From a bacterium (GTDB taxonomy: Bacteria; Actinomycetota; Acidimicrobiia; Spongiisociales; ZC4RG35): a stretch of DNA of 64,000 nt. The translations under genes were made by a program, and so were the position numbers. Below the pieces are notes generated by a model. That model saw only the letters and a program-made list of their open reading frames with translations. It did no database searches and was not told the origin of the DNA. Within the stretch, counting starts at the first letter, position 1; each line of letters begins with the position of its first letter. Location: the NCBI GenBank assembly GCA_028824015.1, contig JAPPFC010000036.1:221949-285948 (forward strand), in the 5' to 3' direction. Shown one piece after another: positions 1-64,000 of the stretch.

Positions 1-276
1 CAGCAGTCCTCCGGCCTCGTTCTTCTGCATCACGGCCAACTCGAATCCGTTGCGCATGATGTCGCCTAGGCCGCTTGCCACGCCGGAGTTGAACCAGATG
101 GTGCCCAACTTGATGGGCTCTGCCGGTTCGGGAGCGGCGGTGGTGGTTGGGGCCGCGGTAGTGGTGGGAGCCGCCGTGGTCTCGGCCGCTTCTTCTCCGT
201 CACCACAGGCAGTGGCGACCAGGGCCAGCACGGACAGCACAACCAACACTCGTACCCAAGATCTACGTTTACTCAT
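1..276 (-). CDS. Branched-chain-amino-acid-type ABC substrate-binding lipoprotein, N-terminal part
   Basis: Only the first 92 codons are in the window; the rest lies beyond base 1. The protein starts with a lipoprotein signal peptide (lipobox ending at Cys24, VATAC). A low-complexity Thr/Ala/Pro linker built from TTAAP units follows, then the start of a mature domain (IKLGTIWFNSG, later MRNGFELAV). That start is typical of periplasmic binding proteins of the LivK/type I family. A good Shine-Dalgarno sequence (GGAGAAGG) sits just upstream of the ATG at 276. The ligand cannot be told from this fragment. Family call is by pattern recognition; the truncation is a window-edge effect. Confidence 0.75.
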   Translation of the reverse strand, partial: MSKRRSWVRVLVVLSVLALVATACGDGEEAAETTAAPTTTAAPTTTAAPEPAEPIKLGTIWFNSGVASGLGDIMRNGFELAVMQKNEAGGLL

Positions 277-608
277 TTACCTGCCTTCTCCTTCCGGACC
301 CATGCCCCCAAAATGAGGACGGGCATAAGGTCACGCTGCTCTTGTCGTTCTCAGTCCATCTCGAATGGAATGCTCCGCCCGGCGCCGCCAAGCGGGCCAC
401 TCCGATCGAAATGCCCATTTACCGGAATCTCTATCCGATATACGGACGCTAGTAACCGCAGCCCGAACGCGTCCAGAAAACGGAGAATTAATTATTCAGG
501 GAACCCTTCCCCAACCGGAGGAGCCCGCGTCACCACTACGGGGTGGCCGCTTCGCCCGCGGGGACCTGATCGGTCGTGGAAGCCCCTATTCGCCGCCGGT
601 TGTGAGAC
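277..608. other. Intergenic region upstream of the LIV-type binding protein
   Basis: These 332 bases hold no convincing gene. Short open frames on the plus strand have no ribosome binding site and no recognisable product. The stretch around 430-500 is more AT-rich than its surroundings (for example ATTAATTATTC near 487) and probably contains the promoter for the minus-strand gene at 1-276. I could not assign definite -35 and -10 boxes. Confidence 0.4.
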
Positions 609-1001
609 TCAGCGAACCTGATCCAGGTTCTGGAGACGCAAACGACCCTGGGCAACCATCTTCCCATCCGAGCCGCGGGTTATCGTCACCTGCCAGATCT
701 GCTGGCTGCGACCCTGGTGAACGGGGACCGCCTGTCCATCCAGCCTTCCGAGACGATGCGAGCGGAAGAAGTCGGTCGCATTGTGCACACCCACCGCCGC
801 CGCCATCCCCTGCTCTTGGGCCCAGATGAAGGCGCCGACCGAGGCCAGGGTCTCCACCATGGTGGTGTGTAGTCCGGCGTTCACCATGCCGAACGGTTGA
901 TGGTGCTCCTCTCCCACTTCCACATGTCCGCGTACCCTCGAGGAGGACGACTCGTCGAGAACGATGCCCACCATCTCGGCAAATCCCCCGCCAACACCCA
1001 T
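609..1001 (-). CDS. PaaI-family hotdog thioesterase
   Basis: A 130-residue protein resembling the PaaI/YdiI family of acyl-CoA thioesterases. The family hallmarks are visible in order: HHQPFGMVNAGLHTTMVETLAS (the HxxxxG...E active-site region of the hotdog fold), NATDFFRSHRLGRL, and the C-terminal strand region GRSQQIWQVTI. It would hydrolyse a small acyl- or aryl-CoA ester in the cytoplasm. The ATG at 1001 is used; a GTG at 1019 is an alternative that adds six residues. It lies 43 bases downstream of the aminotransferase on the same strand, so the two are probably co-transcribed. Substrate is unknown. Confidence 0.75.
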   Translation of the reverse strand: MGVGGGFAEMVGIVLDESSSSRVRGHVEVGEEHHQPFGMVNAGLHTTMVETLASVGAFIWAQEQGMAAAVGVHNATDFFRSHRLGRLDGQAVPVHQGRSQQIWQVTITRGSDGKMVAQGRLRLQNLDQVR

Positions 1002-1044
1002 CACGGAACCGTCGGTCACGAACGCCAACCCTACCGAGGTCCCG

Positions 1045-2190
1045 CTAGCGCCGATCCGCCCACTTCTTGAGGCGGCGGACCGCCTCTGCGATGTCGTCGG
1101 TGGACTCCGAGTACGAGAAACGGACCCAGCGATCTCCCCGCTCAGGGTCGAAATCGATTCCGGGAGTGACCGCCACGCCAATCTCCTTCAGCCAGCGTGC
1201 GCACAGCGTGGGAGAGTCCATGCCGAGATGGGAGATGTCGGCGTACACATAGAACGCCCCGTCGGGAGGAGCGATCCGGCTCAAACCGGCTTCCGCCAAC
1301 CCGGCCACCAAAACCTGCCTGCTCTCGGCGTACGCGGCGACGATCGCATCCAGTTCCGCGGTGCAGTCGAAGGCCTCCAGGGCGCCCAACTGGGAGACGG
1401 TGGGCGGTGCGATGAACAGATTCTGGGAGAGTCGTTCCACCGGTCGGAACATCTCGGGAGGAACCACCAGCCATCCCAGGCGCCAGCCGGTCATCGAGAA
1501 GTACTTGGAGAAGCTCTGCACCACAACCGGCCCATCGCTGAACTCCAGTGCGCTGTCGGCCGGTCTCCCGTAGTGGATCCCGTGATAGATCTCATCGCTG
1601 ATCAGGACAGTCCCGGCGCTCTCGCAGAATTCGACCACCGAGTTCAACTCCTCGGGCGTGAAGGTGACCCCGGTCGGGTTGGAGGGGCTCGCCACCACCA
1701 GCCCGTCCAGCGGACCGGCCATCTCCAGACGTTCGATGGAGGGAACGAAGCGGGTCCCGGCGTCCACCCGCACCTCCACCAACTCCAGGCCCAAGGCGGT
1801 GAGCACGTTGCGGTAGGCCGAGTAACCGGGCACGGTCATGGCCACCCGGTGGCCGGGGTCGAAGAGCGCCAGGCAGGCCAGGACGAAGCCGGCGGAGGCC
1901 CCGATGGTCATCACCACCCGATCCGGGGACACATCCAGGCCGTACCGATCCCGATAGAAACACCCGATTCTCTCCCGGAGGGCGCCCAGGCCGGTTGCGG
2001 CCGTGTAACCCAGCCGGTCCTCGACCAGGCCCCTCCGGGCAGCCTCCAACACCCGGGAGGGAGCCGGCGTCATGGGTTGACCAACCTCCAGGTGGAGGAC
2101 GTCTCCACCGCCCGCCTCCCGCAGGGCGGCTTCTTTCATCACCTCCATCACATAGAACGGAGGAACCTGGGAGCGAAGAGACTCCTTCAC
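1045..2190 (-). CDS. Class I/II PLP-dependent aminotransferase
   Basis: A 381-residue fold-type I aminotransferase of the aspartate aminotransferase superfamily. Visible motifs are SPSNPTG (substrate carboxylate and PLP contacts), SDEIYHGI (Asp/Tyr that bind the PLP ring) and [15 protein letters not shown], which contains the Schiff-base lysine. A C-terminal Arg-containing segment (WVRFSYS) normally binds the substrate carboxylate. The GTG at 2190 is preferred because it starts 14 bases after the upstream msrA stop and gives a normal-length N-terminus ([11 protein letters not shown]); the longer open frame overlaps msrA. Substrate specificity cannot be assigned. Confidence 0.85.
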
Positions 2191-2203
2191 CGCGCTCGGC
2201 GGC

Positions 2204-2866
2204 TCAGCCGGTGGCGGGCTGTGCCTGGGCGGGAGTGCAGTAGGAGACCCCGGTGCCCCCGATGCCGCAGTACCCCCACGGGTTCTTGGCCAGATACTGC
2301 TGGTGGTAGTCCTCCGCGTAGTAGAAGGACTTCCCCTCACCGATCTCGGTGGTGACCAGGTCGTAACCGTTCCTGTGCAACTCCTGCTGGTAGGCCTCGA
2401 GACTTGCCCGGACCGCCGGCAACTGCTCCGGGCGGGAGACATACACCGCGGAGCGATACTGGGTCCCGTAGTCGTTCCCCTGTCTCATTCCCTGGGTGGG
2501 ATCATGGCCCTCCCAGAAAACGGCCATGAGTGCGTCGAGGTCGATCTGTCCCGGCTGGTACACAACCTGCACCAACTCGGTGTGACCGGTCATTCCCGAG
2601 CACACCTCTTCATAAGTGGGGTTGGGGGTGATCCCGCCGCCGTACCCCACTGCCGTGGAGTACACCCCTTCGGTCTGCCAGAACATCCGCTCGGCGCCCC
2701 AGAAGCACCCCATACCGAACCAGATCAACTCGGAGCCCTCCGGGAAGGGGGGCACGATCCGGGCGCCGGTCACAAAGTGGAATTCAGGCACCGAAACGGG
2801 GTTGTCCCGGCCGGGGAGCGCTCTATTCCTATCGGGCAGACTGTTGGGTTTGCGACGCCATGACAT
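2204..2866 (-). CDS. msrA: Peptide methionine-S-sulfoxide reductase MsrA
   Basis: A 220-residue MsrA that reduces methionine-S-sulfoxide in proteins. The catalytic motif is GMGCFWGAE, with the nucleophilic Cys in the GCFWG core. The conserved segments [43 protein letters not shown] and [11 protein letters not shown] are all present. A further cysteine in the C-terminal region ([12 protein letters not shown]) could act in recycling. It is followed 13 bases later by the aminotransferase start, so it heads a three-gene minus-strand unit (msrA, aminotransferase, thioesterase). Confidence 0.95.
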
Positions 2867-2928
2867 AGGCCGGAGGCTACCAGTTACCGGTGATTAAGGG
2901 CAACAGATTCTGGCCGGGGACCCTCCGC

Positions 2929-5013
2929 TCAACCCAACGGCCCGAACCACCGGTCGTGGAGCTGGCGGTAGACCCCGCTCTCGATGAGTTCCAGCAGGGC
3001 CAGATTGACCTGCTCCCGGAAAGCGGCATCCTCCTGGCTCACCACGAAACCGTACTGGACCTGTTCGAAGTCGGGCCCCACCGTCGCCACCTCGCCGCCT
3101 CCCTCCCGGGAAGCGTGGAAGTGAAGGACGGGAGCATCGAACACGATCGCATCGACTTCGCCTGCCTCCAGCAGCGAATACGCCTCAACGACGTCATCCA
3201 CCAGCACGGGCCCCACCCCGATCGAGGACAGGTAGGCAGCCCCCGCCGTTTGGTAGACCGTGGCAACCCGGTGACCGGGCAAGTCGGAGGGCCCGGCGAT
3301 TTCCCCACGCAGTTCGCTCACCGCCAGCGAAGAGGCGATGGAAGCGGTGAAACTGGCGAACACCAGAGTTCCCAGGGCTATCCAGATCAAAGCGAACACT
3401 CTCCCCTTGTCGCCCCTGGCCACCTTGTCGCCATAACCCACGGTGCTCATGGTCACCACCGACCAGTAGAACGAATCCCAGATTCCCTGGCGGTAGGGCA
3501 CTGCGAAATCGGCATTGTGATGTCGTTCCAACCACCAGATCACATGGGCGGAGATCAGCACCGCCACGCCGAACACCACCAGCAACCAGGGCAGGTCCGA
3601 GGAGATGATGGCCCTCAGGAACAGCAGGATGCGGTCGCCGACGTGCCGGTCCGCTTCGCTGGGCGCCATGATGGTCAGCCCGGTGTTGAGCACCGGCAGC
3701 GAGAAGTCGACCAGCCTCTCCCTGGACTCGGTGATCGCCACACCCCCCAGGGCCACCCGGGCAACGCCCCGGTCGATGTCGTCGATCTGCTTGGCCACCG
3801 TGTCCACCGCGTAGATGTCGACCTCCATCCCCAGGCGGGCGGCCAGAAGCTGCGCCAACTCCACCTCGAAACCGCTGTAGGAGCGGTCGTCATAAATTAC
3901 GAACGGCGGAAGAATGCGTGCTGCCACCGACAGCCTGCCCCCGGCCGCCGAGGCAGCGTCGCCGGTGTCTTCCAGTCCCACCGCCTGCGGGTCCGCGGCT
4001 TGTATCCAGCCCTCTACGGTGACCTGATTGGCGTTCACCCATTCCTTGGCATGGCGGCGGATGTCTTCGGGATCCCCTTCGTCGGCCACCATCAGGGCGT
4101 TCTGAGCGGAGATGTCCTCCAGTGGTATCACCACCTGCTCCAAAAGTCGCCGGATGGAGGGATTGGCTTCCAGGAACCGGGCGTTGGCGACCACCCGTAT
4201 GTCATTGGGAGGCCAACCGACCTGGCAGGGATCGTTGGCGCATCCCGGTATTCCGGGGATAATGGTCCGGTCCAGGTAGGCAGCCTGCTCCACCGGCAAG
4301 GATGGGAAGGGCGTCTCGAGCCAGACCACGTCCCGGCCGGGCTGCAACTCGCCCACCGTCCAGTTGGGCGTCCAGGTGTAGTAGAGGACCGGTTGTCCGG
4401 ATCGATACCGATCAAAGGTCGCCCTGATCAGAGGTGAGTAGGCGCCCTGGACTTGTTCGACCGTCTCACCCAACCCATAGACGTCCAGGTGGTGATCTAT
4501 GATGGCGGCGCACCCCCACGAAGGCTCGCAACCGATCAGGTCGGCCAGTCCGTTCCCATCCCCATCGAACAGCGCGGCGATCTCCGGGGCGGCCAAGTCA
4601 CCGAGATTGGTGATCCCGTGTGCTTCGGCGGTCGCCTTATCCACGAAGTATCCCTGTAGCGCGCCATCGTCTACCTGGGTCCCCACCATTTCGACGTATT
4701 CCTCCTGAAGAAAGGCGTCCTGTGTCGGGAACCAGCCGTTTGCCCACAGGTCCACCTCACCGGCCGCCACGGCTTCGTAGAACTCGTCGTTGTCCATGGT
4801 GACAGGTCCCTCAACCCGATATCCGAGCCGCTGGATCAAGAGACGGTAGACCTCGGCCTGGAACCAGCCGGTATCCCAGGTGGCGCGAGCCATCCGCACC
4901 GGCTTTGCTTCAGCGCCGCCGTCCTCCGACTCGGCCTGTGCCATCACCGCGGCCATTGGAAAAACGAGCAGTACTGACAGTATTCCCAAGACAACTATGG
5001 AGATTCTGCGCAT
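2929..5013 (-). CDS. ProX/OpuAC glycine-betaine-binding domain fused to a GluR0-like ligand-gated potassium channel
   Basis: A 694-residue fusion. Residues 1-26 are a signal peptide. Residues 38-342 match the ProX/OpuAC quaternary-amine-binding domain, with VRMARATWDTGWFQAE, VDLWANGWFP (85-96), the Cys pair 162/168, YTWTPNW and a second Cys pair 258/263. These motifs are shared with the ProX proteins at 7065-8003 and from 62047. Residues 360-455 are the S1 lobe of an ionotropic glutamate receptor ligand domain, including ITESRERLVDFSLP; Arg431 aligns with the ligand-carboxylate arginine. A membrane helix (474-494), a pore loop with potassium filter TVGYGD (524-529) and a second helix ending SFTASIASSLAV (554-564, like SYTANLAAF of iGluRs) follow. 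Residues 565-692 are the S2 lobe with Asp626 in DAIVFDAP. The ATG at 5013 is preferred over TTG at 5040 because it starts the signal peptide. The gene is divergent from the BCCT transporter. Ligands and gating are inference. Confidence 0.9.
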   Translation of the reverse strand: MRRISIVVLGILSVLLVFPMAAVMAQAESEDGGAEAKPVRMARATWDTGWFQAEVYRLLIQRLGYRVEGPVTMDNDEFYEAVAAGEVDLWANGWFPTQDAFLQEEYVEMVGTQVDDGALQGYFVDKATAEAHGITNLGDLAAPEIAALFDGDGNGLADLIGCEPSWGCAAIIDHHLDVYGLGETVEQVQGAYSPLIRATFDRYRSGQPVLYYTWTPNWTVGELQPGRDVVWLETPFPSLPVEQAAYLDRTIIPGIPGCANDPCQVGWPPNDIRVVANARFLEANPSIRRLLEQVVIPLEDISAQNALMVADEGDPEDIRRHAKEWVNANQVTVEGWIQAADPQAVGLEDTGDAASAAGGRLSVAARILPPFVIYDDRSYSGFEVELAQLLAARLGMEVDIYAVDTVAKQIDDIDRGVARVALGGVAITESRERLVDFSLPVLNTGLTIMAPSEADRHVGDRILLFLRAIISSDLPWLLVVFGVAVLISAHVIWWLERHHNADFAVPYRQGIWDSFYWSVVTMSTVGYGDKVARGDKGRVFALIWIALGTLVFASFTASIASSLAVSELRGEIAGPSDLPGHRVATVYQTAGAAYLSSIGVGPVLVDDVVEAYSLLEAGEVDAIVFDAPVLHFHASREGGGEVATVGPDFEQVQYGFVVSQEDAAFREQVNLALLELIESGVYRQLHDRWFGPLG

Positions 5014-5095
5014 GAAAGGTGTCCGGGTGGGCTGGGCCAAAGGCTAGCAAAAGGCGACGTTTGCATGCCTTTTTCCGTCCTGAAATTCGGATGTC

Positions 5096-5112
5096 ATTCC
5101 ACTAGACGAAAC
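5096..5112. promoter_or_regulatory. Imperfect palindrome, candidate betaine operator (copy 1)
   Basis: ATTCCACTAGACGAAAC lies in the 285-base region between the channel gene (starts 5013, minus) and the BCCT gene (starts 5299, plus). It is a degenerate version of the perfect palindrome GTTCCACTAGGTGGAAC found at 58324-58340 upstream of the second proV. The two agree at 13 of 17 positions, including the whole left arm and centre TTCCACTAG. Sharing between two betaine-related promoters suggests a regulator site; function is inferred. Confidence 0.4.
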
Positions 5113-5298
5113 AAGAGAAAAGAGTCACCGTTTTTTACGACGCGCCCGCAGGTTCGTAAGTAGGGTGTTTGGGAAATGCTAACCCCCGCCGGTGCGGCAG
5201 AGGTTCAACTGGAGATCGTTCTCGGCGGTTGGTAGTGAAGAAGAGAAGACGACGGAAGGAGGCGAAAATGGTTGATCGACGAGTAGAAAGGAGTTCGT

Positions 5299-7068
5299 AT
5301 GTCTGAGAAAGAAGATCTCGATCTCACTCAGATCGCCGAGGCCTACGAGGACTGGGAAGAGGAAGAGGAACGCCGCCGCGCGGCGGCCATCCAGAATCGA
5401 CCCCAGTTCGAAGGCCTCCAGGTCGATCCTGATATCGATTTCTATCCTGAGGTGGCCGACCGGGAGCCCGGTGACAAGAACATTGTCAAGTGGGGATTCG
5501 ACATCCACCCACAGGTGACGTTCTACGCCGCAGGTTTCCTGTTGCTGTTCATCGCCTGGACTCTGTTGTTTCCGGAATCGGCCTCGGAAGTGTTCGGCGC
5601 CATTCTCACCTTTATCAACGAGAAGGTTGGTTGGCTGTACATCATTGCATTCAACATCTTCATCGGCGCCGCTCTCTACTTTGCGTTAGGCAGGTACGGC
5701 AAGATTCGACTAGGCGGTCCAGGAGCCCTTCCGGAGTTTTCCACCGGCGCCTGGTACGCAATGTTGATCTCCGCCGGTCTCGGCATCGGGTTGATGTTCT
5801 GGGGCGTCGCAGAGCCGATCTATCACCTGACGGCGCCGCCTCCCCTCTTCGACGTCGAGCCCCTTTCAGCGGGCGCGGCGAGAGGAGCGTTGGCGACTTC
5901 CTACCTCCACTGGGGGATCCATGGATGGGCGCTGTACGGCTTGGTGGCCTTGGCCTTGGGGTTCTTCGCCTACAACCGGGGCCTGCCACTGACCTTCCGC
6001 TCGGTCTTCTATCCGATTCTCGGTCCGAGGATCTACGGCGGATGGGGCAACGCCATCGACATCCTGACGGTGGTGGCCACCCTCTTCGGGCTCGCCACCT
6101 CATTGGGATTCGGCGCCGGCCAGGCTGCTGCGGGACTGCACAAGCTCTTCGGCCTTCCGGAGGGCACCGGGTTCCAGATCCTCCTGATCGCCTTCATTAC
6201 CGGACTGGCGACCATCTCGGTGGTTGCGGGTCTGGACGCCGGGGTCAAGAGGCTCAGCCAGCTCAACGTCTATCTGGCCGCAGCGTTCCTGCTGTTCGTG
6301 ATGTTGGTGGGACCGACCCTGTTGGTCCTCTCGCTGTACGTTGAGAGCATCGGCGTCTACATCCAGATATTGCCCGAGTTCTCGTTCTGGAACGCGGCAT
6401 TGATCGAGACCCAATGGCAGCAGTGGTGGACCATCTTCTACTGGGGATGGTGGATTTCCTGGTCTCCCTTCGTCGGAATGTTTATCGCCCGAATCTCCAA
6501 GGGGCGCTCGGTGCGGGAAATGATCATCGGTGTGATCGTGCTCCCCTGCCTCCTGTGCTTCCTGTGGTTCGCGGTGTTCGGCGGAGCGGCCATGAATCTG
6601 CAGATGACCGGTGAACTGGACGTCGCCACCGCGGTCAACGAAAACGTTGCCACTGCCCTGTTCGTGATGTTGGAGGCCTTCCCATGGACCTTCTTCGTCT
6701 CGATAGTCGGCATCTTGCTATTGGTTTCGTTCTTCGTCACCTCGTCTGACTCCGGATCTCTGGTCGTTGACCACCTCACCTCCGGAGGGAAGCTCGACTC
6801 GCCCAAGCCCCAGCGGGTGTTCTGGGCGTGCATGGAAGGCCTGGTCGCGTGCGTGTTGCTGTTGGGAGGTGGCCTTTCGGCGCTCCAAACGGCCGCCGTG
6901 GCCACCGGGCTGCCATTCCTGTTCGTGCTTCTCATCATGCTGTGGAGCCTCAAGAAGGCCTTCGACGAAGAACTCGACCTCTTGGAGAGTCACTACGACG
7001 AAGCCATCTTCAAGGCCCAGCACAGCGGCTTGCTTGAGAGGCTGGGAAGAGGAGGCGACCCGTCATGA
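5299..7068 (+). CDS. BCCT-family betaine/carnitine/choline transporter
   Basis: A 589-residue transporter of the betaine-choline-carnitine transporter family. A charged cytoplasmic N-terminus of about 75 residues precedes roughly 12 membrane helices. The family signature is clear: FYWGWWISWSPFVGMFIARISKGR, with the Trp-rich substrate box, and HWGIHGWALYG earlier. BCCT carriers move quaternary amines by sodium or proton symport, or by exchange. Start ATG has a strong ribosome binding site (GAAAGGAG). Its stop codon overlaps the start of the ProX lipoprotein by 4 bases, so the two are translated together. The pair is divergent from the ProX-channel fusion. Exact substrate and coupling ion are not evident. 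Confidence 0.95.
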   Translation: MSEKEDLDLTQIAEAYEDWEEEEERRRAAAIQNRPQFEGLQVDPDIDFYPEVADREPGDKNIVKWGFDIHPQVTFYAAGFLLLFIAWTLLFPESASEVFGAILTFINEKVGWLYIIAFNIFIGAALYFALGRYGKIRLGGPGALPEFSTGAWYAMLISAGLGIGLMFWGVAEPIYHLTAPPPLFDVEPLSAGAARGALATSYLHWGIHGWALYGLVALALGFFAYNRGLPLTFRSVFYPILGPRIYGGWGNAIDILTVVATLFGLATSLGFGAGQAAAGLHKLFGLPEGTGFQILLIAFITGLATISVVAGLDAGVKRLSQLNVYLAAAFLLFVMLVGPTLLVLSLYVESIGVYIQILPEFSFWNAALIETQWQQWWTIFYWGWWISWSPFVGMFIARISKGRSVREMIIGVIVLPCLLCFLWFAVFGGAAMNLQMTGELDVATAVNENVATALFVMLEAFPWTFFVSIVGILLLVSFFVTSSDSGSLVVDHLTSGGKLDSPKPQRVFWACMEGLVACVLLLGGGLSALQTAAVATGLPFLFVLLIMLWSLKKAFDEELDLLESHYDEAIFKAQHSGLLERLGRGGDPS

Positions 7069-8003
7069 CCAAGAGATCGAATGTATTGATCGCCGCTCTC
7101 GCGGCGTTCGTGCTGGTGCTCTCCGCCTGCGCCACCGACGGCCAGGACCGGCCGGTGACGATGGCCCGGGCCGATTGGTCCTCCGGTCACATGCAGGCCG
7201 CCATCTACGCTCAGTTGCTCGAGGAACTCGGACACGAGGTCACCGATCCCGCGTTGGCAGAGCTGCAGCCCTTCTCCTTCTATCCGGCCCTGGCCGCCGG
7301 ACAGTACGACCTGTGGGTCAACGGCTGGTTCCCGAACCACGACATCTTCCTTGAGGGGGAGAACGTGACGGGCCAAGCGGTGGACCTGCCAATCGAACCC
7401 ATCGGCTATGAAGTAGCCAAGGGGGGAGTTGAGGGCTGGATGGTCGACAAGGCCACGGCCGACCGGCTGGGAATCAGGTCCATGAATGACGTAGCCGCCA
7501 ATGCCGGCGCCTTCGACAGCAACGGCAACGGCAAGGCCGACCTGATCGGATGCAACGCCGGTTGGGGATGCAACACCTGGATCAACGATCTGATCGCCGA
7601 CGAGAGTTGGGGCGGCAGCGTTGAGCAGATCTCCGGTGACTACGACGCCCTGGTTCGGGGCGTCATCGACCGGGTGAACGCCGGTGAGTCGGTGCTGTTC
7701 TACGCCTATACGCCCAACTGGACCGCCGACTCCCTGGTCGACGGGGACAATGCGGTGTGGGTGTACCAGCACGGCGTCAACGACATCCGGGCGGTGGCCA
7801 ACACCGACTTCTTGGATGACAACCCGGATATCCGTCGCCTGCTCGAGGTAGTGGCGATTCCGCTGAGCGACATCGCCGCTCAGAATGCCAGGATGGCCGC
7901 AGCGGACGAGTACTCCGACGCCGATGTCCAAGCTGACGCCGAGGCCTGGATCGCCGCCAACCGCGACCGTGTCGACAGTTGGCTGGCAATCGCCCGCGGC
8001 TGA
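7065..8003 (+). CDS. ProX/OpuAC-type quaternary amine-binding lipoprotein
   Basis: A 312-residue lipoprotein: signal peptide with lipobox LSAC (Cys22), then a type II periplasmic binding domain. Ligand-site and fold motifs are VTMARADWSSGHMQAA, YDLWVNGWFPNHD, the paired cysteines in IGCNAGWGCNTW and YTPNWTADSL. These are the same landmarks as in the binding domain of the channel fusion and the tandem protein from 62047. There is no ABC permease or ATPase next to it. Instead it is coupled by an ATGA overlap to the BCCT transporter. It may deliver ligand to one of the ABC systems elsewhere, or act with the BCCT carrier; neither is proven. Confidence 0.9.
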   Translation: MTKRSNVLIAALAAFVLVLSACATDGQDRPVTMARADWSSGHMQAAIYAQLLEELGHEVTDPALAELQPFSFYPALAAGQYDLWVNGWFPNHDIFLEGENVTGQAVDLPIEPIGYEVAKGGVEGWMVDKATADRLGIRSMNDVAANAGAFDSNGNGKADLIGCNAGWGCNTWINDLIADESWGGSVEQISGDYDALVRGVIDRVNAGESVLFYAYTPNWTADSLVDGDNAVWVYQHGVNDIRAVANTDFLDDNPDIRRLLEVVAIPLSDIAAQNARMAAADEYSDADVQADAEAWIAANRDRVDSWLAIARG

Positions 8004-8026
8004 TCCAAAACCGTAAGTAATCGACT

Positions 8027-8060
8027 GTTTCGGCTGGTGGGTCCCCCCGCCAGCCGAAAC
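8027..8060 (+). terminator. Hairpin terminator after the BCCT-ProX pair
   Basis: An 11-base perfect inverted repeat (GTTTCGGCTGG at 8027-8037, CCAGCCGAAAC at 8050-8060) with a 12-base loop begins 24 bases after the ProX stop. It is followed by CCTTT. It also lies downstream of purB on the other strand, but 45 bases past that stop, and could serve both directions. Confidence 0.75.
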
Positions 8061-8104
8061 CCTTTAAGGAGCCGGGCCGGGGTAGCCCGTCAACCGACGG
8101 TCAA

Positions 8105-9412
8105 TCAGAGGGGCGGCAGGGTCAGAGCGCGGAGCCGCTCGAAGACCGCCGGCGTCTCGGCCAGGAACCTCACCGGGTCGGAGACCTCTTCCAGCCGGTC
8201 CTCCGGCACCGTCACGTCGGGATCGGCGGCCAACTCCTTCCACAGGACCCCGCCGCCGTCAAGCACCGCCGCCGCGTTTCGCTGCACGATCCGGTAGGCC
8301 TGATCCCGGCTGAGGCCCGAATGTTGGATCAACTCCGACAGAAGCGCTCCACTGACCACCAGTCCTCCGGTTGAATCGAGGTTGGCCCTCATCCGCTCCG
8401 CGTTCACCTCGAGACGCTCCATCAACCCGATGAAGGTCACCAGCATGTAGTGGAGGACGGTGCAGGCGTCGGGAAGGATAACCCGCTCCGCCGAGGAGTG
8501 GCTGATGTCCCGCTCGTGCCACAGCGCCACATTCTCCAGGGCTGCGGTGGAGTAACCCCGCAGCAGCCGGGCCATTCCGGCCATTCTCTCCGAGACGATC
8601 GGGTTCCTCTTGTGGGGCATGGCCGAAGATCCCTTCTGGCCGGGCCGGAATCCCTCAGCCACTTCTCCCACCTCGTTGCGCTGCAGCAGGCGGATCTCGG
8701 TGGCGAAGCGTTCCAGGGAGGCTCCGGCCAAAGCGACGGCCCCCAGCAACTGGGCGTGGCGATCCCGGGCGGTCACCTGGGTCGATGCCGGCTCCGATCC
8801 GATCCCGAGCCCCCGGCACACCCATTCCTCCACCGCCGGGGGACACTGCGCATAGGTCCCCACCGCCCCGCTCACCTTGCCTACCGCCACAGCCTGGCGG
8901 GCGGCGCTGAGCCGTTCATGGTCCCTGGCCACCTGGAAGGACCAGTTCGCCAGTTTCAGGCCCCAGGAGGTCGGCTCGGCCCACATTCCGTGGGTGCGGC
9001 CCAGCATCAGGGTGTCCCGATGCTCCAGCGCCGCCTCCCTCAGCACCGAGAACAGCTTCTCGACTTCACCGACCAACAACCGGGCGGCCTCGTCCATGAT
9101 GGCGCCGGAAGCCGTGTCGACCACATCGGAGGACGTGAGTCCGTAGTGGACCCACTCCCCTCCCTCCACCATCCCCGCCGCCAGGACGTCGACGAAGGCG
9201 GCGAGATCATGATTGATGATCGCCTCCCGCTCCGCAACCTGTTCCGGGGTGGGAACCGGCGCCTTCCGGATTGCCGTCACGGCTTCGGGGGGCGCCACTC
9301 CCAGTTCGGCCCAAGCCTCCAGCGCCAGTTCCTCCACTCTTTTCCAGGTGGCCAGGCGCCGTTCGGCCGACCACAACTCGGCCATCTCCGGAAGTGTGTA
9401 GCGATCAATCAT
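8105..9412 (-). CDS. purB: Adenylosuccinate lyase
   Basis: A 435-residue adenylosuccinate lyase of the fumarase/aspartase superfamily. It cleaves SAICAR and adenylosuccinate in purine synthesis. The superfamily signature GSSAMPHKRNP is present, as are the catalytic-region segments YGLTSSDVVDTA (His/Ser environment), LMLGRTHGMWAEP and DISHSSAERVILPD. The N-terminus (MIDRYTLPEM) is the usual PurB start, so the ATG at 9412 is preferred although no strong Shine-Dalgarno sequence is visible. It lies near purA (10776-12047) with one unrelated convergent gene between. Confidence 0.97.
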   Translation of the reverse strand: MIDRYTLPEMAELWSAERRLATWKRVEELALEAWAELGVAPPEAVTAIRKAPVPTPEQVAEREAIINHDLAAFVDVLAAGMVEGGEWVHYGLTSSDVVDTASGAIMDEAARLLVGEVEKLFSVLREAALEHRDTLMLGRTHGMWAEPTSWGLKLANWSFQVARDHERLSAARQAVAVGKVSGAVGTYAQCPPAVEEWVCRGLGIGSEPASTQVTARDRHAQLLGAVALAGASLERFATEIRLLQRNEVGEVAEGFRPGQKGSSAMPHKRNPIVSERMAGMARLLRGYSTAALENVALWHERDISHSSAERVILPDACTVLHYMLVTFIGLMERLEVNAERMRANLDSTGGLVVSGALLSELIQHSGLSRDQAYRIVQRNAAAVLDGGGVLWKELAADPDVTVPEDRLEEVSDPVRFLAETPAVFERLRALTLPPL

Positions 9413-9580
9413 CTCATCGGCCGGGGGAAACTGGCTTCCACCGCCTATGGGAGACTACCTGCCGATGCCCGGCGGCCCAGCCACAAATAGGCTGATGGAG
9501 GAGGAGAAGACCATAGGCTCCTATCGGATGTGCCCCGAGACCCTCGACGCCGGACGCCCGGGATCCCTCCGACTGCGCAC

Positions 9581-10759
9581 ATGAGGCGACTGACCCTGGC
9601 CCAGGCCCGCCGGTTGGCGATCGCCGCCACGGGGCTCGGGCGGGCGCGCCCCGCAAAGCAGGTGGGCGCCGACCACTACCGGCGTGTCCTCGGACATATG
9701 GGCGTCGTGCAACTGGACTCTGTCAACGTGCTGGCCAGAGCGCATTATCTCCCCTTCTTCTCCCGGCTGGGCGCATATCCCCGTGATCTTCTCGACCAAT
9801 GGCTCTGGACATCGCAGGAACTCTTCGAGTACTGGGGGCACGAGCGATCCCTGATGCCGATAAGCCATCGCCCCCTCCTCGACCACCGGATGCGCGGAAC
9901 GCCCCGGGGATGGATCGAGTCCGTCAATTACGACAACCCCGAATACGTCCGGCAGGTGTGCCGGGAGGTGGCCGAAAAGGGACCACTTCGCGTTTCCGAC
10001 CTGAGCGAGCCGGGACAGTCCGGCGGGTCCTGGTGGGGGCACAACATGGGAAAACGCGCCTTGGAGTGGCTGTTCTGGAAGGGCGCGGTCACGGTGGCCG
10101 ACCGGCCGAACTTCATCCGATGGTTCGACCTTCCCGAGCGGGTTCATCCAGCCTGGGTCCTGGCAGAGCCAGGGATCGAGGAACGGGAGGCCCTCCGTCG
10201 CCTGCTCCACCTGGCTGTGGAGCGATGCGGCGTGGGGACCGCCGCCGATCTCGCCGACTACTACCGCATGGGTATCTGGCCGGCACGGCAGGGACTCTCC
10301 GACCTGGTCGCCTCAGGCGACATCCTGGAGGTGGAGGTGGAGGGCTGGTCGGAGCCCGCCTATCTGGACCCCGACGCCGGTCTTCCCCGCCAGGTCGGGG
10401 GACGAGCCCTTCTTTCGCCCTTCGATCCCCTGGTCTGGTTCCGACCCCGGATCGAGAGGCTATTCGACTTCCGGTATCGGATCGAGATCTACATCCCTCG
10501 CCCCAAGCGGATCCACGGCTACTACGTTCTGCCCTTCCTGCTGGGAGACAGGATGGTCGCTCGCGTGGACCTCAAGCTGGACAGGCGGGCCAAACGCCTG
10601 ATGGTGCTGGGCAGCTACGGCGAGCCCGATATCGACAACCGAAGGGTCTGCGGAGAACTTGCCGCGGAACTCGTGGACATGGCCGAGTGGTTGGGCGCCG
10701 GGGACGTGTCGGTAACGCCCAACGGCGATCTTGCTTCCCCGCTCGCCCGGTCTCTCTGA
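9581..10759 (+). CDS. AlkZ/YcaQ-family winged-helix DNA glycosylase
   Basis: A 392-residue protein of the HTH_42/YcaQ family, which removes bulky N-alkylated bases or unhooks interstrand crosslinks. The N-terminal segment contains VVQLDSVNVLARAHYLPFFSRLG; the QLD triplet (Gln44, Asp46) corresponds to the catalytic QxD motif known for AlkZ enzymes. FEYWGHERSLMPI and the C-terminal LSPFDPLVWFRPRIERLFDF, YIPRPKRIHGYYVLPFLLGD are typical of the family. The ATG at 9581 gives the normal N-terminus (MRRLTLAQARRLAI); an in-frame GTG at 9530 would add 17 residues and is closer to a purine-rich stretch, so the start is uncertain. It converges on purA with only 16 bases between. Confidence 0.88.
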   Translation: MRRLTLAQARRLAIAATGLGRARPAKQVGADHYRRVLGHMGVVQLDSVNVLARAHYLPFFSRLGAYPRDLLDQWLWTSQELFEYWGHERSLMPISHRPLLDHRMRGTPRGWIESVNYDNPEYVRQVCREVAEKGPLRVSDLSEPGQSGGSWWGHNMGKRALEWLFWKGAVTVADRPNFIRWFDLPERVHPAWVLAEPGIEEREALRRLLHLAVERCGVGTAADLADYYRMGIWPARQGLSDLVASGDILEVEVEGWSEPAYLDPDAGLPRQVGGRALLSPFDPLVWFRPRIERLFDFRYRIEIYIPRPKRIHGYYVLPFLLGDRMVARVDLKLDRRAKRLMVLGSYGEPDIDNRRVCGELAAELVDMAEWLGAGDVSVTPNGDLASPLARSL

Positions 10760-10775
10760 TCCTTCTGCGGGCGAG

Positions 10776-12047
10776 CTATCTCACCACCAGTTGGCTCCGC
10801 TCGGGGCCGACCGAGACCCAGCCCACCGGCACTCCCACCGCCTCCTCGATGAAACGTATGTACCGACGGGCCGCCGCCGGGAGGTCCTCGAATCTCCTGG
10901 CCCCGGTGATGTCCTCGGACCATCCCTCCAGTTCTTCGTAGACCGGGGTGCACTTGTACAACACCCGCTGCTGGCGGGGGAATTCCCGGTAGCTGTCCCC
11001 GTCGCCGTCGTAGCCAACCGCCACCCGCAGGGTGTCGAGCCCCGAAAGGATGTCCAGCTTGGTGATGAACAGGTGCGTCAACCCGTTGACCCTCGCCGCG
11101 TAGCGAAGGGCCACCAGGTCGAGCCACCCGCAGCGCCGCCGTCGACCGGTCACCGTGCCGAACTCCCGGCCCTGTTCCACCATCCAATCCCCAACCTCGT
11201 CGAACAACTCCGTGGGGAAGGGGCCGCTGCCCACCCGGGAGATGTAGGCCTTGGCCACGCCGACCACGGCGTCGATGGCCGTCGGCCCCAACCCCGCCCC
11301 GATCAAGGCGCCGCCGGCGGTGGGATTGGAAGAGGTGACGAAGGGGTAGGTGCCGTGATCGATGTCGAGGAGCGTTCCTTGCGCGCCTTCGAACAGCACG
11401 GAGCGCCCATCGGTAATTGCGTTCCAGAGAAGAAGAGAGGTGTCGGTCACGTAGGGAAGGAGACGATCCGCCATCTCCAGGTACCGGGAGGCCACCTCCT
11501 CGGGATCCATGGGGAGGCGGTTGTAGACCCTGGTGATTATCTTGTTCTTGTCCTCTAGGGCCGCCGCCACCTTCTCCCGGAAGATCCGGGGGTCGAACAG
11601 GTCCTGGACCCTTATGCCAACCCGCTGGTACTTGTCGGTGTAGGCAGGCCCGATCCCCCGTTTGGTGGTTCCGATCCGGTTGCGGCCCAGATACAGTTCC
11701 ATCACCCCGTCCAGCACCCGGTGGTACGGCATGATCAGGTGAGCGTTGGAGGAGATCCGAAGGCGTGCGGGGCTGATTCCCTCCCGGGTAAGCATCTCGA
11801 TCTCTTCGAGGAGCACCGCCGGATCAAGGACACAACCCGAGGCGATCACCGGCACGCATTCTTCGTACATCACCCCCGACGGGACCACGGAAAGCGCAAA
11901 GACCCGTTCGCCGATGATGATGGTATGCCCGGCGTTGTTTCCCCCCTGGTAGCGGACGACAAAGTCGGCGGACTCCGCGAAGAAATCGGTGACCCGGCCC
12001 TTCCCCTCGTCGCCCCATTGTGCGCCTAACACGATGGTGGCTGTCAC
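10776..12047 (-). CDS. purA: Adenylosuccinate synthetase
   Basis: A 423-residue PurA, which joins IMP and aspartate using GTP in the first committed step to AMP. The GTP-binding and catalytic signature GAQWGDEGKGRVTDFF is at the N-terminus with NNAGHTI following. Other landmarks are KRGIGPAYTDKYQRVGIRVQDL, GAQGTLLDIDHGTYPFVTSSNPTAGG, TGRRRRCGWLDLVALRYA, TKLDILSGLDTLRVAVGY and the C-terminal VSVGPERSQ. Length is normal. It follows its usual pairing with purB in the neighbourhood, though not in one operon. Confidence 0.98.
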   Translation of the reverse strand: MTATIVLGAQWGDEGKGRVTDFFAESADFVVRYQGGNNAGHTIIIGERVFALSVVPSGVMYEECVPVIASGCVLDPAVLLEEIEMLTREGISPARLRISSNAHLIMPYHRVLDGVMELYLGRNRIGTTKRGIGPAYTDKYQRVGIRVQDLFDPRIFREKVAAALEDKNKIITRVYNRLPMDPEEVASRYLEMADRLLPYVTDTSLLLWNAITDGRSVLFEGAQGTLLDIDHGTYPFVTSSNPTAGGALIGAGLGPTAIDAVVGVAKAYISRVGSGPFPTELFDEVGDWMVEQGREFGTVTGRRRRCGWLDLVALRYAARVNGLTHLFITKLDILSGLDTLRVAVGYDGDGDSYREFPRQQRVLYKCTPVYEELEGWSEDITGARRFEDLPAAARRYIRFIEEAVGVPVGWVSVGPERSQLVVR

Positions 12048-12156
12048 AGCACTGCATGTTAGCCCGCCTCCCGGTTAAGGTAAATCTCATGTTCCTCTCA
12101 TGTTCGTGGTCCATGCTCAATGGGCCATTCGCAACGGAGCAATGCGGAAGGCGGCA

Positions 12157-13014
12157 GTGAGAGAACCCCGACGGCTACGGATCGTCACCGGCCATGGGGT
12201 GGGGATCAGCGCAGTGAGCCGGACCGGGTCCCGGCCCGTCGCCTTCCTGTTCGTGCATGGGCTGGCCTCCAATGCCCGGCTCTGGGACGGCTGTGCCGAC
12301 CATTTGGCGGCAAGAGGCTATTCCTCGGTGGCGGTGGACCAGCGCTCCCACGGGCAGTCGGACAAGGTGGACGGGCCCTTCGACTTCCCCACGCTCGCCG
12401 ACGATCTGGTCTCAGTGATGGACGATGTCCTCGGCCCCGAAACCGCGGTCATCGCCGCGGGACAATCCCTGGGAGGCAATGTCGTACTGGAGTTGGCCCG
12501 CAGCCAGCCCTACCGGATCGCCGCCGTGGCCTGCATTGACGGGGGATTCATCACCCTGAGCAGGGCATTCCCGGATTGGGAGACGGCGGCCCGGGAGCTA
12601 GCCCCTCCGACCTTTGACAAGGTGCTCTACACCGATCTGGAGGAAAGGCTCCGAAAGCACTACTCCGACTGGCCGGAGAGCGGCATTCTGGGCCAGTTGG
12701 CCAACTTCGAAGTGGCGCCGGACGGAACCGTACGGCCCCACCTGAAGAGGGAATACCACTTCCGGCTCCTGCGGCAGATGTGGAAGCATCAGCCTTGCGA
12801 CATCGCTCCCTCCCTTGAACAACCGGTCCTGGTGGTCGCCACTACACAGACCGCGGCCGGAAGAGCCGCCAAGCGAGAAAGCGTGTCCCGCTTCGCCGAC
12901 CTTCTTCCCAGGGGCCGGGTGATCTGGCTGGATGCCCACCACGACCTGCATGCTCAATACCCTCGCCTGACCGCCGGATGGCTCGAGGAAATGGCGCGGA
13001 AGGTGTCCCCATGA
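12157..13014 (+). CDS. Alpha/beta hydrolase
   Basis: A hydrolase of about 285 residues with the alpha/beta fold. Visible elements are the oxyanion-hole region FLFVHGLASNARLWDG, the strand motif VAVDQRSHGQSDK, the nucleophile elbow AAGQSLGGNV (Ser) and a late catalytic His candidate in LDAHHDLHAQYP. The start is not certain: the GTG at 12157 has a good upstream GGAAGG, and in-frame ATGs at 12142 and 12100 are alternatives. Its stop overlaps the next gene by 4 bases, so the two are coupled. The substrate is unknown; esterase, lipase or haloalkane dehalogenase-like roles are all possible. Confidence 0.82.
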   Translation: MREPRRLRIVTGHGVGISAVSRTGSRPVAFLFVHGLASNARLWDGCADHLAARGYSSVAVDQRSHGQSDKVDGPFDFPTLADDLVSVMDDVLGPETAVIAAGQSLGGNVVLELARSQPYRIAAVACIDGGFITLSRAFPDWETAARELAPPTFDKVLYTDLEERLRKHYSDWPESGILGQLANFEVAPDGTVRPHLKREYHFRLLRQMWKHQPCDIAPSLEQPVLVVATTQTAAGRAAKRESVSRFADLLPRGRVIWLDAHHDLHAQYPRLTAGWLEEMARKVSP

Positions 13015-14171
13015 GTGCCGGCCGGCTCATCCTGATGGGGTCGGGGGAGGTTTCCAATCGCCTGGTCGCCGCCCACCGCCTGGGAATCGAGCGAGCCGGC
13101 GCCCGGGAGGCGGTGGTCCTGGACACCCCTTACGGATTCCAGGAGAACGCCCCACTCCTCTCCGAACGGCTCACCGGGTTTTTCCGGACCAGCCTGTCGA
13201 TCGACGCCGCGGTTGCCTCCTATCGCTCCACGTCGGAGGGAGAAGCCGCCTGCGAGAGGATGCTGGCCGCCGTCCGCGGCGCCCGCTACGTCTTCGCCGG
13301 GCCCGGTTCGCCCGGCTATGCCCTGGCAGCCTGGCGGGAGACAGGGCTGGCGGCGGCGCTTCGAAAGCGCCTCACCGAAGGCGCAACCGTCACCCTGGCC
13401 TCGGCCGCCGCCCTCACGGGCGGACCCAAAACCCTCCCGGTCTATGAGATATTCAAGGTCGGCGCCGGGCTGGAGTGGCTGGAAGGGCTGAACCTCACCG
13501 CTCACCTGGGCCTGGAGGCAGTGGTCATCCCCCACTGGAACAACACCGAAGGCCAGGGATTCGACACCAGCCGGTGCTACATGGGCCGGAGTCGCTTCCG
13601 GCGGCTTCGAGCGATGCTGCCGGAGGGAATGGGAGTGATCGGAGTGGATGAGCACACCGCCGCCACCATCGACTTCGGGAGAGGAGAGATGAGCGTGCTG
13701 GGAGCCGGAGGCGTCACCCTGAGCGGAGCGGACGACACCTTCGTGGCCGATGGAGAAGCGATAGCCCTGGACGCGATGTTCAAGCTCTTGGAGAGCAGCC
13801 CTCCGGCGCCTCCCCGCGAGCACCCCGAGACTCTGCCCGATCTCGCCGAGGCCAAGGCCGGACGGTCGGCCGGGAAGATTGCCGAGACACTGCTCCGGCT
13901 GGAGACAATGGCCGCCGACGGCTCTCCCCGGGCGCGGGAGACCTTGAGGTCCGCTCTCCTGGAGATATCGGAGTTGGCGGCGTCCGGCCTGGTGGAGCCG
14001 GCCGAATGGGTGGGAGGCTACGTGGAGTTGCTAGTTGATGCGCGGTCCCGCCTCCGCGCCCTGAAGCGCTGGGACGAGGCGGACCGGATCCGTTCCGGTC
14101 TGGAGGGGCTGGGAGTAAACCTCCGGGACAGTCCTTCAGGGACCACCTGGATCCTGGAGGGACCCCGATAG
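13011..14171 (+). CDS. Peptidase S51-like domain fused to a cysteinyl-tRNA-synthetase C-terminal-like tail
   Basis: A 386-residue two-part protein. Residues 1 to about 260 (ILMGSGEVSNRLV, YVFAGPGSPGYAL, VTLASAAALTGG, IPHWNNTEGQGFD, GVDEHTAATIDF) resemble the class I amidotransferase-like fold of peptidase S51/cyanophycinase. The serine in LASAAAL sits where the family nucleophile would be, but the usual GxSAG context is altered. The last 110 residues (VELLVDARSRLRALKRWDEADRIRSGLEGLG followed by GTTWIL) resemble the extreme C-terminal domain of cysteinyl-tRNA synthetase, without any synthetase catalytic HIGH or KMSKS motif. Related actinobacterial proteins can be mislabelled as synthetases. 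It is translationally coupled to the upstream hydrolase. Activity is unknown. Confidence 0.72.
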   Translation: MSAGRLILMGSGEVSNRLVAAHRLGIERAGAREAVVLDTPYGFQENAPLLSERLTGFFRTSLSIDAAVASYRSTSEGEAACERMLAAVRGARYVFAGPGSPGYALAAWRETGLAAALRKRLTEGATVTLASAAALTGGPKTLPVYEIFKVGAGLEWLEGLNLTAHLGLEAVVIPHWNNTEGQGFDTSRCYMGRSRFRRLRAMLPEGMGVIGVDEHTAATIDFGRGEMSVLGAGGVTLSGADDTFVADGEAIALDAMFKLLESSPPAPPREHPETLPDLAEAKAGRSAGKIAETLLRLETMAADGSPRARETLRSALLEISELAASGLVEPAEWVGGYVELLVDARSRLRALKRWDEADRIRSGLEGLGVNLRDSPSGTTWILEGPR

Positions 14172-14282
14172 CCGGGAAGCGATCATGCCGGTCGCAGGTG
14201 GCTCGGAAGATTGCTACGACCGGATCCTTCACCAACGACGGTCGAGCAGCGAAGATCGGCAAGTTGATGGTGGAGCGGGCCC

Positions 14283-15845
14283 CTAGAAGCTCCCCAACTC
14301 TCCCAACCTGGTCCGGTCGACAGCCATGATCAATAACGTCACCGTCGCCGCCAGCACCACGGCCATGGCCATGGCGCCGGTGTAGCTGACCGCTCCCGGG
14401 CGGCCCAGCAGCCGGAAGATGAGAGCGGGAACGGTGATGGTGTCGGGCCGGGCTATGAAAGCGGTGGCCCCGAACTCGCCCAGGGATACGGCCGCCGCGA
14501 ACCCCGCCCCCACCGCCACGGCCCGGGACGCAATCGGCAGGTCGACCTCCCTGAAGACTTGCCAAGGTGAGGCCCCCAGAACGGAAGCCGTCTCCCGCAA
14601 GTCGGCTTGGATCGAGCGGAGCATGGGGGTGACCGTTCGGACCACGAACGGCATGGCCACCAGGGCGTGAGCCAGGGGCACCAGCACCACGGTGGCCCTC
14701 AGGTCGACCGGCCAGTCCAGGGCCACCAGCATGCCGAAGCCCACGGTCACCGCCGAGGCGCCCAGCGGCAGCATCAACACCACGTCGAACCACCTGGCTG
14801 CTCGACCCTTGCCGGAAACTATCACGGTGGAGGCGCACAGTCCCACCGTCACCGCCACCACCGCGGTGGCGGCGGCGTACAGGAGCGAGTTGATCATCGC
14901 CCGACCGGGGGTGACCGCCAGCGGTCCCGGGTCAGCCAGGAAACGCCACCCGGCCCCGCCGGAGCGGAGCGAGCGGGCCACCAGCATCACCAGGGGAACC
15001 GCCAGCGCCGAAAGGGTCCCCCAGACCGCCACTACCAACCCCAGTCGCTCCCCGAGACTGCCGGGACGCTGCAGGTTGCGGCCCTCCGCCTCCAACTGCA
15101 GTCCCACCGCGGTGCGCTCCTGGTAGCGGGAGTACCAGGCCAGCACCGCGGTCAACCCCACCAGTTGCAGGATGGCCAGGGCCGCGGCGGCGGGAAGATT
15201 CAGGAACACGACCGTCTGCTGCCAGATCTCCACCTCCAGGGTCCGGTAGCGAAGCCCTCCCAGGATCAGCACCACCCCGAAGGAGGTGAAGGTGAACAAA
15301 AAGACGATCGCCGACGAGGCGGCCAGGGCAGGGCGGAGGAGGGGAAGGGTCAGCCGCCAGAACACCTGGCGGGGGTTTGCCCCCAGCGTCCGGGCAACGT
15401 CGAACAGTGACCGGTCGATCCTGGACCACACGCCCCCCACGGTGCGCACCACGACCGCCACGTTGTAGAAGACATGGGCGGCCAGAATGGCCCACACGCT
15501 TCCACCGATTCCCAACGAGAGAAAGGCCGACGCCACCACCACCGTGGGCAACACGAAGGGGGCGGTCACCAATGCCTTCGCCAGGGCCCGGCCCGGAAAC
15601 CTGAACCTCGACACGGCCCAGGTGATCGGGGCGGCGGCCACCAGGGTCAGGGCCACCGAAGCCGTCGACTGCCACAGCGAGAACCACAGGGCGCTCCGCA
15701 ACCCCGAGTCGGTCAAGACCTCCCCGAAGGCCCCGAACGCCCCCTCCTCCCCGAGGGACAGACCCAGGATGCGGGTAAGAGGGTAGACGAACAGGTAGCC
15801 CAGGAAGGCCACCGCCACCCCCGCGGCCACCCACCGGTAATTCAC
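14283..15845 (-). CDS. thiP: Thiamine ABC transporter permease (ThiP-like, two fused permease domains)
   Basis: A 520-residue inner-membrane permease with about 12 helices made of two binding-protein-dependent transport domains. Each half has a cytoplasmic EAA loop that contacts the ATPase: TLGANPRQVFWRLTLP and VLGASPWQVFREVDLP. This double-domain form is typical of ThiP and ferric-iron permeases; the adjacent ThiB and TPP riboswitch favour thiamine. It begins with GTG 55 bases after thiB. No ATPase (ThiQ) follows, since the next gene is convergent and unrelated, so the energising subunit must be encoded elsewhere or shared. Confidence 0.88.
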   Translation of the reverse strand: MNYRWVAAGVAVAFLGYLFVYPLTRILGLSLGEEGAFGAFGEVLTDSGLRSALWFSLWQSTASVALTLVAAAPITWAVSRFRFPGRALAKALVTAPFVLPTVVVASAFLSLGIGGSVWAILAAHVFYNVAVVVRTVGGVWSRIDRSLFDVARTLGANPRQVFWRLTLPLLRPALAASSAIVFLFTFTSFGVVLILGGLRYRTLEVEIWQQTVVFLNLPAAAALAILQLVGLTAVLAWYSRYQERTAVGLQLEAEGRNLQRPGSLGERLGLVVAVWGTLSALAVPLVMLVARSLRSGGAGWRFLADPGPLAVTPGRAMINSLLYAAATAVVAVTVGLCASTVIVSGKGRAARWFDVVLMLPLGASAVTVGFGMLVALDWPVDLRATVVLVPLAHALVAMPFVVRTVTPMLRSIQADLRETASVLGASPWQVFREVDLPIASRAVAVGAGFAAAVSLGEFGATAFIARPDTITVPALIFRLLGRPGAVSYTGAMAMAVVLAATVTLLIMAVDRTRLGELGSF

Positions 15846-15900
15846 CGTCGCCCCGCCGACCCGGCCCGCATCCGTTCGGCGTTCGGTATGAACAGGCCTG

Positions 15901-16929
15901 CTATCCCAGCACCAACTCGGTCCACTCCTCTATCCATCGTTCGCGGTTGGCGTCTATCAAGGCCGGATCGACCGACGCCGGGGCATCGGGCAGAGCGGTG
16001 TGCTCCACGAATTCGGGGGGCAGGGCGGCCTCGCCATTGGCCGGGAACACGAACCACGTGAGAGGGATCTGCTCCTGGAACTCCACCGACAGCATGAAGT
16101 CGATCAGTTCCCCGGCCGCCTCGGGATACTCGGTCCCCTCCAGGATCCCGGCGAACTCGAACTGGCGATAACAGCCTTCCGTCACCACCCCGGTGGGGGC
16201 GACGTCGGTGGGCGGATCGGAGAAGATCACCTCGGCGGGCGGGGATGAGGCATAGGAGACGACCACCGGCCGGTCTCCTCCCCATCGGGTGAATGAGGCG
16301 TAGTAGGCCGTGTCCCAGTCGGCCACCACCTCCACTTCGTTGTCCACCAGGGCCTGCCAGTAGTCCTTCCACCCGTCCTCTCCGAACACCGCGATGGTGG
16401 TTAGCAGGAAGGCCAACCCCGGCGAAGAGGTGGCCGGGCTCTCCACGACCAGCATGCCCCGGTAACGCTCGGTGGTCAGATCCTGAAGGTTGCGGGGAGC
16501 ATCGGCATCGGCGATCACGGCGCGGTCATAGTTGAGGCACACGTCGCCGAAGTCGATGGGAGTCACCCGGTTCTCGGAGTCGAGACGGATGTTCTCGGGG
16601 GTCTTGTCCAACAGGTCGGACCGGTGGGGACGGAACAAGTCGGCGCCCAGGGCCCTCGACAGGAAGGTGTCGTCGACCCCGAAGAGCACGTCGGCCAGGG
16701 GATTGTCCCTGGTCAGGATGGCCTGGTTGACCAGGGAGCCGGTGTCACCCGCCGGCACGATCTCCACCGCCACGCCGGTCTCGGCGGTGAACGAGGAGAA
16801 GGTCTCCTCGTTCACCCCCCCTGCGAAGGAGTCGTGACTGATGATTGTCAGGGTCTCGGGATCGGCCTCCCCGCAGGCGCCCAGGGCCAGGGCCGCGATG
16901 ATGATGCCTACCGCCAGTTTGCCACGCAT
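15901..16929 (-). CDS. thiB: Thiamine ABC transporter substrate-binding lipoprotein
   Basis: A 342-residue lipoprotein with lipobox LGAC (Cys19). The mature part matches the TbpA/ThiB family: LTIISHDSFAGG at the start, FTAETGVAVEIVPAGDTGSLVNQAILTRDNPLADVLFGVDDT, then GDVCLNYD and the tail segment PLTWFVFPANGEAALPPEF. It would capture thiamine or its phosphates outside the membrane for the permease encoded just downstream. Expression is probably controlled by the TPP riboswitch and the hairpin covering its ribosome binding site. Confidence 0.92.
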   Translation of the reverse strand: MRGKLAVGIIIAALALGACGEADPETLTIISHDSFAGGVNEETFSSFTAETGVAVEIVPAGDTGSLVNQAILTRDNPLADVLFGVDDTFLSRALGADLFRPHRSDLLDKTPENIRLDSENRVTPIDFGDVCLNYDRAVIADADAPRNLQDLTTERYRGMLVVESPATSSPGLAFLLTTIAVFGEDGWKDYWQALVDNEVEVVADWDTAYYASFTRWGGDRPVVVSYASSPPAEVIFSDPPTDVAPTGVVTEGCYRQFEFAGILEGTEYPEAAGELIDFMLSVEFQEQIPLTWFVFPANGEAALPPEFVEHTALPDAPASVDPALIDANRERWIEEWTELVLG

Positions 16930-16932
16930 TGG

Positions 16933-16959
16933 GGGCTCCTTGTCTTATGGGGGGAGCCC
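16933..16959 (-). promoter_or_regulatory. thiB: Hairpin masking the thiB ribosome binding site
   Basis: In the minus-strand leader, GGGCTCC (16953-16959) can pair with GGAGCCC (16933-16939). The second arm includes most of the AAGGAG Shine-Dalgarno sequence (16936-16941) that precedes the thiB ATG. This is the arrangement expected for a TPP riboswitch that blocks translation initiation rather than transcription. Confidence 0.65.
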
Positions 16960-16983
16960 GAGAAACTGGACTTGTCAACGAAA

Positions 16984-17071
16984 GCTTCCTTCGCCGGCAT
17001 TATCCGGATCAGGTGCTAACGGTCGGAGGAACTCATCCTCCCTCTCAGCCCGGTCTTACCGAGCTCCCGTG
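16984..17071 (-). promoter_or_regulatory. TPP (thiamine pyrophosphate) riboswitch
   Basis: Read on the minus strand, the leader of thiB contains the conserved THI-element core: GGGAGCTC at the 5' side, the pyrimidine-sensing loop GGGCTGAGAGGG (17044-17050 is GGCTGAG), and the pyrophosphate-sensing part CACCTGATCCGGATAATGCCGGCGAAGGAAG. The universally conserved CTGAGA and CCTGATC..GATAATGCC..CG.AGGAA segments match the known consensus very closely. It sits between the nucS stop and thiB, and the downstream RBS hairpin suggests translational control of thiamine uptake. Confidence 0.95.
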
Positions 17072-17083
17072 TTTGCTCTGTCG

Positions 17084-17755
17084 TCAATGATAGTGATCGA
17101 ACAGGCGAGGGTCCCCCGAATCCGGGTCTCTAAGCAACTGGTAATCCACCTCGCGGACGCCCAGGGACCTGGATTCGGCCAGCACCCTGGCCTGGGGAGC
17201 GATGGCGGTGGCAACCAACACCCCGCGGACCGGGGTGAGTCTCGGGTCGAGTTCCAACTGCGCCACATACCGGGTCAGTTGCTCTATTCCCGAAATCTCG
17301 CCGCGCCGCTTGACCTCCACCGCCACGGTCCCTCCGTCCGGGTCGGTGCAGAGCAGGTCGATGGGTCCGATGGCGGTCGGGTACTCCCGGCGGATAAGCT
17401 TCAAACCCGGGCCGATCACCTCCGGGTTATCAGCCAGCAACTCCTGTAGATGGGTCTCGACCCCGTCCTTGGAAAGACCGGGATCCACACCCAACTCGTG
17501 GGTGATGTCGGAGAGCACCTCATGGATGGTGATCTCCAACCGCTCCCCCTTGGGGTTGGTCACCAGCCAGAGTTCCTCCCCCTCGTCCAGCGTGTTGGGC
17601 GCCGACATCCAGTTGAGCGGCTTGTAGGCGCCCCCGTCGGCATGTACCGCCACGCACCCGTCCGCCTTGACCATTATCAAGCGCCGGGACCGCGGAAGGT
17701 GGGCGTCCACCCGGCCCTGGTAGTTGACAGTGCACTCCGCGATCACCAGCCTCAT
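17084..17755 (-). CDS. nucS: Mismatch-specific endonuclease NucS (EndoMS)
   Basis: A 223-residue NucS. This enzyme performs the non-canonical mismatch repair of actinobacteria and some archaea that lack MutS/MutL. N-terminal dimer and DNA-binding segments are [21 protein letters not shown] and [20 protein letters not shown]. The nuclease core has the PD-(D/E)xK pattern: [34 protein letters not shown]. The C-terminus contains PRLF, close to the clamp-binding tail of known NucS, but four residues follow it. The start codon overlaps the M20 peptidase stop by 4 bases. Confidence 0.95.
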
Positions 17756-19116
17756 GGCCGGACGGCGCCCGCCCCCAGTATTCGCAGCGCCGCCGCCTCG
17801 GCGACGATCGCCTTCTCCAGTTCCCCCAGGTCCAGGCTCTCGTTGGGGGCGTGAATGCCCGAGCCGGGGTCTCCGATCCCGGCCAGCAGGAGGGGAGCAT
17901 CCGGAAACACCCTCGCAAAGGACGCCAGGAAGGGAATGGTCCCCCCTTCTCCCTTGTCCACCGGAGTCACCCCCCACGACGCCTCCAGGCCCCGGCGCCA
18001 AGCGTCGATGGCGGGGTGGGAGGGGACCTGTTGGAATCCTTCCGCTTCCTCCACGAAGTCCACCTTCAACTGCGCTCCCCATGGCAGGTTCTCCCTCAGG
18101 TGATCCGAGAGGGCCCGCCGGGCCGACTCGGGGTCCTGTCCGGGAGCGGTTCGCACGCTCACTTTTGCCCTGGCCACGGGCACCAGCAGGTTTATCGCCT
18201 CCGATATGGGAGGGGCGTCCACCGCCAGCACCGAGATCGCCGGCTTGGTCCACAGCCGCGACGCCGCCGAACCGGTCCCGATGGTCTCCAAGCCGGCCAC
18301 GGCCCCCAGGTTCTCGGCCAGATCGTCCACCGGCATCTCCAGATCGGTGACGTCTCTTCGAACCAGGCCCTTCACCGCCACGTCCCCCTGCTCGTCGTGA
18401 AGCGTGGAGAGGAGGCGGACCAGGGTGGTTATGGCATCGGGGAACAACCCGCCGAACACCCCGGAGTGCCCTCCGAGTTGGGCGGTCCGGACTTCCACAT
18501 TGCACCCCACCAGTCCCCGGAGGGAGGTGGTGATGGCCGGGACCCCCACCGCCCAGTTGCTGGCGTCGGCTATGACCACCGCATCGCAGGCCAGCACGTC
18601 CTCATAGCGTTCCAGAAATGCCTCCAGGTTGGGCGAGCCGATCTCCTCCTCCCCCTCGAGGAACACTTTCATCCCCACGGGCGGCGACCCGGCAAACGCC
18701 CTGGCGGCGCCCAGATGTGCGATAACCCCGCACTTGTCGTCGGCCGTCCCCCGACCGTACATGCGACCCTCCTTCACCACCGCATCGAAGGGTTCGGTCT
18801 CCCACACCTCGAGATCGCCGACCGGCTGGACGTCGTAGTGGGCGTAGAGAAGCACGGTGGGGGCGCCCTCGGGGCCGGGCAGGTGGCCGTACACGGCCGG
18901 ATGCGCCCCTTCGACTTCCAGCAACCGGACGTCCCGGTACCCCGCATCCGCCAGGAGCCGGGCACACTCCTCACCCGTCCGCCTCACCTCCCCGGAATGG
19001 GACCCCGACGCGCTGATCGAGGGAATGGCCACCAGTCCGGCCAGGTTCTCGACCAGTTCGGGAAAGAAAGCGGAGACCGCCTCCCGCAAGTCCTGGAGCG
19101 AAGAACCCTGGCTCAT
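17752..19116 (-). CDS. M20 family metallopeptidase (dipeptidase)
   Basis: A 454-residue zinc peptidase of the M20/ArgE/CPG2 family. Metal ligands and catalytic residues are visible in [11 protein letters not shown] (His, Asp), [12 protein letters not shown] (bridging Asp), [11 protein letters not shown] (general base Glu and Glu ligand) and late GGTIPFL; the last His ligand lies near GIHAPNE. It would cleave dipeptides or deacylate amino acids in the cytosol. The ATG at 19116 (MSQGSS) fits the family length. It is upstream of nucS and coupled to it by an ATGA overlap. Confidence 0.92.
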
Positions 19117-19245
19117 CGCCACCCCCACCCGGTCTTGATCACGCCCTCGGTTGCATTGCCCCGCATACCGGAAAAGATTACCCGGTCCGGGCGGGGGGTT
19201 GGCCAAAGGAACGGCGACCCGCCATCATCTAGGGGTACGGTGAAC

Positions 19246-19995
19246 ATGAGACTGGCAGGCATCCCGCTCCGGGTGAAGCCCTCGTTTCTGGTGGTTGTTT
19301 GCCTGCTGGGGATGCCGATCGTCCGGTACCCGACGGTCGAGCCTCCCGAACTCGTCGGGCGACTGGCAGTGTGGCTCGGGGTGGTGCTGGTGTCGGTGGT
19401 CATCCACGAGTTGGGACACGCCCTCCTGGCCCGGCGTTTCGGGGCCGACGTCACCATGGAACTGTGGGCCCTGGGCGGGCTCACCACCTGGCAACCCGTC
19501 TCCCGCCCGATCCCCCCTGTCAGGCGAGCGGCGATAGCCGCCGCCGGGTCGGCGCTTGGATTGGTGGTGGGCGCAGCGGTGTACCCGCTCTGGAAGATGG
19601 CGGGGCCGCCGGTCGGTCTGGTCTCCCTGGCCCTGGGCTGGATCGTGTGGGTAAACCTGGGCTGGGGCCTGATCAACTGGCTGCCCATCCGCCTCCTCGA
19701 CGGCGGCCACATCTTCCGCGGAGTCATCGACGCCCTGTGGCCCGAGCGCGCCGACCGGATCGCCAACCTGTTCTTTCTCTTCACCTCGGCCGCGGCCGCG
19801 CTGGTGGCCTTCCGCCTGAGCCTCCCGATTGCCGGCCTGTTCGCCGCCTTCATGCTCATCATGGAGATCCGGCGCCTGCTGGGGGCGGCGCACAGGACCG
19901 GACGGCCCCCACCGCCGCCCCTTCCCGATCGCTTCCTGCTCGAACCCCCCTCTACCTCCGATCCGGCCAGCCCGGAGGGCGGACCGCCCCGATAA
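19246..19995 (+). CDS. Site-2 protease family (M50) membrane metalloprotease
   Basis: A 249-residue membrane protein with the zinc motif HELGH (His54, Glu55, His58) inside a hydrophobic helix and the second conserved motif RLLDGGHIF that supplies the Asp ligand. About six membrane segments are followed by a Pro-rich, cytoplasmic tail. These are hallmarks of site-2 proteases that cut transmembrane substrates such as anti-sigma factors. There is no CBS or PDZ domain. ATG 19246 and GTG 19240 are both possible starts. The gene is followed 13 bases later by the acyl-CoA dehydrogenase; no obvious substrate gene is adjacent. Confidence 0.88.
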   Translation: MRLAGIPLRVKPSFLVVVCLLGMPIVRYPTVEPPELVGRLAVWLGVVLVSVVIHELGHALLARRFGADVTMELWALGGLTTWQPVSRPIPPVRRAAIAAAGSALGLVVGAAVYPLWKMAGPPVGLVSLALGWIVWVNLGWGLINWLPIRLLDGGHIFRGVIDALWPERADRIANLFFLFTSAAAALVAFRLSLPIAGLFAAFMLIMEIRRLLGAAHRTGRPPPPPLPDRFLLEPPSTSDPASPEGGPPR

Positions 19996-20008
19996 GGTAT
20001 GTAGCGAC

Positions 20009-21247
20009 ATGGACTTCTCATATACCCCCAAGGTCGAGGCTCTCCGGGAAAAGCTTTGGAAGTTCGTCGAGGAACGGGTCATCCCGTCCGAGCCGATCTA
20101 CGAACGCCAGATCAGGGACTCCGGCGATCCCCATCACCATCCCCCGATAATCGAGGACCTCAAGGCTGAGGCCCGCGCGCAAGGGTTGTGGAACCTCTTT
20201 TTGCCCGATGCCGAACACGGAGGAGGCCTTTCGGTCACCGAGTACGCCCCTCTGGCGGAGATCACCGGGCACAGCCCCGAGATCGCGCCCGAAGCGATCA
20301 ACTGCTCGGCGCCCGACACCGGCAACATGGAGATTCTCCACATGTTCGGAACGCCCTACCAGAAGGAACGCTGGCTCCATCCCCTGCTGGAAGGCGAGAT
20401 TCGCTCCGTCATCTCGATGACCGAGCCTGACGTGGCCTCCAGCGACCCTCGCAACATCCGAACCCGCATCGAGCGGGACGGGGATCACTACGTGATCAGG
20501 GGTCGCAAGTGGTTCTCATCGGGAGGAGCCTCCTCCCGCGCCAAGGTGGCCATCGTGATGGGGGTGACCAATCCCGACGCCGACTCCTACCGGCGCCAGA
20601 GCATGATCCTGGTTCCCCTCGACATCCCGGGGGTGATCGTAGAGGAAACCCCCACCGTTTTCGGGTACCAGCACCGGGGAGGACACGCCACCATTCACTT
20701 CGACCGCGTGCGGGTGCCGGCCGAGAACCTCCTGGGCACCGAGGGATCCGGTTTCGCAATCGCCCAGGCGCGGTTGGGACCGGGAAGGATCCACCACTGC
20801 ATGCGGGCCATCGGAGCAGCCGAGCGGGCCTTTGCCATGATGGTGAGCCGAGCCAAGGCCCGGACCGCCTTCCGCAAGACCGTGGCGGAGCAGGGCGTGG
20901 TCCGCGAATGGATCGCCGAGGCGCGAATGAAGATCGAGCAGGCCAGGCTGCTGGTGCTGAAGACCGCCTGGATGATCGACCGGGTCGGAGTCAGGTCCGC
21001 CCGGGTGGAGATCTCGGCAATCAAGGTGGTGGTGCCCGAGATGCTCTGCTACGTCGCCGACCGGGCGATCCAGGTGTTCGGCGGGGCGGGGTTCACCGAC
21101 CACTTTCCCCTGGCGTCCTTTTACACCATGGGTCGCTGGCTGCAGATGGCCGACGGCCCCGACGAGGTTCACAGGCGTGCGGTGGCCCGAGCAGAGGTAG
21201 CCCGTTTCGAACCGGGGTTCGTACCCGATCTGTACGTTTGGGATTGA
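20009..21247 (+). CDS. Acyl-CoA dehydrogenase, ACAD10/11-like
   Basis: A 412-residue flavin acyl-CoA dehydrogenase. FAD- and substrate-binding segments are MTEPDVASSDPRNI, IRGRKWFSSGG, VFGYQHRGGHATIHFDRVRVP and AIQVFGGAGFTDHFPL. The C-terminal ADGPDEVH is typical of the ACAD10/11 group, where an Asp replaces the Glu catalytic base. It would desaturate an acyl-CoA and pass electrons to an ETF; an ETF pair is encoded at 56.5-58.3 kb. It is followed after 11 bases by a DsbA-fold protein. The natural acyl chain is unknown. Confidence 0.9.
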   Translation: MDFSYTPKVEALREKLWKFVEERVIPSEPIYERQIRDSGDPHHHPPIIEDLKAEARAQGLWNLFLPDAEHGGGLSVTEYAPLAEITGHSPEIAPEAINCSAPDTGNMEILHMFGTPYQKERWLHPLLEGEIRSVISMTEPDVASSDPRNIRTRIERDGDHYVIRGRKWFSSGGASSRAKVAIVMGVTNPDADSYRRQSMILVPLDIPGVIVEETPTVFGYQHRGGHATIHFDRVRVPAENLLGTEGSGFAIAQARLGPGRIHHCMRAIGAAERAFAMMVSRAKARTAFRKTVAEQGVVREWIAEARMKIEQARLLVLKTAWMIDRVGVRSARVEISAIKVVVPEMLCYVADRAIQVFGGAGFTDHFPLASFYTMGRWLQMADGPDEVHRRAVARAEVARFEPGFVPDLYVWD

Positions 21248-21258
21248 CCGAGAAAGGA

Positions 21259-21843
21259 ATGCCGATGCTGGAGTACGACACCACTTTCGACTATCTGTGC
21301 CCCTTTGCGCGCAATGCCCACGAGGCGGTGGTCAGGGGCCTGGAGGAGGGACGACCCTGGAAAGTGTATTTCCGGGCGTTCTCGCTGGCCCAAGCCCACA
21401 CCGCCGAGGGAGACCCCCCGGTTTGGGAGAACCCCGAGGGACAGTCGGGTCTCGACGCCCTTCAGTGGGGAGTGGCTATCCGTGACACCTGGCCGGATTT
21501 GTTCGGCAGGGCGCACCTCTCCATCTACGCCGCCCGGCACGACCGAGGTCTCGACATCGGCGACACCAGCGTGCTGGCTGAAGCGGTGGCCGCCGCCGGA
21601 TGCGATCCGGATGCCGTGGCCGACGTGGTGGCCACGGGAGAGCCCCTGTGCAAGATCGCAGGGGACCACATGAAGGCGGTCAACGAGTGGATGGCTTTCG
21701 GGGTGCCGACTTTCATCACCGCCGATCAGGCGGTCTTCATCCGTTTCATGGAACGGGACCGCCTCGACGACCTCGACCGGGCCCTCGAACTGCTGTCCTG
21801 GAACCGTCTCAACGAGTACAAGCACACCACCGTCCCGCGTTAA
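21259..21843 (+). CDS. DsbA-family / 2-hydroxychromene-2-carboxylate isomerase-like protein
   Basis: A 194-residue thioredoxin-fold protein of the FrnE/HCCA-isomerase group. It starts MLEYDTTFDYLCPFARNAHEAV; the expected CPxC site is reduced to CPFA with a single cysteine, so classic disulfide exchange is unlikely. FGVPTFITADQAVFI is the cis-Pro loop typical of the fold. No signal peptide is seen, so it is cytoplasmic. A Shine-Dalgarno (GAAAGGA) precedes ATG 21259. It probably shares a transcript with the acyl-CoA dehydrogenase upstream. Reaction unknown; glutathione- or mycothiol-type S-transferase or isomerase activity is possible. Confidence 0.82.
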   Translation: MPMLEYDTTFDYLCPFARNAHEAVVRGLEEGRPWKVYFRAFSLAQAHTAEGDPPVWENPEGQSGLDALQWGVAIRDTWPDLFGRAHLSIYAARHDRGLDIGDTSVLAEAVAAAGCDPDAVADVVATGEPLCKIAGDHMKAVNEWMAFGVPTFITADQAVFIRFMERDRLDDLDRALELLSWNRLNEYKHTTVPR

Positions 21844-21912
21844 CTCGGCTTGGGAACAGCGCTCACCTGATCGACGGCCGAAGCCGGTCGGGTCGACCTC
21901 CGAACAACCGGC

Positions 21913-22689
21913 CTACGTGGCCGCGTCGTTAGCGTCCACTCCCACTATCAGAGTGACCAACCGGTCCATGGAGATGTCCTCGGTGAGTTCAGCCACCTTC
22001 TGACCGTGTCGGAGGACGACCACCCGGTCGGCCAACTCCATCACGTGGGGCAGGATGTGACTGATCAGTACCACCGCCACCCCGCTCCCGGCGATCTGGC
22101 GGGCCAGTTGGAGCACTCTCGAAGATTCCCGCACCCCCAGAGCTGCAGTGGGTTCGTCCATGAACATTCCCGTCTTCGCCCAGAACGCTCCGCGGGCCAC
22201 GGCCACCGACTGCTGCTGTCCACCTGACATCTCTCCGATGGACACGCCCGTGGAACGGGGAATGTTGACGCCCAGGGCATCTATCTGGGTGAGCGCCTGG
22301 GCTTCCATCGCCCTCCTGTCGAGCATGCCGATCTTGCCACCCAATCCCTTTCTCAGAACTTCCCTTCCCAGGAACAGGTTGGTGACCACGTCCCGGTCCG
22401 GAGCGAGCGCCAAGTCTTGGAAAATGGTCTCGATGCCCAGGTCCCGGGCGTCGGCAGGGGTCCTGAGCACCACGGTTTCGCCGTTGATTCGGATCTCCCC
22501 GGCATCCGGGGTCACCGCGCCGGCCAGGATCTTGATCAATGTGGACTTCCCGGCCCCGTTGTCACCGACCAACGCTGTGATCTCCCCGGCGCGGATTTCG
22601 ATGTCCACGTTGTCAAGGGCGGTGATCGGCCCGTAGGACTTGCTGAGGCCTATCCCCTCAATTACCACTTGACCGCGGTCAACCGACAT
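21913..22689 (-). CDS. Sugar-type ABC transporter ATPase
   Basis: A 258-residue single-domain ATPase of the ribose/xylose/fructose importer class. Walker A is GDNGAGKST, the signature is MSGGQQQSVAVARG, Walker B is TGMFMDEPTAAL and the switch His is in VVLISHILPHV. RbsA-type proteins usually have two fused domains; this is a one-domain form as in FrcA. It overlaps the permease start at 22689 and forms an importer with the two genes upstream (permease, binding protein). Confidence 0.93.
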   Translation of the reverse strand: MSVDRGQVVIEGIGLSKSYGPITALDNVDIEIRAGEITALVGDNGAGKSTLIKILAGAVTPDAGEIRINGETVVLRTPADARDLGIETIFQDLALAPDRDVVTNLFLGREVLRKGLGGKIGMLDRRAMEAQALTQIDALGVNIPRSTGVSIGEMSGGQQQSVAVARGAFWAKTGMFMDEPTAALGVRESSRVLQLARQIAGSGVAVVLISHILPHVMELADRVVVLRHGQKVAELTEDISMDRLVTLIVGVDANDAAT

Positions 22690-23717
22690 CAGGCTTCCTC
22701 CGTTCCGGCGCGGAGTCCCCGGAAGACCCCCCTTCCTCCGAGCGTCCTTCCAGATATTTGATCGGTGGCAACCGCCGCCACCAGCAACAATCCCCTCGAG
22801 ATGTCCTGGTAGGGCGCCGGCAGTCCCATCAGGTTGAGGGAATTGGCGATGATGCCCAGTAGCACCACCCCTAGGATCGTACCGGTTATCGAACCGCGGC
22901 CTCCGGTCAGGGCCGTTCCGCCCACGATCACCGCCGCGATGATCTCCAGTTCCCTGCCCTGGCCCCCGTAGGGAAACGCTGATCCGGCCTGGCTGGTGAG
23001 AACCACCCCGGCCAGCGCCGAGAAGAACCCCGACGCCAGGAAAACCCCCCAGGTGATCTTGGGGACGCTGATCCCGGCCCGGCGCGCCGCTTCGGGACTG
23101 CTGCCCACCGCGTAGATGTGGGCGCCCACCTTGGTGTATCGCATCACGAAACCGATCACGGCAAAGGCCACCACAGTGTAGAAGACCGGTTTCGGAATCC
23201 CGAGGGCCGATCCCTGCCCCAGGTTGACATAGGACTCGGCAGGGATGAATACGGATCTTCCACTGTTTATCACAAACGCCACCCCCCTGGCGATGAAGGC
23301 CGTGCCGATGGTGGCGATCAGCGAGTTGACCCGGAATTTCACGACGATCACCCCGTTCACGAATCCCATCAGCAGGCCCACAACCAGGGCCCCGAGAATC
23401 GCCACCGGCACCGGGAGTTCCTGGACCAGGAGGGCCCCGGCGGTCATCCCCGACAGGCCCATCGTGGCCGCCACCGACAGATCGACGTTGCCGGAGATCA
23501 GCATTGGCGTGGACACCGCCGCCACGATCCCGGTGATGGCCACCGCCCGGGCCACGTTCAGGAAGTTGCCCGCCTGGAAGAAGAACGGGCTAACCATGGT
23601 CATGGCAATGCCGATCGCCACGATCGCCATGGCCAGCCCGAGCGAACGCCGACTCCCGCCGACGTTCGCTCGGGTCCTACGGCTGGGGCCACCCGAGTGT
23701 GGCTTCGGGCCAATCAC
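22689..23717 (-). CDS. Sugar-type ABC transporter permease
   Basis: A 342-residue permease of the RbsC/BPD_transp_2 family with about 9-10 hydrophobic helices. Typical motifs are FLNVARAVAITGIVAAVSTPMLISGNVDLSVAATMGL near the N-terminus, VGSSPEAARRAGISVPK in the cytoplasmic loop that touches the ATPase, and GGTALTGGRGSITGTILGVVLLGIIANSLNLMG at the end. It starts 26 bases after the binding-protein gene. The ligand is inferred to be a sugar or polyol from family and neighbours (isomerase and Gfo/Idh/MocA dehydrogenase). Confidence 0.93.
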   Translation of the reverse strand: MIGPKPHSGGPSRRTRANVGGSRRSLGLAMAIVAIGIAMTMVSPFFFQAGNFLNVARAVAITGIVAAVSTPMLISGNVDLSVAATMGLSGMTAGALLVQELPVPVAILGALVVGLLMGFVNGVIVVKFRVNSLIATIGTAFIARGVAFVINSGRSVFIPAESYVNLGQGSALGIPKPVFYTVVAFAVIGFVMRYTKVGAHIYAVGSSPEAARRAGISVPKITWGVFLASGFFSALAGVVLTSQAGSAFPYGGQGRELEIIAAVIVGGTALTGGRGSITGTILGVVLLGIIANSLNLMGLPAPYQDISRGLLLVAAVATDQISGRTLGGRGVFRGLRAGTEEA

Positions 23718-23743
23718 AGTTCGATAAGACCCCTAATTGGTTA

Positions 23744-24973
23744 TCAGCACTTCGCCTGATCGATGCTTGCCGCGTCCACCACAGTGGCCTGCGGATAGAT
23801 CTCCGACGGGATCGGATTACCTTCCGCTATGTCCTGGGCGATCGCAATGCCGTACTCACCCCACAGTTGGGGGACGAAGTCCACCGAGGTGAGGAACGTC
23901 GGATCGTTGGCGCACAACGGACCAACCGACTCCTGGGAGAGACCTACGCCACCGGCGATCGAGGTCTCGGCGCGACCCGACTCGCGGAGGGCGTTCACCA
24001 TCCCCAGAGTCCGCAGGTCGTTGATGCCGAAGCCCATGATGTTCTGGGTGTCGGGGTGGGCGGTCAACCAGTCGGCCACGTTGGCCTGGTCGGTCACGAT
24101 GTCCGAGGGGCACTCGAGTTCGTGGATGTTGTCATCACCGACGTCGAAGGACTCCTTGACCACCTCACGGAATCCGATGATGGATGCGTAGGGACTGGTC
24201 CGGTCCTGCACGAAGGCGGAGTGGGAGCAGAGAAGGACGTCGACGTCGCCGGTCGTCCAACCCCTATCTTCGGCCACCGCGATCAGGTAATCAGCCGAGG
24301 CGCGACCGACCGCGTACCACTCCCCGCCACCGAAGAAGGGCTGGCCCTCATGCGGCACGGAGTGGGCGAGGGCCGGGATACAGGCCTCTTTGTACTTGCT
24401 CATGATCGCCGGGTTCAGATTGGCGAGGACGTTCATCGAGAGGACCACATCCGGGTCGTGCTGGACGACCAGGTCGGCAACGACCAGAGGCTGCTCCTCG
24501 CTCGGGTACAGGTTGTCGAACTCGGTGACGTCGGTCTCCGACGCGGCTGCCGCCACCCGGAAACTCTCGTTGGCCACGATTAGGGTGTCGAAAACGTTGT
24601 CCTCCGGGGTCCAGGCAAACCGGTAATTGGCATCGCCGTCCTTGCGGAGCACCGCCTGATAGACATCGGGGTGATCATCGGTCTCGACGAATGAGCAACT
24701 GGCCTCGTCCCACAGCATCCAGGTTGCGGCGGCCGCCTGCTCGGCATTGGCAATGGTGGTCGGCAACTCCATTACCACTTCGCCCAAGAGGCTGGCGGGC
24801 TCCGCCGGTGTCTCGGGGGCTGCAGTGGTCTCGGGAGCGGCGGTGGTCTCAGGGGCCGCTGTGGTCGCGGGCGCCGCGGTCGTAGCAGCCGTATCGTCTC
24901 CGTCGCCGCAGGCTGAGACGAGCAGCGCCAGAGCCAATAATGTGGCGATTATCACACGTGGGAACCTCTGCAT
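23744..24973 (-). CDS. Sugar-type ABC transporter substrate-binding lipoprotein
   Basis: A 409-residue lipoprotein: signal peptide with lipobox VSAC (Cys22), a Thr/Ala/Pro/Glu linker of TTAAPE units (residues 29-60), then a periplasmic binding domain of the peripla_BP_4 (ribose/galactose) type. Segments such as VVQHDPDVVLSMNVLANLNP and MGFGINDLRTLGMVNALRESG fit the alternation of ligand-contacting loops in this fold. A strong ribosome binding site (AGGAGAAG) precedes the ATG. It heads the three-gene importer and is divergent from the TIM-barrel isomerase. Confidence 0.9.
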   Translation of the reverse strand: MQRFPRVIIATLLALALLVSACGDGDDTAATTAAPATTAAPETTAAPETTAAPETPAEPASLLGEVVMELPTTIANAEQAAAATWMLWDEASCSFVETDDHPDVYQAVLRKDGDANYRFAWTPEDNVFDTLIVANESFRVAAAASETDVTEFDNLYPSEEQPLVVADLVVQHDPDVVLSMNVLANLNPAIMSKYKEACIPALAHSVPHEGQPFFGGGEWYAVGRASADYLIAVAEDRGWTTGDVDVLLCSHSAFVQDRTSPYASIIGFREVVKESFDVGDDNIHELECPSDIVTDQANVADWLTAHPDTQNIMGFGINDLRTLGMVNALRESGRAETSIAGGVGLSQESVGPLCANDPTFLTSVDFVPQLWGEYGIAIAQDIAEGNPIPSEIYPQATVVDAASIDQAKC

Positions 24974-25096
24974 GATTCTTCTCCTTTATGGGGCTTCGTT
25001 TTCATTATTGCCAGCCAACATGCCCCCAGTAGCTCTGAGTAGGATTATTTTTCTCAAAACCCCTCTTGAACCATCGGTAGCGTCTCTTTTGGTCAT

Positions 25097-25942
25097 ATGA
25101 CGAAGCGATACTCGTGTGCCGACTACGGCTGGCCTTCGCTCAAGCATCCCACCGTGATGGCGGTTGCGCAGGACTTGGGATATCAGGGTGTCGATGTCGG
25201 CATCTTCGGAGAGGTGACCCACGTCAAGATCTCGGATCTGCAGCACTGGCGGCAGACATCCGCCCACATCAACAGAAGTCTCAGCACTTACGGTCTCCAG
25301 TGCTCAGATGTGTTTCTGATACCAAGCGTCGACCTGTCCTGTTTGACCCCGTCTCATCCGGACCCGGCCCAACAAGCCGAAGCAATCCGGATCTTTGAGC
25401 GGGCGGTTCTCCTGACCCGGGACCTGCAAGCATCGGGTTTGACAATCTGTCCCGGAGTGATGCACGAGGGGGACACCTACCGACAGGCACTGGCAAGGAC
25501 CGCCAAGTCGCTTCGAGCCCGGGTCGAGATGGCCTCTTTCCATGGACTCGAGTTGTCGGTTGAACCCCATTGGGGTTCACTGATCGACACGGCGGAGAAG
25601 GTGTGGGACATGTTGGAGGCGGTGGAGGGACTGACCCTCACCCTCGATGTCTCGATGATGTTCTTCTGCGGGATGACCGTCGAAGAGATCGCTCAGTTCT
25701 CGCCCAAAACCCGGCACGTCCAGTTCCGGCCCGGCACCCGTGACAAGGTCCAGGTGCGGCTGAAGCACAACGAGATAGATTTCGATCCGATACTCCAAGC
25801 GCTGGAAGCCTCCTATCAGGGTTGGGTAAGCACCGAGTACGTCTGGATGGAGAGGTGGGGGTGCGACCAGGTCGATGTCACCGAAGAATCGAGACAACTC
25901 CTGGCATTCCTCAAGGGCGAGGTACAACCCGCCGCCCTCTAG
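25097..25942 (+). CDS. Sugar phosphate isomerase/epimerase (AP-endonuclease-2-like TIM barrel)
   Basis: A 281-residue TIM-barrel protein of the xylose isomerase-like superfamily. Metal- or substrate-binding residues are suggested by LELSVEPHWGSLID, TLDVSMMFFCG, TRHVQFRPGTRDKVQVRL and WVSTEYVWME. It probably isomerises or epimerises the substrate taken up by the divergent ABC importer. The ATG at 25097 lacks a clear Shine-Dalgarno sequence and may be close to the transcription start. One oddity is YVWMERW where many relatives have EY followed by a Trp and further acidic ligands. Substrate not assignable. Confidence 0.82.
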   Translation: MTKRYSCADYGWPSLKHPTVMAVAQDLGYQGVDVGIFGEVTHVKISDLQHWRQTSAHINRSLSTYGLQCSDVFLIPSVDLSCLTPSHPDPAQQAEAIRIFERAVLLTRDLQASGLTICPGVMHEGDTYRQALARTAKSLRARVEMASFHGLELSVEPHWGSLIDTAEKVWDMLEAVEGLTLTLDVSMMFFCGMTVEEIAQFSPKTRHVQFRPGTRDKVQVRLKHNEIDFDPILQALEASYQGWVSTEYVWMERWGCDQVDVTEESRQLLAFLKGEVQPAAL

Positions 25943-25967
25943 ATGGCGCCGTCAACCGCCGGATGGG

Positions 25968-26990
25968 TCAGGACGGAATCGGTACGGGTCTCCCGTGGCG
26001 TTCGGCCGAGTGATAGCAGGCTTCGACCAAACTGAGCGTCTTGAGGTTGTCGCGCCCCGATATGCAAGGCTGCCTGCCACTCAGAATGGCTTCCGCCACA
26101 TGACGTAGAGACTTGGCGAAAGCGTCAGGCACCCAGGAGGCCGCGCTCAGGGAATATGACGGGTCCGAGCCTGCGGTTGCCTGCGTGATGTGATCAGGAC
26201 TCGGATCCGGGTAGGCATCCCAAATTCCGAGATGACCGAAGAAGAGGCCGTCGGAGGTCGCGGCCCGCAGCGAAGCGGTATGCCTTCCCTCCGGTCGCCG
26301 TGTGTCCCGGATTGTCACCGACAACCCCTCAAAGCGGATGATCGCATAGAGGGCCGACTCCCCGACGATCCCCGGAATGTCGGCCGGGCCCAGCCAGGCC
26401 CGGACTTCCCGCGGCTCCCCGAACAGCCAGCGGGAGGTGTCGAGAAAGTGGATGGAATTGAAAAGCCCCACGAATCGAGGGGCGTCCGCCAGCCATGACG
26501 GCAAGCCGTCGCCCCGCTCGATCGGCCACACCAGGTCAAAGGATGCCGACTCCACCGATCGCCCATCGGCGAACCGTCGGAAATCCAGGATCGCCGGCGC
26601 CCACCTCATCTGCTGGTTGACAGCCAGGACTCTTCCATACAACTCGGCCGCCGCAACCAGTTCGGCGGCCGAGTCGAGGTCCACCGCCAGTGGCTTCTGG
26701 GCCAGGACATGCTTCCCGGCTTCCAACGCAGCCATCACAATCTCAGGTTGGGCCCCGGGTGGCACCGCTATGTCCACCAGGTCGACCGCAGGGTCCTCCA
26801 GCAGACGCTCGATTCCCTCGACTGCAGGGACACCCGCCGCTTCGGCAAATAATTCCCGCCGGGAGGGATCGACATCGAAGATTCCCCGGAGCTCAACGGT
26901 CTGCGGGTTGGCGCCATAGGCCGGCAGGTGACCGGCTCGGGCGATCTCGCCGGCGCCAACCAGGCCGACGCCCAGCCGGGAGGAACTCAC
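25968..26990 (-). CDS. Gfo/Idh/MocA-family oxidoreductase
   Basis: A 340-residue NAD(P)-dependent sugar or inositol dehydrogenase. The Rossmann motif GVGLVGAGEIARAGHLPAY is at the N-terminus, then VDLVDIAVPPGAQPEIVMAALEAGKHVLAQKPLAVDLD with the family Lys-Pro of EKP/QKP. The C-terminal alpha/beta domain follows (FNSIHFLDTSRWLFGEPREV). It is next to a sugar importer and an isomerase, so it probably oxidises the imported sugar. Its start overlaps the stop of the unknown gene upstream by 4 bases. Confidence 0.92.
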   Translation of the reverse strand: MSSSRLGVGLVGAGEIARAGHLPAYGANPQTVELRGIFDVDPSRRELFAEAAGVPAVEGIERLLEDPAVDLVDIAVPPGAQPEIVMAALEAGKHVLAQKPLAVDLDSAAELVAAAELYGRVLAVNQQMRWAPAILDFRRFADGRSVESASFDLVWPIERGDGLPSWLADAPRFVGLFNSIHFLDTSRWLFGEPREVRAWLGPADIPGIVGESALYAIIRFEGLSVTIRDTRRPEGRHTASLRAATSDGLFFGHLGIWDAYPDPSPDHITQATAGSDPSYSLSAASWVPDAFAKSLRHVAEAILSGRQPCISGRDNLKTLSLVEACYHSAERHGRPVPIPS

Positions 26991-28189
26991 GAAGGCAACC
27001 GGACCTCGTGCACGAGCTCATCACCCTCCACCGACAGCCGTCCGAGGTCTTCACCGTTCCCTCCGATTCCCTCGCCTATCAGACCGACCAGGGTTCCGGC
27101 ATCCTCTCCTGCTTCGATCAAGGAAGGATCAACCATAGCCTCGATGGCGTTGCGGTACGTGCCGATCCCCCCGGCTATGTCATAGTCGTTGAGGCGCAGG
27201 TGACAGCGCCAGTACTCCTTCCAAGCCGCTCCGGGGTCGGTCGCCCCGCTGGGATCCATCACCGCGAACAGTTCATACCCCGAGTTCCTGACAACGTCCT
27301 CCATGACCTCATTACCCAGCGTGTTCCTCACCTCCAGCCAGAGCAGGGCGAGCCAGAAGCGGTAAACGTCGTGGATGGCGTCGCGCCATCCGAACAGGCA
27401 CTCTTCGACAAGCTCGATCGCCTCTTCCCGGTTTCCGCCTTCCACTCGTTGAATCAACCGGTCGAGGGGATGTGTGGCAATCCACACCAGTTGCTCGTCG
27501 GTCAGCCATCGGCCCGGATCGGCTGCCTTTACTTCCAGACTCGCCCGATCCGGCAAGGGGAGTTCGGCCCGCTCGTAGAACTCGTCGGGGGGGAGATGAC
27601 CGTCCTTGTAGGTGTGCTGCAGGCAGATCCCCTGCTCCCGCAGCGGAGTCCAGCCTTCGACGATGAACACCGCCTTGTTGTAGCGAAGGGCGGCGTGGCC
27701 CATCTCCGAGCAGTGGTTGCAATAGCTCGGATAGTCGGTGGACATGAAAGTAGAGAGAGTCGGGCGCACCGAGAGAGGCAGCGCCCGTTTGCCCTGGTAT
27801 TTCCCCTCCTGGATCAAACGCATGCCGCTTCCGCACGGACCCAGGATGAAAGTGAACCTTTCAGGATCCTCCACCAGTTCGAACTCGGTGGCGTGCCAAT
27901 GCCACCCGGCCGCGATGTTGTTGAGCCGCTGCATTATCGGACCCTGCGAATACTGGGGTATCTCCCCGTCACCCATCAGATCCAGTACCACCCGCCGACC
28001 GATGGCCTCACCTTCCTCGGGCCCCGCAATCCGGATCCCTTCAGCCAGCGTCCTGGCCACCGCGTTACGGAGCCCATCGTGCACTATGACGTATTCGGCC
28101 TTGAGCAGGTCAGCGATCTCTCGGCACCGGCCCGCATCCCCGCCTTCTACTGCTTCGATCAGTTCGTCAAATCGGGTGGAGAGTGGCAA
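26987..28189 (-). CDS. Unrecognised 400-residue protein with conserved-looking Cys/His motifs
   Basis: I do not recognise this family with confidence. The protein is soluble, with no signal peptide or membrane helix. Its N-terminal 80 residues look helical (VEGGDAGRCREIADLLKAEYVIVHDGLRN). The centre holds candidate metal or cofactor ligands: GWHWHATEF, ILGPCGSGMRL, DYPSYCNHCSEMGHAAL and ICLQHTYKDG. A second helical region includes HDVYRFWLALLWLEV. The CxxC plus His pattern would suit a zinc or iron-sulfur site. It is translationally coupled (ATGA overlap) to the Gfo/Idh/MocA dehydrogenase downstream, so a role in the same sugar or aldehyde pathway is plausible. No catalytic function is claimed. 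Confidence 0.7.
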   Translation of the reverse strand: MPLSTRFDELIEAVEGGDAGRCREIADLLKAEYVIVHDGLRNAVARTLAEGIRIAGPEEGEAIGRRVVLDLMGDGEIPQYSQGPIMQRLNNIAAGWHWHATEFELVEDPERFTFILGPCGSGMRLIQEGKYQGKRALPLSVRPTLSTFMSTDYPSYCNHCSEMGHAALRYNKAVFIVEGWTPLREQGICLQHTYKDGHLPPDEFYERAELPLPDRASLEVKAADPGRWLTDEQLVWIATHPLDRLIQRVEGGNREEAIELVEECLFGWRDAIHDVYRFWLALLWLEVRNTLGNEVMEDVVRNSGYELFAVMDPSGATDPGAAWKEYWRCHLRLNDYDIAGGIGTYRNAIEAMVDPSLIEAGEDAGTLVGLIGEGIGGNGEDLGRLSVEGDELVHEVRLPS

Positions 28190-28405
28190 GGCCCGGTCCT
28201 TCCCGCTTCACGCCGCTATTGGTGCGGCGATGGTTGTTGTACTCTTCTCCGGCATGCTAACGGATCGATCGGCATCGATCCGGCCCTGAGTGCCGATCTT
28301 TTCGGTGGTCAGTCCAGCGGGAGGCGCCATTTGGGGATAGGAACTAAGTGATCGGGTAACCGCATCAAAACTCCATCATCCATTGGCCATCATCTGAGCG
28401 GGAAT

Positions 28406-28447
28406 ATATCAGATTATCTGTGTGTTATGCTTTATGTAATCTGATAT
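28406..28447. promoter_or_regulatory. Inverted repeat upstream of hsp20, candidate operator
   Basis: ATATCAGATTA (28406-28416) and its exact complement TAATCTGATAT (28437-28447) flank 20 bases that include TTATGCTTTATG. The repeat ends 28 bases before the Hsp20 start. The stretch is far more AT-rich than the surroundings. It does not match CIRCE (TTAGCACTC) or the HspR box (CTTGAGT), so it may be a site for a different heat-shock regulator. Confidence 0.55.
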
Positions 28448-28475
28448 TCCTAGCCTCAGCAGAAAGGAAGTGCCC

Positions 28476-28871
28476 ATGTTGGCAAGGATCAATCCCCTCT
28501 TCGAGTTCCCCTCCGCGGTCTCCAACACCCTCCCCGCCGAGGTCTACCTGGCGGACGACAACTTCGTGGTGACGGTGGACATGCCGGGGATGGACCCCGA
28601 GATGATCGATGTGGAGGTGTCCAAGAACACTCTCACCATCTCCGCCCAGCGCGACACCGCCGCCGCCCGACCGGAGGAGGCCCGGGTGTTCTTCGTGGAG
28701 CGACCCAGCGGGAGCTTTCGCCGCAGGTTCGTGATAGGCAACGACCTCGACATCACCGAGACCACCAGCTCCTACGAGAACGGCGTCCTCACCCTCAACA
28801 TCCCGGTGGCCGCCTCGTCCCGGCCCCGGAAGATTCCGGTGACCGGCGGAGCCAACGGTCCGACTGCCTGA
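28476..28871 (+). CDS. Small heat-shock protein Hsp20 (alpha-crystallin domain)
   Basis: A 131-residue ATP-independent chaperone that holds unfolding proteins. The alpha-crystallin domain spans about residues 18-115, with VYLADDNFVVTVDMPGMDPEMIDVEVSKNTLTISAQR, the loop and GSFRRRFVIG, and the signature YENGVLTLNIPV. A C-terminal I-P-V like motif (RKIPVTG) resembles the IxI/V oligomerisation motif. ATG 28476 has AGAAAGGAAG at ideal spacing; the in-frame GTG at 28470 is less likely. An inverted repeat and AT-rich promoter region lie just upstream. Confidence 0.93.
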   Translation: MLARINPLFEFPSAVSNTLPAEVYLADDNFVVTVDMPGMDPEMIDVEVSKNTLTISAQRDTAAARPEEARVFFVERPSGSFRRRFVIGNDLDITETTSSYENGVLTLNIPVAASSRPRKIPVTGGANGPTA

Positions 28872-28929
28872 GGACCTCCCACCGAATCGCATTGCCGCGG
28901 GTCGTGGAAAAGTTCCTAAACTGCGACCC

Positions 28930-30225
28930 GTGGCCTTACCCAAAGACCTAGCGGGTTTCTCCACCCGGGCTATTCACGCCGGCCAGCGGCCCGACCCCGA
29001 GACCGGGGCGCGGGCCATGCCCATCTACGCCACCAGTTCCTTCGTCTTCGAAGACGCCCAATCCGCCGCGGATTTGTTCGCGCTCCAGAATTACGGGGAC
29101 ATCTACACCCGGATCAGCAATCCCACCACCTCCGCCTTCGAGGAGCGGATCGCCTCCCTGGAAGGAGGGCTGGGAGGACTTGCCACCGCTTCCGGACAGG
29201 CCGCCCAACTCATAGCGGTGCTGACCATCTGCAAGGAGGGGGACGAGATCGTGGCGGCCCGCAACCTGTACGGCGGCACCATCACCCAGTTCGACGTGAC
29301 CCTCCGGCGCATGGGAATCCACACCACTTTCGTGGACGCCACCCGCCTGGAGAACATAGAGGAAGCCATCACCGATCGCACCAAGCTGGTCTACGGGGAG
29401 ACGATCGGCAATCCCCGCGGGGAGGTGCTCGACATGGAGCCGATCGCCGGCATCGCCCATGACCACGGGATTCCCCTGATGATCGACAACACCTTCGCCT
29501 CCCCTTGGCTGTGCCGGCCCTTCGAATGGGGAGCCGACATCGTGGTCCACTCCGCCACCAAGTTCATAGGCGGGCACGGGGTGGTGATCGCCGGCGCAAT
29601 CGTGGAGTCGGGCCTCTTCCCGTGGGACAACGGCAACTTCGGGGTGATGACCGATCCTTCCCCCGCCTATCACGGGCTGCGCTTCTGGGAGAATTTCCGG
29701 GAGTACGCCTATCTCACCAAGGCGCGCACCGAGTTGCTGCGCGACGTGGGCGCCGCCATCTCGCCCTTCAACTCCTTCCTTCTGCTGCTGGGCCTGGAGA
29801 CTCTCCCTCTGCGGATGGAGCGGCATGTGAAGAACGCCCGCGAGGTGGCCCTGTTCCTGGCCGCAAACCCGGCCGTGTCCTGGGTGAGCTATCCCATCTT
29901 TCCCGACAGCCCGGGAAGGGACCTCGTCGAGAAGTACACCCCGGCCGGGCCGGGAGCGGTGTTAACATTCGGACTGAAGAAGGGCTACGCGGCGGGAGTG
30001 CGGTTCATCGAGTCGGTGCAACTGGCCAGTCACCTCGCCAATGTGGGCGACACCAAGACGCTGGTGATCCATCCGGCGTCCACCACCCATCAGCAGGTCT
30101 CCCCGGAGGCCCGGGCGGCGGCCGGAGTGGGTGACGACACGGTCCGCATATCGGTGGGGATCGAGGACATCGAGGACATCCTTTCGGACCTCGACTACGC
30201 CCTGGAGGCGGCGGCCCGTGTCTGA
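28930..30225 (+). CDS. metY: O-acetylhomoserine aminocarboxypropyltransferase (MetY-like)
   Basis: A 431-residue PLP enzyme of the Cys/Met metabolism family. It makes homocysteine from O-acetylhomoserine and sulfide. Typical segments are GFSTRAIHAGQRPDPETGARAMPIYATSSFVF, YTRISNPTTSAFEERIASLEGG, the Tyr/Gly pair NLYGGT and the lysine motif VHSATKFIGGHG. The C-terminal HPASTTHQQ is a MetY/MetZ landmark. The length fits MetY rather than cystathionine gamma-synthase. It starts with GTG without a visible Shine-Dalgarno sequence, and a 7-base inverted repeat (CGGGTCG 28898-28904, CGACCCG 28924-28930) overlaps the start. Homocysteine from this enzyme could be methylated by the BHMT-like protein at 34.5 kb. 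Confidence 0.92.
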   Translation: MALPKDLAGFSTRAIHAGQRPDPETGARAMPIYATSSFVFEDAQSAADLFALQNYGDIYTRISNPTTSAFEERIASLEGGLGGLATASGQAAQLIAVLTICKEGDEIVAARNLYGGTITQFDVTLRRMGIHTTFVDATRLENIEEAITDRTKLVYGETIGNPRGEVLDMEPIAGIAHDHGIPLMIDNTFASPWLCRPFEWGADIVVHSATKFIGGHGVVIAGAIVESGLFPWDNGNFGVMTDPSPAYHGLRFWENFREYAYLTKARTELLRDVGAAISPFNSFLLLLGLETLPLRMERHVKNAREVALFLAANPAVSWVSYPIFPDSPGRDLVEKYTPAGPGAVLTFGLKKGYAAGVRFIESVQLASHLANVGDTKTLVIHPASTTHQQVSPEARAAAGVGDDTVRISVGIEDIEDILSDLDYALEAAARV

Positions 30226-30700
30226 GCGCCCCCATGACGCCACCGCCACCGAGCGGCTGGCGATTCTGCGCAAAGCCCGCAGCGTGGCCCTGCTGGGAGT
30301 CTCGGCCAACCCGCTGCGCTCCTCCAACTTCGTCGCCACCTACCTGATCCGCACCCCCTACCTCATCCACCCGGTCAACCCCGCCTATCCCGACGTACTG
30401 GGAATCCCCACCTTTCCCAGCCTGGCCGATCTCCCCGAACCCCCCGACATCGTGGATGTGTTCCGCCGCCGGGACCAGCTACCCGGGGTGGTGGAGGAGG
30501 CGATCGAAGTCGGCGCCAAGGTGGTCTGGTTCCAGCTGGGACTTCGTCACGAGGAAGCTGCAGCCCGGGCCCGAGAAGCCGGATTGCAGGTCGTCCAGGA
30601 CCTCTGTCTCAAAATCGAGCACGCTCGGTTCGCCGGAGGACTGCACACCGCCGGGTTCAACACCGGAGTCATCTCTTCTCGCCGGCGCCGACCTATCTGA
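30218..30700 (+). CDS. CoA-binding protein (YccU-like)
   Basis: A 160-residue Rossmann-fold protein of the CoA_binding/YccU family. The glycine-containing loop is SVALLGVSANPLRSSNFVATYLI, followed by HPVNPAYPDVLGIPTFPSLADLPEPPDIVDVFRR and KVVWFQLGLRHEEAAARAREAGLQVVQDLCLKIEHARF, all typical. The GTG start at 30218 overlaps the metY stop by 8 bases, so the two are translationally coupled, an arrangement I regard as common for this family with MetY. Its stop overlaps the end of the convergent dinG. Precise role unknown. Confidence 0.88.
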   Translation: MSERPHDATATERLAILRKARSVALLGVSANPLRSSNFVATYLIRTPYLIHPVNPAYPDVLGIPTFPSLADLPEPPDIVDVFRRRDQLPGVVEEAIEVGAKVVWFQLGLRHEEAAARAREAGLQVVQDLCLKIEHARFAGGLHTAGFNTGVISSRRRRPI

Positions 30701-33662
30701 TCCCGTCCGGCCCGGCCGCCAAGTGGCGGGCGATGGCCCGGTAGCACTGGTGGGGTCGCTCGGCTCTCAACACCGGAGGGGAACCGGTGAGGCTGTCGAG
30801 GAACCAGGAGGAGTAGCGGGCGGTTCCCAGTCGCTTGTCGAGCACCACCAGCACTCCCCGGTCCACGGGAGTGCGGATCAAGCGCCCGGCGCCCTGCCGG
30901 AATCCCAGCACCGCCTCGGGTAGGAGGAAGTCCTCGAACGGGTTTCCCCCTCGTCGGGCGATCACTTCCTGGCGGGCGGCGACCACCGGATCCTCGGGAG
31001 AGGAGAAGGGGAGCTTCTCCATCACCAGCAGGCTCAGCGCCTCACCGGGAACATCGATCCCCTGCCAGAACGTGCCGCTGCCCAAAAGACAGGTGGGCTG
31101 GGAGGGGTTGCGAAGGCCCTCGGTGAGTTCCGGCGCCGAGGCCTCGCCCTGGCAGAGCACCGTGAAGCCGGGAAAGAGGCGGTCTCTCAGGTACCCCGCC
31201 GCCCGCTCCATCCTCCGGTTGGCGGTGAACAGCGCCAGCGCCCGGCCCCGGCTGACCTCGAACAGGCGGGCCATCTCCGCCGGAGCGACCTCGGCGAACT
31301 CCTCCAGGCTGGTTCCACTGGGATTGGGCAGGTACCCGGGAATCACCACCAGCATCTGCCTGGGAAGGTCGGGGAAGGGACTGTCCAACCGCTCCTTGCG
31401 ACTGTCACCGATTCCCAAACCGGCCGCGACGTAGTCAAAGGACCCTGCCACCGTGAGAGTGGCCGAGGTCATTATCACCGACTTCTTCTCCTCCCAGACC
31501 TCCGTCAGGCGTTCGTTAACTTCCAGCGGGACGGCGCTCATCCCCCAGCGCCACTCTCCTTCCCACCAGGCAAGGTCGCAGACCAAGGCCACCTCCAGGA
31601 GGTCTTCGGAGTCGATGTTCGCCATCTGGAAGCAAAGTTCCGCGATCGTCTTCGCTCCCCCGGCTGCGTAGGTGATCCGCCGGTTCAACTCTTCGGGCGA
31701 CCGACCGGCCCGCAAGCGCTCGGGCACCGGCAGGCTGTCGAGTGCCTGGGACAGGAGGGAGAACGCCTCCGCCAGGTGTTCCAGGGCCTCGGTCACCTCC
31801 TGCCACCGGGAGCGGTTGAGGTCCACCCGGGTGATGCGGGTGGAGAAGGTCTCCTCCTCCCCGGCCGGCCACCTGCGGGTCGCATCGAGGTAGTCCAAGA
31901 GAGTGTCCCCCAGGTCGTCGATGCGGGGCTCGCAGAGCCGCCAGTAGCGCACCACCCGCTCGGCGGCGACCTGGCCACTGTCCCCCGCCGGGCCGGACGG
32001 CAGGGAAGCCAGATAGCGACGCAGCAGGCTTCCCGAGGACCGGGTGCGGTACACCATGTGGAGGAGGCGCCAGAGGGCGCGCCGGCTCACCGACCCCGTG
32101 AAGGCGGACCGCGCCGCCGACTCCAACTCGTGCGCCTCGTCCACTATCAGACGCGGGCTGTAGCCGGTCATCTGGTCGCGAAGCAGCATCAACGAATGGT
32201 TGGCCACCACGATCTGCGCCGCCGAGAGCCGCTTCAATGCCCGCACGAAAAAGCACCGCCTCTCCAGGGCGTTGCGGGCTCTGCCGGGAGTCTCGGTCAT
32301 CGACAGCCGGGACCGGAGCCGGTACATGGTGGCGTCGCGTCTTCTGAGCCAGCCGTCGCGGAGATCGTCCCACTCTCCGGTGGGAGTCTCCGCCGCCCAA
32401 CCCAACACCACCGCCAGGGCCAGGCCGAGATGATGATCCGCCAGATGACCGGAGGCCTCGTCTCCGAAGAGGGGGTTGTCCCGGATTCGACCCGACTCGA
32501 AGGGATCGAGCCACACCAACTCCTCTGCCAGGGCATGCACCGACAGATAGTTGCTGAGCCCTTTCAGGACCGTCCATCGAACCGGCGACAGCCGGTCCGA
32601 GATGTCGCGCAGGGTCAGGCAAACCTGGTCCTGCAACGCCTTGGTGTAGGTGGAGACGAGCACCTGGGTGTTCCAGGCAGCGGCCAGGCGAGCGGCGGGC
32701 ACCAGGTAGGCAAGCGTCTTGCCGGTGCCGGTGGGGGCCTCCACCATGAGGTTCTCGGACCGGGCAAGGCTGGTGGCCACCTGTTGGGCCATCTCCTCCT
32801 GCGACGGCCGATGCTCCATGCCCTCGGTCATCAGTCCTCCCCCCTCGGTCAGTGGAGCCACCAATCCGGGGAGATCTATATCGCGTTCGACTTCCTCTTC
32901 CCCGGTCAGTTCATCGAGTGCCGGCCCGGGAAGGGGAACCCGTTCTTCTTCGGACAGGGGAGGCAGCGGGATCACCTCCACCAGGTCCGGCCGGTAGGCC
33001 GCCCCGATATCGGCTATGTCAGGCTGGCAGAAGACCGCCCACGGGTGACCCGTGATCTCCAGGATCCACCGCTGGGCGCGACGGACCGGATCATCGCGGT
33101 TCAGTTCCCCGAGCAACCCTTCCATCACTCCCCACACCCTCCGGGCGTCCGAGAGGGCCCGGTGAGCAGGCCCGATGCCTTCACCCACGCCGAAGTGGGC
33201 CGCCAGGTCAACCAGGCGACGCGAACGCGGGGGTATGCCTCCCCCGATGTCGGGGACCGACTCTCTCCCGGCCCGGGGGAACACCACATGAGCCAACTCG
33301 AGGGTGTCTAGTCGCTCTCCCCTAGGTTCCCCCAGGCCAACCCGGTCCAGTTCCGCCAGTAGCAGGAGATAGTCATAGGTGCTCCCGTTGTGGGCGACCA
33401 GTGGGAGGTCCCCGCAGAATTCCAGGAAACTCTCGAGGGTCGGCCCCCTGGACGGCGCCCCCCGCAGGGTCTCGGGCGTGAGGCCGGTCAACTCGACAGT
33501 CAGGGAGGCCAGGGGTCGACCCGGGGTGGGAGCGACCAGGGTGGAAAACTCTCTCGATACCCTGCCGTCCTCCACCAACAGGGCGCCGACTTCGATGATC
33601 TCTTGGCCCTCCGGGCGGGGATGATCGGTGTTCGCTTCCAGATCGAAGACCACAAACCGCAT
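30693..33662 (-). CDS. dinG: DinG-family helicase with N-terminal DnaQ-like exonuclease
   Basis: A 989-residue two-part enzyme. Residues 1-170 are a DEDDh exonuclease: FVVFDLEANT (Asp/Glu), VAHNGSTYDY (Asp) and HRALSDAR (His/Asp). The helicase part has Walker A EAPTGTGKT, the DEAH box in LIVDEAHELESAAR, VVANHSLML, VIMTSATLT and the C-terminal QGAGRLIRTPVDRG. The iron-sulfur cysteines of Gram-negative DinG are missing; the region has only RRCFFVR. This matches the Gram-positive form where the exonuclease replaces part of the function. The ATG at 33662 starts the exonuclease domain directly. It probably resolves DNA or RNA-DNA structures. Confidence 0.93.
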   Translation of the reverse strand: MRFVVFDLEANTDHPRPEGQEIIEVGALLVEDGRVSREFSTLVAPTPGRPLASLTVELTGLTPETLRGAPSRGPTLESFLEFCGDLPLVAHNGSTYDYLLLLAELDRVGLGEPRGERLDTLELAHVVFPRAGRESVPDIGGGIPPRSRRLVDLAAHFGVGEGIGPAHRALSDARRVWGVMEGLLGELNRDDPVRRAQRWILEITGHPWAVFCQPDIADIGAAYRPDLVEVIPLPPLSEEERVPLPGPALDELTGEEEVERDIDLPGLVAPLTEGGGLMTEGMEHRPSQEEMAQQVATSLARSENLMVEAPTGTGKTLAYLVPAARLAAAWNTQVLVSTYTKALQDQVCLTLRDISDRLSPVRWTVLKGLSNYLSVHALAEELVWLDPFESGRIRDNPLFGDEASGHLADHHLGLALAVVLGWAAETPTGEWDDLRDGWLRRRDATMYRLRSRLSMTETPGRARNALERRCFFVRALKRLSAAQIVVANHSLMLLRDQMTGYSPRLIVDEAHELESAARSAFTGSVSRRALWRLLHMVYRTRSSGSLLRRYLASLPSGPAGDSGQVAAERVVRYWRLCEPRIDDLGDTLLDYLDATRRWPAGEEETFSTRITRVDLNRSRWQEVTEALEHLAEAFSLLSQALDSLPVPERLRAGRSPEELNRRITYAAGGAKTIAELCFQMANIDSEDLLEVALVCDLAWWEGEWRWGMSAVPLEVNERLTEVWEEKKSVIMTSATLTVAGSFDYVAAGLGIGDSRKERLDSPFPDLPRQMLVVIPGYLPNPSGTSLEEFAEVAPAEMARLFEVSRGRALALFTANRRMERAAGYLRDRLFPGFTVLCQGEASAPELTEGLRNPSQPTCLLGSGTFWQGIDVPGEALSLLVMEKLPFSSPEDPVVAARQEVIARRGGNPFEDFLLPEAVLGFRQGAGRLIRTPVDRGVLVVLDKRLGTARYSSWFLDSLTGSPPVLRAERPHQCYRAIARHLAAGPDGIR

Positions 33663-33758
33663 AAGGGCAGTGTATGAAAGATGATGGGACAAATTCGCCA
33701 ATCCCGCCGACATCAACCCCACCCTGAAAGATCGAGTCTTGGGGCTCATCAGACGGGC

Positions 33759-34160
33759 TCAGCCGCGTTGCTCTTCTTTCTGCCCACCTACGCCGCGAAG
33801 GGCCTGATCGAAGGTCTTGATCTCCTTGATTCCCCGTCTGCGACAACTTGCAAGGTGACAAAGATCCCGGGCTCCCAGGGTGGGGAACTGGTCAAAAAGC
33901 TGCCGAGCAAGTGTCACGTCCTCCAACTCCAGGGGCCAGACCTCCACTCTGTGCCTGGCGATCAGGGACAGCGCGGCATCTAGGATGGGCTGTCTCGATA
34001 CCGGGACGTAGGCATGCAACAGTTCCTGGAGCACCTCCGCCGACGTACACAGGGGGGTGTGGTTCCGCTGGCACTCGAGGAAGAACTCACGGGCCGCATT
34101 CCGCAGAGGATGGGGACGGCCCACCGCATACATGAAGACATTCGTGTCGACAAAGATCAC
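33759..34160 (-). CDS. PIN-domain toxin of a VapBC-type module
   Basis: A 133-residue PIN-domain ribonuclease. Acidic residues expected for the metal site are seen in MIFVDTNVFMYA (Asp), SAEVLQELLHAY (Glu) and TLGARDLCHLASC (Asp). It would cleave RNA when freed from its antitoxin. The gene overlaps the antitoxin by 4 bases and follows it in the same direction, the standard VapBC order. The C-terminal tail is Lys/Glu/Gln-rich. Confidence 0.88.
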   Translation of the reverse strand: MIFVDTNVFMYAVGRPHPLRNAAREFFLECQRNHTPLCTSAEVLQELLHAYVPVSRQPILDAALSLIARHRVEVWPLELEDVTLARQLFDQFPTLGARDLCHLASCRRRGIKEIKTFDQALRGVGGQKEEQRG

Positions 34161-34432
34161 GTTCCCGACGCCCCGCGGCGGCGAGACTCATTCATCACCG
34201 CGAGGTGCTCCTCCCAATCCGGTTCCTCAGCAGGCCCATCCAGAGCATCGCACTCCCTGAAGAACTCCTCCAAATCGGCTGTCCCCTCGAAAGGACTTAC
34301 TCTCTGCTGTTGGCGTAGCCGCTGTTGAGCGGCTGTCCTTATCCAGGCACTCAAGGTCATACCCTCCCTTCGGGCTTGATGGACGTAACGATCCCGATCC
34401 TCGTCCGGGATCACCAATTGCACTCTGGCCAT
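34157..34432 (-). CDS. VapB-type ribbon-helix-helix antitoxin
   Basis: A 91-residue small protein upstream of the PIN toxin. The N-terminal 40 residues (ARVQLVIPDEDRDRYVHQARREGMTLSAWIRTAAQQRL) fit a ribbon-helix-helix DNA-binding fold. The acidic C-terminus (DLEEFFRECDALDGPAEEPDWEEHL) is suited to neutralising the toxin. A palindrome at 34452-34470 just upstream is the likely autoregulatory operator. Confidence 0.85.
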   Translation of the reverse strand: MARVQLVIPDEDRDRYVHQARREGMTLSAWIRTAAQQRLRQQQRVSPFEGTADLEEFFRECDALDGPAEEPDWEEHLAVMNESRRRGASGT

Positions 34433-34451
34433 TACCTATACATTATAAGTA

Positions 34452-34470
34452 TGTGTATTCACTATACACA
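34452..34470. promoter_or_regulatory. Palindromic operator of the VapBC module
   Basis: TGTGTAT (34452-34458) and ATACACA (34464-34470) form a perfect 7-base inverted repeat with a 5-base centre. It lies 19 bases upstream of the antitoxin ATG on the minus strand, inside an AT-rich patch (34435-34470) that also holds the promoter. The position fits repression by the antitoxin-toxin complex. Confidence 0.6.
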
Positions 34471-34513
34471 CGGGCTATTGGAATTAGCGCAGCCAACTCC
34501 GCCGGAACCTGTC

Positions 34514-35437
34514 TCAGGATGTCGCCAACGTGGAACGGATCTCCTGGATGTGGCGGGGAGTGGATCCACAGCAGGTGCCGATTATGCGGCATCCTGCATC
34601 CATGGCCCGGCGGGCGTAGCTATCCATGAGGTCGGGACCTTGGGGATAGGTGAGCCCTCCACCCTCGTATACGGGTATCCCGCAGTTGGACTTTACGATT
34701 ACGCAGGCGGTGGGAGCATTATCCGCAATGGCGGCCGCGGCCACCAACGCCTCATCCAGCCCCGTCCCGCAGTTGGCGCCCAGAGCCGCGGGACGCCGGT
34801 CCGGGGAGAGACCCGCCCACCATTGTCCGAACTCCGAAGGCCTCAGGCCCATCATGGTCCGCCCGTTGGTGTCGAAGCTGAGAGTCACCGCGTAGGGTAA
34901 GTCAAAGCCCGTGGCCGCCTCGGTGGCGGCCGAGATCTCCTCCCAGGAGGACAGGGTCTCGATCCACAGCACGTCGGCGCCTGCATCCACCAGGGCTTCC
35001 ATCTGTTCCCGGAACACCTCCACCCCCTCGCCATGGCTCAGAGGGCCGAGCGGTTCGAACAGGTCGCCGGTGGGCCCCACGCTGGCTGCCACCGCCACCG
35101 CCTTCCCGGCGTCGGACGCCACCCGGCGGCCGATCCTCACCCCGGCCTGGTTGAACTCGGCAACCCGGTCTTCAAGACCGTGCAGGGCCAGGCGGCGGCG
35201 GTTGCCCCCGAAGGTATTGGTGAGAAACAGGTCCGCTCCCGCCTCCACGAACAGCCGGTGAACCTCCGAGATCATCCCCGGCTGCTCGATATTGAGCTTC
35301 TCCGGACAGTCCCCGCTCTCCAGGCCCAGGCTGAACAGCGTGGTGCCCATGGCGCCATCGGCCACCAGAACGCCCTTTTCCCCCAGTAGTTCTCTAAACA
35401 ATCCCCCGCCTCCGAATCGGATCGGGTCCTGTTGCAT
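34514..35437 (-). CDS. Homocysteine S-methyltransferase, betaine-homocysteine-methyltransferase-like
   Basis: A 307-residue zinc methyltransferase of the Pfam S-methyl_trans family (BHMT, MmuM, MetH N-terminus). The N-terminal VLVADGAMGTTLFSLGL is the family start. The three zinc-binding cysteines appear in GANCGTG and IGTCCGSTP. LNIEQPGMISEVHRLFVEAGADLFLTNTFGGNRRRL is also diagnostic. The methyl donor could be glycine betaine, S-methylmethionine or a methylcorrinoid. The surrounding betaine genes and metY (homocysteine synthesis) make betaine attractive, but sequence alone does not prove it. ATG 35437 follows an alternative GTG at 35440. Confidence 0.9.
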   Translation of the reverse strand: MQQDPIRFGGGGLFRELLGEKGVLVADGAMGTTLFSLGLESGDCPEKLNIEQPGMISEVHRLFVEAGADLFLTNTFGGNRRRLALHGLEDRVAEFNQAGVRIGRRVASDAGKAVAVAASVGPTGDLFEPLGPLSHGEGVEVFREQMEALVDAGADVLWIETLSSWEEISAATEAATGFDLPYAVTLSFDTNGRTMMGLRPSEFGQWWAGLSPDRRPAALGANCGTGLDEALVAAAAIADNAPTACVIVKSNCGIPVYEGGGLTYPQGPDLMDSYARRAMDAGCRIIGTCCGSTPRHIQEIRSTLATS

Positions 35438-35473
35438 CACAGCCGGCAGTGGGCGGCCCGGACCCGGCAGCGT

Positions 35474-35704
35474 TCAGAATGATGGTCGTGCCAGCCTTCG
35501 GGCCGCCTCCATGTCTTCCGCCGGCGCTTCAGCGCCGCTCTTGCCTTCTTCGGCGGCGGAAGTGCCCAAAAGGACAATGCAGAACAGTCCGAGAAGCGCC
35601 TCCCCCAGAAACTCGACGCCAACTATCTCTTCGGCGACGATCAGAAGGACACAGCACAGCAACCCCACCAGCCCGACGAGTTTTCTTACCTTTCGATCTC
35701 CCAT
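35474..35704 (-). CDS. Small two-helix membrane protein
   Basis: A 76-residue predicted protein. Residues 8-25 (KLVGLVGLLCCVLLIVAE) and about 29-50 (GVEFLGEALLGLFCIVLLGT) are hydrophobic and could span the membrane. The remainder is an acidic and basic tail (EEGKSGAEAPAEDMEAARR). It is co-directional with the methyltransferase 36 bases downstream. No family is recognised and no strong ribosome binding site is seen. It could be a real small membrane protein or a chance frame. Confidence 0.45.
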   Translation of the reverse strand: MGDRKVRKLVGLVGLLCCVLLIVAEEIVGVEFLGEALLGLFCIVLLGTSAAEEGKSGAEAPAEDMEAARRLARPSF

Positions 35705-35814
35705 GGCACTCTCAGTTGGGCAAACCCAAGTCTAGGGGCGCGTACCGGTTCAAGACAGGAAAACGATAGCCGGTGGGCCCAAGAAGGCGCAGGCTGCCAG
35801 GTCCACCCCACATG

Positions 35815-35847
35815 CAAGTGAGGCCACCCGGGGGGTGGCCTCACTTG
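35815..35847 (-). terminator. Strong hairpin terminator after proX
   Basis: A 15-base perfect inverted repeat (CAAGTGAGGCCACCC at 35815-35829 and GGGTGGCCTCACTTG at 35833-35847) with a 3-base loop lies 23 bases past the proX stop. There is no T-run on the minus-strand side, as is common for actinobacterial hairpin terminators. On the plus strand a T-rich tail (TTCGTTTGTCTT) follows, so it could also stop plus-strand readthrough. Confidence 0.8.
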
Positions 35848-35870
35848 GTTCGTTTGTCTTACAGGGAGGT

Positions 35871-36806
35871 TTATCCGGGGATCCAGGCCTGCCAGACGGA
35901 CTCGTTGGCGTCCATCCATGCCGCAGCGGCCTCATCGACCGACAACCCCGCGTCCAACTGACCCAACATGAAGATCTGGTCTTCGTTGGTGTAGCTGAAG
36001 TTGGAGAGAATCGTGAAAGCCGTTGGGGCGCCTTCCTCCAAGCCGTCCCACATGATCTTGAACAAGACGTCATCCGGATAGTCGCAGTCGACCGCGCCCG
36101 ACGCATAGCACTCGTCCGAGTAGGCCGGCAGCTCGAATGCGGTGAGGTCGAACTTGCTGAATGCCGAGTGGGGGGTCCACCAGTAGAACAGCAACGGGTC
36201 GCCCCGGCTGGTAGCCGAGTCCATCGCCGCCAGCAGCGCCTCCTCGGATCCGGCATAAGCCACCTCGAGGTGCAGCCCGAGGTTGTCGATGATGTCCTGC
36301 TCATAGGAGACCCAACTGGGGTCGCCGATCAGGAACTGTCCCTTGTCGCCGGTTTCGGCGGTGGCGTACACCTGGGCCGTTGCCGGGTCCTGCAGACCCT
36401 GCCAGGTGCCGGCCGCCGGGTTCTGATCCACCACGTAGGTGGGAATCCACCAGCCGATCTTGCCTACTGCCCCGAGTTCACCGCCGTTCACGACACCGCC
36501 GCCTCCATCTATGTAGGAAGCAACATTGTCGGCATGCCCGGAGGGCCAGACCTCCAGGGAGGCGTGCAGGTCGCCGGCGGCGATGGCAGCCCACTGGGCG
36601 TTCTCGTCGATCTCGACTCTCTCCACGGTGTAGCCCTCTCCCTCCAGAACGGCCGCGGCCACCGCAATGTTGACCGCCGAACCGTCCCACGGGTTAACCG
36701 CAAGCTTGATGGTTTCGACGTCGCCAAGGTCATCTCCGCAGGCCGCCAGCACCAGAGAAAAGGCGGCCAGAAGGAGAGAGGCCTTGAACGCTGATCTTTT
36801 ACTCAT
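35871..36806 (-). CDS. proX: Quaternary-amine ABC transporter substrate-binding lipoprotein (ProX-like)
   Basis: A 311-residue lipoprotein: lipobox LAAC (Cys23), then an OpuAC domain. Conserved segments are KLAVNPWDGSAVNIAVAAAVLE, LEVWPSGHADNV, GKIGWWIPTYVVD and LLFYWWTPHSAFSKFDLT, with several Trp and Tyr residues able to form a cation-binding cage. It belongs to a different subgroup from the other three ProX-type proteins in the window, which have VDLWANGWFP-type motifs instead of WPSGH. It follows proV and a fused double proW on the same strand after 159 bases, with its own probable promoter. The system lies behind the carnitine genes, so carnitine or gamma-butyrobetaine are likely ligands. 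Confidence 0.92.
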   Translation of the reverse strand: MSKRSAFKASLLLAAFSLVLAACGDDLGDVETIKLAVNPWDGSAVNIAVAAAVLEGEGYTVERVEIDENAQWAAIAAGDLHASLEVWPSGHADNVASYIDGGGGVVNGGELGAVGKIGWWIPTYVVDQNPAAGTWQGLQDPATAQVYATAETGDKGQFLIGDPSWVSYEQDIIDNLGLHLEVAYAGSEEALLAAMDSATSRGDPLLFYWWTPHSAFSKFDLTAFELPAYSDECYASGAVDCDYPDDVLFKIMWDGLEEGAPTAFTILSNFSYTNEDQIFMLGQLDAGLSVDEAAAAWMDANESVWQAWIPG

Positions 36807-36873
36807 GTCACGTCCTTTCGTATCGCTCGATCATTGGACACAATTTGTATGTCTGAGAAATGCCAACCTAAGT

Positions 36874-36890
36874 GTTTACAATATGTTAAC
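36874..36890. promoter_or_regulatory. Near-palindrome GTTTACA-ATA-TGTTAAC upstream of proX
   Basis: GTTTACAATATGTTAAC is a 17-base near-palindrome (arms GTTTACA and TGTTAAC, one mismatched pair) located 68-84 bases upstream of the proX ATG. The half-site GTTTACA recurs at 53957 in the corrinoid/dimethylglycine promoter region and at 58556 before the second proV. This suggests a shared regulator; the assignment is inferential. Confidence 0.4.
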
Positions 36891-36965
36891 CATGTGGAGG
36901 CGGAATGTCCATTCCCCTTGGGCCCTGAACTTTCGACGGGAGCATCGTCCCCTCCAACGTCTCCC

Positions 36966-38912
36966 CTATTCGCCCTCCGAGGATGGCGGTTGGAATCGAG
37001 CCGCCCAGCCTTGGGTGATCCGGTCCAGGATCATGGCGAGAATCACGATTGAGGCCCCCGCTTCGAATCCAAGTCCGGTGTCGCTTCGGGCCAGCCCTTT
37101 CACCGCCTCCAAGCCCAGTCCGGCGCCTCCCACCAGCCCTGCTATCACCACCATGGCCAGGACCAGCATCACCGTCTGGTTGATGCCCGCCAGAACGGTG
37201 GGCATGGCCAGAGGCAACTGTATCTTCCACAGCTTCTGCCGACGGGTGACCCCGAATGACTCGGAAGCCTCGACAATCTCGGAGTCAACACTCCGAATCC
37301 CCAGGTTGGTGAGTCGAATCACCGGCGGAATAGCGTAGAGGACCGAGGCGATTATCCCGGGGATCCGCCCCACATTGAACAGGATTACCACCGGCACCAG
37401 GAAACAAAAGCTCGGGATGGTCTGCAAGGTGTCCAGGACCGGTCGCATTCCCCGCTCCAACCAGTCCCGGCGTGACGCCGCCACCCCCAGGGGCAGCCCG
37501 ATCACTATGGCCATCAACACCGCCACCACCGTTTGCGACAGGGTGTCCATGGTGAGGGTCCACATACCCAGCAACCCGATGACAACGGTTCCGACCACCG
37601 ATCCCAACAACAACTTCTTGCCGGAAGCCCACCAGGCTACGAATCCGAAGAACAGCACCACCACCGGCCACGCCTCCTCACTCAAATAGAGCCGCATGGG
37701 GCGGGTGCCGTAGGTGGTGAGGAAGTCGCTGAACGGGCCGGTGCCCACCGGCAGGTTTCCCAACTGGTACAGGTTGTCCCTTGCCCAGTCCACCGCTCCG
37801 TCGATGGGGGCGGCGTAACTGAACTGCAGGGCGGTCGGATAGTCCGTCCAGCCGATTGTCCATCCGGCGATCGCCAATGCGGCAAGCACTCCTCCCGCTA
37901 CCCACCAATACCGATACCGGAGCCCCTCAGTGTGATGCGCCCCTCCCATGCGACCCTGCCCCACCAGCGAGTGGGAGAAACGGTCCAGCATCACCGCCAT
38001 CAGAACGATGGCCATTCCCGCCTCCACCGCCCTTCCCACCTCCTGATGGCGGAGCGCCAGCAGCACCTCCTGGCCCAGGCCTCCCGCCCCGATCATGGCC
38101 GCGATCACCACGATGCTCAGCGCCATCATGATCGTCTGGTTCACCCCCGCCAGGATGGAGGGCACGGCCTGGGGCAACTGGACCTTCCGGAGCAGTTGGC
38201 CGGAGGTGGACCCGAACATCACCCCGGCCTCCAGGCTCTCGGTGGGGACCTGGCGTATCCCCAGGTTGGTGAGCCGGATTACGGGAGGCAATGCGTAAAT
38301 GACCGTGGCAATCAGGGACGGCACCCTCGCCACCCCGAAGAAGAGCAGGACCGGAATCAGATAGACGAAGGCGGGAAGCGTCTGCATCGAGTCGAGCACC
38401 GGCCTGAGCCCCCGGTAGACCCAGTCGTTTCGAGCAGCCCATATTCCCACCGGCACTCCGATCGCCACCGCGAGCGCCACCGCCACTGTCATCAGGGAGA
38501 ATGTCTGGACGCTTTGTTCCCAGAGCCCGAGGGCGACGAAATACAGCATGCCCGCCCCGGCGGCCAGTCCTCCCGCTCTCCCCAGCCAGCGGCCGAAAAC
38601 CACTCCCACCCCTGCCACATGGACATACCACGGGATGGCCATCAACAGGTTCTCGAAGGCGCGCAGCAGCCAGTCGATGGCGTCGGAGAGCGGATCGAAG
38701 AAGTACAGGTATACGCCGAGATCGCGCCGGTTGCTGATCCACCACTGCTGGACTTCGTTCACCGCCGGCCCGAAGCCGATGTCCCACTCCGGTGGGAATG
38801 CCCCGATTCGGTCCGGCAGCAACACAATCAATCCTCCCAGGAGGAGAACTGCTCCTCCCAGATACGCCAACGGACGGCGCCAGCCCGCCGACCGGGCGGT
38901 CAGAGAGGTCAT
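36966..38912 (-). CDS. proW: Glycine betaine/carnitine ABC permease, two ProW domains fused
   Basis: A 648-residue membrane protein consisting of two ProW-like permease halves in tandem. Each has an extracytoplasmic N-part (EWDIGFGPAVNEVQQWWISNRR; later YAAPIDGAVDWARDNLYQLG), then five to six helices and an EAA loop: MFGSTSGQLLRKVQLPQAVP and SFGVTRRQKLWKIQLPLAMP. Both carry YALPPVIRLTNLGIR or YAIPPVIRLTNLGIR. Most ProW permeases are single-domain homodimers near 300-350 residues, so this is a covalent dimer. Its start overlaps the proV stop by 4 bases. Confidence 0.93.
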   Translation of the reverse strand: MTSLTARSAGWRRPLAYLGGAVLLLGGLIVLLPDRIGAFPPEWDIGFGPAVNEVQQWWISNRRDLGVYLYFFDPLSDAIDWLLRAFENLLMAIPWYVHVAGVGVVFGRWLGRAGGLAAGAGMLYFVALGLWEQSVQTFSLMTVAVALAVAIGVPVGIWAARNDWVYRGLRPVLDSMQTLPAFVYLIPVLLFFGVARVPSLIATVIYALPPVIRLTNLGIRQVPTESLEAGVMFGSTSGQLLRKVQLPQAVPSILAGVNQTIMMALSIVVIAAMIGAGGLGQEVLLALRHQEVGRAVEAGMAIVLMAVMLDRFSHSLVGQGRMGGAHHTEGLRYRYWWVAGGVLAALAIAGWTIGWTDYPTALQFSYAAPIDGAVDWARDNLYQLGNLPVGTGPFSDFLTTYGTRPMRLYLSEEAWPVVVLFFGFVAWWASGKKLLLGSVVGTVVIGLLGMWTLTMDTLSQTVVAVLMAIVIGLPLGVAASRRDWLERGMRPVLDTLQTIPSFCFLVPVVILFNVGRIPGIIASVLYAIPPVIRLTNLGIRSVDSEIVEASESFGVTRRQKLWKIQLPLAMPTVLAGINQTVMLVLAMVVIAGLVGGAGLGLEAVKGLARSDTGLGFEAGASIVILAMILDRITQGWAARFQPPSSEGE

Positions 38913-39961
38913 TGCCGCCAGAGGTACCGGGAGACGACCGCCGGCTCCAGCACCCCGCAGCGTTCACCGCGCTCGTCGACCACCGGCACCGGTCTGCCCT
39001 CGGTCAGGAGGCGAGGCAGGATGGCGTCCAGTCGGGCGGAAACCGCCACGGGCTCTCCTTCCAAGACCATGTCCGGGGAGACCCCCGCCATCACCGTTCC
39101 GGCGGATAACACCTTGTGCCGGGGAACATCGATCGTGAAGTCCCGCACGTAGTCGTCGGCGGGATGGGCGACGATCTCCTCGGGCGTTCCCACCTGCACT
39201 ATGGCGCCCGATCGCATGATCGCGATCCGGTCCCCCAGCTTCAGAGCCTCCGAGAAGTCGTGGGTGATGAACACCATGGTGCACCGGAGACGTTCCTGGA
39301 GACCCAGGAGCTCATCCTGCATGTCCCGGCGGATCAGGGGATCCAGGGCGGAGAAGGGCTCGTCGAACAACAGGATCTCGGGGTCCACCGCCAACGCCCG
39401 GGCCAGGCCCACCCGCTGCTTCATGCCTCCGCTCAATTGCTCCGGGTAGTTCGAGGCCCATCCGTCCAGTCCCACCAGTTCGATCATCTCCTCGGCCTTC
39501 TGGTAGCGGTCCTCCTTGGTGGCTCCCCTCACCTCCAGCCCGAAGGCGACGTTGTCTATCACGCGCCGGTGGGGAAAGAGCCCGTAGTTCTGGAAGACCA
39601 TGCTGATCGTGTGGCGGCGCAGTTCCCGCAACTCGATCTCGGGCATCTCTCCCAGGTCCTGGCCGTTGATGACGATCGTCCCGGCAGTGGCGTCCACCAG
39701 CCGGGAGAGGCACCTGATAAGGGTGGACTTTCCGCTGCCCGACAGCCCCATCACCACGAAGATCTCCCCCCAGTTGACCTCGAAGGTGGCGTCCTGCACC
39801 GCCACGACACACCCGCTCCTGGCCAGGATCTCGGCCTGGTCGACATCGTCCCTGGCCATTGCCATGGCATCCGCCACGCGCTTTCCGAAAACCTTCCAAA
39901 CCCCCGAGGCCAGGATTGGTTGACCGGAGAGACTGTCCGAATGCTCTTCTGAATCAGCCAT
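38909..39961 (-). CDS. proV: Quaternary-amine ABC transporter ATPase (ProV-like)
   Basis: A 350-residue ATPase with the ProV N-terminal region (SGVWKVFGKRVADAMAMARDDVDQAEILARSGCVVAVQD), Walker A GLSGSGKST, signature LSGGMKQRVGLARAL, Walker B ILLFDEPFSALDP and the switch in FITHDFSEALKLGD. After about residue 275 there is a short C-terminal domain resembling one CBS module, shorter than the tail of the second ProV at 58.6 kb. CBS modules in these transporters sense ionic strength or nucleotides. It lies 128 bases after the acyl-CoA ligase of the carnitine run. Confidence 0.95.
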   Translation of the reverse strand: MADSEEHSDSLSGQPILASGVWKVFGKRVADAMAMARDDVDQAEILARSGCVVAVQDATFEVNWGEIFVVMGLSGSGKSTLIRCLSRLVDATAGTIVINGQDLGEMPEIELRELRRHTISMVFQNYGLFPHRRVIDNVAFGLEVRGATKEDRYQKAEEMIELVGLDGWASNYPEQLSGGMKQRVGLARALAVDPEILLFDEPFSALDPLIRRDMQDELLGLQERLRCTMVFITHDFSEALKLGDRIAIMRSGAIVQVGTPEEIVAHPADDYVRDFTIDVPRHKVLSAGTVMAGVSPDMVLEGEPVAVSARLDAILPRLLTEGRPVPVVDERGERCGVLEPAVVSRYLWRQ

Positions 39962-40089
39962 TCACACCTCGGCCTCCGAGTCCGGTCATCGGGTTAGTTC
40001 GGCAAAGGGTACCGCGCGGTCCTCTACGAGACGGATAGCCGTTGCCCAGCATGAAAGAGTCCGGCCGCCACCAGGCGGTCGCACTCTCT

Positions 40090-42120
40090 TCAACCAGTCA
40101 CGCTCAGCAGTGCATCGGCCGCCACGGCCCCCGAGGCGGTTGCCAGCAATGGGTTCACTTCCACCTCCACCACATCCCCGTCGCCCAGCACCCCGTCCAC
40201 CAGAGCGCCAATCGCGGCTGCGCAGGCGCCGAGATCCGCGGCCGGGGCCCCCCGGTATCCGGCCAGCAGTCGGCCCACCTTCAACTTCCCGAACCCGGCC
40301 CGCACCTCCCGGGGGCCGACCGGGGCCAGGAAGTGGACGAAGTCGTCAACCAATTCGGTGAGGATTCCCCCGGCGCCCACCGTCACCAGCCATCCCACCG
40401 GCCACTGCCGGCGCACCGAGACCAGCAACTCCGCCACCACCCCGCCGACCGTCTCCTCCACCAGGAACGGTCCCTCGTAGCGCTCCGACATCTCCGCCAG
40501 GACGAGACGCAGATCGGCGGGCGTGCGGATCCCCACCCTCACCCCTCCACTCTCGGTCTTGTGATCGATGCCCAACACCTTGATCGTCACCGGGTAGCCG
40601 ATCTCCTCCGCCGCCTCCTCCACCCCGCCGGACGGAGCGACCCTCCCCCGGGGGACCGCCACCCCCCACTCTCCGAGGCGCGCCTTGGCTCCGGCTTCAT
40701 CCAGGTGAACGGTGCAGCCACCCGGCGGCGGGACCACGGCGGGAGAAACGGAAGGCTCGCAATGCACCGCCTCTCCCCATCGGACAGCCGCGTCCAGTCC
40801 GGCCAGGGCTTCCGCGATGCCGCGCACCGGCGTCACCCCGGCCGCCGCCAACTCCCTCGCCAGGCTTGCTGAGAGGCTTTCGGGAAGGCCCGACACCACC
40901 AGGGCAGGTCGCTCCGATCGCGAACGGGCCGTCACCATCGCCTCGGCCGTCTTCCAGAAAGCCGAGAAGTCTCCCTCCCGGTCGGGGAGGTCCAGCACCA
41001 GCATCGTGGCGTCCTGGGGACCGGAGGTCACCTCGCCGAACAACTGCTCCAGCCGGGCGCGGTCGTCCCAGATGAAGGTGTGGTAGTCGAGGGGATTGCC
41101 CACCTTCACCCTCCCTTCCAGTATCCGCTCCACCCGGGCCGCCTGCCCGGGCGGGAAGGGGGTGAACTCCAGGCTGGTGCCCTCCGACAGGTCGGCTACA
41201 TGCGACGCCTCCCCTCCCGAACAGGACATGGAGACGATCCGGTTGCCCCGGAGCGGACCGACCCCCACCAGCACCCCGAGGGTCTCCAACAAACCGGGGA
41301 TCGTGTCGACACTGATCACCCCGCCACGGTCGAAGAGGGCCCGGTATGCCTGGGTCATGCCGCTTATCGAGGCGGTGTGGCTCCGGGCGATCTCCGCTCC
41401 CCGACGGGAACGGCCCACCATGAGGGCCACGACCGGCACCCGGGCCGCCAGGGCCCTCCGCGCCATGACCAGGAACCGGGCGGGATCCCGGACCGCTTCG
41501 AGAAACAGACCGATCCCCCTGACGCGCCGGTCCTCCAGCATCTCCTCCATCAGGTCCTCTATCCCCACAACGGCCTGGTTCCCCACCGTGACCAGGTGAG
41601 AGACCGCCAACTGGCGACTCTGGAACGACAGGTTCATCCCGACGTTCCCGCTCTGGGAGATCAGGGCCACCCCTTCCGAGACCGGCTCGCACCCCAGTAG
41701 ATCGGGCCACAGCGCCACGCGGTCCACCGCGTTGACCAGACCGTAGCAGTTGGGCCCCAGAATGGGCATCTCACCGGCCGCCTCCACCAGACGCCGCTGG
41801 TGGGCGGCGCCGTCCTCTCCCTGCTCAGCGAAGAGCGAGGCGTAACAGACCGCCGAGCCCGCTCCCATGTCGGCCAGGGTCGCCACCGCCTCGATGGTCC
41901 GCCCGCGGTTGACGGCCAGGAAGGCCGCGTCGGGCGGGGACGGCAACGCCCGGAGGTCGGGAAAGCACCGCAGGCCGGCCAACCGGTCCCGATCGGGGTT
42001 CACCGGCCAGATCTCTCCTCCGAACCCCATCTGCTCACAGGACTCCACCAGCCGGTTGACCAGACTGCCGCCGACCATCGCCACGGTCCTGGGCCTCAGC
42101 AGCCGCGCCAGTCTCGACAC
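40090..42120 (-). CDS. Acyl-CoA synthetase (ADP-forming type), probable betaine-derivative CoA ligase
   Basis: A 676-residue protein of the NDP-forming acyl-CoA synthetase/acetate-CoA ligase family. An N-terminal CoA-binding Rossmann domain (VAMVGGSLVNRLVESCEQMGFGGEIWPVNPD) is followed by succinyl-CoA-ligase-like domains (LISQSGNVGMNLSFQSRQ; ARSHTASISGMTQAYRALFDRGG) and a C-terminal ATP-grasp part (YPVTIKVLGIDHKTESGGVRVGI). The phosphohistidine seen in ADP-forming ligases would be the His of SHTAS. It is the last gene of a four-gene run with an acyl-CoA dehydrogenase, so activation of gamma-butyrobetaine or carnitine is the likely job. GTG start at 42120, only 6 bases after the dehydrogenase. 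Confidence 0.85.
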   Translation of the reverse strand: MSRLARLLRPRTVAMVGGSLVNRLVESCEQMGFGGEIWPVNPDRDRLAGLRCFPDLRALPSPPDAAFLAVNRGRTIEAVATLADMGAGSAVCYASLFAEQGEDGAAHQRRLVEAAGEMPILGPNCYGLVNAVDRVALWPDLLGCEPVSEGVALISQSGNVGMNLSFQSRQLAVSHLVTVGNQAVVGIEDLMEEMLEDRRVRGIGLFLEAVRDPARFLVMARRALAARVPVVALMVGRSRRGAEIARSHTASISGMTQAYRALFDRGGVISVDTIPGLLETLGVLVGVGPLRGNRIVSMSCSGGEASHVADLSEGTSLEFTPFPPGQAARVERILEGRVKVGNPLDYHTFIWDDRARLEQLFGEVTSGPQDATMLVLDLPDREGDFSAFWKTAEAMVTARSRSERPALVVSGLPESLSASLARELAAAGVTPVRGIAEALAGLDAAVRWGEAVHCEPSVSPAVVPPPGGCTVHLDEAGAKARLGEWGVAVPRGRVAPSGGVEEAAEEIGYPVTIKVLGIDHKTESGGVRVGIRTPADLRLVLAEMSERYEGPFLVEETVGGVVAELLVSVRRQWPVGWLVTVGAGGILTELVDDFVHFLAPVGPREVRAGFGKLKVGRLLAGYRGAPAADLGACAAAIGALVDGVLGDGDVVEVEVNPLLATASGAVAADALLSVTG

Positions 42121-42126
42121 CCCGGT

Positions 42127-43299
42127 TCAGCCTTCCAGGGGCCGGAGCATGGAACGAGAGATGATGTGACGTTGGATCTCGGAGGTGCCATCCCAGATGC
42201 GCTCAACCCTGGCGTCTCTCCACAGGCGTTCCAGGGGCAGTTCGTCCATCAATCCCATCCCCCCGAAGATCTGGATGGCCTCGTCGGTGACGTAGGCCAG
42301 CATCTCGGTGGCGACCAGCTTTGCCATGGCCGCATCGGCGTTGGTCATCGTGCCACGGTCGGCCTTCCAGGCGGCCCGGAGGGTGAGAAGCTCCGCCGAA
42401 GCCAACCGGGTGGCCATGTCCGCCAGCTTGAAAGACACCCCCTGGAAGCGTCCGATGGTCTGGCCGAACTGGGTCCGGCGCGCCGCCCATCCGGCCGCCA
42501 GGTCCATGGCCCGCTCCGCCCTGCCCAGGCAGTTGGCGGCCACCGCCAGCCGGGTCTCGCCCAACCAGGTGTTGGCTACCTCGAAACCTCGATGCTCCTC
42601 CCCCAGGATGTGGGATGCCGGGATGCGACAATCGTCGAAATTGAGGACCGAGTTGTTGTATCCCCGATGCGACACGGATCGATAGCCCTCCCGGACTTCG
42701 AAGCCGGGAGTCCCCACATCCACCAGGAAGGCGGTGATCCGCTGGGGCAGGCGGCCCCGCTGGGCGACGGCGTCCGGCTCGGGACCGGTGGCGGCGAAGA
42801 GAATCACATAGTCGCAGATGTCGGCATGGGAGATGAAGTGTTTGACGCCCGAGATCACAAACTCTTCTCCGTCCCGGACCGCCCGGCACTTCATCCCCCT
42901 CAGATCGGATCCGGCGTCCGGCTCGCTCATGGCCAGCGCCTCCATTCGATCCCCCGCCACGGTGGGATAGAGGTACCGGTCACGCTGGGGCCCGACGCAC
43001 GCCAGCAGGATGTTGGAGGGCCGCGCCACCAGGTGGTGGAGGGCATAGGAGACCTTGCCGAGTTCTTTCTCGACCAGCGCCATGGTCAGGTTGTCCAGGC
43101 CGGCGCCGCCCACCTCCACCGGCATGTTGGCGGCGAAGATCCCCGCATCGATCGCCCTCTTCTTGATCTTCTCCGCCACTTCGGCGGGGACGTGTCCGAA
43201 CCGCTCCACCTCGTCTTCGTGGGGTAGCAGTTCCCGGTTGGTGAAATCTCGGACGGTTGAAAGGATCAGTTCCTGTTCGTCGGTGAGCGAGAAGTCCAT
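42127..43299 (-). CDS. Acyl-CoA dehydrogenase, probable gamma-butyrobetainyl-CoA dehydrogenase
   Basis: A 390-residue flavoprotein dehydrogenase. FAD and substrate motifs are MSEPDAGSDLRGMKCRA, SGVKHFISHAD, YRSVSHRGYNNSVLNFDDCRIP, QIFGGMGLMDELPLERLWRDARV and the C-terminal IWDGTSEIQRHII. In medium-chain dehydrogenases the residue before GTSEIQ is the catalytic Glu; here it is Asp, which may shift the base or reflect a substrate with a quaternary ammonium group. It would feed electrons to an ETF (genes at 56.5-58.3 kb). Substrate is inferred from the neighbouring CoA ligase and carnitine genes. Confidence 0.85.
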   Translation of the reverse strand: MDFSLTDEQELILSTVRDFTNRELLPHEDEVERFGHVPAEVAEKIKKRAIDAGIFAANMPVEVGGAGLDNLTMALVEKELGKVSYALHHLVARPSNILLACVGPQRDRYLYPTVAGDRMEALAMSEPDAGSDLRGMKCRAVRDGEEFVISGVKHFISHADICDYVILFAATGPEPDAVAQRGRLPQRITAFLVDVGTPGFEVREGYRSVSHRGYNNSVLNFDDCRIPASHILGEEHRGFEVANTWLGETRLAVAANCLGRAERAMDLAAGWAARRTQFGQTIGRFQGVSFKLADMATRLASAELLTLRAAWKADRGTMTNADAAMAKLVATEMLAYVTDEAIQIFGGMGLMDELPLERLWRDARVERIWDGTSEIQRHIISRSMLRPLEG

Positions 43300-43317
43300 G
43301 GTTGGGTATCCCTGTCT

Positions 43318-44835
43318 CTAGTCGCGGCGGTCGAGGCTCATCCGCGACCCTACCTCGGGTGGGACTCCCAGCTGCCGGTGGGCCTCCTCCACGGCGGCCA
43401 GCGCCCGGGCCGGTCCGGGGAGGATGGGTGCGGTGGCGCCCGCCCGGGTGTCGACGTGAAGAAGCATCTGCTCGGTGGAGGACAGCCGGTCTCCGTCCTC
43501 GGAGTACATGGTGTGAAAGATGTGAAGGCGCTTTCGGTCCACTCCCAGCACCTGGGTCGTGAAGAAGAGTTCCTGGTGCACGGAAGCCTCGCGGCGGTAG
43601 TGGATGTGGGTCTCCACGGTGTAGAAGGAGTGACCGGCCGCCCGGTACCGTTCATCGATCCCCACGAAACGGAACAGGGCGTCGGATGCCCACCCAAAGG
43701 CGGTCAGGTAGGCGCTTTCGGTCATGTGCCCGTTGTAGTCCACCCAATCAGGCTCCACCTGGGTGTGATAGAGCTCCAGGGGGGTTCCCACCTCCACTCC
43801 GGGGCGCCAGGTCCGGGCCGCGGCCCGCAACCGGACCGCCTCCCGGTCGGCAACCATCCGCCCGGCGCCCAGGTTGTGAGGCCGAAGCGCCCGCATCACC
43901 GAGATCAGAAAGTGATCGCGAAGCTGCTCCAACTCGGCCACGCTCCGGCCCGCCGCCTGTTGATCGGTGCCGGAGATCAGGGACTCGGACAAGCGGTCGG
44001 TCAGGGGTGGCGCTTCGAGGTTGGTCCAGGGAAGCTGCAGAGCGGGGCCGAAATGCCGGAGCATGTGTCGCATTCCCCCCTCTCCCCCCGCCAGGTGAAA
44101 GGTGAGCATGGTCCCCATCCCGGCCCAGCGCAGGCCGGGCCCGTAGATGATGGCCTGGTCGAGTTCATCGGTGGTGGCGACGCCGTCACTCACCATCCAC
44201 AATGCCTCCCGCCACATGGCCTCCTGCAGGCGGTCGGAGAGATAGCCCTCGATCTCGTTACGCACCACCAAGGGATGCATGCCCAGGTCTTCGTAGATCG
44301 CCCGGGCCGCGGCCAGCGCGGCGGGGCTGGTGAGACGGCCCCCGCACAGTTCCACCAGGGGGAGTATGTAGACGGGGTTGAAGGGATGGGCGATGAGGTA
44401 CCGCTCCGGGTGCCGGAGTCCGGCCTGCAGGCGGCTGGGCAGAAGGCCCGAGGAACTGGAGCAGATCAACACATCGGCCGGGAGGTTCCCGTCGATCCGG
44501 AGGGCCACCTCCTTCTTCAGTTCCTCCCGTTCGGGGACCGACTCCACCACCAGGTCGGCATGGGCTGCGGTCTCCTCGATGCTCTCGACGAATCTCACCC
44601 GATCGGGCCGCGCCCCAGGATAGAGCCCCAGCGCCACAGCGGCCGGCCAGGCCCGTTCCACGAAGGCCATCAGGCTGTCGGCCGCCCCGGGAGCGGGATC
44701 GGTGGCAACCACCTGCCAGCCCCGGGAGAGGGCGCGCACCGCCCATCCCTTCCCGATGACGCCGGTCCCCACCAGACCGACAACCCCTACGTCGGCGCGG
44801 AACTGCCCGGGCGACCCCCCCGGTCCGGTCACCAT
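43318..44835 (-). CDS. L-carnitine 3-dehydrogenase fused to betainyl-CoA thioesterase
   Basis: A 505-residue fusion. Residues 1 to about 330 are an NAD-dependent 3-hydroxyacyl dehydrogenase: GLVGTGVIGKGWAVRALSRGW (NAD loop), LICSSSSGLLPSRLQAGL, IAHPFNPVYILPLVELCGG and EGYLSDRLQEAMWREALWMV, close to L-carnitine dehydrogenase. Residues about 350-490 are a hotdog thioesterase (VEPDWVDYNGHMTESAYL, with the DYNGHM active-site loop, then HIHYRREASVHQELFF). The known bacterial carnitine route oxidises carnitine to 3-dehydrocarnitine, cleaves it with a BKACE enzyme and hydrolyses betainyl-CoA to glycine betaine. The fusion covers steps one and three; the BKACE gene lies 12 bases upstream. Confidence 0.88.
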   Translation of the reverse strand: MVTGPGGSPGQFRADVGVVGLVGTGVIGKGWAVRALSRGWQVVATDPAPGAADSLMAFVERAWPAAVALGLYPGARPDRVRFVESIEETAAHADLVVESVPEREELKKEVALRIDGNLPADVLICSSSSGLLPSRLQAGLRHPERYLIAHPFNPVYILPLVELCGGRLTSPAALAAARAIYEDLGMHPLVVRNEIEGYLSDRLQEAMWREALWMVSDGVATTDELDQAIIYGPGLRWAGMGTMLTFHLAGGEGGMRHMLRHFGPALQLPWTNLEAPPLTDRLSESLISGTDQQAAGRSVAELEQLRDHFLISVMRALRPHNLGAGRMVADREAVRLRAAARTWRPGVEVGTPLELYHTQVEPDWVDYNGHMTESAYLTAFGWASDALFRFVGIDERYRAAGHSFYTVETHIHYRREASVHQELFFTTQVLGVDRKRLHIFHTMYSEDGDRLSSTEQMLLHVDTRAGATAPILPGPARALAAVEEAHRQLGVPPEVGSRMSLDRRD

Positions 44836-44847
44836 GGTCAGCGCCGG

Positions 44848-45786
44848 TCAGAAGGCCACATTGTCAAGGCCCTTGAGATTGAGAATCTCCCGGGCCTCCG
44901 CAGAGGTGGCGGTCTCGCGGGAAAGCTCTTCGAGGATGCGGACCATCTTCGCCACCTGTTCGGCGTTGTTGTCGGCCAGCCGTCCTCGCCGCAGGTAGAT
45001 GCCGTCCTCCAAGCCGACCCGGACATGGCCCCCGAGCACCGCTCCTGCCGTGACTATGTCGAACTGAAAGCGGCCTCCCCCCAGCACCGACCATTGGATG
45101 TCGGTCCCGAACAGGCGGTCGGCGACCTGCTTCATGGCCACCACGTTCTCGACGTCCGGCCCTATCCCTCCCAGGGTCCCCACCACGAACTGCATGAAGA
45201 TGGGAGGCTTCACCAAGCCCTGGTCCGCGTAGAACGCCAATGTATAGAGGTGTCCCACGTCGTAGGCCTCGAACTCGAAGCGACACCCGGTCTCCTCGGT
45301 CAACTCGGTGAGCATGTACTCGATGTCGGAGAAACGGCTCACGAATGGCTCGTGGCGGGTGGACTCCAGATACGGCTCTTCCCAGTCGTACTTCCAGCGG
45401 CCCTCGTAGCGGGGGATCATCTGGAACAGCCCGTAGTTCATGGTCCCCAGGTTGCAGGTGGCCAACTCGGGCTGCAGCGCCTTGATGACCGCCAGTCGCT
45501 CCTCGACGGTCTGGCCGGTGGCGCCTCCGGTGGTGATGCTGATCACCGCATCACACTGCTCCTTGATGCCCGCGCAGTACTCCCGGAACAGCCCTACGTC
45601 GGGACTGGGCCGGCCGGTAAGAGGATCGCGGGCGTGAATGTGGATCACCGCCGCTCCCCGGGAGTGCGCATCCACCGACTGGGACACCATCTCTTCGGGG
45701 GTGACCGGTATCCCGATGTTCATGGTGGGAGTGTGCGAGCTTCCCGTGACTGCACAGGTGAGGATCACTTTGTTTTGAGTAGCCAT
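44848..45786 (-). CDS. BKACE-family enzyme, probable dehydrocarnitine:acetyl-CoA cleavage enzyme
   Basis: A 312-residue member of the beta-keto acid cleavage enzyme family (DUF849). The TIM barrel contains the zinc-binding pattern AAVIHIHARDPLTGRPSPD (HxH) and ILTCAVTGSSHTP with the catalytic-site entry. Other typical parts are ITTGGATGQTVEERLAV and GGHVRVGLEDGIYLRRG. These enzymes use acetyl-CoA to split a beta-keto acid into acetoacetate and a new CoA ester. In this context, 3-dehydrocarnitine gives betainyl-CoA. It heads the operon, with ribosome binding site AAGGAGT and a TATAAT promoter close upstream. Confidence 0.92.
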   Translation of the reverse strand: MATQNKVILTCAVTGSSHTPTMNIGIPVTPEEMVSQSVDAHSRGAAVIHIHARDPLTGRPSPDVGLFREYCAGIKEQCDAVISITTGGATGQTVEERLAVIKALQPELATCNLGTMNYGLFQMIPRYEGRWKYDWEEPYLESTRHEPFVSRFSDIEYMLTELTEETGCRFEFEAYDVGHLYTLAFYADQGLVKPPIFMQFVVGTLGGIGPDVENVVAMKQVADRLFGTDIQWSVLGGGRFQFDIVTAGAVLGGHVRVGLEDGIYLRRGRLADNNAEQVAKMVRILEELSRETATSAEAREILNLKGLDNVAF

Positions 45787-45812
45787 CCCCAGACTCCTTC
45801 GACTTGTTCCGT

Positions 45813-45818
45813 ATTATA
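45813..45818 (-). promoter_or_regulatory. -10 box TATAAT of the carnitine operon
   Basis: A perfect TATAAT lies on the minus strand 27-32 bases upstream of the BKACE ATG, so the leader would be short. It is embedded in GGAATGTACTATAATACGG, between the divergent IclR-family gene (starts 45893) and BKACE. On the plus strand TTCCG occurs twice, 16 bases apart, around the box and could be part of the regulator's site. No clear -35 box is seen, which suits activation. Confidence 0.5.
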
Positions 45819-45892
45819 GTACATTCCGGCTGGCGGCACGCTCTACCGACAGGAATAATGCGAACATACCTCCCATCCCCGGACCGAACACT

Positions 45893-46657
45893 GTGACCTC
45901 CCCTGTCCGGGCGGTGACCAGAGCCTTCGCGGTGCTGAGGGTGGTGGTGGCCTCCCCCAACGGGGCCAGCCTGGCCCGGATCGCCAGGGTCACCCGACTT
46001 CCCAAGAGTTCGGTGTCCCGCATGCTCGACACCCTCCAGCATCTCGACATGGTGGAGCAGGTGGGCAAACGGGGCCGGTACCGGGTCGGCCACGGTTTGG
46101 AGGTGTTGGCGGGCGGGGGGACCTCGCCGCAGGTGCTTGCCCAGTTGAGCCGTCCCCACCTGCAGTCCCTGGTCTCCCACCTGGGAGAGGACGCCACCTT
46201 GTCGGTGCCGGAGGGCGACAACACGCTCTATGTCAGCCAGGTCACCGCCGACCGCACGGTGCAGGTCCAGGACTGGACCGGGTTCGCCCTGCCGCACCAC
46301 ACGGTGGCGCCCGGAATGGTGTTCCTCTCGACGTGGGATCCCGAGAGGCTGCGGAGGTACCTGCAACAGGACTTGGCGAGGCACACCCCTCAGACCCTCA
46401 TAGAGCCTGCGGCCCTGATGGCCCGCCTGGAAAGGGTCCGCCGGGACGGGTACGCCTGGACCCACCGGGAGTACGCCGATGACATCAACGGGGTGGCCGT
46501 ACCGGTGTGCAATCCCCACGGCCAGACCGTGGCCTCCCTGAGCGTGCACGGACCCTCCTACCGATTCCCTCCGGGTGGGGCGGAGGCCAGGATCGGCCGC
46601 CTGCTGTGCGACGTCGCCTCCCAACTCACCGCGGAACTGGCCGGGTTTTCCCTCTGA
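45893..46657 (+). CDS. IclR-family transcriptional regulator
   Basis: A 254-residue regulator. The N-terminal winged helix-turn-helix spans about residues 5-65 (AVTRAFAVLRVVVASPNGASLARIARVTRLPKSSVSRMLDTLQHLDMVEQVG). The C-terminal ligand-binding domain follows (LGEDATLSVPEGDNTLYVSQV, TWDPERLRRYL, DGYAWTHREYADDINGVAVPV). It is transcribed divergently from the carnitine operon across 106 bases, so it most likely controls that operon in response to carnitine, gamma-butyrobetaine or a CoA ester. GTG start. It converges on the antiporter gene with 19 bases between. Confidence 0.92.
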   Translation: MTSPVRAVTRAFAVLRVVVASPNGASLARIARVTRLPKSSVSRMLDTLQHLDMVEQVGKRGRYRVGHGLEVLAGGGTSPQVLAQLSRPHLQSLVSHLGEDATLSVPEGDNTLYVSQVTADRTVQVQDWTGFALPHHTVAPGMVFLSTWDPERLRRYLQQDLARHTPQTLIEPAALMARLERVRRDGYAWTHREYADDINGVAVPVCNPHGQTVASLSVHGPSYRFPPGGAEARIGRLLCDVASQLTAELAGFSL

Positions 46658-46676
46658 GGGCCCCGGACTCCCTGAT

Positions 46677-47807
46677 CTACAAGCCGGCGAGAATCAGGGC
46701 CAGGGGGTAGAAGACCACCAGCACCCACCCGGCCATACGGCTCCTCGACCAGCGATTGAAGACCACGTCACTCCTGACCAGCGCGCTCCCCAGCATTTGC
46801 AGGAGCCGATTGGGACTGTGGTGGATACGGAGACGGTCCACTCCGCGAAGGCCGTTGGCGATGCCACCCGCCGCCACCGCCGCTGCCAGCATCCAGAGAA
46901 GGCTTCCCCTGAAGTTCCCCCCGAAGACCCCGTCCCCCACCACGCCCGCGATCCCTCCCACCGCCAGCGCATTGAAGAGATTGGAGCCCAGCACGTTCCC
47001 GATCACCAGCGCGTTGTCACCGTGCCGGGCGGCGGCTATGGCGGTGGCCAACTCGGGAAGAGACGTGCCCAGGGCCACCAGGGTGAGGCCGACCAGCCCT
47101 CCCGAGATGTTGAGCCGCTCGGCGATTCCTGTGGCTCCATCCACCAACCGGTCCGCTCCCCAGAGCGTCAACCCCAGGGAGACCACCGCCATCACGATCT
47201 CCTTCCACAGGGTGACCCGCAGCCGGAACCCGAGCCCCAGGAACCGTACGGAGGTCAGCACCTGCACCTTGTCCTTCCACCCCGAGATGGCGGAGGAGCT
47301 GGAGGCATCGCCCACCCCGCTGGAGTCCCGGTCTGTGTCCCCGTCGATCAGACGCGGATCGCGGGACCACTTGACCAGGAGCATCAGCGCCAGCGCCATC
47401 CCCGCGATCAGGATCACTCCGTTCCAGCGGGACAGGGCGTTGTTCCATGCCAACGCCACCAGCACAAACGATCCCGCCAACATCGCCAGCCACTCCCGCC
47501 GCAGGTCCACCTGCACATTCTTGAGGGGAGCTATCACCATGGAGACGCCCAGCACCAGGGAGAGGTTGGCGATGTTGGATCCCACGATGTTGCCGGTGGC
47601 CAGGTCGAGTCCTGCCGGCCGGGCGGCGGCCAGTCCCGAGATGAGCATCTCCGGCAGCGAGGTGCCCAGTCCCACCACCACCGCTCCGATCAGGACCGTC
47701 GACATCCCCCAATGGTGGGCAAGCCGCTCGGCGGCGGTGACCAGGCGTTCCGCACCGAATATGAGCACGGCCATCCCCAGAACCAGCCAGATCGCGTCAA
47801 CCAGCAT
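46677..47807 (-). CDS. CaCA-family calcium/sodium antiporter (YrbG-like)
   Basis: A 376-residue membrane exchanger with about 10-11 helices. The two alpha-repeats carry the ion-binding motifs GLGTSLPEMLISGLAAARP and ALGTSLPELATAIAAARHG, followed by NIVGSNIANLSLVLGV and NVLGSNLFNALAVGG. It exchanges sodium (or protons) for calcium or another cation. It is 33 bases downstream of metF on the same strand and probably belongs to the corrinoid methyltransferase operon. A link to sodium balance during sodium-coupled betaine uptake is possible but is only inference. Confidence 0.93.
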   Translation of the reverse strand: MLVDAIWLVLGMAVLIFGAERLVTAAERLAHHWGMSTVLIGAVVVGLGTSLPEMLISGLAAARPAGLDLATGNIVGSNIANLSLVLGVSMVIAPLKNVQVDLRREWLAMLAGSFVLVALAWNNALSRWNGVILIAGMALALMLLVKWSRDPRLIDGDTDRDSSGVGDASSSSAISGWKDKVQVLTSVRFLGLGFRLRVTLWKEIVMAVVSLGLTLWGADRLVDGATGIAERLNISGGLVGLTLVALGTSLPELATAIAAARHGDNALVIGNVLGSNLFNALAVGGIAGVVGDGVFGGNFRGSLLWMLAAAVAAGGIANGLRGVDRLRIHHSPNRLLQMLGSALVRSDVVFNRWSRSRMAGWVLVVFYPLALILAGL

Positions 47808-47840
47808 TCAGCGTGACCTTACCGTCGGGGGCGAGAGCCG

Positions 47841-48710
47841 CTACCGCAGGGCCTCCAGGTACTCCTGTCGCCAGGCCTCGGTGGCCTCGCAGCGGTTGAA
47901 GGTGTAAATGTGCAGTCCCTCGATCCCCAGGAGGGGATCCACCAGGCTGTCTCCCAGGTCCTCCAGCAACTCTCCCGGATCGTACCCTCCCGGGCCCAGG
48001 AGCCTGGTCACCACCCGGGCGTTCTTGGTGAGAAACCTCACGGAGTCTCCCACCCCGATCCGCGCCGAGATCTCCAGGAGCTTCAGCCTCCCGCCCACCC
48101 CCGGCACGCCCAGGAAGGCGGGAAGCCCGATCCGCCTAGTCCGAGCCCCGGAGAGAAAGCTGCGAATCGCGTCGGCGTCGAAGCACATCTGGGTGGCCAG
48201 ATGGTGTGCGTAGGGCTGCTTCTCCGACAGCGCCTCCTCGAGCTTGGCGTCGGGGATCAGGGGGTGCCCCTCGGGGTAGGCGGGGATTCCCACCTCCTCG
48301 AAGGGGTGGCCGATCTCCTCCATCGCCCGCAACAGGGAGATCCCGTCGAAGAACTCTCCGGGGTGGAGGTGGTCTCCTCCCACCACGAAAGCCCGCCGAA
48401 GACCCAACTCCGCCGCCCTGTCGAGAGTCGCCTCCAGATGGGCCCGGTCCCGGTGGAGCCGAGCCGAGAGATGGGGGGTAACGTCGAAGCCGGCTTCGGC
48501 CAGTTCGGCGGCCAGGTCCATGGTGGCCTCCATCCCCTTGTTGGGAGAGGCCGTCACGGTTATCACCGAGCCCGGAGGCAGGTGGGCGGCCTGGGTCACC
48601 GCGTTCTTCAGGGGGATGATCTCGAAGCGAGCGTTCCTGAGAACCTCGGCTATCGCCGAACGAGTGGCCGGACCCACGCCGTTCAGCCGTTCGGCATAGG
48701 CGGACGCCAC
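47841..48710 (-). CDS. metF: Methylenetetrahydrofolate reductase
   Basis: A 289-residue TIM-barrel flavoprotein of the MetF family. Visible landmarks are FEIIPLKNA at the start, TVTASPNKGMEATMDLAAELAEAGFDVTPHLSAR, the FAD-region AFVVGGDHLHPG and IGVPAYPEGHPLIPD, then QMCFDADAIRSFL and IGLPAFLGVPG. In this operon it most likely runs in the oxidative direction, converting methyl-THF made from betaine methyl groups to methylene-THF. The GTG start lies 2 bases after the MttB-family stop, so it is tightly coupled. Confidence 0.93.
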   Translation of the reverse strand: MASAYAERLNGVGPATRSAIAEVLRNARFEIIPLKNAVTQAAHLPPGSVITVTASPNKGMEATMDLAAELAEAGFDVTPHLSARLHRDRAHLEATLDRAAELGLRRAFVVGGDHLHPGEFFDGISLLRAMEEIGHPFEEVGIPAYPEGHPLIPDAKLEEALSEKQPYAHHLATQMCFDADAIRSFLSGARTRRIGLPAFLGVPGVGGRLKLLEISARIGVGDSVRFLTKNARVVTRLLGPGGYDPGELLEDLGDSLVDPLLGIEGLHIYTFNRCEATEAWRQEYLEALR

Positions 48711-48712
48711 CG

Positions 48713-50251
48713 CTACACCTCCGAATCGGGATAGAACTGCTTTTTCTTGGCGATGTACTCGCGGAGCGCCTCGTCACGGGCCTCATCCAAGGGAGGCGGC
48801 TGGTATTCGGCGAGGGACTTCTTCCACAGCGAGTTGGCCCGCTCGGCGGCCTCGAGAGCACCTTCCTCTGACCACTGCTCGAAGCTGTTGCTGTCAGCGG
48901 TGAACGACCGGTAGAAAGCGGTCTCGAAGTTGGCCAGGGTGTGGGCCGACCCGAGATGGTGCTGGCCGGGACCGGTCTCGATCACGGCCTCCAGGGCCTG
49001 CCCGTTCTCCGACAGGTCCACTCCCTTCAGGAGGGCCTCGGCCATCCCGCACTGATCGGTGTCCAGGATGAACTTCTCATACCCCATCGTCAGCCCCCCC
49101 TCCAGCCATCCAGCCGCGTGCAGCACGAAGTTGATTCCGGCCAGGAGCGTGGGCTGAAAGGTGGCGGCCGACTCGTAGGCGGCCTGGGCGTCCGGGATCT
49201 TCGAGGCGGTCAGGTTCCCGCCCGAGCGGAACGGGACTCCCAACCGCCGAGCCAACTGCGCCAGCACGAACAGGGTGATGGTCGGCTCCGGGGTACCGAA
49301 GGTCGGCGCTCCCGACTGCATGGAGAGAGAGGATGCGAACGACCCGAAGATCACCGGGGCGCCCGGCCTCACCACCTGGGTGTAGGAGAGACCCACCAAC
49401 GCCTCCGCCAGGGTCTGGGCGGCCACGCCCGCCACCGTCACCGGCGCCATCGCCCCCGCCAGGATGAAGGGTGTGATGATGACTCCCTGGTTGCGGCTGG
49501 CGTACTCGCGAGCCGAGCCCAGCATGGCCTGGTCCCAGGTGAGAGGAGAGTTGGCGTTGCACAGCGAGATGATCACCGTGTTCTCTTCCAGAAAGTCCTC
49601 CCCGAAGAGGAGAGCGGCCATCTCCACCGAGTCGGCCGCCCGGTGGGGAGCGGTCACCGAGCCCATGAACGGCTTGTCCGAGTATCGCATGTGGGCATAC
49701 ACCATGTCGAGGTGACGCTTGGGAATCGGGATGTCCACCGGCTCGCACACCGTCCCTCCCGAATGATGGAGGTGGGGAGACATGTACGCCAGCTTGACGA
49801 AGTTGTGAAAGTCCTCCAGGGTGGCGTAGCGGCGACCACCCTCCAGATCCCGGACGAACGGAGAACCGTAGGTGGGGGCCAGAACCATGTTCTTTCCCCC
49901 GATCTCCACCGACCGAGCGGGATTGCGGGCCACCTGGGTGAAGGACGACGGGGCGGTGGCGGTGATGAGTTGGCGGCACATCCCCCGCGGGAAACGGACC
50001 CTGGTCCCGTCGACGTCCGCGCCGGCCTCGGCGAAGTCTTTCACCGCCTGGGCGTCGGTGATGTCCACCCCCACCCTCTCAAGGATTATCTCCGCATTGT
50101 TTTCGATGATCTCCAGGCCCTCTGTGCTCAGCACCTCGTAGGGTGCAAGGTTGCTGGTCAGGAACGGAGACTTCTCCATCTCCCGCCGGGCCGCGGCCCG
50201 AGCGGCGGCCCGCGCAGCCCGGCCTCCTGATCTTCTTCTTCTGCTGCTCAT
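48713..50251 (-). CDS. mtgB: MttB-family non-pyrrolysine corrinoid methyltransferase (glycine betaine methyltransferase MtgB-like)
   Basis: A 512-residue member of the trimethylamine methyltransferase superfamily. The N-terminus is basic (SSRRRRSGGRAARAAARAAARRE). Barrel segments typical of the family are GGKNMVLAPTYGSPF, MSPHLHHSGGTVCEPVDIP, KPFMGSVTAPHRAADSVEM, LCNANSPLTWDQAML, YASRNQGVIITPFILAGAMAPVT and ILDTDQCGMAEALLKGVD. The frame has no internal amber codon, so it is a non-pyrrolysine member; characterised members of this group demethylate glycine betaine and similar amines. Neighbouring dimethylglycine oxidation genes point to glycine betaine. It overlaps the activator gene by 4 bases. 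Confidence 0.88.
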   Translation of the reverse strand: MSSRRRRSGGRAARAAARAAARREMEKSPFLTSNLAPYEVLSTEGLEIIENNAEIILERVGVDITDAQAVKDFAEAGADVDGTRVRFPRGMCRQLITATAPSSFTQVARNPARSVEIGGKNMVLAPTYGSPFVRDLEGGRRYATLEDFHNFVKLAYMSPHLHHSGGTVCEPVDIPIPKRHLDMVYAHMRYSDKPFMGSVTAPHRAADSVEMAALLFGEDFLEENTVIISLCNANSPLTWDQAMLGSAREYASRNQGVIITPFILAGAMAPVTVAGVAAQTLAEALVGLSYTQVVRPGAPVIFGSFASSLSMQSGAPTFGTPEPTITLFVLAQLARRLGVPFRSGGNLTASKIPDAQAAYESAATFQPTLLAGINFVLHAAGWLEGGLTMGYEKFILDTDQCGMAEALLKGVDLSENGQALEAVIETGPGQHHLGSAHTLANFETAFYRSFTADSNSFEQWSEEGALEAAERANSLWKKSLAEYQPPPLDEARDEALREYIAKKKQFYPDSEV

Positions 50252-52242
50252 CTCCGCCTCTCTCTTGCTCGACGGGAAGACCCCCGCCTGGATCGTCGCT
50301 GGTGTGCTCGCCCTTCGCCGTCGCCGCCCTGCCGAGCGCCCGGAAAGGACATCGCCTCCACAAAGTGCTCCTGAAAGCGTGGCTCTATGGCGGTCTCTAT
50401 CTTCTCCACCCTCCCCGTGACCTGTTCTATCTCCCGCCGGCACTCCCCGCTCAGGAGGGTCATCAACGCACCGGTCCCCGCCGCGTTTCCCGCCGATGAG
50501 GCCCGCTCCGGGGAGATTTCGGGGATCAAACCCAGGGCCATCGAGTGCGAGGCGCTGAGGTGGGAGCCAAAGGCGCCCGCCAGGCGGATCCGGTCCACCC
50601 GGTCGGTCCCCAGGTGATCCATCAGCAGCCGAGCCCCGGCCAACAGCGCGGCCTTGGCCAGTTGCACCGCCCGGACATCGTTCTGAGTTACTTGCACCTC
50701 CGAACCCTGATCCCAAAGGATATAGGAAAAAGTCCGCCCGGTTTCCACCACCCGGCGGGAACGCTCCGCCGCCCGCCCGTCTATGCGGCCGTCCGCGGCT
50801 ATCACCCCCGCCGCCGCCAACTCCGACAGCGCCTCGATGATCCCCGATCCGCAGATCCCCGTAACCTGCGTCTCCGCCTCCAACTCCGAGAACCCCGGCT
50901 CGTCCGACCAGCGATCGATCCCGATTACCCGGATACGTGGTTCCAGGGTGTCGGGATCTATGCGCACCCGCTCTATCGCTCCCGGCGCCGCCCGCTGTCC
51001 CGACGATATCTGGGCCCCCTCCAGGGCGGGGCCGGTGGGGCTGGAGGCGGCCAGCAGCCGCTCGGAGTTGCCCAGCACGATCTCCGCGTTGGTCCCGATG
51101 TCGCACAACAAGGTGATCTCGGTGGACTCATAGGGACGCTCGGCGAGGATCATCCCCGCCGCATCTCCTCCCACATGCCCGGCAATGCAGGGAAGAAGGT
51201 AGATTCGGGCCGCGTCCGCCAGGCCGATTCCCACCTCGGAAGCCGCAATCTCGACCGGACCGTCGGTGGCCAGGGTGAAGGGGGCCTCCCCCAGGGGACG
51301 CACGTCCAGTCCCAGGAAGAGATGATGCATGATCGGATTGCCCACCACCACCATCTCCAGCACCGACTCGGAGTCGGCCCCCGCCGACTCCAGGAGACCC
51401 GCGCACAGTTGGTTGACCGCCCCCCGGACCAGAGAGGTCAACCGCGCTCCCCCATCCTCGTTCATGGCGGCGTAGGAGACCCGGCTCATCAGGTCCTCCC
51501 CCAGCCTCACCTGGGGATTCATCAAGCCGTCGGAGGCGAGTATCTCCCCGGTGGTCAGATCGGCCAGGTGTCCGGCGATGGTCGTCGAGCCCACATCGAC
51601 CGCCACCCCCAGGACCACTTCGGAGAATCCCGGCCACACCGCCACCACCTCCCGGCCATCCCGTACCGCCGCGGTCACCTGTCCCCGGCCCTCGCGAAGC
51701 GCATCCTGCAGGGTTCCGAGCACCTCCGCCCGCACTCCCACTTCCGTGAGTCCCCATTGCTCCCCGAGAGCCCCGCAGAGCCGTTGGGCGTCTCCGGCCG
51801 CCTTCTCCAGGGAAGGCGGGGGCGTGATCACGTAGTGGAGGGTGGTCACCGGGTCCAACCGCAGTTTCCCCACGTCGACGTCTTTTCTCACCACCTGGCG
51901 ATGGGTCTGGCTCTCGGGCGGAACGTCCACCAGGACGTCCCCGCACACCCTGGCCATGCATCCCAGCCGCCTGTCCGACCCGAGTCCGCGGCGCCGCCGG
52001 TAGGAGGACTCCGTCTCCGACCACTCGCTCAACGCCTCCGGACCCACCGAGATCCCATGCTTGGCGAATGTCCCGAACACCGGCGTCATCTGGCACCGAC
52101 CGCAGATCCCCCTCCCCCCGCACAAAGACGCCAGGTCGGCGCCCACCATGCGGGCGGCCTCGAGCACCGTGGTTCCCCGGGGCACCCGGCCCCTCCGGCC
52201 CGAAGGTGTGAAAATTATCCTGGGTTCAGCCGGGTTGGACAT
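50248..52242 (-). CDS. Reductive activator of corrinoid proteins (RACo-like, ferredoxin + DUF4445/ASKHA)
   Basis: A 664-residue protein. Residues 1-100 are a 2Fe-2S ferredoxin domain with Cys41, Cys47, Cys50 and Cys95 (CGGRGICGRC and RRLGCMARVC). The rest is an ASKHA-fold ATPase with VLGVAVDVGSTTIAGHLADL, LLCDIGTNAEIVLGN, ATQ-type acidic region AETQVTGICGSGIIEAL and LAGAFGSHL. RACo proteins use ATP to re-reduce cob(II)alamin that forms accidentally in corrinoid methyl carriers. ATG 52242 begins the ferredoxin domain; it overlaps the methyltransferase upstream by 17 bases. Confidence 0.93.
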   Translation of the reverse strand: MSNPAEPRIIFTPSGRRGRVPRGTTVLEAARMVGADLASLCGGRGICGRCQMTPVFGTFAKHGISVGPEALSEWSETESSYRRRRGLGSDRRLGCMARVCGDVLVDVPPESQTHRQVVRKDVDVGKLRLDPVTTLHYVITPPPSLEKAAGDAQRLCGALGEQWGLTEVGVRAEVLGTLQDALREGRGQVTAAVRDGREVVAVWPGFSEVVLGVAVDVGSTTIAGHLADLTTGEILASDGLMNPQVRLGEDLMSRVSYAAMNEDGGARLTSLVRGAVNQLCAGLLESAGADSESVLEMVVVGNPIMHHLFLGLDVRPLGEAPFTLATDGPVEIAASEVGIGLADAARIYLLPCIAGHVGGDAAGMILAERPYESTEITLLCDIGTNAEIVLGNSERLLAASSPTGPALEGAQISSGQRAAPGAIERVRIDPDTLEPRIRVIGIDRWSDEPGFSELEAETQVTGICGSGIIEALSELAAAGVIAADGRIDGRAAERSRRVVETGRTFSYILWDQGSEVQVTQNDVRAVQLAKAALLAGARLLMDHLGTDRVDRIRLAGAFGSHLSASHSMALGLIPEISPERASSAGNAAGTGALMTLLSGECRREIEQVTGRVEKIETAIEPRFQEHFVEAMSFPGARQGGDGEGRAHQRRSRRGSSRRARERRR

Positions 52243-53155
52243 CGGCGCCTCGCCCGGTCCGCCGACGGCGACCCCCTCCCCGCCGGGAACCTCCCCCCCT
52301 TCCCGCCGGAGCCGGGGCCCGGTTGGCCCGGATCCACCGGGCGCACTCGGGATCATTGGCCATCATCACGTCGGCGGCCATCACCGCGGTGCGGATCTCC
52401 TCGTGAAGGGGGTTGGTTATCGCAGAGGTGAGACCGGCGCTGATCGCCATGGTCAGGAAGGCCGAGTTGATCGCCGAACGGTTGGGGAGTCCGAAGCTGA
52501 CATTCGACGCTCCGCATGTGGAGTTGACCCCCAACTCGTCTCTCAGGCGGCCCAGGATGTGGAACACCTGCCTGCCGGCGTTGGCGAGCGCGCCGATCGG
52601 CATGACCAGCGGGTCCACCACCACATCGCAGGCCGGGATCCCGTAGTCGGCGGCCCGGGAGACGATCTTTCGGGCCACCTCGAACCGGACGTCGGGGTCT
52701 TCGGAGATGCCGGTCTCGTCGTTGGAGATGGCCACCACCGCCGCTCCGTGCCTGGCGACCAGGGGCAACACCCGTTCCAGCACCTCCTCCTCACCTGTCA
52801 CCGAGTTGACCAGTGCCTTGCCCTGATACACCCCGAGGCCGGCCTCCAACGCCTCCACGATCGAGGAGTCGATGGAGATGGGCACGTCGGTGAGCGACTG
52901 CACCAGTTGGACGGCCTCGGCCAGGATGGCCGGCTCGTCGGCGAGCGGTATGCCGGCGTTCACGTCCAGCATGTGGGCACCGGCGGCGACCTGCGCCAGG
53001 GCGTCGGCCTCGACCCGGCTGTAGTCTCCCCTCTTCATCTCGGCGGCCAGAAGCTTTCGGCCCGTGGGGTTGATCCGCTCCCCGATGATCGTGAATGGAC
53101 GATTGGGGCCTATCACCAGTTCCCTGGTGGCGGAGGAGACGACCGTCTCAGTCAT
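52226..53155 (-). CDS. Methyltetrahydrofolate:corrinoid methyltransferase (MtgA-like, pterin-binding domain)
   Basis: A 309-residue TIM barrel of the dihydropteroate-synthase-like methyltransferase family. Pterin-binding landmarks are FTIIGERINPTGRK, GAHMLDVNAGIPLADE, ISIDSSIVEALEAGL, LVNSVTGEEE, and the catalytic-region CGASNVSFGLPNR. It would move the methyl group from the corrinoid protein to tetrahydrofolate. It lacks the extra domains of MetH, so it is a dedicated corrinoid partner. It begins 14 bases after the corrinoid protein gene. The last 30 residues are Arg/Gly-rich and overlap the next gene. Confidence 0.93.
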   Translation of the reverse strand: MTETVVSSATRELVIGPNRPFTIIGERINPTGRKLLAAEMKRGDYSRVEADALAQVAAGAHMLDVNAGIPLADEPAILAEAVQLVQSLTDVPISIDSSIVEALEAGLGVYQGKALVNSVTGEEEVLERVLPLVARHGAAVVAISNDETGISEDPDVRFEVARKIVSRAADYGIPACDVVVDPLVMPIGALANAGRQVFHILGRLRDELGVNSTCGASNVSFGLPNRSAINSAFLTMAISAGLTSAITNPLHEEIRTAVMAADVMMANDPECARWIRANRAPAPAGRGGGSRRGGGRRRRTGRGADVQPG

Positions 53156-53169
53156 CTCCCCACCCCGTC

Positions 53170-53856
53170 TCAGGCATTGGCGCGTTGCTTCTCGACCAGC
53201 GTCTTGGCCGTCTCGGCGGCCACCGCTGCGTCGCGGCAATAGGCGTCGGCGCCCACCGCCTCCCCGAACTCCTCGTTGAGGGGAGCGCCTCCGACCAGGA
53301 CTATGTACTCCTCCCGGATGCCCTCTTCCTTCATGGCGTCGATCACCACCTTCATGTAGGGCATGGTGGTGGTCAGGAGGGCCGACATCCCCAGAATGTC
53401 GGGCTCGTGCTCCTCCAGGGCCGTGAGAAACTCCTCGGCGTCGGTGTTGATTCCCAGGTTGATAACCTCGAATCCCGCTCCCTCCAGCATCATCGCCACC
53501 AGGTTCTTCCCGATGTCGTGGATGTCTCCCTTGACGGTGCCGATCACCACCTTGCCCACCGACTCGACGCCGGAGGCCGACAGTATGGGTCGGAGTATCT
53601 CCATGCCGGCCTTCATGGCCTTGGCGGCCAGGAGCACCTCGGGGACGAAGAGGATGCCGTCGCGGAAATCGATCCCCACGATCCGCATGCCCTCTACCAG
53701 CGCCTCGTTGAGCACCTTTTGGGCATCCCACGATCGCTCCAGTAGAATTTCGGTTCCTTCAGCGATCTCGTCGGCCAAGCCGTCGTAGAGATCGTCGTGC
53801 ATTTGCTCAACGAGTTCTTCGTCGTCGAGAGAACCCAAGTCAAAGTCTTCACTCAT
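53170..53856 (-). CDS. Corrinoid methyl-carrier protein (MtgC/MttC-like)
   Basis: A 228-residue B12-binding protein. Residues 15-95 are the helical cap domain (B12-binding_2: EILLERSWDAQKVLNEALVEGMRIVG). The Rossmann part holds the base-off cobalamin motif DxHxxG at 111-116 (GDIHDIGKN), with His113 as the lower axial ligand. A later GMSALLTTTMPYMKVVIDAMK and VLVGGAPLNEEF complete the family pattern. It carries the methyl group between the MttB-family enzyme and the folate methyltransferase. Ribosome binding site AGGAGAA precedes ATG 53856. It heads a six-gene operon. Confidence 0.95.
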   Translation of the reverse strand: MSEDFDLGSLDDEELVEQMHDDLYDGLADEIAEGTEILLERSWDAQKVLNEALVEGMRIVGIDFRDGILFVPEVLLAAKAMKAGMEILRPILSASGVESVGKVVIGTVKGDIHDIGKNLVAMMLEGAGFEVINLGINTDAEEFLTALEEHEPDILGMSALLTTTMPYMKVVIDAMKEEGIREEYIVLVGGAPLNEEFGEAVGADAYCRDAAVAAETAKTLVEKQRANA

Positions 53857-53956
53857 GGTTTCTCCTGTTGGATGGGAGGGCTTGACGCCGACGGATTTGG
53901 GAAACATCTTAGGGCGACGGACTTTGGAAAGTAACTTCACCCGCAGTGCAGGAAAA

Positions 53957-53986
53957 GTTTACACAATGTCAAGCCGGTGTGCAAAC
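53957..53986. promoter_or_regulatory. Inverted repeat in the divergent corrinoid/dimethylglycine promoter region
   Basis: GTTTACACA (53957-53965) and TGTGCAAAC (53978-53986) form an inverted repeat with one mismatch and a 12-base spacer. The site sits roughly midway between the corrinoid protein gene (starts 53856, minus) and the dehydrogenase gene (starts 54040, plus). GTTTACACAAT occurs again exactly at 58556-58566. A shared operator for both divergent operons is likely but untested. Confidence 0.5.
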
Positions 53987-54039
53987 AATACAGCACCATT
54001 TAAAATCCCCTCCTGTCCCCGTCTATAGGGAGTAGAGAT

Positions 54040-56541
54040 ATGGACTTCCCCACCAGCGCCCATGTGATAGTTATCGGAGCAGGCATTGCAGGAAACTCGG
54101 TGGTAGGACACCTGGCCGAAATGGGTTGGAAGAACATAGTCCAGATAGACAAAGGACCCCTCCCCAACCCCGGCGGTTCCACCGGGCACGCTTCCAACTT
54201 CTGCTTCCCGGTCGATCACTCCAAAGAGATGACCATGCTCACCCTGGATTCCACCAGGCAGTACGCGGAGATGGATGTCATGGTGGTCTCCGGAGGCATC
54301 GAGGTGGCTCGCGCCCCCGAGCGCATGGAAGAACTCCGCCGCCGCATGACGTCGGCCACCGCCTGGGGCGTGGAGTCCCACCTCATCTCGCCCGCCGAGG
54401 TGGAGGAACTGGTGCCCTTCATCAACCGGGACATCATTCTGGGAGGCTTCTACAGTCCCGGGGTCACCGTGGTCGACTCGCTCCGGGCCGGAACCATCAT
54501 GCGGGAGAGGGCGCAGGCTCTCGACGCCCTGACCGTCCTGCCCAACACCGAGGTGCTGAGCATGGAAGTCAGAAACGGCGCCATCGCGGCGGTCGTGACC
54601 GACAAGGGCCGGATCGAGACCGAGCATCTGGTCATCGCCTGCGGAGTGTGGAGTCCCCGCATGGCGGAGATGGCCGGCGCCACCATCCCTCTCACCCCCG
54701 CCGTCCACCAGATGATCGACGTCGGTCCGATACCGGTCCTGCAGGCCACCAATTCGGAGATCGGCTATCCGATCGTGCGGGACATGGACACCTACATGTA
54801 CGAGCGTCAGACAGCCGGGTCGATGGAGGTCGGCTCCTACGCCCACCGTCCGATCTTCCACCATCCGAACGACATCCCGTCCCTGGGAGAGTCCCTCCTC
54901 TCCCCCACCGAGTTGCCCTTCACCGACGAGGACTTCGACCTGCAGATGGAGCACGCCCTGGAGTTGATGCCCGAGATCCTGTCGGCGGCGGAGATCCGCT
55001 ATGCCATCAACGGCCTCCTGTCCCTCACCCCCGACGCCATGCCTCTCCTCGGGGAGACCGTTGAGGTCCGGAACCTCTGGTCGGCGGCGGCGGTCTGGAT
55101 CAAGGAGGGCCCCGGAGTGGGGAAGATGATCGCCCAGTGGATGACCCAGGGGTATCCCGAGATCGACCCCCACTCCTCCGACATCGCTCGTTTCTACAGA
55201 TACGCCCGGAACAACCACCACATCTACGCCCGGTGCTCGGAGCACTTCAACAAGACCTACGGCATCGTTCACCCCCGCGAGCAGTGGGAGTCCAACCGGA
55301 GGGTCCGCACGGTCCCCGCCTATCCGCGGCAGGTGGAACTGGGAGCGGTCTTCTACGAGGCGGGAGGCTGGGAGAGACCCCAGTGGTACGAGGTGAACGC
55401 TCCCCTGGTGGAGAAGTACGGGGTGGAGGGCCGCGAACATGAATGGGACGCCCGTTGGTGGTCGCCGATCATCAACGCCGAGCACCTCGCCATGCGCGAG
55501 AGCGTGGGGATGGTGGACCTGACCGCCTTCGCCATCTTCGACATCACCGGACCCGGCGTGGTCGACTACATCCAGAAGATGGCCGTCAACCAGTGCGATG
55601 TGCGGGTGGGACGCGCCGTCTACACCCCTCTCCTAACCGAGACCGGAGGTTTCCGGGCCGATCTCACCATCCTCCGTCTCGGCGAGCACCACTACCGGGT
55701 GATCAGCGGTGGAGGCGACGGCGCCCGGGACCGCTACTGGTTCCGCAAGCACCTGCCCGACGACGGGTCCGTGACCTTCGTCGACAACACCTCAGGGGTG
55801 TCGACGGTGGGTCTGTGGGGGCCTAATGCCCGGAAAGTCATCGAGAGTCTCACCTCCGACGACGTTTCCCACCAGGGCTTTCCCTACGGATCGGTCAGGG
55901 AGGTCAACCTGAGGGGAATCGACACCCTCATGCTTCGCATCTCCTACGTCGGAGAGTTGGGATGGGAGATCTCGGTCTCCATGGAACAGGGTCTCCAGCT
56001 GTGGGACATGCTGTGGGAAGCAGGCCAGGAGTGGGGGGTCGTCCCGGTGGGCATCGGCGTGTACGGAACGACCGGGCGCCTCGAGAAGGGCTACCGCCTG
56101 ATGGGCGCCGAGTTGGAGTCCGAGTACAACCCGGTGGAAGCAGGACTGGCTCGCCCGAAGGTCAAGAAGGCCGACTTCATCGGTAAGGGACCCTACCTGC
56201 AGGCGCGCGCCGAAGACCCGGCCACGATCCTGTGCACCCTCACCGTGGAAGACCACACCTCGGCGTCGGGCATCGAGCGCTACATGGGCGGCAACGAGCC
56301 GATCCTCACCCCCGACGGGCAACGCATCACCGACAGCCACGGCCGTCCCTCCTATGTCACCAGCGCGGGGAACGGACCCTCCGTGGGCAAATACCTCCTG
56401 TTGGCCTACCTGCCGCCCGAGCACGCGGTGGAGGGCCGGGAGTTGGCGGTGATGTACATGAACGAGTTGTATCCGGTCAAGGTGGCCGTGGCGGGCAGCA
56501 CCCCGCTGTTCGACCCCGCCAACGAACGGATGAGGCGCTGA
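54040..56541 (+). CDS. Dimethylglycine/sarcosine dehydrogenase-like flavoprotein with folate-binding GcvT domain
   Basis: An 833-residue two-part enzyme. Residues 1-400 are a DAO-type flavin oxidoreductase: VIVIGAGIAGNSVVGHLAEMGW (GxGxxG at 13-18). NPGGSTGHASNF follows, whose His50 aligns with the covalent flavin histidine of dimethylglycine dehydrogenase. LSLTPDAMPLLGE also belongs to this part. Residues about 430-740 are a GcvT aminomethyltransferase domain (REHEWDARWWSPIINAEHLAMRESVGMVDLTAF) and the rest its C-terminal barrel. These enzymes oxidise N-methylglycines and pass the one-carbon unit to tetrahydrofolate, giving electrons to ETF. Ribosome binding site AGGGAG. It is divergent from the corrinoid operon and followed directly by ETF genes. 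Confidence 0.92.
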   Translation: MDFPTSAHVIVIGAGIAGNSVVGHLAEMGWKNIVQIDKGPLPNPGGSTGHASNFCFPVDHSKEMTMLTLDSTRQYAEMDVMVVSGGIEVARAPERMEELRRRMTSATAWGVESHLISPAEVEELVPFINRDIILGGFYSPGVTVVDSLRAGTIMRERAQALDALTVLPNTEVLSMEVRNGAIAAVVTDKGRIETEHLVIACGVWSPRMAEMAGATIPLTPAVHQMIDVGPIPVLQATNSEIGYPIVRDMDTYMYERQTAGSMEVGSYAHRPIFHHPNDIPSLGESLLSPTELPFTDEDFDLQMEHALELMPEILSAAEIRYAINGLLSLTPDAMPLLGETVEVRNLWSAAAVWIKEGPGVGKMIAQWMTQGYPEIDPHSSDIARFYRYARNNHHIYARCSEHFNKTYGIVHPREQWESNRRVRTVPAYPRQVELGAVFYEAGGWERPQWYEVNAPLVEKYGVEGREHEWDARWWSPIINAEHLAMRESVGMVDLTAFAIFDITGPGVVDYIQKMAVNQCDVRVGRAVYTPLLTETGGFRADLTILRLGEHHYRVISGGGDGARDRYWFRKHLPDDGSVTFVDNTSGVSTVGLWGPNARKVIESLTSDDVSHQGFPYGSVREVNLRGIDTLMLRISYVGELGWEISVSMEQGLQLWDMLWEAGQEWGVVPVGIGVYGTTGRLEKGYRLMGAELESEYNPVEAGLARPKVKKADFIGKGPYLQARAEDPATILCTLTVEDHTSASGIERYMGGNEPILTPDGQRITDSHGRPSYVTSAGNGPSVGKYLLLAYLPPEHAVEGRELAVMYMNELYPVKVAVAGSTPLFDPANERMRR

Positions 56542-56542
56542 G

Positions 56543-57304
56543 GTGAACATCCTCGTCTGTGTGAAACGGGTGCCCGCACCCGGCGCACGGATCGTCCTCA
56601 CCGACGACTCCCAGGGGATCGACACCCGGCACCTCGGGTTCACCACCAGCCCGCACGAGGAGTGCGCGGTGGAAGCGGCCGTGCAGCTGAAGGAAAAGCA
56701 CGGCGGCACCACCACCGTTCTCACCCTGGGGCCGCCGGAGGCGACCGAGCAACTCCGCTACTCGGTCTCGGTCGGAGCCGACAAGGTGGTGCTGGTACCG
56801 GCCGACACCACCGAGTTGGACCCCCAGGCGACGGCCGCGGCCCTGGTCGAGGCCATCGAGGAACTGGAGACCGAAACCCCCTTCGACCTGATCCTCTTCG
56901 GGAACGAGTCGGCGGACTCGGGGGGGTACCAGGTGGGGATCAGGGTGGCCCGGAAACTGGGCCGTCCGGTCATAAGCGGCTTGAAGGGGATAGAGATCGA
57001 TGGCGACCGGATGGTGGGCCGCCGCGAGACCGACGAGGGCTTCGAGGTATACCGCCTTCCGATGCCTGCGGTGGCCGCGGCCAAAGAGGGCATCACCCTG
57101 CCCCGCTATCCCACGCTTCCCGGCCGCCTCAAGTCCCGGCGGGCGGAGATCCAGGAGGTCCCGGCGGGGTTGAGGACGGGAGGCCAGGAGATGGTCAGCC
57201 TGCTGAAACCGGCCGAAGAAGTCACCGAGACCGTCATCCTCGGACACGGCGCCGAAGCCGCTCCGGGTGTGGTGCGCCTCCTGGAGGAGGTGGGCCTCCT
57301 GTGA
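56543..57304 (+). CDS. etfB: Electron transfer flavoprotein subunit beta
   Basis: A 253-residue ETF beta subunit. Characteristic segments are NILVCVKRVPAPGARI, SPHEECAVEAAVQLKEKHGG, LGPPEATEQLRYSVSVGADKVVLV and FDLILFGNESADSGGYQVGIRVARKLGRPVIS, followed by RLPMPAVAAAKEGITLPRYPTLPGRLKSRRAEI. It accepts electrons from the dehydrogenase just upstream and perhaps from the acyl-CoA dehydrogenases in the window. GTG start directly after the dehydrogenase stop; its end overlaps ETF alpha by 4 bases. Confidence 0.96.
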   Translation: MNILVCVKRVPAPGARIVLTDDSQGIDTRHLGFTTSPHEECAVEAAVQLKEKHGGTTTVLTLGPPEATEQLRYSVSVGADKVVLVPADTTELDPQATAAALVEAIEELETETPFDLILFGNESADSGGYQVGIRVARKLGRPVISGLKGIEIDGDRMVGRRETDEGFEVYRLPMPAVAAAKEGITLPRYPTLPGRLKSRRAEIQEVPAGLRTGGQEMVSLLKPAEEVTETVILGHGAEAAPGVVRLLEEVGLL

Positions 57305-58272
57305 GCCGGATCCTGGTGTTCGTGGACAACGACCGGGGGACCCTCTCGCCTTCGGCTCTCGAGGCCCTCACCCCCGCCCGTGTCCTGGCCGAGGGCCTGG
57401 ACGCATCCCTGGAGTTGGCGACGGTCGGCGAAGGAGGCCGGGCGGCCCTCGAGCCGGTGGGCCTTCCGGGACACGTGATGTCCCATCCGGTCCTCACCGA
57501 CTACGCCCCCGAGGCCTACGGAGAAGCGTTGGCCCAGTTGGCCTCCGAAAAGAACGCCTCGGTGGTCATCTCTCTGGGGGATGACCGCGGCGCCGAGGTG
57601 ATGGCTCATGCCGCCGCCGTCCTGGACCAACCGCTGGTGGCCAACGTCACCGAGATCGTGGACACCGGGGGGCCTGACGGCGCCTGGGAGGTGATCCGGG
57701 TGAGATGGGGCGGGAGCCTCCTCGAGAGAGCCCGGCTCAGATCAACCTTAAAACTCCTGACCATTGCCCCGCATACCTTCCCGGCCCCCGATTCGGCCGG
57801 GGACGCCGCCGGTTCGCTCACCACCTTCGTCCCTGAAATACCCGATGCCCTGGCCCGCACCAGGGTGGTGGAGAGGGTCAAGCTGGCCGAGGGACTCACC
57901 CTGGCCACCGCCCCGGTGGTGGTGAGCGGCGGGAGAGGGGTGGGAAGCGCCGAGAACTTCGCAATTCTCGAGGAGTTGGCGGAGTTGCTGGGAGGAGTGG
58001 TGGGGTGTTCTCGCGTGGCGACCAACAACGGCTGGCGGCCCCACTCCGACCAGGTCGGACAGACCGGCACCCGAATAGCCCCCGACCTCTACATTGCCTG
58101 CGGCATCTCCGGCGCCGTCCAGCATTGGGTGGGCTGCATGGCCTCCAAACAGATCCTGGCGATCAACACCGACCCGGAGGCGCCCCTGGTGACCAAGGCC
58201 GACTATGCGGTCATCGGCGACCTCCACGAAATCCTGGCCGCGGTGATCGCCGAGATCAAGGCTCGCGGCTAG
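57301..58272 (+). CDS. etfA: Electron transfer flavoprotein subunit alpha
   Basis: A 323-residue ETF alpha subunit. The N-terminal domain is SRILVFVDNDRGTLSPSALEAL; the C-terminal FAD domain has VVVSGGRGVGSAENFAILEELAELLGGVVGCSRVATNNGWRPHSDQVGQTGTRIAPDLYIACGISGAVQHWVGC, the classic alpha-subunit signature, and ILAINTDPEAPLVTKADYAVIGDLHEILAAVI. No ETF:quinone oxidoreductase gene is next to it, so onward transfer must rely on one elsewhere. Confidence 0.96.
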   Translation: MSRILVFVDNDRGTLSPSALEALTPARVLAEGLDASLELATVGEGGRAALEPVGLPGHVMSHPVLTDYAPEAYGEALAQLASEKNASVVISLGDDRGAEVMAHAAAVLDQPLVANVTEIVDTGGPDGAWEVIRVRWGGSLLERARLRSTLKLLTIAPHTFPAPDSAGDAAGSLTTFVPEIPDALARTRVVERVKLAEGLTLATAPVVVSGGRGVGSAENFAILEELAELLGGVVGCSRVATNNGWRPHSDQVGQTGTRIAPDLYIACGISGAVQHWVGCMASKQILAINTDPEAPLVTKADYAVIGDLHEILAAVIAEIKARG

Positions 58273-58323
58273 GCGTCACACGCCTGCGGGGGCCCGCGCC
58301 CGTGGCTTGAACCCCCGAACGGT

Positions 58324-58340
58324 GTTCCACTAGGTGGAAC
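58324..58340. promoter_or_regulatory. Perfect palindrome GTTCCACTAGGTGGAAC, candidate betaine operator (copy 2)
   Basis: GTTCCAC-TAG-GTGGAAC is a perfect inverted repeat of 7-base arms around TAG, 52 bases past the etfA stop. A degenerate copy (ATTCCACTAGACGAAAC) is at 5096-5112 between the ProX-channel gene and the BCCT transporter gene. Size and symmetry fit a dimeric repressor or activator site. It is too small for a strong terminator without a T-run, although weak termination after etfA cannot be excluded. Confidence 0.5.
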
Positions 58341-58390
58341 TATTTAGTCCGGGGTTTGCCCTCCCTTATAGTTGACGTTCTGTTAACTTA

Positions 58391-58419
58391 ACTAGTAACC
58401 AGATGACCGTCACTAGTAA
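58391..58419. promoter_or_regulatory. Direct repeats ACTAGTAA two helical turns apart
   Basis: ACTAGTAA occurs at 58391-58398 and again at 58412-58419, 21 bases apart start to start. Equal-face spacing of two DNA turns is typical of tandem binding by response-regulator or AraC-type activators. They lie between the palindrome at 58324 and the proV start. Function is inferred from spacing only. Confidence 0.35.
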
Positions 58420-58603
58420 ACGCATATGAGCCTCGCAGAACTTGTCGCCGATTCGGCAGACTCAAACCGGTGTATTCAGCTCTGGAATTGCCTTGGGCAT
58501 GAAGAACAAGTAGCCCCTATTACAACGCGCGGTCAGCCTCAACCTTTAGAGTTCGGTTTACACAATCAATGTTGTCGGACTGGGAGCGGCCGGAAAGGGC
58601 GAT

Positions 58604-59823
<1,220 letters not shown>

Positions 59824-59827
<4 letters not shown>

Positions 59828-61962
59828 GGGCCGCAGGACTGATACTCGCCCAGGCCGAGGAGGCGGAAGCCCCCCTGCGTTTCTGGGAAAACGCCATACT
59901 CGACGAGTGGGAGATCCCCTTCGGGTTCTGGATGGACGAGATGGTGTCGTGGGTGGTCGCCAACATGGAAACCGTGTTGGACATCATCAAGTGGCCCTTC
60001 TCGTTCCTGTTCCGCAACTTTGTCGTCAGCCCCGAGTACCACCCATGGTGGGAACTGACCGACATGCCTTGGCTTCTGGTGTGCGCCATCGTGCTGGTGG
60101 TCGCCACCCTCACCCGCAATCTCAGGGTGGGAGTAGGCCTGGCCGTGATGCTGGCGCTCTGCGGGTTGTTGGGCAACGAGTTCTGGGAGGAGACGGTCGT
60201 CACCATCGGCCTGGTGGTGGTCTCGGTGGTGATCTGCGCGATCATCGGCATTCCCCTCGGCGTGCTGTGCGGGCGCGTCGACGGGGTGTGGAACGCGGTG
60301 CGACCGGCTCTCGACGCCATGCAGGTGGTCCACGCCTTCGTCTACATCATTCCGTTCATCTTCTTCTTCGGACTGGGACCGGAGCCGGCCACCATGGTGA
60401 CGATGGTGTTCGCCATACCTCCTCTGATACGGCTCACCAACCTGGGGATCCGCCAGGTTCCCGCCGACGTGGTGGAAGCCAGCCGCGCCTACGGGGCCTC
60501 GGAGTGGAGGGTGCTGCTGGATGTGCAGATCCCCCTGGCTCGCCCCGCCATAATGACCGGGCTCAACCAGACTCTGCTGCTCTCCATCTCGATGATCGGC
60601 ATCGCGGCCATCATGGGCGCCAGCGGACTGGGCCTACTGGTGTTCCGGGCGGTCATCAACATCGACACTCCCCTCTCGACTTCGGCGGGCCTGGCCCTGT
60701 TCATCGTGGCGGTGGTGCTGGACCGCATCTCCCAGACCGAGTCCGGCGAGGGCGCCAATCTCTTCACCCGCATCTACCGGGCCTGGGCGCACCGGCGCGA
60801 TCCCGAGGCCCTGCTGGCCGGATCGGGCGGCGGCGATCCGGACGCCAACGAAGGCAAACCCGCCCCGGCCGGCGCCTCGGAACGCACCTGTGCGCTGGTG
60901 GCCCTGGTCGGCTCGTTGGTCGGGATCGTCTCGGTGTTCCTGCCCTGGAGCCTGGACTCGGGGCTGGTCTCCGGTTACAGCCGCGCCGCCGACCTTGACC
61001 TGGCGGGAGTGAGCGCCAACGGACTGGCGGCCGAGGGAGGAAGCTATTTCGGCATCGCCGTCCTGGCGATGAGCCTGCTGTTGCTGGGAGCGGCCGTCAC
61101 GACCCTGACCCGCCCGGGCCGGGGGGCACGATGGTTCGGCGCCGACGGGGCGCTTTTGTTCGCCGGGGGCGCGTTGATCGCCGCAATTTCCTACCTGTGG
61201 ATCGAACCCTCTCCCGAGGCTGTCTCGCACCAGGACGGTATCGGGACCTGGGCGGCCCTGGCGGGTGGCGTGATTGCGGTGATCGGAGCGGCGCTCTGGA
61301 TCCGCATCGCCCCCTACAGCCCGCTCCGGCCGCTTCGGATCAACATCTCGTTCAGCCGGATTGCCATAGCGCTGGTGATCGTTGGCTTGCTGGGGGTGGC
61401 AGGCCTGTCACCGTGGTTTGTGGACGCCCGGGCCCAGTCGGTGATCACCCCCGAACTGCAGGCCGAGATCGACGAACTCGAGAAGGAGGCCCGGGAGGAC
61501 ACCACCAAAGCGGGACAAAACGCCATATCAATCGCCACCCTGGTGGCCGAAGCGCAGCGCAAGAATCCCATTGCAGCCGACGGCTTCACGGCGAACGGAC
61601 CCGGCCTGGGACGCCTGGTCCTGTGGTTGGGAGTGGTGGGCGCCCTGTTCAGCCTGCCGGCCGCCGGGGTGTTCGGCGGCGGCGAGCGGCGTCGCTGGAT
61701 GTGGAGCGTGGCGGTCTCGGCTGTCGGGGTGGGAGTCCTGCTTGCGTCCGGAGGCTGGATCGCCTCGCTGGTGCGCGCCTCCGATCCCAATTTCGTCAGC
61801 GGGTTTGGTTCATTCCTATGCCTGCTGGCAGGGTTCTTTCTCTTCATCTCCTCGCGGGGTGTCCTGAAAGAGTTCCGTCGGTCCATGGTCTACGCGGGCG
61901 ACTCCGGGCTGATGGCCCAACGCGGGGGCCCGCAGGCCTCCGCGGCCACAGAAGCGACTTGA
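59824..61962 (+). CDS. proW: ProW-like ABC permease with an extra C-terminal membrane domain
   Basis: A 712-residue protein. Residues 1 to about 320 are a normal ProW permease with GVLCGRVDGVWNAVRPALDAMQVVHAFVYIIPF, PPLIRLTNLGIRQVPADVVEASRAYGASEWRVLLDVQIPLARP (EAA loop) and LNQTLLLSISMIGIAAIMGASGLG. After a linker (about 330-360) comes an unfamiliar domain with seven or so hydrophobic segments. A predicted extracytoplasmic coiled coil lies at about 540-565 (ITPELQAEIDELEKEARED). This tail is not part of known ProW proteins and could sense osmotic or membrane state. The gene is followed 84 bases later by the tandem binding protein. Confidence 0.9.
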
Positions 61963-62046
61963 TTCACACACAGGAGGAATACACCAAAGGAGACCTCTGA
62001 CAGACGGCAACAAGCCAAGATGGAAGGAACAGAAAAGGAGCACTAC

Positions 62047-64000
62047 ATGAGAAAAAGACACATCAAGCATCTGATCGCCGTCCTTTCGGTGCTGGCGCTC
62101 TTGGCGGCGGCATGCGGAGACGGGGACGATGCAGAAGTGACGGAGGAGCCCGCGGCTACCACAGCCGCCCCGGCCCCGACCGACGACGACATGGACGACG
62201 ACATGGACGAGCCGGACGACATGGACGACGACATGGACGACATGGACGACGACATGGACGAGCCGGAGGAACCCACCGACATGGCCGACGATATGGCCCT
62301 TCCCGGTGAAGGTGTGTCGGTGACGATGGCTCGTGCTAACTGGTCGACTGGCTATATGCAGGCGGCGATCGTCGCTGCTCTGTTGGGCGAGTTGGGTTAT
62401 GACGTGTCAGATCCGGCCGACCTCGAGTTGGCGCCGTCCAACGCTTTCGTGGCGATGGCCAACGGCGAGTTCGACTTCTGGGTCAACTCGTGGTTCCCCA
62501 ACCACAACCAGTTCCTGGCCGGTGAGATGCCCGACGGTTCGTTGGTCTCAGAGCACGTGACCACCCTGGGTTATGAGATGCCCCGTGCAGGCGTGCAGGG
62601 TCTGATCACCAACAAGGCCTTCGCCGAGGCGAACGGGGTTACCACCCTCGACGCCCTGTTGAACGACCCCGCCCAGTTCGCCGCCTACGAGGCAGCCGAT
62701 GTCTCGCCGGGTGACGGCATCCTCCAGATAATGGGTTGTCCGGAAGGATGGGGTTGCCGGGTCAACATCGACGGGTGGATCGCCAACGCTGGTTGGGACA
62801 ACGTCGAGCAGTTCGACATCGGTGGTTATGACGCCATGATCGCCGATGCGATCGCACGTGACGCCGCCGGTGAGCCGTACCTGGTCTACACCTGGGCGCC
62901 GAGCCACTACGTGGGCGACCTGCGCCCCGGCGACAACGCCGTGTGGCTCTCCATCCACGACGATCCGATCTCCGACACCCAGATCGAAGGTCCGAAGTCG
63001 ATCGGTAACCAGTGCACCACCGACCCCTGCAACCTGGGTTGGGACGCGGCCGACATTCGCGCCACCGGGAACAACGACTTCCTGGCCGCCAACCCGGCGG
63101 TTGCCCGGTTGCTCGAGTTGTTCACGATCAACCCGGTTGACGTGACCCTCCAGAACGTCACCTACAGCCTCGGCGAGAACACCGAGGACGACGTCAAGCG
63201 GCACGCCGCCGCATGGATCGAAGCCAACCGCGACCAGGTCGACGCCTGGCTCGAGAAGGCCAAGCAGCCGATCAGCATGACTCCCGGTGATGGTGTGTCG
63301 GTGACGATGGCCCGTGCCAACTGGTCGACCGGTTATATGCAGGCGGCGATCGTCGCTGCTCTGTTGGGCGAGTTGGGTTATGACGTGTCAGATCCGGCCG
63401 ACCTCGAGTTGGCGCCGTCCAACGCTTTCGTGGCGATGGCCAACGGCGAGTTCGACTTCTGGGTCAACTCGTGGTTCCCCAACCACAACCAGTTCCTGGC
63501 CGGTGAGATGCCCGACGGTTCGTTGGTCTCAGAGCACGTGACCACCCTCGGCTTCGAAATGGCCCGGGCAGGCGTGCAGGGGCTGATCACCAACAAGGCA
63601 TTCGCCGAGGCGAACGGGGTCACCACCCTCGACGCTCTGGTGAACGATCCCGCCCAGTTCGCCGCCTACGAGGCAGCTGACGTGTCGCCTGGCGACGGCG
63701 TCCTCCAGATAATGGGTTGTCCGGAGGGATGGGGTTGCCGGGTCAACATCGACGGGTGGATCGCCAATGCCGGTTGGGACAACGTCGAGCAGTTCGACAT
63801 CGGCGGATATGACGCCATGATCGCCGATGCGATCGCCCGCGACGCCGCCGGTGAGCCGTACCTGGTCTACACATGGGCGCCGAGCCACTACGTTGGCGAC
63901 CTCCGCCCCGGTGACAACTCGGTGTGGATGTCCATCCACGACGATCCGATCTCCGACACCCAGATCGAAGGTCCCAAGTCGATCGGTAACCAGTGCACCA
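62047..64000 (+). CDS. proX: ProX/OpuAC-type binding lipoprotein with tandem duplicated binding domains (partial)
   Basis: The reading frame is open from ATG 62047 to the window end, so the 3' end is missing (651 codons seen). A lipoprotein signal peptide (lipobox LAAAC, Cys23) is followed by a spacer rich in Asp and Met (repeats of DDDMDDDM, about residues 50-85). Then comes a full OpuAC domain: SVTMARANWSTGYMQAA, FDFWVNSWFPNHNQF, MGCPEGWGCRVNID, YTWAPSHYVGDL, IGNQCTTDPC. A second, almost identical domain starts at about 63291. The two are joined by a short linker (EKAKQPISMTPGDG). Ribosome binding site AAAAGGAG. It belongs with the permease and ATPase upstream. Confidence 0.93.
   Translation, partial: MRKRHIKHLIAVLSVLALLAAACGDGDDAEVTEEPAATTAAPAPTDDDMDDDMDEPDDMDDDMDDMDDDMDEPEEPTDMADDMALPGEGVSVTMARANWSTGYMQAAIVAALLGELGYDVSDPADLELAPSNAFVAMANGEFDFWVNSWFPNHNQFLAGEMPDGSLVSEHVTTLGYEMPRAGVQGLITNKAFAEANGVTTLDALLNDPAQFAAYEAADVSPGDGILQIMGCPEGWGCRVNIDGWIANAGWDNVEQFDIGGYDAMIADAIARDAAGEPYLVYTWAPSHYVGDLRPGDNAVWLSIHDDPISDTQIEGPKSIGNQCTTDPCNLGWDAADIRATGNNDFLAANPAVARLLELFTINPVDVTLQNVTYSLGENTEDDVKRHAAAWIEANRDQVDAWLEKAKQPISMTPGDGVSVTMARANWSTGYMQAAIVAALLGELGYDVSDPADLELAPSNAFVAMANGEFDFWVNSWFPNHNQFLAGEMPDGSLVSEHVTTLGFEMARAGVQGLITNKAFAEANGVTTLDALVNDPAQFAAYEAADVSPGDGVLQIMGCPEGWGCRVNIDGWIANAGWDNVEQFDIGGYDAMIADAIARDAAGEPYLVYTWAPSHYVGDLRPGDNSVWMSIHDDPISDTQIEGPKSIGNQCT
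62301..64000 (+). repeat. Near-identical 981-bp tandem direct repeat within the proX-like gene
   Basis: Unit 1 runs from TCCCGGTGA at 62301 to 63281; unit 2 begins at 63282 with the same TCCCGGTGA and continues beyond the window (719 bases seen). The offset is exactly 981 bases (327 codons), keeping the frame. Long stretches, such as 62371-62560 against 63352-63541, look almost base-for-base identical. Scattered changes cause LLNDP/LVNDP, GYEMPRAG/GFEMARAG and NAVWLS/NSVWMS. This points to recent duplication or gene conversion. Confidence 0.92.

What the first reader, a model, noticed from the sequence alone, without database searches (positions are those of the whole stretch)
2929..5013. A glycine-betaine-type binding domain fused to a GluR0-like potassium channel
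One frame encodes a signal peptide, a complete ProX/OpuAC domain, the S1 lobe, two membrane helices around a TVGYGD filter, and the S2 lobe. The iGluR landmarks are intact: Arg431 in TESRERLVDFS, Asp626 in DAIVFDAP, and SFTASIASSLAV after the pore. Known prokaryotic GluR0 channels have no extra N-terminal domain, and animal iGluRs carry a LIVBP-type (type I) one. A quaternary-amine type II binding domain in that place would be a new receptor architecture. It could let potassium flow be gated or modulated by two ligands, an amino acid and a betaine-like osmolyte. The divergent BCCT transporter supports an osmolyte role.
Basis: partly seen in the sequence, partly recalled or inferred. Interest (0 to 1): 0.93.

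Follow-up and report, generated by a model that had tools for sequence, protein, structure and literature searches.

The report
Betaine-sensor domain fused to potassium channel
A family of bacterial proteins joins a glycine-betaine-type binding domain to a glutamate-receptor-like potassium channel in one chain, in Actinobacteria mostly beside genes for a betaine-family transporter, and is predicted to let potassium flow respond to an outside osmoprotectant as well as to an amino acid.

Summary
In detail: window 2929-5013, minus strand, is one intact 694-codon frame (signal peptide, ProX/OpuAC clamshell, S1, M1-P-M2 with TVGYGD, S2). It is not a mis-join: the 120 best homologues listed in each of two searches are all fused the same way, in Actinobacteria, Desulfobacterota and cyanobacteria, and the channel halves of sampled fusions fall in one group (99/98). 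The three ProX cage tryptophans are kept in 121 of 121 and 58 of 58 aligned rows, with Phe at the third in five distant ones. AlphaFold (pLDDT 88) gives ProX plus GluR0-core folds. In 35 of 37 actinobacterial loci the gene lies beside a BCCT transporter and a soluble ProX-like protein, in three orientations; 0 of 9 intact unfused channels do. That BCCT gene is the genome's only one. NCBI's ProX model fits the protein and hides the channel. Passages read say prokaryotic glutamate receptors lack an N-terminal domain. I propose a K+ channel modulated by a betaine-type ligand and working with BCCT uptake. Binding, gating and flux direction are untested; six searches of an open-licence library found no description.

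The parts
2929..5013 (-). OpuAC-GluR0 fusion channel, 694 aa
   Evidence: one open frame; Pfam; AlphaFold model pLDDT 88.2
4933..5013 (-). N-terminal signal peptide, about residues 1-27
   Evidence: hydrophobic helix read from the sequence and model; no signal-peptide program was run
3991..4905 (-). ProX/OpuAC clamshell, residues 37-341, with W94, W166, W214 and C162/C168
3940..3990 (-). linker between the two clamshells, residues 342-358
   Evidence: stretch 340-361 is 22 residues in 113 and 23 in 8 of 121 rows; variable sequence
3646..3939 (-). S1 lobe of the amino-acid binding core, residues 359-456, Arg431
   Evidence: 2pyy alignment; Arg431 in 121 of 121
3523..3594 (-). first membrane helix, residues 474-497
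   Evidence: model helix; Ion_trans_2
3427..3444 (-). selectivity filter TVGYGD, residues 524-529
   Evidence: 121 of 121 rows
3307..3411 (-). second membrane helix with SFTASIASSLAV, residues 535-569
   Evidence: model helix; sequence
2941..3303 (-). S2 lobe, residues 571-691, Asp626
   Evidence: 2pyy alignment; Asp626 in 119 of 121
5299..7068 (+). BCCT-family transporter, 589 aa, divergent from the channel
   Evidence: PF02028 616.6 bits; only BCCT gene of the genome
7065..8003 (+). soluble ProX-like binding protein, 312 aa, overlapping the BCCT gene by 4 bases
   Evidence: OpuAC 1.5e-36; 1r9l 8.5e-36

Best explanation
This gene encodes a two-clamshell receptor-channel in which a ProX-type domain that would bind glycine betaine or a similar quaternary amine sits in front of a GluR0-type potassium channel, and betaine binding likely opens or modulates potassium flow while the neighbouring BCCT transporter takes the osmolyte up. 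Shown here: one intact frame; the same fusion in three phyla; kept cage tryptophans, amino-acid Arg and K+ filter; purifying selection on both halves; linkage to BCCT and a soluble ProX-like protein. Inferred: both clamshells face outside, as in GluR0; four subunits form the pore; closure of the upper clamshell shifts the lower one, as N-terminal domains do in animal receptors; betaine, perhaps together with an amino acid, then opens the K+ path. The likely use is the swap of K+ for betaine after osmotic upshift: K+ leaves as betaine enters and balances charge brought in by Na+-coupled BCCT uptake.
For: Architecture. Fused in 120 of 120 listed homologues in each of two searches. E. coli ProX ligand residues W65, W140, W188 (PMC10087775 Table 2) match W94, W166, W214, kept in 121 of 121 and 58 of 58. 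Arg431 121 of 121, Asp626 119 of 121, TVGYGD 121 of 121. Selection. Neighbours: 35 of 37 actinobacterial and 2 of 3 Desulfobacterota fusion loci beside BCCT and an OpuAC protein against 0 of 9 intact unfused channels. GluR0 topology, K+ uptake in an E. coli mutant and the K+-then-solute sequence: PMC13099474, abstract and Discussion.
Against: No binding, current or expression data. The His that holds betaine's carboxylate in ProX is Gln in this protein and in 17 of 121 rows. The third cage Trp is Phe in L068, L069, L088-L090 and Arg in the split L133. Three cyanobacterial fusions and L132 have no BCCT nearby. The BCCT is nearest, among solved structures, to a trimethylamine transporter (514 bits against 304 for BetP) that does not bind betaine (PMC11708041 passages), and scores below NCBI's cut-off for betaine BCCT (540 against 650). 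pTM 0.54 leaves the angle between clamshells open. BCCT-SBP pairs also occur without a channel nearby (L085; L038).
Confidence: 0.55

Rival explanations
1. The OpuAC part is only a tethered scavenger that concentrates betaine near the BCCT; the channel is governed by its amino-acid domain alone and merely supplies compensating K+ flux.
For: Constant BCCT linkage; unfused GluR0-type channels exist without any upper domain.
Against: A soluble ProX-like protein is already encoded beside it in 35 of 37 loci; the stretch between the clamshells has nearly constant length, 22 or 23 residues in 121 of 121 rows, which a loose tether would not need.
Confidence: 0.2
2. It is a nutrient sensor for another methylated amine or sulfonium compound (trimethylamine, carnitine, choline, DMSP), serving catabolism rather than osmoregulation.
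For: BCCT nearest to the trimethylamine transporter; a dimethylglycine-dehydrogenase-like gene, an ETF gene and a ProV/ProW/ProX set lie in the same window; similar oxidoreductase hits lie near L133.
Against: The cage matches ProX residue by residue, and the upper domain passes NCBI's ProX cut-off (345 against 215 bits) but not the choline-binding one (32.6 against 379); the Met105 of the trimethylamine transporter is Leu here (read by eye).
Confidence: 0.2
3. Two genes joined by an assembly or sequencing error.
For: In L133 the halves are separate overlapping ORFs near a run of seven A.
Against: 120 of 120 listed homologues in each of two searches are fused, from several sources and assemblies.
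Confidence: 0.01

Closest known systems
GluR0 of Synechocystis (1ii5) and Nostoc GluR0 core (2pyy)
   Different: an extra N-terminal OpuAC clamshell; side-chain pocket changed (Ala at the GluA2 655 place in 107 of 121 rows); BCCT neighbours
E. coli ProX (1r9l/1r9q)
   Different: part of a channel chain; no ProV/ProW next to it (they lie 54 kb away with their own ProX); His69 place is Gln here
Animal ionotropic glutamate receptors with LIVBP-type N-terminal domain
   Same: two stacked clamshells in one chain over a pore-loop channel
   Different: upper clamshell is OpuAC (type II), not LIVBP (type I; origin as told in PMC12551409, passages); K+ filter; no M4 or C-terminal domain seen
GlnPQ SBD1-SBD2 tandem (6h30)
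   Same: two substrate-binding domains in tandem; sixth Foldseek row, 13% identity, rmsd 21 A as one body
   Different: feeds an ABC importer, no ion pore (recalled)

Membership tests
Prokaryotic ionotropic glutamate receptor (GluR0 type) | S1 and S2 lobes flanking two membrane helices and a pore loop | tested here: met
Prokaryotic ionotropic glutamate receptor (GluR0 type) | K+ filter and the S1 Arg and S2 Asp (PMC2950845) | tested here: met
   TVGYGD and Arg431 121 of 121, Asp626 119 of 121
Prokaryotic ionotropic glutamate receptor (GluR0 type) | ligand-gated K+ current | not testable with these tools
   needs electrophysiology
OpuAC/ProX quaternary-amine binding domain | OpuAC fold | tested here: met
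OpuAC/ProX quaternary-amine binding domain | aromatic cage W65, W140, W188 and carboxylate partner H69 | tested here: inconclusive
   three Trp kept; H69 place is Gln in this protein, His in 104 of 121 rows
ProX subunit of a ProVWX ABC importer (the automatic name) | encoded with ProV ATPase and ProW permease, no membrane part of its own | tested here: not met
   neighbours are MsrA-like, BCCT and SBP genes; chain ends in a channel
Animal-type iGluR with LIVBP N-terminal domain | type I (LIVBP) upper domain | tested here: not met
   upper domain is OpuAC
BCCT carrier of quaternary amines (neighbour gene) | aromatic residues W146, W151, Y154, W325, W326, W329 of TmaT (PMC11708041) | tested here: met
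   all six matched in the alignment, counted by eye

The most novel reading that the evidence does not exclude
Bacteria built the stacked two-clamshell glutamate-receptor plan on their own, with a betaine-binding type II clamshell on top: a widespread coincidence detector that opens a K+ path only when an osmoprotectant and an amino acid are both outside, hard-wired to a BCCT uptake operon.
Probability: 0.4. Interest if true: 0.92.

Novelty: new variant of a known kind. Interest (0 to 1): 0.82.

Why it matters
The accounts read here hold that prokaryotic glutamate receptors lack an N-terminal domain and that the animal one came from a LIVBP-type protein. A large bacterial group with a different clamshell in the same place is an independent case of the same plan, so how an upper domain controls a lower one becomes testable in a simple K+ channel. 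It would tie K+ and betaine, two classic osmolytes, together in one molecule. It also shows a blind spot of automatic naming: where names were shown for such proteins they were ProX or other ABC binding-protein names.

Tried and rejected
Assembly fusion: rejected, with one split relative told. Plain ProX of an ABC importer: rejected by neighbours and the channel half. RNA element or sigma-70 site between channel and BCCT: Rfam at gathering thresholds found only a TPP riboswitch elsewhere in the window; no promoter-like site in 4900-5400; the spacer is partly conserved among six close relatives without a clear motif. Naming the amino-acid ligand: the 655 place points away from glutamate in the window's group, the 732 place (Tyr throughout) towards it, so left open. 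BCCT substrate: not decided. First AlphaFold run on 18 close relatives was poor (pLDDT 57.8) and not used; the second with 116 rows was. A 729-residue ORF in L064 with an apparent N-terminal extension was set aside because the extension overlaps the upstream gene.

Rows dropped: one search left out L071, L073, L074, L076 (same contigs as L015, L013, L016, L028), the fragment L032, the broken L091 and the long L064 ORF; L029, cut by its contig end, had no usable channel half. One search left out those four repeats, L032 and 13 near-identical loci; its row L029_7974, labelled a BCCT-linked SBP by my script, is a fusion cut by the contig end, and I read the tree with that correction. One search used a sample: 13 actinobacterial fusions, 22 other fusions, 26 unfused. 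P0201 and P0171 count as fused there although only a remnant of OpuAC is left or present. L091, a broken channel without an attached OpuAC but beside BCCT and SBP, is in neither the 37 nor the 9. One search scored only the three best candidates in most genomes. The nine unfused loci have unequal flanks (L081 and L083 are short contigs); L105 and L120-L130 have about 1.5 kb and were not used for the neighbour count.

Full report

NOT AN ARTEFACT. The best 120 of 740 homologues (one is the window's own protein) and the best 120 of 1899 hits to a distant homologue (one is the query P0208) carry both halves in order, 120 of 120 each (checked; OpuAC nearly whole in 120 and 118). Whole-gene dN/dS against five relatives is 0.129-0.187; OpuAC part 0.105-0.144, S1 0.058-0.249, pore 0.039-0.113, S2 0.114-0.256; the signal peptide (0.36-0.57) and the 17-codon linker (0.15-1.69) are looser. 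One relative breaks the pattern: in L133 the halves are two overlapping ORFs in different frames near a run of seven A, and its third cage place reads Arg; it may be decaying or mis-sequenced.

DISTRIBUTION AND ORIGIN. The named-genome scan gave 27 fusion loci, L007-L033, labelled Acidimicrobiia, Acidimicrobiaceae or only 'bacterium'; 25 are full length, L029 is cut by its contig end and L032 is a fragment. Fusions were found in 3 of 291 genomes of the class of a Desulfobacter record (one of them the split L133) and in 3 of 242 genomes of the class of a Symploca cyanobacterium. Some source names say Desulfobacterales or Deltaproteobacteria. The channel halves of 35 sampled fusions fall on one side of a branch and 26 unfused channels on the other (99/98); a narrower tree agrees (35 against 10, 100/100). 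The plainest reading is one old fusion followed by spread; the trees are unrooted, so this is inferred. The fused OpuAC domains group apart from the BCCT-linked soluble proteins (with one mislabelled row corrected). GluR0-type channels without the upper domain are common in the same classes; of 120 best homologues of one such channel, 117 had no OpuAC match.

THE TWO POCKETS. PMC10087775 Table 2 (section read) gives E. coli ProX ligand residues W65, H69, W140, G141, C142, W188. The alignment puts W94, Q98, W166, G167, C168, W214 there. The three Trp, C162 and C168 are kept in 121 of 121 actinobacterial rows (the window's protein is in there twice) and in 58 of 58 other fusions in A2, which are 47-51% identical to the window's protein. 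In five distant actinobacterial fusions (L068, L069, L088-L090) the W214 place is Phe; the cyanobacterial and the two intact Desulfobacterota fusions have all three Trp; P0171 has lost most of the second OpuAC lobe and its first cage place is Ile. The carboxylate His is Gln in this protein and in 17 of 121 rows. In the lower pocket Arg431 is invariant and Asp626 is kept in 119 of 121. The place of GluA2 Thr655 is Ala in 107 of 121 actinobacterial rows, Thr in 51 of 58 other fusions and in 29 of 31 unfused channels; the place of 653 is Lys or Arg in 58 of 58 other fusions but Gly in 22 of 31 unfused; the place of 732 is Tyr in every row counted (one search counts it as position 654). PMC12226733 (passages) ties Thr655 and Tyr732 to glutamate and a hydrophobic 655 to glycine or D-serine in animal receptors; the mapping of GluA2 numbers onto this protein is mine, through 2pyy. 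So the backbone site is kept while the side-chain pocket has moved, and I do not name the ligand.

NEIGHBOURS. In the window the channel is divergent from a BCCT gene whose end overlaps, by 4 bases, a soluble ProX-like gene. The three genes occur together in 25 of 27 loci (misses: L022, a 5.6 kb contig, and L032, a fragment), in six further loci (four others there repeat earlier contigs) and in three distant actinobacterial loci. With the window this makes 35 of 37: 27 divergent, 3 in one direction (L017, L023, L026), 5 convergent (L068, L069, L088-L090). These genomes are related, so the 35 are not independent, but the change of orientation without loss of the association speaks for joint function. 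In Desulfobacterota L131 and L133 have BCCT, an OpuAC protein of another type (23-24% identity to the fused domain) and the channel in a row; L132 and three cyanobacterial loci have no BCCT in the flanks held. Unfused channels: 0 of 9 intact actinobacterial loci and none at L064. L091 has BCCT and SBP beside a broken channel. The neighbour is the only BCCT match in this genome. BCCT plus SBP without a channel nearby also occurs (L085; L038, a 6 kb contig).

HOW IT LIKELY WORKS. Shown: architecture, cage, amino-acid backbone site, K+ filter, selection, linkage. Inferred: outside orientation (GluR0 topology, PMC13099474, abstract and Discussion read), tetramer, quaternary-amine binding, coupling between clamshells, and K+ release during betaine uptake. 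That paper tells of the shift from K+ glutamate to compatible solutes after upshift and suggests that released glutamate may open GluR0. A betaine clamshell on top would let the cell time K+ flow to betaine supply, and K+ efflux would balance charge brought in by Na+-coupled BCCT uptake (BetP-type coupling; passages of PMC11708041; coupling of this BCCT is untested). The nearly constant stretch between the clamshells (22 residues in 113 and 23 in 8 of 121 rows) fits mechanical coupling.

WHAT IS KNOWN. PMC2950845 (parts 1-3 of 4 read) describes 22 prokaryotic receptor channels; its printed domain list names no OpuAC. PMC6385376 says Synechocystis GluR0 lacks the N-terminal domain and PMC12551409 says so of prokaryotic receptors generally (passages). 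Searches that could have found the fusion: GluR0 with glycine betaine, 0 papers; five terms joining receptor, betaine, channel and binding protein, 0 papers; none of the 15 papers listed holds 'OpuAC domain'; the papers listed do not describe it in titles or abstract starts. Only open-licence papers are held, so a description elsewhere is possible. NCBIfam's ProX equivalog passes its cut-off on this protein (345 against 215 bits), which would explain names such as 'ABC transporter substrate-binding protein ProX'.

VERDICT. A real, widespread and, as far as these searches reach, undescribed receptor-channel architecture; a new variant of the GluR0 kind. The mechanism is a proposal, not a result.

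Noticed in passing
window 54040-64000 +: A dimethylglycine-dehydrogenase-like oxidoreductase (DAO, FAO_M, GCV_T), an ETF gene, ProV- and ProW-like genes and a chain with two OpuAC domains in tandem that runs off the window; looks like betaine import and breakdown.
   Followed up: partly
window 5299-8003 +; L085; L038: A BCCT gene overlapping or next to a soluble OpuAC-type binding protein, also without the channel; could mean a BCCT that takes substrate from a binding protein.
   Followed up: partly
L133 7926-10084 +: Desulfobacterota relative in which the OpuAC half and the channel half are two overlapping ORFs in different frames, third cage place Arg.
   Followed up: partly
L091 6584-7435 -: Broken channel copy (283 aa) without attached OpuAC, still beside BCCT and SBP.
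   Followed up: no
P0171 (606 aa, unnamed source): Fusion whose OpuAC domain lacks most of its second lobe and reads Ile at the first cage Trp; perhaps a lost betaine site.
   Followed up: no
window 16969-17080 -: TPP riboswitch (68.2 bits, gathering 54.3).
   Followed up: no
G000:C34 9-722 (L004): A further OpuAC-type reading frame at a contig edge of the same genome, 41% identical to the fused domain.
   Followed up: no
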